27,111 nt of DNA from IMG/VR virus record IMGVR_UViG_3300022688_000072, positions 1-27,111 of that record; one strand, given 5' to 3'. Positions 1-27,111 of this stretch are shown piece after piece. Source of the DNA: a virus. Numbering within the stretch: the stretch's first letter is position 1; every line of letters begins with the position of its first letter. Both the position numbers and the translations under genes were made by a program. The notes below the pieces were generated by a model. That model did not search any database, was not told the DNA's origin, and saw nothing but the letters and a program-made list of their open reading frames with translations.

Positions 1-235
1 CCCCCCCCCCCCCTCTCTCCCCTATATATAAGGGTTACTACGGTTGCCCCAGGCACACACTAGGTTCATTAGTATATATCACACTGCAAGTCCATGCCGG
101 AATGGGTGTGCTGGGGTATGCTTGCGGGGTAACCGTGGCAACCGGGGTAACCTCAGCTAACCTTTTGTTTATACAAAAGTTTTTGCATGACTGGCCGGCC
201 GGGGTAACCTTTGGTAAACCGGGGTAACCCTTGCC
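1..235. other. Non-coding iteron region, candidate replication origin
   Basis: No gene is visible in this stretch. It starts with 13 consecutive C residues, then a TATATATA tract near 23-30 and a second AT-rich patch (AGTATATATCA) near 71-81. An inverted repeat, GCACAC at 53-58 and GTGTGC at 106-111, brackets the second patch. Four exact GGGGTAACC copies lie at 126-229, with degenerate copies between them and two degenerate copies in reverse orientation at 32-50. Iterons beside AT-rich DNA next to a primase-helicase gene are typical of phage and plasmid origins. That reading is inference. The region is also downstream of the leftward replication operon, so a role in its transcript's 3' end is an alternative. 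Confidence 0.5.
126..229 (+). repeat. GGGGTAACC iterons (4 exact copies)
   Basis: Exact copies of the 9-mer GGGGTAACC occur at 126-134, 144-152, 201-209 and 221-229. Near-copies lie between them: GTGGCAACC at 135-143, CAGCTAACC at 154-162 and GGTAAACC at 213-220. Spacings of 18 and 20 bp between paired copies are close to two helical turns, as expected for binding sites on one face of DNA. The last copy ends 6 bp before the stop codon of the primase-helicase gene. Confidence 0.75.
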
Positions 236-2599
236 CTAAACAACCAATTTGTAGAACTTTGCACCCTGTTCACTCTTCCGTTTACCTACATCTTTGTTCT
301 CAACTTTCACTAATCTCACTTGGTCACTATGCACCAACTCTTCCTCTGCTAGGCTATAGTTATATACTTTTCCGGCTAAAACCATTCTCACATAAGCGGC
401 GGACACCATGTTCTTTTCTTTCAAATACTTCTTATATAGTGGTCTGTCGTACTTTTTTACATTCGTTAGGTAGTACTCTTTTTCTTCTACAATATGCTTA
501 ATTTTGTCCAAAATGCGTCTTGAGTCACCGCTCACCCTGTTCATAGAGATGCTTTCTGACAACGGTTTGGCCATTGTTTTGACATAGAATTCGACTATGT
601 CCCAGGCCAACTGCATCTCTTCAATACCTATGCTTATGTCGGTGTTGCGCAACCGTTTTGTCTTACAAATCCGCAGTGTCAAGGCCATTTTGATTGCCAG
701 ATACCCAACACCCGCGTACATGGTTTCCACGGTTTCGTCTAGCATTCCACGGTTCATTTGGGCGTCGTACCAAGCGATTTTGCGCTCGTTGTACTCATCC
801 GCTTCAGCCGTCATACCAACGCCGATGTGTGGGCGGCTTTTGATTTCTTGCGTATAATCGTCATCATCGTCGAAACTGAGGTCTGTCGGCAGTTGTTTGC
901 GCCATTGCTTTACGAGTGAATCGTGCCAAGTTTTCACGTCCTTATGTATCCATGCAGCCGACGACTGGCGGTTGCGCACACGCTTTTCATTACACAAGAC
1001 AAACATGGTGCGCCGCAGTTTACCGCCGCTGGCTTGCAGATATGCAGCTTGCGGGTCTTGCCCAAACTGCGTGGAGTGCGTGCTACACGACACCATAACG
1101 TTGAAGGGGTGATGCACCTTCTTACGATCTTTGGCGGTTTCCTTTATGCCGCGCTGCCAGTGTAGAGTGCCCACTCGGTCAAACAGGGCATTGTTGAGCA
1201 GTGTGACCTCGTTCTGCATGTGTTGGACTGGGTTGTACTCGTCTAACAGCCCTATCACCAGCCCATCATTTGCGAGCAAGGCTTCTTCCAATCCAGCCAT
1301 GCTGGCAAAGTTGTTGCTGTAGTAGATACCCAGTTCATCGCAATAATGGGTCAATACCTTGATGATGGCGTTTTTGCCTGCCCCAGCATTGGCGATAAAA
1401 GCGTAGTTCATGTTGAGAAACACCGGGTCATCATCAGCAAGGTAGAAATGCCGGTTGCCCAATATCTGCACGACCGCAAAACTGCCGAAGAGTGACAAAG
1501 TTTTCAGTGGGTATTTAGTCACCTTTTGCAACTGGTGTGCAACGGCGCGTTGCACGGCTGGCAGCCGTTCTATCAGTGCATCAATTTGTTGCAGTTCTTC
1601 CTCGGTTTTTGGTGGCAGCTCTGGGGCTGGCTCTTCTTCGGGCAGTTTGTCAAATACTTTTTCAATTGGTAATGTGCTACCAGCACGTGGATTGTCCCAC
1701 CCAGCGTCTTGCGCCCATTGAAACAGCGTTGCCGGCGTCACGCGCCCCTGCGGCTTGAATGTTTGCCATTTGTCCATTTGGTCATTGGGGTCGTAGTTGT
1801 CAACAAATTGTGACCACTCGTCCCACATATCGTAGCAACGTTCTGAAGCATCGGATACACCAACATCTTCTGCCGCCAACCCGGTAAACCGAAAGATCAT
1901 ACCAACCTTGATCCATCGATGCCGGTCATTGTTGTTCGGTATATACTCCAGGGCGTTTGCCAAATCATCGAGTACTTCTTCGGCTTGTTCTTTGGTTTCA
2001 AAGGTAAGGGTGTTAGACTCGCGCTGGGTTTTTTCCCAGTCGCCACCGTGGATTGGCAGTAGTTTCTTTTTGATCAGTGTGGATAAACACCGGCGTCCGT
2101 TGCCACTACCCTTTCCTGTCACCGTGAAGAACCGGCCGGTGGCATAGGCTTCAACACCAGTGCCATTGCTACCCATTGCGTTGAAAACTTTTCCCTTGCC
2201 TACGATGTGCAAGCCTTTTCCGCTTGGGCTGGGTTCTGCCCACGCCCCTCTTGGCGGCTGAATTGCTGCCAACTCAGGGTTTTCTTCTATGGCATCAAGG
2301 TCTACACCCTGCAAGTAGGTGCCGTCATCTAGCGGGCCTAATGCAATGGCGACGCCAGAAAAACCCCGAGGGTCGTTTTGCAGCACATTCCATGCTTCAT
2401 CAAATGCCACCAGCTGGTCCCGGTCTTCGGGTGTATCTAAGTCACCCTTACGTGGCTGGCCATTTGCATAGTACGGAATCTTGCGGGGTTTCGTTGCGCC
2501 ATTGTGTTTTAGCTTGTAGAGCAGCCAGACTGGCTGCTCTTTCAACCAAGTTGGTGCATAAAAATCAGGGTTGCGCTGGGTTTTGGTTTGTGCTAGCAT
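236..2599 (-). CDS. PrimPol (AEP primase-polymerase) fused to DUF3987/SF3-like helicase
   Basis: A 787-residue predicted replication protein. The N-terminal archaeo-eukaryotic primase domain shows all three motifs: D100-x-D102 (GVDLD), SGKGLH at 126-131 and E150 before an AYATGRFF stretch. A PriCT-like helical domain follows at roughly 205-300 (WIKVGMIFR, WDEWSQF). A P-loop ATPase domain has Walker A ANAGAGKN at 403-410 and Walker B LLDE at 451-454. A lysine-rich, possibly winged-helix tail ends the protein. The layout resembles phage NrS-1-type PrimPols and DUF3987 proteins, which prime and unwind DNA at phage origins. Walker A has N410 where S or T is usual. The start ATG is preceded by AAAGGCA. 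It is the second gene of a leftward operon behind the RHH gene, next to candidate origin iterons. Confidence 0.85.
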   Translation of the reverse strand: MLAQTKTQRNPDFYAPTWLKEQPVWLLYKLKHNGATKPRKIPYYANGQPRKGDLDTPEDRDQLVAFDEAWNVLQNDPRGFSGVAIALGPLDDGTYLQGVDLDAIEENPELAAIQPPRGAWAEPSPSGKGLHIVGKGKVFNAMGSNGTGVEAYATGRFFTVTGKGSGNGRRCLSTLIKKKLLPIHGGDWEKTQRESNTLTFETKEQAEEVLDDLANALEYIPNNNDRHRWIKVGMIFRFTGLAAEDVGVSDASERCYDMWDEWSQFVDNYDPNDQMDKWQTFKPQGRVTPATLFQWAQDAGWDNPRAGSTLPIEKVFDKLPEEEPAPELPPKTEEELQQIDALIERLPAVQRAVAHQLQKVTKYPLKTLSLFGSFAVVQILGNRHFYLADDDPVFLNMNYAFIANAGAGKNAIIKVLTHYCDELGIYYSNNFASMAGLEEALLANDGLVIGLLDEYNPVQHMQNEVTLLNNALFDRVGTLHWQRGIKETAKDRKKVHHPFNVMVSCSTHSTQFGQDPQAAYLQASGGKLRRTMFVLCNEKRVRNRQSSAAWIHKDVKTWHDSLVKQWRKQLPTDLSFDDDDDYTQEIKSRPHIGVGMTAEADEYNERKIAWYDAQMNRGMLDETVETMYAGVGYLAIKMALTLRICKTKRLRNTDISIGIEEMQLAWDIVEFYVKTMAKPLSESISMNRVSGDSRRILDKIKHIVEEKEYYLTNVKKYDRPLYKKYLKEKNMVSAAYVRMVLAGKVYNYSLAEEELVHSDQVRLVKVENKDVGKRKSEQGAKFYKLVV

Positions 2600-2653
2600 A
2601 GTGTTGCCTTTGCTGGTGTGGTCCTGGCGAGGCGGTTTAATCTAACCTCCCTT

Positions 2654-2681
2654 AAGCCCGGTTCTCACCGGGCTTCTTTTT
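2654..2681 (+). terminator. Stem-loop with T tract, terminator-like on + strand
   Basis: A perfect 9-bp stem (AAGCCCGGT / ACCGGGCTT) with a TCTC loop is followed by CTTTTT. It reads as a Rho-independent terminator for rightward transcription, although no rightward gene precedes it, so it may block antisense transcription. On the minus strand the same hairpin lies between the RHH gene and the primase gene. The RHH stop codon at 2665-2667 falls inside it, and no T tract follows in that direction. Confidence 0.6.
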
Positions 2682-2853
2682 GCACGTCATAAAAGTGGTC
2701 GAGCGACTGGCGTGTGAACTCTGCCATAGAGATTCTCATGCGCTTCGCCATGCGCCGCATTTTCCGCTTACGCCGGTCTCCTAGATGCGTAATAATCACC
2801 CCACCTCTTGGTGCACTGTTGTTTCGCGTGTACTGCGGGTTTTTGTTTCGCAT
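2665..2853 (-). CDS. Small ribbon-helix-helix (Arc/CopG-like) DNA-binding protein
   Basis: A 62-residue very basic protein. A short beta-like strand (GGVIITHLGD, 18-26) is followed by two helices, DRRKRKMRRMAKRMR and SMAEFTRQSLDHFYDV. This matches the RHH plan of a strand for DNA contacts plus two dimerising helices, as in Arc or CopG-type repressors. The start is the internal ATG at 2853; the longer open frame upstream only mirrors the acidic gene on the other strand. It is the first gene behind a strong leftward promoter and is cotranscribed with the primase-helicase. Autoregulation of the divergent promoter region is inferred, not shown. The family call is from sequence pattern only. Confidence 0.6.
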   Translation of the reverse strand: MRNKNPQYTRNNSAPRGGVIITHLGDRRKRKMRRMAKRMRISMAEFTRQSLDHFYDVQKEAR

Positions 2854-2889
2854 ACCTTGCAACCTGTTGTATTTTGGCCAAAGGGAAAT

Positions 2890-2918
2890 ATTATAACACA
2901 GGGGTTGCTTTCTTGCAA
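2890..2918 (-). promoter_or_regulatory. Leftward sigma70-like promoter
   Basis: Read on the minus strand: -35 TTGCAA (2918-2913), a 17-nt spacer and -10 TATAAT (2895-2890). A TG one base upstream of the -10 makes it extended. The expected start near 2883 leaves a leader of about 30 nt before the RHH start codon. This is the clearest promoter in the window. Confidence 0.8.
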
Positions 2919-2933
2919 TTGGCGTGCTAGGCT
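2905..2933 (+). promoter_or_regulatory. Rightward promoter candidate, back to back with the leftward one
   Basis: TTGCTT (2905-2910), a 17-nt spacer and TAGGCT (2928-2933) with an extended-10 TG at 2925-2926. It is weaker than the leftward promoter. It would drive the acidic protein gene at 2987. The two -35 boxes are only 2 bp apart, so the two promoters probably compete for polymerase. Confidence 0.45.
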
Positions 2934-2944
2934 GGTTTGGCGTG
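2919..2944. promoter_or_regulatory. Candidate operator: direct repeat TTGGCGTG
   Basis: The 8-mer TTGGCGTG occurs at 2919-2926 and again at 2937-2944, 18 bp apart start to start. The copies flank the rightward -10 box. RHH repressors often bind as tandem dimers to short repeated sites, and an RHH gene is the first gene of the divergent operon. Binding is inference. Confidence 0.4.
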
Positions 2945-2986
2945 TGGCATTGGGTCACGCGCTGAAACAATTGGAGACTTCCAAAC

Positions 2987-3415
2987 ATGTCGCTTGAACA
3001 AAAAATCGAAGAGCTGACCGCCGCCGTTACCACGCTGACGGAAACCCTTTCTTCCGGTGCAATGCCGGCACCGGCGGAAGAGCCCGAGGAAAAAGCCGAA
3101 GAAGAGGAAGAGCCCGAGGAAGAAGCCGAAGAAGAGGAAGAGCCGCCAAAGAAGAAAAAGGCTCCGGCCAAGAAAGAAGCCCCCGCCAAGAAAGCCCCCG
3201 CCAAGCGTGGCCGTAAACCCACCGGCCCGACCATGGCCCAGATCCTGGACAAGCTTCGAGAAGTCAAGGAAGAGCTCGGCGCTGAAACCGTGAAGGAGCT
3301 GTTCGAAGAGTTCGAAGTGAAGAAGGCGTCTGACCTTGCCGAAGAGGACTACAAGGAGTTCCTCGAAGCGTGCGACGAGGCCCTCGAAGAAGCTGGCGAC
3401 GAAGACGAGGAGTAA
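2987..3415 (+). CDS. Acidic/AKP-rich protein with small C-terminal helical domain
   Basis: A 142-residue protein of striking composition. Residues 1-25 look like a short coiled coil (LEQKIEELTAAV). Residues 30-55 are almost all E with P and A, and residues 56-80 are lysine/proline/alanine repeats (KKAPAKK) resembling histone H1 tails. The rest is a compact helical domain with an acidic end. That C-terminal part resembles a short domain seen at the end of several phage DNA-metabolism proteins (a helix, then an ASDL turn, then DYKEFLEAC). The family is not identified. The charge pattern suggests nucleic-acid or protein binding. It has a GGAG site at 2973-2976 and is the first rightward gene of the divergent pair. 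Confidence 0.75.
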   Translation: MSLEQKIEELTAAVTTLTETLSSGAMPAPAEEPEEKAEEEEEPEEEAEEEEEPPKKKKAPAKKEAPAKKAPAKRGRKPTGPTMAQILDKLREVKEELGAETVKELFEEFEVKKASDLAEEDYKEFLEACDEALEEAGDEDEE

Positions 3416-3701
3416 GCGACGGTGCTGCCAGGGATGGCGGTTTGCAATCCGTAATCCGGCACAGCATCACCAGTGTTGACCCACGCGGTCGTGCATTGAT
3501 CAATCGAGGTGGTACAATGGCATCACTACTCTTATGGTCGGGGTCCGCAAGCTGCGTCGCAAGAATCGGGACTGAGTGAGCGCCATCTGCTCTAGTGGTG
3601 GGACTCCCCGTGAGAGCGCGGGTGGGTGACGGTGAGCCTTGAGAACCGTGACAGCCGGGAAAGACCGGCCCTCCTTTTATTTCTGTCCAAGAGAAAAAAC
3701 A
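3416..3701 (+). other. Intergenic, apparently structured leader region
   Basis: No long gene is visible. TGGTACAAT at 3510-3518 looks like an extended -10 without a convincing -35. Stem candidates downstream are ATGGC (3517) with GCCAT (about 3581), GGGGTCC (about 3540) with GGACTCCCC (about 3601), ACGGT (3629) with ACCGT (3645), and GCCGG (3654) with CCGGC (3665) followed by CCTCCTTTTATTT. A 20-codon open frame starts at 3517 with a GAGG site. The region could be a small RNA, an attenuator or a leader; none is established. Confidence 0.35.
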
Positions 3702-3908
3702 ATGTCGAAAAATACCATACTCAAAAACGATGTCGTGTATTGCCCTCATTGCAGAGCACAGCAAGGAGAAGAATCTGTAGAAGACTACATTGAGTATTCA
3801 GCCGACGGCAAAAAGGCAGCCGCAGTCTATGTTTGCTGGTGTTGCAACCGCTTTTTCAAAGTTGTCCCTATAGGCAACGATAAATACGAGGTTCACAAGA
3901 TACCGTAA
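3702..3908 (+). CDS. Small zinc-ribbon-like protein
   Basis: A 68-residue protein with two Cys pairs, CPHC near residues 14-17 and CWCC near 47-50, about 30 residues apart and separated by a beta-like segment. This is the layout of a zinc ribbon. Such small phage proteins often bind nucleic acid or host enzymes, but no specific family is recognised. The start ATG at 3702 follows a leader (TTTCTGTCCAAGAG...) that is nearly the same as the leader of the lipoprotein gene at 4508. The stop overlaps the next start (TAATG). Base composition is more AT-rich than the genes after 4500. Confidence 0.7.
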   Translation: MSKNTILKNDVVYCPHCRAQQGEESVEDYIEYSADGKKAAAVYVCWCCNRFFKVVPIGNDKYEVHKIP

Positions 3909-4123
3909 TGGACATGGTGCTAATAACCATACTAATGTCTATAGCTTTTAGCGCTGGCGCGATGATCGGTGTAGTGCTGGTCGGCTATTTTAACGGCTCA
4001 ATAAGCAGGCTTTCAATGATCTTTACAGCAATCATGAGTGTGTTGACCCTGGTCCTTCTCATCCTGATCGGGATTGGTATGTGGCTTGATTATTGGGGTC
4101 TTGCGATTTGGCGAAAAACCTAA
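3908..4123 (+). CDS. Small two-TM membrane protein
   Basis: A 71-residue hydrophobic protein with two predicted membrane segments, at about residues 4-27 (ITILMSIAFSAGAMIGVVLVGY) and 38-62 (IFTAIMSVLTLVLLILIGIGMWL), joined by a short loop containing one arginine. It starts at a TAATG overlap with the zinc-ribbon gene, so the two are probably translated together. Function is unknown. A two-TM topology is compatible with a pinholin or holin, but no endolysin lies nearby and there is no other support for that. Confidence 0.65.
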   Translation: MDMVLITILMSIAFSAGAMIGVVLVGYFNGSISRLSMIFTAIMSVLTLVLLILIGIGMWLDYWGLAIWRKT

Positions 4124-4431
4124 ACCTAGACAACGTTGACCTGTCGTTAGAGCTAGAACGGCTACGTGATAAGGGCTACTCGCAGGCACAAGCAGCAGAC
4201 GAACTGGGTATAACAAGACGACATGTCCAAACAGTGAGCGCAATGTTCGATATGCGTTGGCCCCGGTTTAATTACAAGGTAAGCTTTCCCGCAAAAGTTC
4301 TTACCCTTGCCGCTCTTGAACTCGGTATGCCCAAAACACGATTAGCTCGAATATTGGGCATAGACCATACCTCCATAATCAGTTGGGAAAAACGTTACAG
4401 TGAATCTTTCAGAAATAGAATGACCTGCTGA
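4108..4431 (+). CDS. Protein with two helix-turn-helix motifs
   Basis: A 107-residue protein with two HTH-like segments. The first is at about residues 17-45 (KGYSQAQAADELGITRRHVQTV) and the second at about 68-97 (MPKTRLARILGIDHTSIISWEKRY). The second resembles the DnaA-domain-IV-like or transposase-like pattern of a recognition helix after LGIDHTSI. It is probably a phage transcription regulator. No ATG start exists. TTG at 4108 is chosen because GGGG lies 9 nt upstream; TTG at 4093 is the alternative. It overlaps the end of the membrane protein gene by 16 nt. Confidence 0.65.
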   Translation: MAKNLNLDNVDLSLELERLRDKGYSQAQAADELGITRRHVQTVSAMFDMRWPRFNYKVSFPAKVLTLAALELGMPKTRLARILGIDHTSIISWEKRYSESFRNRMTC

Positions 4432-4436
4432 AGCCA

Positions 4437-4457
4437 GGGGAGGTGCAAATCCTCCCC
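4437..4457 (+). other. GC-rich stem-loop upstream of lipoprotein gene
   Basis: A perfect 7-bp stem (GGGGAGG / CCTCCCC) encloses the loop TGCAAAT. It lies between the stop of the HTH gene and the lipoprotein gene. No T tract follows. The loop resembles a tRNA T-loop, but no D arm, anticodon arm or matching acceptor is found. Confidence 0.6.
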
Positions 4458-4507
4458 CAGCCCCACCTTTCCAAACAAAACGGCTCTTTCTTCCAAGAGG
4501 AAAAGCA

Positions 4508-5023
4508 ATGAACTTCAACACTGTCACCGCCGCCGCGCTGGCCATCTCCCTGTCCGGCTGCGCAATCACAAAGCCGCCGGGTCGGACGGTCGAGAGCCGC
4601 CCCAGCAACCCCCTTGCCTACACCGCGGACGTGGCGCAAACGGCGGACGCTGCCACCGCCGTTGCCGCGACTGTGCTGCCTGGATTTATGGAGTTGAATC
4701 CACTTGGGCTTATGCTGGTGCCGGTTAAGTTCCGCATGGCAGCCATGGCCGAGAACAACATGCCCGAGGACTGCGAGTCGGCCCAGAAGGCTATTGCCAT
4801 CGGCGGCCTCGGTCCAGCGGCGTGGGGCGCCGTGCTCTTCGCCGGCGGCACCGTGGCCACCGCGGGCGCGGCGTTGGTGGCCGCACCCACTGCCCTGTGG
4901 GCGTCTGGCCTGCTCGACAAGAGCGCCGAGGCGCGTTGTGCGGACGCCCGCCCGCTCACCAAGAAGGAGCGCGCTGCGCTGACTGAGAGGATGGACGCTG
5001 ACCGTGCGATTTGGGGGCTGTGA
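4508..5023 (+). CDS. Putative lipoprotein with hydrophobic hairpin
   Basis: A 171-residue protein. The N-terminus is a lipoprotein signal sequence ending in the lipobox LSGC (Cys18). A mostly soluble stretch follows, then a strongly hydrophobic Gly/Ala-rich part at about residues 100-138 that could form one or two membrane helices, and a charged C-terminus with DARPLTKKERAAL. Function is not recognised. A phage lipoprotein may act in superinfection exclusion or envelope alteration, but this is only a possibility. GAGGAAAAGC precedes the ATG. The same signal sequence recurs at 7113 in a truncated form. Confidence 0.7.
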   Translation: MNFNTVTAAALAISLSGCAITKPPGRTVESRPSNPLAYTADVAQTADAATAVAATVLPGFMELNPLGLMLVPVKFRMAAMAENNMPEDCESAQKAIAIGGLGPAAWGAVLFAGGTVATAGAALVAAPTALWASGLLDKSAEARCADARPLTKKERAALTERMDADRAIWGL

Positions 5024-5066
5024 TGAAAGACTACAAACCTGCCAACTCAACCACAGGAGAGACGGC

Positions 5067-5585
5067 ATGACGATTATCAACTTGACACAACACGCCGCTA
5101 CCCCCGCCCAAAAGGCGGCGGGTGTCGTCGATGTCCACAACCGCGAGGAACTGTCCCTCTTGCTGACCGTACAGGTCAGCGGTGAGTATGGGTTCGCAAT
5201 CCTGTCCAAGGAGGGACAGGAAGTGGACCTGGACATCCGCGTCGGACAAATCTTGTCCGAGTTCGTCTTCCCCGCCGTCACGGCAGAGCAGCGCCAGTAT
5301 CTGGCCAGCATCTACGCCGCTGGCCAAAACGACTATCACGGCGACCCCGATGCGTGGGCGTCGGGGCTGCCCCTCACCGAGCTGAGCCAGATCGGGAAGC
5401 CCACCCTTAAGGCTATGGTCGGCGGTTTTGCGCCGCTGACCGCCCGTCTGACCGAGCGGCTGAAAGAGATTGGGGTCCAGCCCGTGGTCGCCTTGAGCGA
5501 CCGCGTATCCAAGGAAGCGACGCTTGCAGACGGCACCGTCCGAAAGACTCAGGAGTTCATTCATTGCGGGTTCTACGAACTGTAG
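5067..5585 (+). CDS. Conserved phage hypothetical (NLTQHAATP family)
   Basis: A 172-residue soluble protein starting MTIINLTQHAATPAQ. This opening, followed by a GVVDV strand, is recognised from many uncharacterised proteins of phages of Gram-negative bacteria. The pattern of strands and helices (GVVDV, VVALSDR, FIHCGFYEL at the end) suggests a small alpha/beta fold. No catalytic motif is evident. The start is the ATG at 5067 with AGGAGAG 6 nt upstream; an earlier in-frame start at 5004 would overlap the lipoprotein gene and lacks a ribosome site. Confidence 0.75.
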   Translation: MTIINLTQHAATPAQKAAGVVDVHNREELSLLLTVQVSGEYGFAILSKEGQEVDLDIRVGQILSEFVFPAVTAEQRQYLASIYAAGQNDYHGDPDAWASGLPLTELSQIGKPTLKAMVGGFAPLTARLTERLKEIGVQPVVALSDRVSKEATLADGTVRKTQEFIHCGFYEL

Positions 5586-5602
5586 GCCCGCATCGACAAA
5601 CA

Positions 5603-5622
5603 GGCTGCGCACTCGCGCAGCC
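5603..5622 (+). other. GC-rich intergenic stem-loop
   Basis: A perfect 8-bp stem (GGCTGCGC / GCGCAGCC) with an ACTC loop lies between the stop at 5585 and the GGAG site of the gene at 5639. Only two T residues follow, so it is not a standard terminator. Confidence 0.75.
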
Positions 5623-5638
5623 TTACCGGAGTAAAGAT

Positions 5639-5887
5639 ATGAGTCAGCAGCATTACGTCCTCCGGGGCGCCATCAGCGGCACCCCGTTCGCATCGCAGTA
5701 TGGTATGCCGTCTGACTTCGGCTTCCCCGTGGAGTGGGATGGCGAAGAGTGCTATTGGTCGGTTGAGACCATCACCCCGCCGCGGCGCCACTGCCCCGAG
5801 TGCGGCGCCGCACCGCATGCGGCGCCGAACCCCCCAAAGGGCACCGATGTTCGGTGCCCAGAATGCGACACGAGGTGGATCGTATGA
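5639..5887 (+). CDS. Small protein with C-terminal zinc ribbon
   Basis: An 82-residue protein. The first half contains a short beta-like segment (HYVLRGAISG) and an aromatic stretch (WDGEECYWSVE). The second half has two CPEC knuckles about 20 residues apart, typical of a zinc ribbon, and ends right after the second knuckle. GGAG lies 7 nt before the ATG. The stop overlaps the next start (ATGA). No family is recognised. It is one of several small Cys-pair proteins in this accessory stretch. Confidence 0.7.
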   Translation: MSQQHYVLRGAISGTPFASQYGMPSDFGFPVEWDGEECYWSVETITPPRRHCPECGAAPHAAPNPPKGTDVRCPECDTRWIV

Positions 5888-6108
5888 AGACCGACCCCAA
5901 CCAGCGCCACGCGGTGGCGCTCAAGACCATCCGCTGGGCAGCGTTCCCGCTGCCTGTGTGGCGCACCGAGCCCGGCATGGATGGCCCGTCAGGCGATGTG
6001 TGGTTTGACAACTCCGGCCGCCTTCGCGCGACCGGCGGAGCCAACCAGCCTGCTACAAAATCAGATGAACGGCCGTACTACGGCCCCGTGGAGGACCACT
6101 CCGGATGA
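5884..6108 (+). CDS. Small hypothetical protein, N-terminus similar to next gene
   Basis: A 74-residue protein beginning MKTDPNQRHAVALKTIRWAAFP. The following gene begins MNTDPRARQFRAIKTVERALFP, so the two share an N-terminal module and are probably old duplicates. The remainder is polar, with a WFDNSGRLRATGG segment. The start overlaps the previous stop and the end overlaps the next start, both as ATGA, which indicates translational coupling. Function is unknown. Confidence 0.65.
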   Translation: MKTDPNQRHAVALKTIRWAAFPLPVWRTEPGMDGPSGDVWFDNSGRLRATGGANQPATKSDERPYYGPVEDHSG

Positions 6109-6506
6109 ACACCGACCCAAGAGCCCGGCAATTCCGGGCGATCAAGACCGTTGAGCGCGCCCTGTTCCCCGAAAAGTGGGGCACGGGGAAGATCTTTCCT
6201 CTTGTGGACCTGACCCCGCAGGAGGGGCTCACCGTCTGGCGCGCGCCGGAGTCGCAGCCGCTGACCGAAAATGGCGGCACTATGTACACGTACCCGGCTC
6301 TGATCTATGCGGAGCCGGAAGTCATCCACCTGGAGCGCGATAGCGGTCTAGAGTGGATGGCGAGCGCGTGGGGCGGCAAGCCCCGAACGTGCTTGTGGAC
6401 GAAGTACATGCGCTTCGATCTCGACAGCGCCATGTACCGCTTGGCGCTGGCGTATCCGGGAGTGCGGATCGAAGTCCTCCCGGATGTTGATCCGGACGAA
6501 GACTGA
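6105..6506 (+). CDS. Hypothetical protein, paralogue of preceding gene at N-terminus
   Basis: A 133-residue soluble protein. Residues 1-22 match the start of the preceding gene product. The rest contains several aromatic strands (TMYTYPALIYAEPEV, WMASAWGGKPRTCLW) and an acidic end (PDVDPDED). No motif of known function is seen. It is coupled to the gene before it by ATGA and followed at once by a 7-bp hairpin. Confidence 0.7.
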   Translation: MNTDPRARQFRAIKTVERALFPEKWGTGKIFPLVDLTPQEGLTVWRAPESQPLTENGGTMYTYPALIYAEPEVIHLERDSGLEWMASAWGGKPRTCLWTKYMRFDLDSAMYRLALAYPGVRIEVLPDVDPDED

Positions 6507-6513
6507 CCACCCC

Positions 6514-6530
6514 GCCCGGCTTGGCCGGGC
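6514..6530 (+). other. GC-rich intergenic stem-loop
   Basis: A 7-bp perfect stem (GCCCGGC / GCCGGGC) with a TTG loop, 8 nt after the stop codon at 6506 and just before the AGGAG site of the gene at 6547. No T tract follows. Confidence 0.75.
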
Positions 6531-6546
6531 ACAATAGGAGAACCCT

Positions 6547-6867
6547 ATGCCACAAGCTCCTTCGTACATACAAGCTAGGACCTGCTCGGACGGCGATGGC
6601 TTATGCTGGCCCATCCCGCCCGAAGCAGGATTCTATGTCTTGTCAGCCCCTGGGGGGCACCGCTGCGCCCTGTACAAGAAGAACAAACCGACCCCGGTTC
6701 AGCACGGGATTGGGCAGCAGTACGATGGGCGCGCCACCCACGTGCCGAAACTGCTGGAAAACGCCCAGCTTGAGTTCGTTGCAGAGGTTGGCCCCACAGG
6801 GGGTTTCTTTTCAGAGCATGCGGCAGTTGATGCGGCGCTGCTACCACTGCGCGCCGCAGATGCGTGA
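6547..6867 (+). CDS. Hypothetical protein
   Basis: A 106-residue protein with a good AGGAG site 7 nt upstream of its ATG. It has a central Tyr/Lys-rich segment (ALYKKNKPTPVQHG) and a C-terminal stretch (LEFVAEVGPTGGFFSEHAAVDAALLPL) with a beta-alpha look. Two cysteines (residues 13 and 20) are spaced CSDGDGLC. No known family is recognised. Confidence 0.65.
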   Translation: MPQAPSYIQARTCSDGDGLCWPIPPEAGFYVLSAPGGHRCALYKKNKPTPVQHGIGQQYDGRATHVPKLLENAQLEFVAEVGPTGGFFSEHAAVDAALLPLRAADA

Positions 6868-7112
6868 CTGGGGTCGGATCGCCGTCCCGGCATGACACCC
6901 TTTCTCATTTTCGTCCGCGGTCAGTATCTAGGCGTCATCAACGCCGAACTGGACGGGGTTAGGCGGCGAGTGCCCGTCCGGCGACTATCGACAAAACCCC
7001 GCCAGTGCGCGGCGCTGACCTCCTCTTGTCGTGACCGACTCCAGGCAGCGCGCGTGCACCGTTCGCCCCACGATACGGGGCACAACCCAACCCAATCTGA
7101 GAGACCATTGGC
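6868..7112 (+). other. Poorly explained stretch between small genes
   Basis: An open frame starts at the ATG at 6892 (MTPFLIFVRGQYLG) and runs in frame into the lipoprotein leader at 7113. Only its first 25-30 residues look protein-like. From about 6960 another frame reads more naturally (GGECPSGDYRQNPAS) and stops near 7017. A short or decayed gene is likely. A GCCCC/GGGGC stem-loop (7065-7081, loop ACGATAC) precedes the GAGAG site of the next gene. Confidence 0.4.
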
Positions 7113-7194
7113 CATGACCATGAACTACAACGTCGTTTCAGCCGCCGCCGTGCCGGTCATCTCTCTGTCCGGCTGCGCGGTGTGGCGGTTGTGA
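7113..7194 (+). CDS. 26-residue lipoprotein leader peptide
   Basis: A very short gene (26 residues) that is almost only a lipoprotein signal: a run of Ala/Val, then the lipobox LSGC with Cys21, then AVWRL and stop. GAGAG lies 9 nt upstream of the ATG. Its product would leave a 6-residue acylated peptide. Its DNA and protein sequence match the leader of the lipoprotein at 4508 (MN-aromatic-N, SAAA, ISLSGCA). It may be a truncated copy or a real mini-lipoprotein. Its stop overlaps a GTG start of the next gene (GTGA). Confidence 0.55.
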
Positions 7195-7595
7195 TAAACA
7201 CAATCCTCATCCACCAACTCCCGCGCGCGGAAGATGGCACGCAGCAGTTCGCCGTGTGGGATGCCCGTAGTAGGTGGGACGGCTGGAAGCTAGGGTACTG
7301 CGTGGAGCCTGGACACTACGCGGTACACGCCGGAATCGTGCCGTTCGAGATTACCTCAGCAGGAACCTTCGACGACTGCACCCACTACCGACTAGAGAAC
7401 CCCGACCATCAAAACGTGTACGTCACGTGCCAGACCGTCGAGCCCGACGGCACGCCGACGCCAGAGCAGGACGGCGGACCGGTCCCCGTGAGCACGGTAT
7501 CGACGATGTATCTAATGATGGGCCTGCTCATCCTTGTCGCCGTAAGACTGCGGCGTAAAACTAACCTTGTAGAAAGCAAATGGCAAATCAAATGA
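7191..7595 (+). CDS. Tail-anchored hypothetical protein
   Basis: A 134-residue protein with a soluble N-terminal part holding aromatic residues and three cysteines (GYCVEPGHY, DDCTHY, VTCQTV), a proline/glycine-rich linker at about 88-105, and one C-terminal membrane helix (TMYLMMGLLILVAVRL) followed by arginines and lysines. The GTG at 7191 overlaps the stop of the lipoprotein leader (GTGA); GTG at 7182 is also possible. The pairing of a tiny lipoprotein with a membrane-anchored partner suggests an envelope role. A Rz/Rz1-type spanin is not supported, because the gene arrangement and membrane topology differ. Confidence 0.6.
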   Translation: MINTILIHQLPRAEDGTQQFAVWDARSRWDGWKLGYCVEPGHYAVHAGIVPFEITSAGTFDDCTHYRLENPDHQNVYVTCQTVEPDGTPTPEQDGGPVPVSTVSTMYLMMGLLILVAVRLRRKTNLVESKWQIK

Positions 7596-7876
7596 CAGAC
7601 CTAGTGCCCTTGAATTACCAACCATATTTTGAAGATAAGGTTAAAGACTTGACTAAAAAAGAAAAAGCCGTTTTTATAAGAATCATAAGAGAAAGCAAAC
7701 GAGACCAGATTGAAAGACTATTGAGAGCCATAAAAAACAAAGATAATGAAATGGCGAATGGTATGACCTACAGAATGAAACCAGAAGACACGTACAGGGC
7801 CAGAAAAATGGTCATCATTCTTAGCGAAAGTTTGAAAAACGAAGAAGACCTGGTAAGGGTTATGTACCCCTATTAA
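7580..7876 (+). CDS. AT-rich small hypothetical protein
   Basis: A 98-residue Lys/Glu/Met-rich, probably all-helical protein. It reads as two or three helices (KDLTKKEKAVFIRIIRES, QIERLLRAIKNKD, ARKMVIILSESLKNEEDLV). It overlaps the previous gene by 16 nt from the ATG at 7580, or by an ATGA from the ATG at 7592. Base and codon use is markedly AT-rich compared with both neighbours, which suggests recent acquisition. No family is recognised. Confidence 0.65.
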   Translation: MANQMTDLVPLNYQPYFEDKVKDLTKKEKAVFIRIIRESKRDQIERLLRAIKNKDNEMANGMTYRMKPEDTYRARKMVIILSESLKNEEDLVRVMYPY

Positions 7877-7924
7877 AAAGAGAAACCTACAGGCATTGAG
7901 AAGCCCTAACCCTTGGAGAGACAG

Positions 7925-8392
7925 ATGAAAGAATTGCAAGATCCTGGCCTGTGTGTAGAGCAGAGGTATTTCAACGCAAAGACGGTTTTGGGGCGCATGC
8001 TGGACATGGGTCGCATGCTCGAATGCCCCACCCAGTCGGCAAAGCGTGAAGCCGTTGGGGCGGTTCTGCGGGAAACTGGTGTTGACCTGCGCCCCATGTT
8101 GGCGTTTGCAATGGCGGTCGGTGAGCAGTGGCTGGGTCTGTCGGCGTTGCGCGCAGAGCTTGGCGTGGCATCGGAAGACGCGATGAACGAAATCCTGAAG
8201 TCGTTAGGGCTTCAGGACCGCATCGGTGGTGAGTGGGTGCCCGCGAAGTTCAGTAAAGGGCATTTTTGGCGCAATGGACCCCGGCTCGATAGCACGACCG
8301 TGAGCTACAATGGTGTGGAATGGAATCTGGCCGAAGTTCGCGCGCTTCTCGACGAAACCGACAGCGAAGAGGACGACGACGATGCCGTTTAA
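7925..8392 (+). CDS. Putative regulator with antirepressor-type C-terminal domain
   Basis: A 155-residue protein. Residues 1-70 are helical (KTVLGRMLDMGRMLECP, LRPMLAFAMAVGEQWL). Residues 73-110 read LSALRAELGVASEDAMNEILKSLGLQ...GEWVPA, which follows the helix pattern of the winged-helix domain at the C-terminus of phage antirepressors (KilA-C/ANT type: short helix, LG.S, N..L...GLQ, then W.P). The end is strongly acidic. The start is the ATG at 7925 with GGAGAG upstream. A role in repressor control is plausible; the family match is by pattern only. Confidence 0.55.
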   Translation: MKELQDPGLCVEQRYFNAKTVLGRMLDMGRMLECPTQSAKREAVGAVLRETGVDLRPMLAFAMAVGEQWLGLSALRAELGVASEDAMNEILKSLGLQDRIGGEWVPAKFSKGHFWRNGPRLDSTTVSYNGVEWNLAEVRALLDETDSEEDDDDAV

Positions 8393-8765
8393 GGAGGGCC
8401 ATCCGGGCAGACCAAGCGCCTTCACGACGCGCCTTCAGGACGGCGCAGTGTTCGAAGAGATTGGGGTTGTCGTGCTGGCCTTGCTCCCCGAGGAGGGCAA
8501 GCCGCGTTCAGACTGGAGTGTTCAGATTGAGCGCCGATGTTGCGGCAAGATCGAGACCATCAGGGTCAAGGCCCTACGCTCGCGCCTGACGAGCGTTGTC
8601 CACCGCCCAAGCATGTTCCCGCACATGTGCCGCAGCTGCGCAGACGCGGCAAAGAAGGATGGCACTATGCGTTCGGCGCAGTCCGCGAAAAGCGCCTGGC
8701 GCCCGACCAGCGCGGCCTGGGGCGCCAGGTGGAGTTATTATGCTGACGGAGGTAATAAGCCATGA
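8382..8765 (+). CDS. Possible zinc-binding small protein, C-terminus probably frameshifted
   Basis: A 127-residue open frame starting inside the end of the previous gene. It contains RRCCGKIETIRVKALRSR and later MCRSCADAAKK, a spaced Cys arrangement like the metal-binding part of small HNH or recombination-related phage proteins. From about 8655 the open frame loses coding character (SAKSAWRPTSAAWGARWSYY), while the -1 frame reads WHYAFGAVREKRLAPDQRG and stops at 8746, before the GGAGG site of the next gene. A missing base or real frameshift near 8650-8662 is likely, so the true product probably ends at 8746. Confidence 0.55.
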   Translation: MPFKEGHPGRPSAFTTRLQDGAVFEEIGVVVLALLPEEGKPRSDWSVQIERRCCGKIETIRVKALRSRLTSVVHRPSMFPHMCRSCADAAKKDGTMRSAQSAKSAWRPTSAAWGARWSYYADGGNKP

Positions 8766-8983
8766 GCAGCTTTTTATGTGAGCATTGCGGCGCGATGGCC
8801 ATGGACACCAGCCGCGGCTGTGAGCACCACGAGCCAAATGTGCCGACACATGCGCTGACGACAGACGAGATGCGCTGGTTGATAGACGCGCGCAATCGCG
8901 GGGCGCTGATTGATAGGTTAGACCTAGACAGCCTGGAGCCGTCGCTCAGGGCTCTCGGGATTTCGCTGGACATGCCTTCATGA
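8762..8983 (+). CDS. Small protein with N-terminal zinc knuckle
   Basis: A 73-residue protein with CEHC at residues 6-9 and a second ligand set CEHH about 12 residues later, suggesting a small zinc knuckle. A helical part follows (TTDEMRWLIDARNRGALIDRLDLDSLEPSLRAL). GGAGG lies 9 nt before the ATG. The start also overlaps the annotated stop at 8765 (ATGA). No family is recognised. Confidence 0.65.
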   Translation: MSSFLCEHCGAMAMDTSRGCEHHEPNVPTHALTTDEMRWLIDARNRGALIDRLDLDSLEPSLRALGISLDMPS

Positions 8984-9028
8984 TCGGCAGCCGCCCGGTA
9001 GCTGTCACCACATAGACTCCGAGCAATC

Positions 9029-9403
9029 ATGAACCCATACAAATCTAGCCCCAAATACGACCCGACTGGCCTGTGGTACGATTCATTCATAACCAATGCT
9101 GGCACTGCATGGATCGTGCACTTCGGTGACGAATACATTGCACGTGTCGAGAATGAGCAGCAGTGCAAGAACATACTGCACATAGCGGAGGTCGTGATGA
9201 AAATAGATAAACAGCCAGAAGACGCCACCCATCGCGGTCCAGCCGGCTATTACAGGCGTGTGGATAACCGATGGTTTCGCCATACTCCTTGTGGTTGGGT
9301 ACGGTCTGACATTGACGAGAGGTTTTTAAATGAAATACTTTATACGGGCAGTGCAAATGATGATAGAGATGTTGCATGCAGAGATGCGCCAACACAAAGG
9401 TGA
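9029..9403 (+). CDS. Hypothetical protein
   Basis: A 124-residue protein. The first 55 residues look like a compact alpha/beta domain (TAWIVHFGDEYIARVENEQQCKNILHIAEVVM), and the second half has a YYRRVDNRWFRHTPCGWVRS segment. The last 25 residues overlap the start of the next small gene by 74 nt and look less conserved in composition. No functional motif is recognised. Confidence 0.6.
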   Translation: MNPYKSSPKYDPTGLWYDSFITNAGTAWIVHFGDEYIARVENEQQCKNILHIAEVVMKIDKQPEDATHRGPAGYYRRVDNRWFRHTPCGWVRSDIDERFLNEILYTGSANDDRDVACRDAPTQR

Positions 9404-9482
9404 TCCGAGCAAATACCATAAGGTGTTGAACTTGCTTGAGCAAGTTCAAATGACACTTGAGGAAATCGATGCCGAACGGTAA
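9330..9482 (+). CDS. 50-residue helical hypothetical protein
   Basis: A short open frame of 50 codons with AGAGG 8 nt upstream of its ATG. The product is Met/Glu/Gln-rich and should form two amphipathic helices (RAVQMMIEMLHAEMRQ and VLNLLEQVQMTLEEID). It overlaps the end of the previous gene and the start of the DUF2800 gene by 14 nt, which fits translational coupling into the replication block. Function is unknown. Confidence 0.55.
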   Translation: MKYFIRAVQMMIEMLHAEMRQHKGDPSKYHKVLNLLEQVQMTLEEIDAER

Positions 9483-10617
9483 ACACAGCAAACTCGCACC
9501 GAGTGCGGCGCATCGCTGGTACCATTGCAGTGCCAGCGTTGACTTTATAGAAGGGCTGCGCCTGCCCGGTGAGGAAAGCCCTCAGGCCGCGGAAGGCACT
9601 CTTGCCCACGATACCTTCTACACCGCGTTGGGTATGCGCAACCCATACAAGGTCAATTTTCGCACGCCACAAGAAAAAGAATATCTGCCATATTCGATAG
9701 AGTATGTGCTCAACCTCAAAAACCTTCACCCGAAGGCAAAAATTTACCGGGAAAAGCGGGTTAATCCGGCACCCTATGTCGGCACGCGCCATTGCAAGGG
9801 TACAGCGGACGTCATAATCCCCGTGCACGGTGGTCCGCTTTACGTCATTGACTTGAAATTCGGAGAGAATGTTGTTGTAGATGTCATTGACAACTTGCAA
9901 CTGCTACTGTATGGTATTGGTGCTTATGCCGAATTTGAAGATTACAAGTTCACCGAGATAGTTCTGGTAATCAGCCAACCCCGTGCATATCACCCTGACG
10001 GTATCAATCGGGAATGGCGGTTGACACCACAAGAACTGCTGCGCCACGCTCGCCGGCTTAAGCGGGCTGCCCGACGTGCATTGACACCGCGACTGGCGGA
10101 ATTTAATCCCAATCCTGAAGCACAGTGCCGGTTCTGCCCCGGACAGGGTGTGTGTCGTGCGCTGGCTGATTACGAGCTTACATTAGCGCGGGATGTTTTC
10201 ACCAGCATCATTGATGAAGAACCCACTTATTCTGAGCCTACAAAGTTAACCCCGGAAGAACTTTCTACCCTGCTGTTTGAATTTCCGGGAATGCGCCGCT
10301 GGATGACAGAAGTGAGCGGTGCGGCCTTGCGGCATTTGCAGCAAGGTGGTAAAATACCAAGGTGGGGTCTAAAAGAAAAATTGAGTAACCGCAAGTGGGC
10401 AGCAGAAGCCGAAGAACTCGAACTGTACCTTGATGAAGCCATCCTATACGAGCAGACGCTAAGAAGCCCAGCACAGGTTGAAAAACTCGTCGGCAAAGGT
10501 GCCATCGAGCCACTAACCACAAGAGAGGTGACCGGTCAAACTATAGTCAACGATGATGAAGCCAGAGAAGCATCCGAACCCCCATTACCATTTACGGTGA
10601 TTGATGATGCCACGTAA
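9469..10617 (+). CDS. DUF2800 Cas4/RecB-like PD-(D/E)XK nuclease
   Basis: A 382-residue protein matching the phage DUF2800 family by its opening (LAPSAAHRWYHC, AAEGTLAHDTFY) and its gene position before DUF2815. The nuclease core is visible: GTAD at 111-114, IDLK at 127-130 and QLLLYG at 144-149. Four cysteines, C20 and C220-x2-C223-x5-C229, match the iron-sulphur cluster layout of Cas4 and AddB nucleases. It probably processes DNA ends during replication or recombination. Start chosen: ATG 9469 with GAGG upstream. The next gene starts inside its last codons. Confidence 0.85.
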   Translation: MPNGKHSKLAPSAAHRWYHCSASVDFIEGLRLPGEESPQAAEGTLAHDTFYTALGMRNPYKVNFRTPQEKEYLPYSIEYVLNLKNLHPKAKIYREKRVNPAPYVGTRHCKGTADVIIPVHGGPLYVIDLKFGENVVVDVIDNLQLLLYGIGAYAEFEDYKFTEIVLVISQPRAYHPDGINREWRLTPQELLRHARRLKRAARRALTPRLAEFNPNPEAQCRFCPGQGVCRALADYELTLARDVFTSIIDEEPTYSEPTKLTPEELSTLLFEFPGMRRWMTEVSGAALRHLQQGGKIPRWGLKEKLSNRKWAAEAEELELYLDEAILYEQTLRSPAQVEKLVGKGAIEPLTTREVTGQTIVNDDEAREASEPPLPFTVIDDAT

Positions 10618-11311
10618 ACAACAGTTCAAGATCTCTGACGAACTCAACAAGAGCATGGTGATTTCCAATTTCCGTGTTTCTTACGAGCACATTCTGGAGC
10701 CATGGACCGGCGATGCAGACAAGCCCGCCCGTTACAGTCTGCAGGCGATCATGGACAAGAAGAGGCAGGCGAAGCAACTGCGGGCTATCAAAGAGCGCAT
10801 TGACGCCATTGGCAAGGAAGCCTTCGGTCCGAAGTTCCCCGCACTCGTGAAAGCCGGTAAACTCCGGCAACCCTTGAGAGACGGCGACCTGGAGTTCGAG
10901 AACGATTCTACCTACGAGGGTAAGATTTTCTTCAATGCCAACGGCCCAACTGAGGGCAAGAAGCCGCCGGGTCTGTACGACCAACACTTGCGCGACATGC
11001 GGCAGTTGCCGAACCCTGAGGACGTATTTTTCAGCGGCGTTTATGCCAACGCTGAGATCAAGTTCTACCCGTATGATCAGCAAGGCGGCAAAGGCGTTGC
11101 CTGTTACCTGTTTCGCGTGCAATACGTGAAGACTGGTGAACCGCTGACAGGTGGTGCCCCGGTAGAGTCGGTGTTCAGTGAGATTGACACTGAGGAAGAC
11201 GTGTTCGCCAAGGCCGGGTCGTCCCATGATGAGGAAGAGGAGAAGCCGGTCCGTCGTCGCCGCCGTAAGGCTAAGGAAGAAGATGACGATGAATACGACA
11301 TTGACTTCTGA
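10604..11311 (+). CDS. DUF2815 single-stranded DNA-binding protein
   Basis: A 235-residue protein of the DUF2815 family, T7 gp2.5-like OB-fold proteins found next to DUF2800 and phage DNA polymerase. Supporting segments are the opening FRVSYEHILEP, the central PGLYDQHL and a late YPYDQQGGKGVACYLFRVQYVK strand pair. The C-terminus has an RRRRRK patch followed by DDDEYDIDF, resembling the acidic tip by which SSB proteins recruit partners. It should coat single strands for the polymerase and helicase genes downstream. ATG 10604 or 10607 are both possible starts; both lie within the end of the nuclease gene. Confidence 0.85.
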   Translation: MMPRKQQFKISDELNKSMVISNFRVSYEHILEPWTGDADKPARYSLQAIMDKKRQAKQLRAIKERIDAIGKEAFGPKFPALVKAGKLRQPLRDGDLEFENDSTYEGKIFFNANGPTEGKKPPGLYDQHLRDMRQLPNPEDVFFSGVYANAEIKFYPYDQQGGKGVACYLFRVQYVKTGEPLTGGAPVESVFSEIDTEEDVFAKAGSSHDEEEEKPVRRRRRKAKEEDDDEYDIDF

Positions 11312-11320
11312 GTAACGGAG

Positions 11321-11338
11321 GCCCCGCGCAAGCGGGGC
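11321..11338 (+). other. GC-rich intergenic stem-loop
   Basis: A 7-bp perfect stem (GCCCCGC / GCGGGGC) with the stable GNRA-type tetraloop GCAA, 10 nt after the SSB stop and 10 nt before the exonuclease start. No T tract follows. Its location could affect translation or stability of the downstream messenger. Confidence 0.8.
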
Positions 11339-11347
11339 TGACCAGTT

Positions 11348-11890
11348 ATGCTCCACATTGACTTTGAGACCTATTGCGCCCTTGATGTGCGGGAGGTTGG
11401 TGCTCATGCGTATGCCCGCCACCGCAGTTGCGAAGTACTCATGATGTCATGGGCATTCGACACCGACGAGCCTTCACTGTGGTTGCCGGACGGCCCTTGG
11501 AACTATGACAGCATGGGGCGTGAGCTGTACCGAGCATTGCGGCGTGGTGTTATCTGCGCACACAACGTAGAGTTCGAGCTGAATGTGTTGCGGCATGTGC
11601 TGGACATTGAGCCAAAGCTGAAAAACCTGCGGGACACTGCTGCGTTGGCACTGGTGCACGGTTACCCCAAAAGCCTTGCGGGTGCCGCAGCCGCGCTCAA
11701 ACTGCTATACCAGAAAGACAAGCGTGGCACTTATCTGATTCGTAAGTTTTGCGCACCCCGTAAGCCAACCAAAACCCGGCCAAGCCCGCGCAATTGGCCA
11801 CACGAGTTTCCTACAGATTGGGAAGACTTCAAGAGCTATTGTCTTCAAGATACAAAAGTTGAACAGGCTATTTGGCAGCAATTGTCATGA
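11348..11890 (+). CDS. DnaQ-like 3'-5' exonuclease subunit of a split family A DNA polymerase
   Basis: A 180-residue protein with the DEDD exonuclease motifs: DFET at residues 5-8 (motif I), CAHNVEFEL at 70-78 (motif II) and YCLQD at 164-168 (motif III). It corresponds to the N-terminal proofreading domain of phage polymerases of about 640-670 residues that sit after DUF2815. Here the frame ends at the domain boundary and the polymerase continues as a separate gene beginning in an ATGA overlap. Motif III lies directly before the break, so the domain is complete. It should act together with the polymerase gene product. Confidence 0.85.
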   Translation: MLHIDFETYCALDVREVGAHAYARHRSCEVLMMSWAFDTDEPSLWLPDGPWNYDSMGRELYRALRRGVICAHNVEFELNVLRHVLDIEPKLKNLRDTAALALVHGYPKSLAGAAAALKLLYQKDKRGTYLIRKFCAPRKPTKTRPSPRNWPHEFPTDWEDFKSYCLQDTKVEQAIWQQLS

Positions 11891-13455
11891 CTTGGCTAGC
11901 TAACGACTTTGAGCGGTGGCTTTTTGCTGAAACCATCCGCATGAACGAGCGCGGGCTGCCCATAGACCGTCCGCTTGTCGAGAAAACAATTCGGTTTTTA
12001 GAGCGGTATGGTGCTAAGCGGGTTGAGCAATGTAGAGACCTGACTGGCGGCATTGCACCTACCGAAGTGGCTAAACTCCAGCAATGGCTGGTGCAGTATT
12101 GCCCGCGCATTGATAATCTACAGCGGGTAACACTTGAGCGAGTACTCCGTGAAGAAGAGCTTGATCCAGAAATACAGGATGTAATTCGTATCAGGCTAGA
12201 GCAGGGTCGCGTTGCGACCAAGAAGCTCTATAAGATGCGTGAGATGGATAGTGGTGATGCGCGTATGCGTGGTGGGTTTATCTACCACGGTGCAGGGCCG
12301 GGCCGGTTTACCGCAGTAGGGTTGCAGCCGCATAACTTTCAGCGTCCCACTATCAAGGAAGTTGACGATGTAATTCAGCTTCTTCATGCCGAGCAGTTTG
12401 ACGAGTTAGAGCGCCGGTACCCTGGCACCGAGGAAAACCCGGTATCGGTGCTGGAAGCCGTGGGGTCTGCTATGCGCGGGTTCTTCATGGCACCGAAAGG
12501 TATGTTGATAGTGCGGGCTGACTACAGCGCGATTGAGGCCCGCGTGCTGGCGTGGCTGGCACATCAAGATGAAATGACGCTGGCGTTTCACGACGGCAAG
12601 GATGTCTATGTAGATATGGCTGCGTACATCTTTGGTGAAGATGCAGAAACTATTCTTGCCGGGCATAAAGCAGAGATTGTAGAATTTAGTGAAAAGCGCA
12701 AGCTCGGTAAAGATACAATTTTGGGCTGTGGGTATCAGATGTGGATCATTACATTCTTAGCTCAAATGGAAAGCAAGGGTACTGACAAAGTTGGCGGCAT
12801 ACCAATTCGCCGGCACGCAAAACACATTGGTAGCCGTAACGAGAAAGATTTTAACCCGGCTGCCCTTGAGCTGGCTAAGAAAGCGGTGCTTGGGTACCGC
12901 GAGCGTTATTCAAAAATTCCGCAGTTGTGGTACAAGATGGAACGTTGTATGGGCGAGGCATTGCTTTACCCAAAGGACGTCATATTGCGCACCGATAAAA
13001 CCCATGACATTTATTTCGCCAAACAGAACGGTAAGTTTGGGCTGCACCTACCTAGCGGGCGGTTCATCATGTACCCTGACGCCCAGGCAGAAAAGTATAC
13101 GGATGAGCGGGGTAAACTGAAATACGGTATAGAGTTCCGCGCAGTAAACGACCGTGGGATGGTTGTCTGGGAAAGTATGTATGGTGGTAAGATAACGGAG
13201 AACGAGGACCAAGGGATAAGCCGTGACCTCATGGCTCATGGAATGTGGCAGGCTGATAAAGCCGGGTTTGAGAATATCGGCACTGTTCATGATGAGATTA
13301 TCACATTGCACCCATACACTAGAGACACTGATGGTATAACCAGGAAGTTTGAGGAAATAATTTGCCGTTTGCCCCGGTGGGCCAAGGGTGCCACAAAGGC
13401 CGATACTATTCCGCTGGTTGCTGAAGGCAAAGCAGGCAAGCGGTATGGCAAGTGA
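11887..13455 (+). CDS. Family A DNA polymerase, polymerase subunit
   Basis: A 522-residue protein with family A palm and fingers motifs: motif A DYSAIEARVLAWL at about 212-224, motif B KRKLGKDTILGCGY at about 270-283 and motif C VHDE near residue 430-445. It has no exonuclease domain, which is encoded by the preceding gene. The ATG at 11887 overlaps the exonuclease stop (ATGA); the longer frame from 11872 starts with TTG and is less likely. It should be the replicative polymerase of the phage. All catalytic aspartates are present, so the split does not look like decay. Confidence 0.9.
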   Translation: MTWLANDFERWLFAETIRMNERGLPIDRPLVEKTIRFLERYGAKRVEQCRDLTGGIAPTEVAKLQQWLVQYCPRIDNLQRVTLERVLREEELDPEIQDVIRIRLEQGRVATKKLYKMREMDSGDARMRGGFIYHGAGPGRFTAVGLQPHNFQRPTIKEVDDVIQLLHAEQFDELERRYPGTEENPVSVLEAVGSAMRGFFMAPKGMLIVRADYSAIEARVLAWLAHQDEMTLAFHDGKDVYVDMAAYIFGEDAETILAGHKAEIVEFSEKRKLGKDTILGCGYQMWIITFLAQMESKGTDKVGGIPIRRHAKHIGSRNEKDFNPAALELAKKAVLGYRERYSKIPQLWYKMERCMGEALLYPKDVILRTDKTHDIYFAKQNGKFGLHLPSGRFIMYPDAQAEKYTDERGKLKYGIEFRAVNDRGMVVWESMYGGKITENEDQGISRDLMAHGMWQADKAGFENIGTVHDEIITLHPYTRDTDGITRKFEEIICRLPRWAKGATKADTIPLVAEGKAGKRYGK

Positions 13456-13732
13456 AACCAAAATAGAACGGGAGTTTACGCGGTGGGTGAAATCTCAGGG
13501 TGGTTATTGTCTGAAACAGAATGCGAATTGGTATGCTGGTATCCCTGACCGGTTGATTGTTTTGCCCGGCGGGCGCTGCTTTTTCATTGAGTTCAAATCA
13601 GACATCGGGCCTGTTAGGCCCATACAGAAAAAGCGTAAAAAAGAGTTGCGTTCAAAAAGCGTACCAGCGTACTATTGCCGCACAATTGCCCGTGCTAAAC
13701 GGTTGTATCAACGTCATGCCATACGGTCTTAA
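13445..13732 (+). CDS. VRR-NUC domain nuclease
   Basis: A 95-residue single-domain protein with the VRR-NUC (PD-(D/E)XK superfamily) signature: GIPDRL at 32-37, FFIEFKSD at 46-53 and Q61 soon after. Stand-alone VRR-NUC proteins are common in phage replication blocks beside SNF2-like helicases and may cut branched DNA. It starts inside the polymerase gene end (11-nt overlap) and its own end overlaps the helicase start, so translation is probably coupled. Confidence 0.88.
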   Translation: MASETKIEREFTRWVKSQGGYCLKQNANWYAGIPDRLIVLPGGRCFFIEFKSDIGPVRPIQKKRKKELRSKSVPAYYCRTIARAKRLYQRHAIRS

Positions 13733-15191
13733 ACGAGCTCGCGGCCGCCGGCGCATTTACGCTGATAAAGAAGCGGCGGCCGATTCTCACCGCAAATCAC
13801 AAGAGAAAAAGCTTCGTCCATACCAGAACCGTGCGGCGTGGGCGTTGTATCGTATGGGCAAGGCGGCGCTGTATGCTGGTCTCGGCAGTGGTAAGACTAT
13901 CACCATACTTTACGTGCTTGAACGGCTGTTGCGTGAAGGCAAGATAAAACGAGTATTGCTGGTTGGGCCGATAGCGGTTGTCAAGTCGGTATGGGAGAAG
14001 GAAGCAGCAGACTGGCCACGCACTGCGGGGTTGCGGTTTAGCCTTGCACTTGGTAGTCCGGCCCAGCGATTGAAAGCGTTGCAACAGGACGCTGATATCT
14101 ACCTTATCAACTACGAAAACATTTCCTGGCTGCTGAACAAAACCAATTTTCAAGCGGATTGCCTCGTGCTGGATGAAAGCTCTATGATGAAGAGCTACAG
14201 CAGTGTCCGGTTTAAGGGCAAGCGTGGTGTAATCGGGCTTAAGCAGGCAAGCCCACGGTTCAACTACGTCTACGAAATCACGGGCACACCGAAGCCAAAA
14301 GACTACATGGACCTTTGGTCGCAAATATATTTGCTGGACCAAGGAAAGCGGCTTGGCAAAACCATCACGGCGTTTAAGGGTCAGCATTATTACCAGTATG
14401 GGCCTGAGCCATGGATGTTTAGGATAAAAGGGCCTACGGAAGAGCTTAAGATTCGGCGCAAGTTAGAAGATGTTTGTTATCGGGTGCCAGATGAAGAAGT
14501 ACGGGCCTCGTTGCCCGGAATACAAAACCAGTACCACATGGTGCCGCTGGCACCGGCGGTGATGAAGAAATACAAAAAGCTGGAGGATGAGTTTTTCCTG
14601 GAAGTTGGTGATGACAAAGACATACTCGCTGACAACGCTGCCGTTTTGAGCGGAAAACTTCAGCAATTCTGTAACGGCGCGGTATACGATGAAGACCGTA
14701 ACGTTACTCCAGTGCATGATGAAAAGATACAGATGCTGGATGCACTGATTGAAGATCTGGGTGATAATAACGCTATCGTAGTCTACGCATTTCAGCACGA
14801 CCTTGCGCGGTTGCAGGCTTGGCGGAAGTCCCCGGTATTCAAAAGCGGGCTGCCAACGAAACAGTTTAACCAGTTGATCACCGACTGGAATGCTGGTAAT
14901 TTGCCAATAGCTTATGCTCATCCAAAATCTGTAGGACACGGGCTGAACCTCCAACACGGCGGACATCACATCATTTTCTTCGGAGTGCCGTGGAGCCTAG
15001 AGCAGTATGAGCAAACCATCGGTCGGCTGGCCCGTAGTGGGCAGCGCGAAAGCACTGTGTTTGTCCACCACATTGTAGTAGATGGCACAATAGAAACCGG
15101 GCTTATGTTACCCCGACTGCGGGAACGTGACGCCAGCCAGCAGGCATTCCTTCGACACTTCAGCCGGTGGCGCCAGCGCAACAGTTTGTAG
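13716..15191 (+). CDS. SNF2-like DNA helicase/translocase
   Basis: A 491-residue SF2 protein. Walker A GLGSGKT lies at 55-61, motif II LDESS at 152-156, GTPKPK near residue 190-200, and motif VI QTIGRLARSGQ with a flanking VHHIV strand near 440. These are the features of phage-encoded SNF2-family helicases adjacent to VRR-NUC genes. It likely works at replication forks or recombination intermediates with the polymerase and nucleases. The ATG at 13716 is chosen because the longer frame from 13557 would cover half the VRR-NUC gene. Confidence 0.88.
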   Translation: MPYGLKRARGRRRIYADKEAAADSHRKSQEKKLRPYQNRAAWALYRMGKAALYAGLGSGKTITILYVLERLLREGKIKRVLLVGPIAVVKSVWEKEAADWPRTAGLRFSLALGSPAQRLKALQQDADIYLINYENISWLLNKTNFQADCLVLDESSMMKSYSSVRFKGKRGVIGLKQASPRFNYVYEITGTPKPKDYMDLWSQIYLLDQGKRLGKTITAFKGQHYYQYGPEPWMFRIKGPTEELKIRRKLEDVCYRVPDEEVRASLPGIQNQYHMVPLAPAVMKKYKKLEDEFFLEVGDDKDILADNAAVLSGKLQQFCNGAVYDEDRNVTPVHDEKIQMLDALIEDLGDNNAIVVYAFQHDLARLQAWRKSPVFKSGLPTKQFNQLITDWNAGNLPIAYAHPKSVGHGLNLQHGGHHIIFFGVPWSLEQYEQTIGRLARSGQRESTVFVHHIVVDGTIETGLMLPRLRERDASQQAFLRHFSRWRQRNSL

Positions 15192-15341
15192 CGTTTTAAC
15201 CACACTTTACCAGACCCCCTCCTAGCCTGCCAGCGGCTTACTACCCCCTATACCCCTAGCCCTGCGCCCGTTGGGGCCGCACAGGCCGTCCTGTGCGGCC
15301 GTAGGCTTGCATTGGCTGCTGCTGTGCCTTAAACTTGGCGC
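15192..15341 (+). other. Intergenic region with 11-bp hairpin, candidate cos/pac neighbourhood
   Basis: A gene-free gap between the replication and packaging blocks. C-rich runs (CCCCTATACCCCTAG) precede an 11-bp perfect hairpin at 15275-15300. It lies immediately upstream of the HNH and terminase genes, where cos or pac sites often occur. No cos site can be identified by sequence alone. Confidence 0.4.
15275..15300 (+). other. 11-bp GC-rich stem-loop
   Basis: The stem GGCCGCACAGG pairs perfectly with CCTGTGCGGCC around a CCGT loop. It is the longest perfect hairpin noticed in the window. GTAGGC follows, not a T tract. It separates the helicase from the HNH gene and may end transcription, protect the 3' end or mark a packaging element. 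Confidence 0.8.
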
Positions 15342-15689
15342 ATGGCCGTTCAACCCCGAAAGCACTACGCCCCCGGTGACTCCCCCGCCGACCGCGCTCG
15401 TCGGTTGACCGAGCGTCGGGCAGAGTATGACCGGGGACGGTCGGCCAGCCCGCAATTTCAGTTTTATCGTAGTGACGAATGGCGGCGTATGCGGAAGGCC
15501 ATGCTTGCACGGCAACCACGTTGCCAGCACTGCGGCAGCACCGGCGGCCCGCTTCATGTTGACCATATAGTGGGTGTTCGCAAGGCGTGGGAACGCCGGT
15601 TGGACCCAACCAACCTGCAAGTGTTGTGTCACAGTTGCCACAGCCGTAAAACCGTTCACGAGACGCAGAGTTACCGCAATGGCTTCTAA
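15342..15689 (+). CDS. HNH endonuclease (packaging-associated type)
   Basis: A 115-residue HNH nuclease. CQHC at 61-64 and CHSC at 96-99 form the zinc site. The catalytic core is HVDHIV (72-77), N91 and H100. The YRSDEWRRMRK opening of the domain is typical of the small HNH proteins found right before terminase genes in HK97-like phages, where HNH proteins assist terminase-mediated cutting. No clear ribosome site precedes the ATG. The terminase small subunit starts within its last codons. Confidence 0.9.
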   Translation: MAVQPRKHYAPGDSPADRARRLTERRAEYDRGRSASPQFQFYRSDEWRRMRKAMLARQPRCQHCGSTGGPLHVDHIVGVRKAWERRLDPTNLQVLCHSCHSRKTVHETQSYRNGF

Positions 15690-16260
15690 TCGCTACCAGC
15701 ACACACAGTTCAGGGAAGAGTCTCCGCGTCGGCAGCCGGCGCGGCCAAACGGTGGCAAGCGGCGGAAAACCCTGCTTCACAATCAAACCGATAACACGCG
15801 GGCTGGTGACCAGCGCCGTTACAAGGCGAAAACAACGCCTGAAGACTCGCTCATTGGCGACGTCATCGAAATTGATGAGGTGCCAGCACCTTCCTATCTG
15901 ACCCCTAATCAGAAGTCCATCTACGATAAGATTCTTCCCGTTGTGCTTGAGATCAAATACATCAAGCGCAGCGACATCTTCCTGCTTACTGAATTCTGCG
16001 GCTACTACGCACAGTACATTGACCTGTGTGAAATCATCGCGGATGAAGGTATGTTGATTGCGACAGAAAAGGGTGAAAAGCTCCACCCGCTTCTCAATCA
16101 ACGGCACAAAATGTTCAGCACTTTTCTCACTCTTGCTTCGCAATTTGGGTTCACCCCTGCTTCGCGCAAGCGGATGCTGGCCGCTGTTGCCAAGGAAACT
16201 GAGAATGAGGTTGAAACAGTAGACCCGGAAGAGGAAGAGTGGGATGAGCTCCTCCACTGA
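15679..16260 (+). CDS. terS: Terminase small subunit (P27-type)
   Basis: A 193-residue protein. After a basic N-terminus (PRRQPARPNGGKRRK) comes the P27-family helical domain: YLTPNQKSIYDKI, a SDIFLLTEFCGYYAQY helix, HPLLNQRHK and the FGFTPASRKRM ending typical of the family. An acidic tail follows. It recognises phage DNA for packaging together with the large subunit. The start is the ATG at 15679 within the HNH gene end, and the last codons overlap the large subunit start. Confidence 0.85.
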   Translation: MASNRYQHTQFREESPRRQPARPNGGKRRKTLLHNQTDNTRAGDQRRYKAKTTPEDSLIGDVIEIDEVPAPSYLTPNQKSIYDKILPVVLEIKYIKRSDIFLLTEFCGYYAQYIDLCEIIADEGMLIATEKGEKLHPLLNQRHKMFSTFLTLASQFGFTPASRKRMLAAVAKETENEVETVDPEEEEWDELLH

Positions 16261-17959
16261 CCAAATACCACCGGGTTGCCTGGAAGGCTACACCTACGCA
16301 AATGAGATCGTGCTGGGAGAGATCCCAGCTTGCAAGCTCGTTGTTTCCGCTGCACAGCGGTTTTTTAATGACCTGAAGCGTGCCGACGCAACCGACTGGC
16401 CCTATTACATGGATTGGGCAGCGGCTGAAAGGGTCATTAAGTTCATTCAGATGATGCCCCATATAAAAGGGCCTGATTCTGGTACCCGTATCTATCTGAC
16501 ACCCTGGCAAAAGTTCATCATTCTGAACGTATTCGGCTGGATGCGTAAGATTGATGGCTATCGCCGATTCCGTAAAGTCTACAACGAAGTCCCCCGTGGT
16601 AACGGTAAGAGCACGTTGGTCGCACCCATCGCGCTTTACATGCTAGCCGCTGATGATGAAGGTGGTGCCGAAATCTACAGTGCCGCCACTACGCGGGATC
16701 AAGCGCGTATTGTCTTTGACGTTGCAAAGGCAATGACGGCGAAGAAAAAACATTTTCTTAAGAAAGCCGGTGTCGGTATTTACTCACATACCATCAGCAA
16801 GGACGACACGTTTTCTGTTTTCAAATCACTTTCTGCAGACGGCAGCACGTTGGACGGTCTTAACGTGCATTTCGCTGTACTTGATGAAATTGCACGCCAC
16901 AAGAGTCGTGAAGTTCATGACGTAATTGAAACAGCGACTGGCAAGCGTAATCAGCCAATCATGTGGATGATCACCACTGCCGGCCCCGACCAAGGCGGCA
17001 TTGGTTTTGAAGTTCACGATTACGCGAAAAAGTTACTTGAAGGAACAATTCAGGACGATACGTTCTTTGCAATAATCTACACCATTGACCCTGGCGACGA
17101 TTGGACGGTTGAAGAAACTTGGCGTAAAGCTAACCCGAACTGGGGTGCTAGCGTGGTGCCAGATACGATTCACCAACTAGCGAACCGGGCAGTGCAGGTA
17201 CCGAGTTTTCAAAACACGTTCAAGATGAAGCACTTGAACGAATGGACAAACGCCAGTGTTACATGGATGGACAGCATGGTGTGGAACCGGCAAGCTTCGC
17301 CAGTTGAAGAAGACGATTTTCTTGGTGTTGAGTGTATTATGGCGCTTGACCTTGCCAGCAAGGTTGACGTTGCCGCTCGTCTGATGGTTTTCCGTAAACC
17401 GAACGAGTTTGACGTATCGGCAAAGCATAAGTACAGTTACCATCTCATTCCTAAGCTGTATCTGCCACGTGAAGCAATCAAGAACGGCCGCGGCCATGCC
17501 AACTACGAAGGTTGGGCATTGGGTGGACATATCATTCTTACGCCCGGTGATGTCATCGATTTTGAGATGATTGAAGAGGACATCGAAGAAGATTGCAAAA
17601 AGTTCAATGTCAAGGAAGTGGTGTACGATCCTTGGCAGGCTACTCAGCTTGCACAACGCCTGATGAAGAAAGGTGTACCAGTCATTGAGTTTCCTGCGAC
17701 GGTGCGCAACTTCAGCGAGCCGACCAAAGAATTTGAGGTGCTGGCCCGACAGGGGTTGCTGTTCCATGACAACAACCCGGTTATGAACTGGATGGTCAGT
17801 AACCTTGTGGTAAAGGAAGACCGTAAAGGCAACATTTTCCCGCGTAAAGAGCGTGAAGAAAACAAAATTGACGGCCCGGTTGCGGCGATCATGGGGCTGG
17901 CCCGGTGGACTCTTTATTCACATGAAGAAGAGTTCGACGTAGACGCGATCATTGGTTAG
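16244..17959 (+). CDS. terL: Terminase large subunit
   Basis: A 571-residue HK97-type large terminase. The ATPase domain has Walker A VPRGNGKST at 116-124 and Walker B AVLDEI at 211-216, with a TTAGPD coupling motif near 245. The nuclease domain starts with MALDLASKVD, D369 being the likely first metal ligand, and has DPWQA further on. It pumps DNA into proheads and cuts it. Length is normal for the family. It overlaps the small subunit by 17 nt. Confidence 0.95.
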   Translation: MSSSTDQIPPGCLEGYTYANEIVLGEIPACKLVVSAAQRFFNDLKRADATDWPYYMDWAAAERVIKFIQMMPHIKGPDSGTRIYLTPWQKFIILNVFGWMRKIDGYRRFRKVYNEVPRGNGKSTLVAPIALYMLAADDEGGAEIYSAATTRDQARIVFDVAKAMTAKKKHFLKKAGVGIYSHTISKDDTFSVFKSLSADGSTLDGLNVHFAVLDEIARHKSREVHDVIETATGKRNQPIMWMITTAGPDQGGIGFEVHDYAKKLLEGTIQDDTFFAIIYTIDPGDDWTVEETWRKANPNWGASVVPDTIHQLANRAVQVPSFQNTFKMKHLNEWTNASVTWMDSMVWNRQASPVEEDDFLGVECIMALDLASKVDVAARLMVFRKPNEFDVSAKHKYSYHLIPKLYLPREAIKNGRGHANYEGWALGGHIILTPGDVIDFEMIEEDIEEDCKKFNVKEVVYDPWQATQLAQRLMKKGVPVIEFPATVRNFSEPTKEFEVLARQGLLFHDNNPVMNWMVSNLVVKEDRKGNIFPRKEREENKIDGPVAAIMGLARWTLYSHEEEFDVDAIIG

Positions 17960-17963
17960 TCAT

Positions 17964-18122
17964 ATGCCCTGGAACAGCCGCTCAGCCCCGAAGACCGTTC
18001 GCGGCGCGAAGCGCCGACGGCAGTGGGCGAAGATTGCCAACTCGGTGCTCAAGCGCACCAGTACTGAGAAGACAGCCAAGATCGCCGCGAACGCGGTGAT
18101 GAAAAAGCAGAGGCGCAAATGA
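17964..18122 (+). CDS. Small basic head-block protein
   Basis: A 52-residue very basic protein (MPWNSRSAPKTVRG, then KIANSVLKRTSTEKTAKIAANAVMKK). Similar tiny proteins with a W..IANSVL pattern often lie between terminase or portal and protease genes in phages; their role is unknown. It starts 4 nt after the terminase stop and its stop overlaps the protease start (ATGA). Confidence 0.7.
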   Translation: MPWNSRSAPKTVRGAKRRRQWAKIANSVLKRTSTEKTAKIAANAVMKKQRRK

Positions 18123-18685
18123 ACAAAGCCTACGCCATCCTCGAAGCCAAAGATTTTAACGACGAGAAGCGCCAGTTCTCCGGCATCGCTTCGACGCCGA
18201 ACCCGGACCGGATGCAAGACATCGTCGAGCCCAAGGGCGCGAAGTACAAGCTGCCGCTGCCCTTGCTGAGCCAGCATGAGCACCACCTGCCGATCGGTTT
18301 CATCAAGTCGGCACAGATCACTGACAAAGGTATCGAGGTCGAGGGCGAGATCGCCAAAGATACTGACCTGGATTACATCGAGACGACGTGGAAGCAAATC
18401 AAAGCCGGGCTGGTGCGTGGCTTGTCCATCGGCTTTCGCGCTCTGGAATACATCTTCATCAAGGAGAGCGGCGGCATTCACTTCAAGGAGTGGGAATGGC
18501 TGGAGCTTTCAGCCGTGACCATTCCGGCCAATGCCGATTGCACCCTGGCCACCATCAAGTCTTTCGACCAAGACCCGGTCAAGCGGTCTCAGGTCATCAA
18601 TGCTCTGTCTGAGCGCAACCAGAAAGTCGAACAAGCCCTTGCCCGCATCGAACGCGCCAAGGCGGCATTGAGTATTCGCAAATGA
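18119..18685 (+). CDS. Prohead protease (S78/U35 family)
   Basis: A 188-residue HK97-type prohead protease. Catalytic residues by pattern are His53 in LLSQHEH and Ser103 in GLSIGF, with the family's WLELSAVTIPAN segment at about 127-138. It cleaves the capsid protein's N-terminal scaffold domain during head maturation. The C-terminal 35 residues form a charged helix, probably a scaffold contact. It is coupled by ATGA at both ends. Confidence 0.93.
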   Translation: MNKAYAILEAKDFNDEKRQFSGIASTPNPDRMQDIVEPKGAKYKLPLPLLSQHEHHLPIGFIKSAQITDKGIEVEGEIAKDTDLDYIETTWKQIKAGLVRGLSIGFRALEYIFIKESGGIHFKEWEWLELSAVTIPANADCTLATIKSFDQDPVKRSQVINALSERNQKVEQALARIERAKAALSIRK

Positions 18686-20187
18686 ACATTTCCGACAAGA
18701 TCCTGAACCTGGCTGCGGACCTCGGTCCAAAGCAGAAAGAGCTGAAGACCCAGCAAGAGAAGTTGGCCGAGCTGACCGAGGAGGTCGCCAAGGTCGAAGA
18801 CGCCGAGAAGGAGGAAGTCCTCCTGGTTGAGATCGACGAGGTCGGCAAGTCCGTGGACACCCTGGCCGCCGACGTCGAGAAGCTGGAGAAGCGCCTCGGC
18901 GAGTACCGCGAGATCGAGAAGCGTCAGGGCCTGAGCGCTCGTCCGGCGGAGCCCCAGGGCGGCCCTGCCATGATCAAGCCCGAGCGTAAGCAGTCCAAGG
19001 GCCTGGACGTGTTCGTCCGCCACGCCGTCGTGACCGCGTTGTCGCACGCCAAGCGCACCCCCGAGCAGCGGGTGATGGACGAGCTGTACGGCGACGACCT
19101 GCGGCTGAAGTCCGTGATGCCCCTGATCACCAAGACCGAGGCCCCGATCGCCACGACCACCGACACTGGCTACGCCGCTGAGCTGGTCCAGGAGGACATC
19201 CGCGGTCTGCTGGAGACCATCGAGTCGCAGTCTGTCGCCGCAGCCCTAGCCCTGTGGGCTGCGCGCTCCGGCGGTATGCTGGTCAACTTCGGCCGTGCGC
19301 AGAGCATCAGCGTCCCGCGCCTGAACCCGACTGGCGCCACTCCGACCGAGCCGGCGTGGGTGCAGGAAGGCGGTGCGATCCCGGTGGGTTCGATCTCCAT
19401 CGGCTCGCAGACGATCAACCGCTACAAGCTGGCCGAGATCCTGGTCACGACCATGGAGCTGCGCGAGCGTTCGGTGACCGACATCGAGTCGATCTTCCGT
19501 CGCGCTATGCAGCGGGCCTATGTGAAGGTGCTTGACAACGCGCTGCTGAGCAACGCGGCTGCCGTCGCCGGCGTGCGTCCCGCGGGATTGCTCAACGGCC
19601 TCGCCGGCGCGAACACAGGCACTGGCGACGCCACGGGCGGTATTCCCTCCGTCGTGGCGGACATCAAGGATCTGGTCGGCGCTCTGCTGGCTGCCAACGA
19701 GGCGGCTGTCCCGGTGTTGCTGTTGAACAACCAGACCCGCATGGGGCTGACGTTCCAGACTGACGCCCTGGGCATGTTCACCTTCCGCGACGATCTCAAC
19801 AGTGGTAACCTGCTGACTGTGCCGGTCATCAGCTCTGGCAACGTGCCAGACGATGTGGCCGTGATGGTGGATGCCTCCAGCCTGGCCATGGCACTGGACG
19901 CGCCGATGTTCGACATCAGTCAGGTTGCTACCGTGGTCATGGCAAACGCTGATGGCACTGCTCCGACGATGGCGGATGACGGTTCCGGTGCCGTGGGCAC
20001 GGCGGGTCAGGTCCAGCAAGGCGTCAACGTGGTGCCGGATGCGGCGACGGCGGCCGGCGCAGGTGCGGGTTATGTGGCACGCAGCATGTTCCAGACGTAT
20101 TCGGAGGCGGTCCGCATGATCGCTCCGACGTCCTGGGCCTTGCTGCGTCCGTCCACTGTGGCGCAACGTACCTCGATCGCTTGGTGA
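18682..20187 (+). CDS. Major capsid protein, HK97 fold, with N-terminal delta domain
   Basis: A 501-residue capsid protein. Residues 1-85 form a Glu/Lys-rich coiled coil (LGPKQKELKTQQEKLAELTEEV), the delta or scaffold domain expected to be removed by the protease. The HK97 fold follows from about residue 110. Typical segments are VQEGGAIPVG near 230, the ALLSNAAAVAGVRPAGLL region near 290 and the C-terminal MIAPTSWALLRPSTVAQ strand. An inserted Gly/Ala-rich loop (DGTAPTMADDGSGAVGTAGQ) lies near 430-455. Confidence 0.93.
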   Translation: MNISDKILNLAADLGPKQKELKTQQEKLAELTEEVAKVEDAEKEEVLLVEIDEVGKSVDTLAADVEKLEKRLGEYREIEKRQGLSARPAEPQGGPAMIKPERKQSKGLDVFVRHAVVTALSHAKRTPEQRVMDELYGDDLRLKSVMPLITKTEAPIATTTDTGYAAELVQEDIRGLLETIESQSVAAALALWAARSGGMLVNFGRAQSISVPRLNPTGATPTEPAWVQEGGAIPVGSISIGSQTINRYKLAEILVTTMELRERSVTDIESIFRRAMQRAYVKVLDNALLSNAAAVAGVRPAGLLNGLAGANTGTGDATGGIPSVVADIKDLVGALLAANEAAVPVLLLNNQTRMGLTFQTDALGMFTFRDDLNSGNLLTVPVISSGNVPDDVAVMVDASSLAMALDAPMFDISQVATVVMANADGTAPTMADDGSGAVGTAGQVQQGVNVVPDAATAAGAGAGYVARSMFQTYSEAVRMIAPTSWALLRPSTVAQRTSIAW

Positions 20188-20206
20188 TCGTAGGCTGAAA
20201 CAGAGA

Positions 20207-20222
20207 GGGCGAAGGATCGCCC
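20207..20222 (+). other. Intergenic stem-loop after the capsid gene
   Basis: A 6-bp stem (GGGCGA / TCGCCC) with an AGGA loop lies 20 nt after the capsid stop. It may help end or stabilise the abundant capsid messenger. No T tract follows. Confidence 0.6.
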
Positions 20223-20243
20223 TACATGAACAGAGGAACCCCA

Positions 20244-20531
20244 ATGCCAGAAGCCCTTTACAAGCCTCACGGCGTGTCGCACTTCCAGCGCATCAAGCTG
20301 GAAGAAGCGCAGAAGCTAGAAGCCGAAGGCAAGGCGTACCGCCCGAACGCACATCAGCCTGGCGTCTACTACGGCCGCGCGATGGTGCCCGAGAATCTGG
20401 AAGCCGTGGTTGACGAAGAGCCGCCTCCACCCCCTGCCAAGGAGCAGCAGGTTGAGGAGCAGGTCTACGAGACCCGCACTATGGAGGCGAAGCCCCGTAC
20501 CAATAGACGCCGGACGTTGAAAAATCGATGA
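20244..20531 (+). CDS. Small hypothetical head-block protein
   Basis: A 95-residue protein. It starts with a short domain (HFQRIKLEEAQKLEAEGKAYRPNAHQPGVYYGRAM), followed by a proline/glutamate-rich linker (EEPPPPPAKEQQ) and a basic end. The ATG at 20244 is preferred to 20226 because AGAGGA lies 6 nt upstream. It overlaps the portal start by ATGA. Its role is unknown; a head decoration or joining protein is possible. Confidence 0.65.
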   Translation: MPEALYKPHGVSHFQRIKLEEAQKLEAEGKAYRPNAHQPGVYYGRAMVPENLEAVVDEEPPPPPAKEQQVEEQVYETRTMEAKPRTNRRRTLKNR

Positions 20532-21913
20532 CTGATCAAGCCCTCCAGCTTGTCGATTCCCGCGGCCGCCCGATTGTTGCACAGAAGTCGTTCGACTGCG
20601 ACAACAGTGAGGGCAGTTGGCGCGGTCCGTTCTGGGGAATTGGAGAACTGGGCGGGCGCTACGAGCTGACAGCCTGGGAAGATGGATGGCAGCGTAACCT
20701 TTCCCCGTGGCTCCAGCGTACCTGTGGCGCGGTGTATGCCTGCAAGAACGTCCCGGCGCAGGCCATCGCTACCATGCCCGCTTACCATCACAGGCGGTTG
20801 GAGAACGGTGGATTGGAGACCATCACGACGTCTCCGCTATCGCGCATCCTGCGCAACCCGAACGAATATCAGACGCCGTCGGACTTCTTTCTGAATCTGT
20901 TGTTCGAGCTGCTGAGCTACGGCAACGCCTATGCTCTGGTCTTTCGCGATGGGTCGGAGCGGATTGAGTCGATCCACATCGTGCCCTCGAACAGCACGCA
21001 GCCGTACATCACGCCCGATGGTGCTATCTTCTACGGTGTGGGCACCAACCCTATTATTGGCGAACTGCAAGCCCTGATCCCCGCGCGCGACGTGCTGCAC
21101 CTGCGGCTGCACACTCCACGACATCCCCTGATCGGCGTCAGCCCAATTGAGTTCGCCACGATGGCAATCCAGATCAACACTGCGATCGGCAGCAACCAGG
21201 CGGCGTTCTTCTCGAACATGAGTCGCCCTTCTGGTGTGCTGACGACGGACGAGAAGCTGACCAAGGAGCAGATGGATGCACTGCGCAAAGCTTGGTACGA
21301 GAAGAGCCGAGGACTGGCAGCGGGCGAGGTGCCGGTGCTTTCTTGGGGACTGAAGTGGAATCAGATGACGATTACTAGTCAGGACGCACAGCTGATAGAG
21401 GCGTACCGGATGTCCATCGAGGACATCGCCCGTGTTTACCGCGTCCCGCTGGCCCTGATCGGCGACTACACGAAGGCGACCTACAATAACGTCGAGCAGC
21501 TCATCAACCAGTGGCTCTCGACCGGGCTCGGCTTCCTGATGACGCATATCGAGCAGGCGTTCGGTCGGCTGTTTCGCCTTCCATCCGATGAGTTCATGGA
21601 TTTCGATACCGAAGTTCTGCTCCGGACGGACTTTGAAGGGCGGGTCAAGTCCCTCGGCAACGCGATTACTACAGGTCTTATGTCTCCTAATGAGGCGCGA
21701 CGGCGCCAGCGGCTGCCCGCGGTCAAGTTTGGTGAGGAGCCCCGTGTTCAGCAGCAGGTTGTGCCGCTCTCGCAGGTTGGGAAGATGCCGGAAGCGCCAC
21801 CAGCACCCGAAGCTCCCGAGCCGGCGCCAGCCGGAGAGGCGACGGCAGCGTCTCATAAGATCGGTAAGCGTGTGGAGTTTTCTTCTTACCTTAAGAACCG
21901 GAAGGCTGCCTGA
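20528..21913 (+). CDS. Portal protein (HK97 family)
   Basis: A 461-residue HK97-family portal. Recognisable segments are VYACKNVPAQAIATMP, LLRNPN-like RILRNPNEYQT, LLSYGNAYALVFRD, VLHLRLHTPRHPLIGVSPIEFA and the stem/clip part SIEDIARVYRVPLALIGDYTKATYNNVEQ. It forms the dodecameric DNA channel at one head vertex. The C-terminal 70 residues are Pro/Ala-rich. In this window it lies after the capsid gene, not before the protease, which is an uncommon order. The stop overlaps the next start (TGATG). Confidence 0.94.
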   Translation: MTDQALQLVDSRGRPIVAQKSFDCDNSEGSWRGPFWGIGELGGRYELTAWEDGWQRNLSPWLQRTCGAVYACKNVPAQAIATMPAYHHRRLENGGLETITTSPLSRILRNPNEYQTPSDFFLNLLFELLSYGNAYALVFRDGSERIESIHIVPSNSTQPYITPDGAIFYGVGTNPIIGELQALIPARDVLHLRLHTPRHPLIGVSPIEFATMAIQINTAIGSNQAAFFSNMSRPSGVLTTDEKLTKEQMDALRKAWYEKSRGLAAGEVPVLSWGLKWNQMTITSQDAQLIEAYRMSIEDIARVYRVPLALIGDYTKATYNNVEQLINQWLSTGLGFLMTHIEQAFGRLFRLPSDEFMDFDTEVLLRTDFEGRVKSLGNAITTGLMSPNEARRRQRLPAVKFGEEPRVQQQVVPLSQVGKMPEAPPAPEAPEPAPAGEATAASHKIGKRVEFSSYLKNRKAA

Positions 21914-22788
21914 TGGACGAACAAGTTAAAACGATTCTTGATGCGGTCGGTGATTACGTCGATGAGCAAGTAGCCGAAATCTTTGCGGGTCTTAAAGACC
22001 TTCGCAGTCAGCTAGGGCTCCCCCGCGAAGAGTTTGAGAAGACCCGCAGCGATCTGCTGGTCCGTATTGACGACCTGAACCACCGCTACGAGATCCTGCG
22101 CAGCACCGTACCTGCCGACCGTGGTGAGGAGATCGCTGAGCTACGTGGGCGGCTCCTGCAGTTGGAGCGTACCCCTGGCCCGCCCGGTAAGGACGGCAAG
22201 GACGGCGCCTCGCCCGATGTTGAGGACGTGGTGAACGTCCTCGTCTTGCGGCACGCTGATCGTCTCCGGGGCGAGCAGGGGCCGGTGGGCGCGCAGGGTC
22301 CCGTCGGCGGCACCGGCGCTCCGGGAAAGGATGCGGACCCCAACGTAGTTGCTGACAGTTTGTTCGAGCGCCACAGCGCGGAGCTTCGCGGTGAGCCGGG
22401 CCAGTCGGTCTCTCGCGATGAGGTGGTCGCTAAGCTGAAGCAGGACAAGGAATTTCTGAAGGTCATCCGCGGCGACAAGGGCGAGCCTGGCCAATCGGTC
22501 TCCCGCGATGAGGTTGCCGCCGAGCTGAAGCAGGACCAGCAGTTTCTTGAGATCGTCCGAGGTGAAAAGGGAGACCCCGGTCAGTCGGTCTCTCGTGACG
22601 AGGTCGTCGCCGAGCTGAAGCAGGATCAGCAGTTCCTTGATACCGTCCGCGGCGAGCGCGGACCCGCAGGTGAGCGCGGTTCCGCCGGTCCTTTGCCCGA
22701 TGTCGCCGCCCTGATCGAAGCCTCGATGGCGGAGTTCCGGCAGCGCGAGATGTCCGAAATCAAAGCCGTGTTTGCCCGCTATGCCTAA
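21913..22788 (+). CDS. Collagen-like fibre protein
   Basis: A 291-residue protein. Residues 1-85 look like a coiled-coil trimer stem (LDAVGDYVDEQVAEIFAGLKDLRSQL). Collagen-type Gly-X-Y runs follow (TPGPPGKDGKDGAS, GEQGPVGAQGPVGGTGAPGKD). Then come three tandem 30-residue units, each with a short Gly-X-Y segment (RG.KGEPGQ) and a helical segment (SVSRDEV.AELKQDQQFL). Alternating collagen and coiled coil is typical of phage fibre shafts. Its place right after the portal suggests a head fibre or vertex fibre as well as a tail fibre. Not assigned further. Confidence 0.75.
   Translation: MDEQVKTILDAVGDYVDEQVAEIFAGLKDLRSQLGLPREEFEKTRSDLLVRIDDLNHRYEILRSTVPADRGEEIAELRGRLLQLERTPGPPGKDGKDGASPDVEDVVNVLVLRHADRLRGEQGPVGAQGPVGGTGAPGKDADPNVVADSLFERHSAELRGEPGQSVSRDEVVAKLKQDKEFLKVIRGDKGEPGQSVSRDEVAAELKQDQQFLEIVRGEKGDPGQSVSRDEVVAELKQDQQFLDTVRGERGPAGERGSAGPLPDVAALIEASMAEFRQREMSEIKAVFARYA
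22393..22662 (+). repeat. Three tandem 90-bp (30-residue) repeats in the fibre gene
   Basis: Units start at 22393, 22483 and 22573, exactly 90 bp apart. Each encodes EPGQ or DPGQ, SVSRDEV, then a LKQD...FL helix. Copies two and three are more alike at residue level than either is to the first, which suggests recent duplication or recombination. Confidence 0.85.
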
Positions 22789-23545
22789 CGACTTCCTCAC
22801 GCCCGGCGGTCTGCTCGCCGAAGAAATCGCGAAGTTCGCCACGCGCAAGATTGAGCAGGCGGTAGCCGAGATCGAGGCGCCGCCGGGCAAAGATGGCCGC
22901 GACGGGCTCGGCTTTGATCTTAAGATCTATTCTAAAGGACAGGTGCACCGCGAAGGGGATTATGTCGTTACTGCTTGGGGGAAAATATATGTGGCCACGC
23001 GCGACACCGCTGATGAGCCGCGCAAAACTTCAGCATGGAAGCGAGTAGGTCCTTGGGGGTTAGAGTTTATTGGGTTGAAGCCAGAGGACACTTCAAAACT
23101 GGAGTGTGGTGACCTTTACATTGACGGCGGGAGCCTGTTCGGCGTCCTCCCTGACGGACGTGTAAAGATGCTTGCTCAGCGAGGCAAAGAAGGGAAGCAA
23201 GGCCCCGCAGGAAAAGATGGTAAAGACGGCCGCCATGGGGCTAGCCCTATTGCTGCCGTTATAGAAAATGACATATTACGTTTTCGCATGGATGATGGCA
23301 CAGAGTTTGATGTGTACCTTGCTGGTCTCATTGAAAAATTAAAACCATCTAAGCTTAAATATCCGATTGGCACAGTTTTATATAATGTCAGTAAAGAGGC
23401 CCCGGAAGGTTTTTTACCTTGCGACGGTAGTTTGATCCCCAGTGAATTTAACGAGCTAAAGCATTTACTCAATGGGAATAGAACTCCTAGAATAGCCCCA
23501 GGTGAGAAAGTATATGCTTATGTTTATGCGGGAGAAGAATTGTGA
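22781..23545 (+). CDS. Fibre/collar protein with CBM-like and tail-collar domains
   Basis: A 254-residue protein. It begins with a coiled coil and a short collagen run (PPGKDGRDG). Next is a CBM5/12-like carbohydrate-binding pattern (YSKGQVHREGDYVV...KIYVATRDT...W). A second collagen run lies around residue 130-145 (GKEGKQGPAGKDGKDGRHG), followed by a tail-collar-like domain (YPIGTVLYNVSKEAPEGFLPCDGSLIPSEFNELKHLL). These modules occur in phage adhesins. ATG 22781 overlaps the previous stop. DNA becomes clearly more AT-rich from about 22920, a mosaic boundary inside the gene. Confidence 0.7.
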   Translation: MPNDFLTPGGLLAEEIAKFATRKIEQAVAEIEAPPGKDGRDGLGFDLKIYSKGQVHREGDYVVTAWGKIYVATRDTADEPRKTSAWKRVGPWGLEFIGLKPEDTSKLECGDLYIDGGSLFGVLPDGRVKMLAQRGKEGKQGPAGKDGKDGRHGASPIAAVIENDILRFRMDDGTEFDVYLAGLIEKLKPSKLKYPIGTVLYNVSKEAPEGFLPCDGSLIPSEFNELKHLLNGNRTPRIAPGEKVYAYVYAGEEL

Positions 23546-24051
23546 CGATTCTTTTTGTCAGAGGCGTTAACTACCAAACACCAGTAGTTAGCGATGTAGC
23601 TCCCGATTCACCGCTTAGCGAAAACTTGTGGGTTGATACCAGTGTTGATCCACCAGTATTAAAAGTTTACGATTCTGGCCTCGGTTGGATTTCTGTGGGG
23701 GCTAGTGGTAGCGGGGCGACATTTGGTGGAGTTGCGTATACGGATGTAATCGCCGGAACGAATATCGCTTTTAGTGACAACGGCGACGGCACTGTTACGC
23801 TTAATGTAAGCTCTGGCACAGCGACTATTGCAGACGGTGTTTATGGTGACATCACTGTTAGTGGTGGAGGCGCAGTCTGGACGGTGACTAATGCCCGGCC
23901 CCGCCCTGCGGAGATAGTCGCTTTTCCGGCAACGTCGACTTCTCCAGGCGAACAAGGTCAGATCGCTTTTGATGCCACAACAGGGCAGATAGCAATTTGT
24001 GTTTCTACCAATGTGTGGAGATACCTCGTAACGGCCGGAGCAGCGCTGTAA
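23542..24051 (+). CDS. Beta-rich fibre-associated protein
   Basis: A 169-residue Gly/Ser/Thr/Val-rich protein. It starts at a GTG overlapping the previous stop (GTGA). Its middle (FSDNGDGTVTLNVSSGTATIADGVYGDITVSGGGAVWTV) recurs in the next gene with substitutions, so the two share an exchangeable beta module. The ending GEQGQIAFDATTGQIAICVSTNVWRYL is typical of virion proteins that wrap a Trp-rich end into a fibre. The function is presumably structural. Confidence 0.65.
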   Translation: MTILFVRGVNYQTPVVSDVAPDSPLSENLWVDTSVDPPVLKVYDSGLGWISVGASGSGATFGGVAYTDVIAGTNIAFSDNGDGTVTLNVSSGTATIADGVYGDITVSGGGAVWTVTNARPRPAEIVAFPATSTSPGEQGQIAFDATTGQIAICVSTNVWRYLVTAGAAL

Positions 24052-25994
24052 TGAAAAGATTAATCGTTTTTGTTTCAGCGGCTTCACTCTCCGGGTCTAT
24101 TGCTGCTGCCATCACAGGTTTAGTAGACTCTGATACGCAACAGTTCGTGCCTGATGCTGATCTTAGATATTCACCACTGAGCCACGCCTTACGTCATGCA
24201 CTCGGTGGCGACGACGAGCTACTGTTAGATGCTTCTCAGATTAGTTCTGGCGAATTTCCGGACGCTCGTGTAGCTGACAACATCACGGCGGGACAGTTGG
24301 CGGCAAACCCAATTCCGTGTCCTGGAGGTGAATTTGTAACCGATATTGCAGCTAACGGAACTCTAACTTGTGCAACTCCCCCGACAGGTGGTAGTGGTCC
24401 AACGGTTGACGGCAACGTAGTTACTGACATTGCGGCGGGGGCTGGTGCTACTTTTACTTCGGACGGAGATGGTTCTGTAACACTAAATATCTCTACTGGC
24501 ACAGCAACACTGGCTGACGGTAATTACACCGACGTGACCGTGTCGGGCAATGGAACTGTCATTACATTAAACCCGGGCGTAGTCGATGTGGCGAACCTTG
24601 CCAGCGCAGATTTTGGCGACTTCACCTGCAACGGTAGCGTTTGCACCTTGGATGCATCCTACCTGACAACCGAGACAGACCCAGTTTATAGCGCCGATCC
24701 AGCAGCCGGTATCACTGCGCAAGATGTGCTCGATTGGAACGCTGCTTTCAGTTGGGGTGATCATTCTGCAGCAGGCTATCTGACCAGCTATAACGAAATC
24801 GACCCGCTATTTAGTGCTGAAAATACACTTACGGAGCTTGAAACCCGTATTAGCGCGGACTTGGCAACCGTAGGGGAGCTTCCAACCGACACGAATGCGG
24901 CTACGCTCTGCACGGGTGCAAACGTATATCTTGACGGTGAAGGGAACTGCAACACAATTTCAGGTGGCACCGACGATCAAACCGCTGCCGAGGTTGCAGT
25001 AACGCCTGTTGGCAACTTGAACAGCATCAACGTGCAAACTGCACTCGAAGAGCATCAGGCTGATATTAACGCTTTGGCAGCCGGGTCTGCTGATGGTGTG
25101 GCGACTGGCGGTGCATTAGATGTGCCGAACGAAGAACTTGATGTGACAGTCGCTGCCCCCGGTAGCAGTTTTGCCGTGGATCTTTCAAGCATTGGTGGGC
25201 TTACCAGCTTTTCGGGTTGGGATAAAAACGCGGCAGATGATTTTGACGGCAATTGGAGCTCACTGACTGGCACACCGACCACGCTAGCTGGTTACGGTAT
25301 CACTGATGCCGCCACAAGCGCCCAGGGGGCGCTTGCCGACAGTGCCGTGCAGACTGAGACTGATCCTGTTTACAGTGCCGCCCCAGCCGCCACGATCACG
25401 GCGCAGGATTTGCTGAATTACGATGCTGCGTTCGGGTGGGGCGACCATGCAGTAGCCGGCTATTTAACCAGTTACACTGAGACGGACCCGGTATTCGCAG
25501 CAGAAGATACCCTTGCCGAGCTAGAAATAAGAATCGGAACCACTTTGCTGGAATCAGCCGACATCGCTGCTGGTGCTATCACTCCTGCGACCGGGAACCT
25601 GGACCTGACCGGCACGAACGGGCAGCTTCTGGTCATCGACGCTGTTGGTAACGTCGTGCCTGCGACGGTCGAAGACGCTGCGTACACGCGCATCCTGAAC
25701 CCCACTGCGGGCACTATCCAGTCGTGGTGGCGCAACCCGACGAGCTGGACCGCCGCAGTTGTCGAGGTCTGGTGCGAGTCCGACCAGACCGTCAACCTAG
25801 ACGTACAGGTGGATGATGGAACTCCTGCGGATGTCATCGGAACGGACATAGCATGCGCGCCTGGCGGGGTGTCGCAGACGGTCCTGGGCGGTGACACGCT
25901 CATTGAGACAGACGAGACGTTGGACATCGCTATCACGTCCGTTACTGCCGCCCCGACATGGGTCTCGCTGCAAGTGAAGGTGGAGTACCAGTAA
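24051..25994 (+). CDS. Repeat-rich fibre-like protein with apparent Sec signal peptide
   Basis: A 647-residue protein. Residues 1-21 (MKRLIVFVSAASLSGSIAAA) look like a Sec signal peptide with an AxA cleavage site. The body is Ala/Gly/Thr/Asp-rich beta structure. It includes the module shared with the previous gene and two copies of a unit ETDPVYSA...WGDH..AGYLTSY..TDP known from environmental phage fibres. The C-terminal 110 residues form a separate beta domain (WWRNPTSWTAAVVEVWCESDQ) whose codons are GC-richer. It starts at a TAATG overlap. Exported fibres are unusual, so a surface or lysis-related role cannot be excluded. Confidence 0.7.
   Translation: MKRLIVFVSAASLSGSIAAAITGLVDSDTQQFVPDADLRYSPLSHALRHALGGDDELLLDASQISSGEFPDARVADNITAGQLAANPIPCPGGEFVTDIAANGTLTCATPPTGGSGPTVDGNVVTDIAAGAGATFTSDGDGSVTLNISTGTATLADGNYTDVTVSGNGTVITLNPGVVDVANLASADFGDFTCNGSVCTLDASYLTTETDPVYSADPAAGITAQDVLDWNAAFSWGDHSAAGYLTSYNEIDPLFSAENTLTELETRISADLATVGELPTDTNAATLCTGANVYLDGEGNCNTISGGTDDQTAAEVAVTPVGNLNSINVQTALEEHQADINALAAGSADGVATGGALDVPNEELDVTVAAPGSSFAVDLSSIGGLTSFSGWDKNAADDFDGNWSSLTGTPTTLAGYGITDAATSAQGALADSAVQTETDPVYSAAPAATITAQDLLNYDAAFGWGDHAVAGYLTSYTETDPVFAAEDTLAELEIRIGTTLLESADIAAGAITPATGNLDLTGTNGQLLVIDAVGNVVPATVEDAAYTRILNPTAGTIQSWWRNPTSWTAAVVEVWCESDQTVNLDVQVDDGTPADVIGTDIACAPGGVSQTVLGGDTLIETDETLDIAITSVTAAPTWVSLQVKVEYQ
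24672..24850 (+). repeat. ETDP/WGDH repeat, copy 1
   Basis: Encodes ETDPVYSADPAAGITAQD, then WGDHSAAGYLTSY, then DPLFSAENTLTELETRI. It pairs with copy 2 about 684 bp downstream in the same gene. Confidence 0.75.
25356..25535 (+). repeat. ETDP/WGDH repeat, copy 2
   Basis: Encodes ETDPVYSAAPAATITAQD, then WGDHAVAGYLTSY, then DPVFAAEDTLAELEIRI. Its codons are GC-richer than those of copy 1, suggesting separate histories or gene conversion. Confidence 0.75.
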
Positions 25995-27111
25995 TGCGCT
26001 GGGCACTATTACTTGCAGCGCTGCTGCTTGCACCTTTGCCTGCCTTTGGGTGGGTCTTTGGGAACGACGGTGGCGGTGCCTGGCAGCACCGTATCGAGAT
26101 CACAGTTCCAGCAGCCAACGTTGATGCGAATCTGACAAATTTTCCCGTCTACGTTGACGCATCTGATCTTCCAGCAGACTTCCACGCGAACGTCAGGGCG
26201 GACGTTTGCGACGTGCGTTGGACAACCTCTGACGGTGTTACGGAGACCGCTGGCTACCCGCTGACCTACGACGCGGGGACCGACACTGGCGAGTTCTACT
26301 TCCTGGCGCCGTCGTTGAGTTCGTCCGTAGACAGCACGTTCTATGTCTACTATGGCAACCCGTCGGCGACTTGCTACCTGACAACGGATACGCACGGGCG
26401 GGAAGCCGTGTGGCCAGATTTTGAGTTTGTGTCGCACAGCGGCAGCTGGGTAAACATCCTGGGCGCCGACGGTACGGCTATTTCCATTGACGGAATTCCT
26501 TCTCCGTTACCAACGGTAGGGGACTCAACAGGTATTGCCGGCGCTGCGACTGGATACAATGTTGGCGGCAATGGCGGCCAAGGCTTTGAGATTGCTGACC
26601 CAGCGGTTCACCTTAATGGTTGGTACATCTCCAGCTTTGTGAACTATTCGTCTGTTGCCGGCGTAGATTTCATGTATCTGTGGCAGCATGGAGATAGTAG
26701 TACCACCGGGCAAGACTATTACCGTTCGTACGAATCAGAAGCTAGCGATGCAACTTACCCGCGATACCGTGGATTGATTAGGGACGGGAGCGACACTTTT
26801 GCGACTGTAGCCGCGCAGTGGGAAACTAACCGGGTCCCGCCGACCAGCACCTGGCAGCATTTCACGCAGTATGGCGCCGTTGGCGGCAATCGTGGAGCCC
26901 ACCTTAACGGCACGGCTCTCGGAGCGCCGCTGTCGCTTCCCGCCGGGTTCAATCCAATTGAACAGCTAGTAGTGGCTGCTGGGGCGTCTTCTTTGTCAAC
27001 CGGATATACCGCAGATCGCGACACATCAGGCGTATACGATGAGTTTCGTCTGCGCCTGACAGTTCCCGCCAACGTGGATGCATGGGCGGCCCTGGAGCAC
27101 GACAATTACAC
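25994..27111 (+). CDS. DUF2341/LamG-like protein with signal peptide (partial, runs off the window)
   Basis: An open frame of 372 codons with no stop before the window end. Residues 1-20 (MRWALLLAALLLAPLPAFGW) are a textbook Sec signal peptide. A DUF2341 domain follows at about 28-125 (WQHRIEITVPAANVDANLTNFPVYVDASDL ... FYVYYGNPSATCY). A concanavalin/LamG-like domain comes after it, ending in VYDEFRLRLTVPANVDAW near the edge. Both domains bind carbohydrate or occur in adhesins. It starts at a TAATG overlap and belongs to the same transcriptional block as the fibre genes. It is probably a secreted or virion-displayed adhesin. Confidence 0.75.
   Translation, partial: MRWALLLAALLLAPLPAFGWVFGNDGGGAWQHRIEITVPAANVDANLTNFPVYVDASDLPADFHANVRADVCDVRWTTSDGVTETAGYPLTYDAGTDTGEFYFLAPSLSSSVDSTFYVYYGNPSATCYLTTDTHGREAVWPDFEFVSHSGSWVNILGADGTAISIDGIPSPLPTVGDSTGIAGAATGYNVGGNGGQGFEIADPAVHLNGWYISSFVNYSSVAGVDFMYLWQHGDSSTTGQDYYRSYESEASDATYPRYRGLIRDGSDTFATVAAQWETNRVPPTSTWQHFTQYGAVGGNRGAHLNGTALGAPLSLPAGFNPIEQLVVAAGASSLSTGYTADRDTSGVYDEFRLRLTVPANVDAWAALEHDNY

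Follow-up and report, generated by a model that had tools for sequence, protein, structure and literature searches.

The overlapping divergent promoters described here probably form the control point that separates the two arms of a replication module resembling that of Casjensviridae. In this view, a ribbon-helix-helix (RHH) protein would autorepress the primase operon and keep the two arms balanced, with a tentative further layer of control by an antisense RNA. The DNA that we analyzed, referred to below as the window, is the 27,111-base virus record IMGVR_UViG_3300022688_000072, probably a fragment of a tailed phage. A search for DNA-level relatives of the window among phage records found none. 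The sole close relative with an RHH-type gene that we found is L004, a 25-kb viral contig reached via the nuclease gene, which is 64% identical. The conservation footprint of the control region is thus that of two sequences, the window and L004.

Gene arrangement and overlapping divergent promoters

The left arm of the window consists of the RHH gene and the primase/helicase gene, both leftward (Table 1). The right arm carries, in order, the gene for a charged protein, a 5.6-kb stretch of small genes, and genes for a DUF2800 nuclease, an Enc34-type SSB, PolA, an SNF2-type helicase, the terminase large subunit and the major head protein. All right-arm genes with an identified function lie on the + strand, and the replication genes precede those for terminase and capsid. 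Replication genes are therefore present in both arms, with the primase on the left and the nuclease, SSB, PolA and helicase on the right. The gene order around the promoters is the same in L004: the primase gene is next to an RHH-like gene of 58 aa, and the divergent promoter region separates the latter from the charged-protein gene.

Table 1. Positions of genes and sequence elements in and around the control region
Feature	Position	Strand	Description
Primase/helicase gene, 787 aa	236–2599	-	Second gene of leftward operon; PriCT_2 E 3e-14, phrog_3022 E 8e-47
RHH gene, 62 aa	2665–2853	-	First gene of leftward operon; homologue at same L004 position
Charged-protein gene, 142 aa	2987–3415	+	First gene of rightward operon; 77% identical in L004; also compared with L007
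Leftward promoter	2890–2918	-	-35 TTGCAA 2918–2913, 17-bp spacer, -10 TATAAT 2895–2890, extended -10 TG (TGTTATAAT); -10 and spacing kept in L004
Rightward promoter	2905–2933	+	TTGCTT 2905–2910, 17 bp, TGC-TAGGCT 2925–2933 (TGCTAGGCT); weak by consensus, conserved in L004
TTGGCGTG direct-repeat pair	2919–2944	+	Copies 2919–2926 and 2937–2944, 18 bp apart; proposed operator, unsupported
Strong intrinsic terminator	2654–2682	+	AAGCCCGGT-TCTC-ACCGGGCTT-CTTTTTG; antisense to RHH–primase junction, in RHH stop region; conserved in L004
Candidate antisense promoter	2571–2599	+	TTGCGC-17-TGC-TAGCAT (TGCTAGCAT); -10 on primase start codon; weak
Predicted antisense RNA, about 77 nt	2606–2682	+	Primase leader and RHH 3′ end; from candidate promoter and terminator
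GGAGGTTAGA	2641–2650	-	Just after hairpin on sense mRNA, no close start codon behind; GGAGGTCAGA in L004

Several further observations concern the wider arrangement. The small genes at 3415–9029 are without counterpart in L004, where the charged-protein gene almost directly precedes the nuclease region; within this stretch, early in the right arm, lies the gene for a double-HTH protein (4093–4431). A near-identical contig, L005, begins at window position 4905, so the control region is outside its coverage. Collagen-like repeated segments (GQSVSRDEV units, with internal repeats about 80% identical) occupy 22390–22650. The primases of L004 (1243–3636) and of the window share the C-terminal helicase half (34%), and their N-terminal halves show little similarity except QRNP at residues 8–11. 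Alignment of the primase against viral contigs again returned L004 alone.

The leftward promoter scores 10/12 on the sigma70 consensus, higher than any other site in the window. A perfect -10 combined with the extended TG occurs here and nowhere else in the 27 kb, and about 0.03–0.07% of random 133-bp sequences contain a site as good (probability < 0.001). The rightward promoter matches the consensus at 3/6 and 3/6 positions plus the extended TG. From these elements, leftward transcription would start at about 2883 and rightward transcription at about 2940. The two -35 boxes are separated by only 2 bp (2911–2912) in the window and by 3 bp in L004. Since the promoters overlap, they should not both hold RNA polymerase at the same time. 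The first-pass annotation had described interleaved divergent promoters with -35 boxes 2 bp apart, the leftward strong and the rightward weaker; both statements agree with our matches, and the geometry is kept in L004. A search for the promoter pattern in viral contigs gave no match.

Alignment of the intergenic regions of the window and L004 reached a score of 49, compared to a maximum of 32 in 2000 shuffles, and included both promoters and their interleaving. The blocks identical in L004 are AATATTAT at the leftward -10 and, in the rightward promoter, TTGCnTTC at the -35 and GGCGTGCTAGG at the extended -10; the 17-bp spacers of both promoters are kept as well. The body of the RHH coding sequence, in contrast, shows hardly any conservation at the DNA level (local score 22). 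The promoter block therefore appears to be under a constraint of its own. Separately, we observed an inverted repeat, TTGGA-GACT-TCCAA, at 2970–2983, which contains the ribosome-binding site of the first rightward gene and was not seen in L004.

The probable RHH-type protein and candidate operators

To characterize the 62-aa protein we combined family searches with structure prediction. The search of family libraries with the window protein found no curated-family match, and a direct search for relatives in phages and viral contigs found none. Its L004 homologue, which is 34% identical, gave matches below the cut-offs to NikA-like (E 0.002) and RelB-like (E 3e-4) proteins and, also weakly, to TraJ. 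A PADLOC search returned nothing relevant. The AlphaFold2 monomer model, made from a two-row alignment, is of mediocre confidence (pLDDT 70). Helices at 26–39 and 43–61 are well predicted and show the arrangement of the two RHH helices in a short protein; the monomer model is without a beta-strand, and a short helix (18–22) stands in its place. In the VIA-align comparison the leading matches were AtaR, PutA, CopG, MazE6, TacA, AmrZ, ORF56, CdbA, MatP and Arc (Z 4–5.5). Nearly all the best structural matches were RHH proteins, which ranked ahead of homeodomains and other folds. The Foldseek list was likewise rich in RHH proteins, with weak E-values (best 2.1) and the plasmid copy-control protein ORF56 as the top match. 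The predicted structure thus makes an RHH fold likely, in line with the earlier assignment of the first leftward gene to this type.

The TTGGCGTG copies flank the rightward -10, as had been pointed out when they were proposed as a direct-repeat operator. The repeats are there; their operator role was rejected. Pairs of this kind turned up in 12.6% of Markov sequences and, among actual 133-bp segments taken from the window, in 11.7% (P about 0.12), and the second copy is absent from L004, the one close relative in which its conservation could be looked for. Conservation of the first copy is accounted for by the extended -10 element of the rightward promoter, with which it overlaps; an operator role is not needed. 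We also rejected the palindrome TTTGGCCAAA at the leftward start (2873–2882): the window contains 28 such 10-bp palindromes where 27 are expected, and it is absent in L004. Comparison of the two sequences named no operator shared by the window and L004, and no iterons were found in the gap between the divergent genes.

The RHH gene immediately precedes that of the primase and has the same orientation, which would also suit a protein that serves mainly as an origin or primase accessory factor, similar to RHH relaxase accessory or partition proteins, with the intergenic region as a replication origin and promoter control as a secondary role. NikA-like proteins and TraJ, RHH accessory proteins of conjugation that the L004 homologue matches weakly, point the same way. 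However, the gap is free of detectable iterons and relatives carry HTH/Cro-type repressors at this position, and we regard an accessory role as improbable.

A terminator antisense to the RHH–primase junction

The strong terminator at the RHH–primase junction has a counterpart at 3719–3748 of L004, where it is the sole strong one on either strand in the 15.9 kb examined. The background of strong terminators is 0.069 per kb of strand, a statistic made after the terminator had been seen. No rightward gene upstream that would need a + strand terminator was identified. The U-run corresponds to the last RHH codons (QKEA), and these codons are conserved despite the low identity of the proteins. At the place of the candidate antisense promoter, L004 has TTGCGT-17-TACCAT. 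The score of this promoter is equalled by 12.8% of 160-nt stretches of the window, and its CAT is forced by the primase start codon. The predicted fold of the 77-nt RNA is more stable than those of shuffled sequences (z -3.5), mainly owing to the terminator. An Rfam search gave nothing at the gathering threshold, and the sub-threshold matches on the hairpin resemble generic terminator matches. Among other loci, a terminator in the same orientation stands right before the primase in L038, behind a different 85-aa ORF; none was present in 17 others, all with regulator–primase gaps no longer than 50 bp and two of them (L007 and L159) nearly identical to each other. Together, terminator and candidate promoter suggest an antisense RNA at the RHH–primase junction, like lambda OOP or pMV158 RNAII.

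A competing explanation, which we consider a serious one though somewhat short of an even chance, is that the + strand hairpin acts as a sense-strand element (a processing site or translational coupling) or as a guard against stray antisense transcription. The hairpin loop contains the RHH stop codon, the conserved GGAGGTYAGA follows on the sense strand, and the antisense promoter is weak. On the other hand, the run CTTCTTTTTG, which is useful on the + strand alone, is kept where the protein otherwise is not, and none of the relatives carries a terminator here on the sense strand. We also considered translation from an in-frame ATT that follows the conserved GGAGG, but discarded it, as L004 lacks a corresponding frame.

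Other inverted repeats were noted in the window. A perfect 11-bp inverted repeat with a 1-nt centre (AGAGCAGCCAG-A-CTGGCTGCTCT) lies at 2518–2540, in the primase coding sequence about 60 bp past its start; none is expected by chance, as judged from shuffles. Further 11-nt inverted repeats occur at 9426–9449 and 15275–15300, with loops of 2 and 4 nt, one of them just before the DUF2800 gene.

Proposed control and comparison with known systems

We propose that the leftward operon is repressed by its own RHH protein, bound within or close to the stretch where the two promoters overlap. Such autorepression would limit the primase, by analogy to CopG, which limits RepB, and to ORF56, for which a like effect on ORF904 has been proposed. 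Overlap of the promoters would couple the arms: occupancy of one promoter would alter the other, and the arms would be balanced, not chosen between. More tentatively, the antisense RNA, reaching from the primase start to the terminator in the end of the RHH gene, may pair with the RHH–primase mRNA and act as a post-transcriptional brake.

The first-pass annotation had seen a compact switch that chooses between the replication operon and accessory or structural transcription. Its core, a divergent control region with a promoter-proximal DNA-binding gene, holds and recurs in many relatives, but the binary choice does not. Since replication genes sit on both arms, a choice of replication versus structural transcription is unsupported, and autoregulation of the primase and its balancing against the other genes fits the data better. 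A bistable CI/Cro-like switch, with RHH binding selecting the leftward or the rightward programme, could draw on the overlapping promoters, on the regulator in one arm and on a second DNA-binding gene, that of the double-HTH protein, early in the right arm. We nevertheless find such a switch unlikely: the double-HTH gene lies within the stretch absent from L004, the direct repeats are at chance level, and no integrase was seen in the window.

In the Burkholderia phage AH2 (Casjensviridae), the genes for the Cro-like gp77 and the primase gp78 face away from gp76 and from the genes for exonuclease, SSB, PolA and helicase (PMC3483164). The window has the same module (AH2 gp71–gp78; BcepNazgul), with a small regulator and then the primase one way and, in the opposite direction, a small gene of unknown function followed by those for exonuclease, SSB, PolA and helicase. 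Gene content and order, compared with AH2 and Erythrobacter phage R22L, place the window in this module, with regulator–primase divergent from small gene–DUF2800 exonuclease–SSB–PolA. A small gene and primase diverging from the other arm are also found in AhaSv, SS2019XI, JS26, FoX4, R22L and Carli, in the contigs L007/L159, L161 and L038, and in MW202679. KL1, Halfdan, Pavpe01, Axy18 and others have a related layout that includes MazG, Sak4 and a repressor-like gene of 62–74 aa. Most small genes of these relatives match HTH/repressor families or each other's unnamed families, several of them weakly; the 58-aa gene of L101 shows no sign of DNA binding. By sequence reading, Paracoccus phage R3 (L014 7770–7985) has an apparent unannotated HTH-like ORF directly before its primase. 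The layout is thus already known and common in siphoviruses, and the site is a standard control point of such modules. The window and L004 have RHH there in place of the HTH/Cro-type regulator, and this regulator type is new at the site. In AH2 the regulator is Cro-like and its gene lies 36 bp from that of the primase, whereas the window has RHH, a 65-bp gap and the antisense terminator, and its primase belongs to another subfamily.

A more specific reading, which we offer tentatively and hold to be possible rather than probable, is plasmid-type dual copy control of a phage primase operon. An RHH repressor at the overlapping promoters and a cis-antisense RNA of OOP/RNAII topology would together replace the Cro-type control of related siphoviruses. 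If true, a siphovirus module has exchanged its Cro-like regulator for a plasmid-style RHH repressor and antisense RNA and retained the divergent control point, which would link the early regulation of phages with copy-number control in plasmids.

Three known systems are close in layout. In pMV158 copG-rnaII-repB, an RHH repressor gene precedes the replication gene and the countertranscript ends in an intrinsic terminator at the junction (PMC4485353). The window shares the order of RHH gene, replication gene and junction terminator; however, pMV158 is a plasmid with a rolling-circle initiator and a proven RNAII of 48 nt, whereas the window has a phage primase, divergent promoters and a predicted RNA. 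In pRN1 orf56-orf904, an RHH copy-control gene is co-transcribed with a primase/polymerase/helicase gene (PMC3869888). The pairing of an RHH gene with a primase is the same, and ORF56 is the Foldseek match named above, but pRN1 is an archaeal plasmid lacking an overlapping divergent phage operon, and the likeness of the proteins is one of predicted fold. Finally, in lambda cII-oop-O the OOP promoter lies at the start of the replication gene and the terminator in the 3′ end of the regulator gene (PMC3985674, PMC5869508). The regulator is followed by the replication gene in both, and the antisense topology predicted for the window is that of pO-oop-tO, although CII is not an RHH protein, O has no primase role, and OOP has been demonstrated by experiment where the window RNA is predicted.
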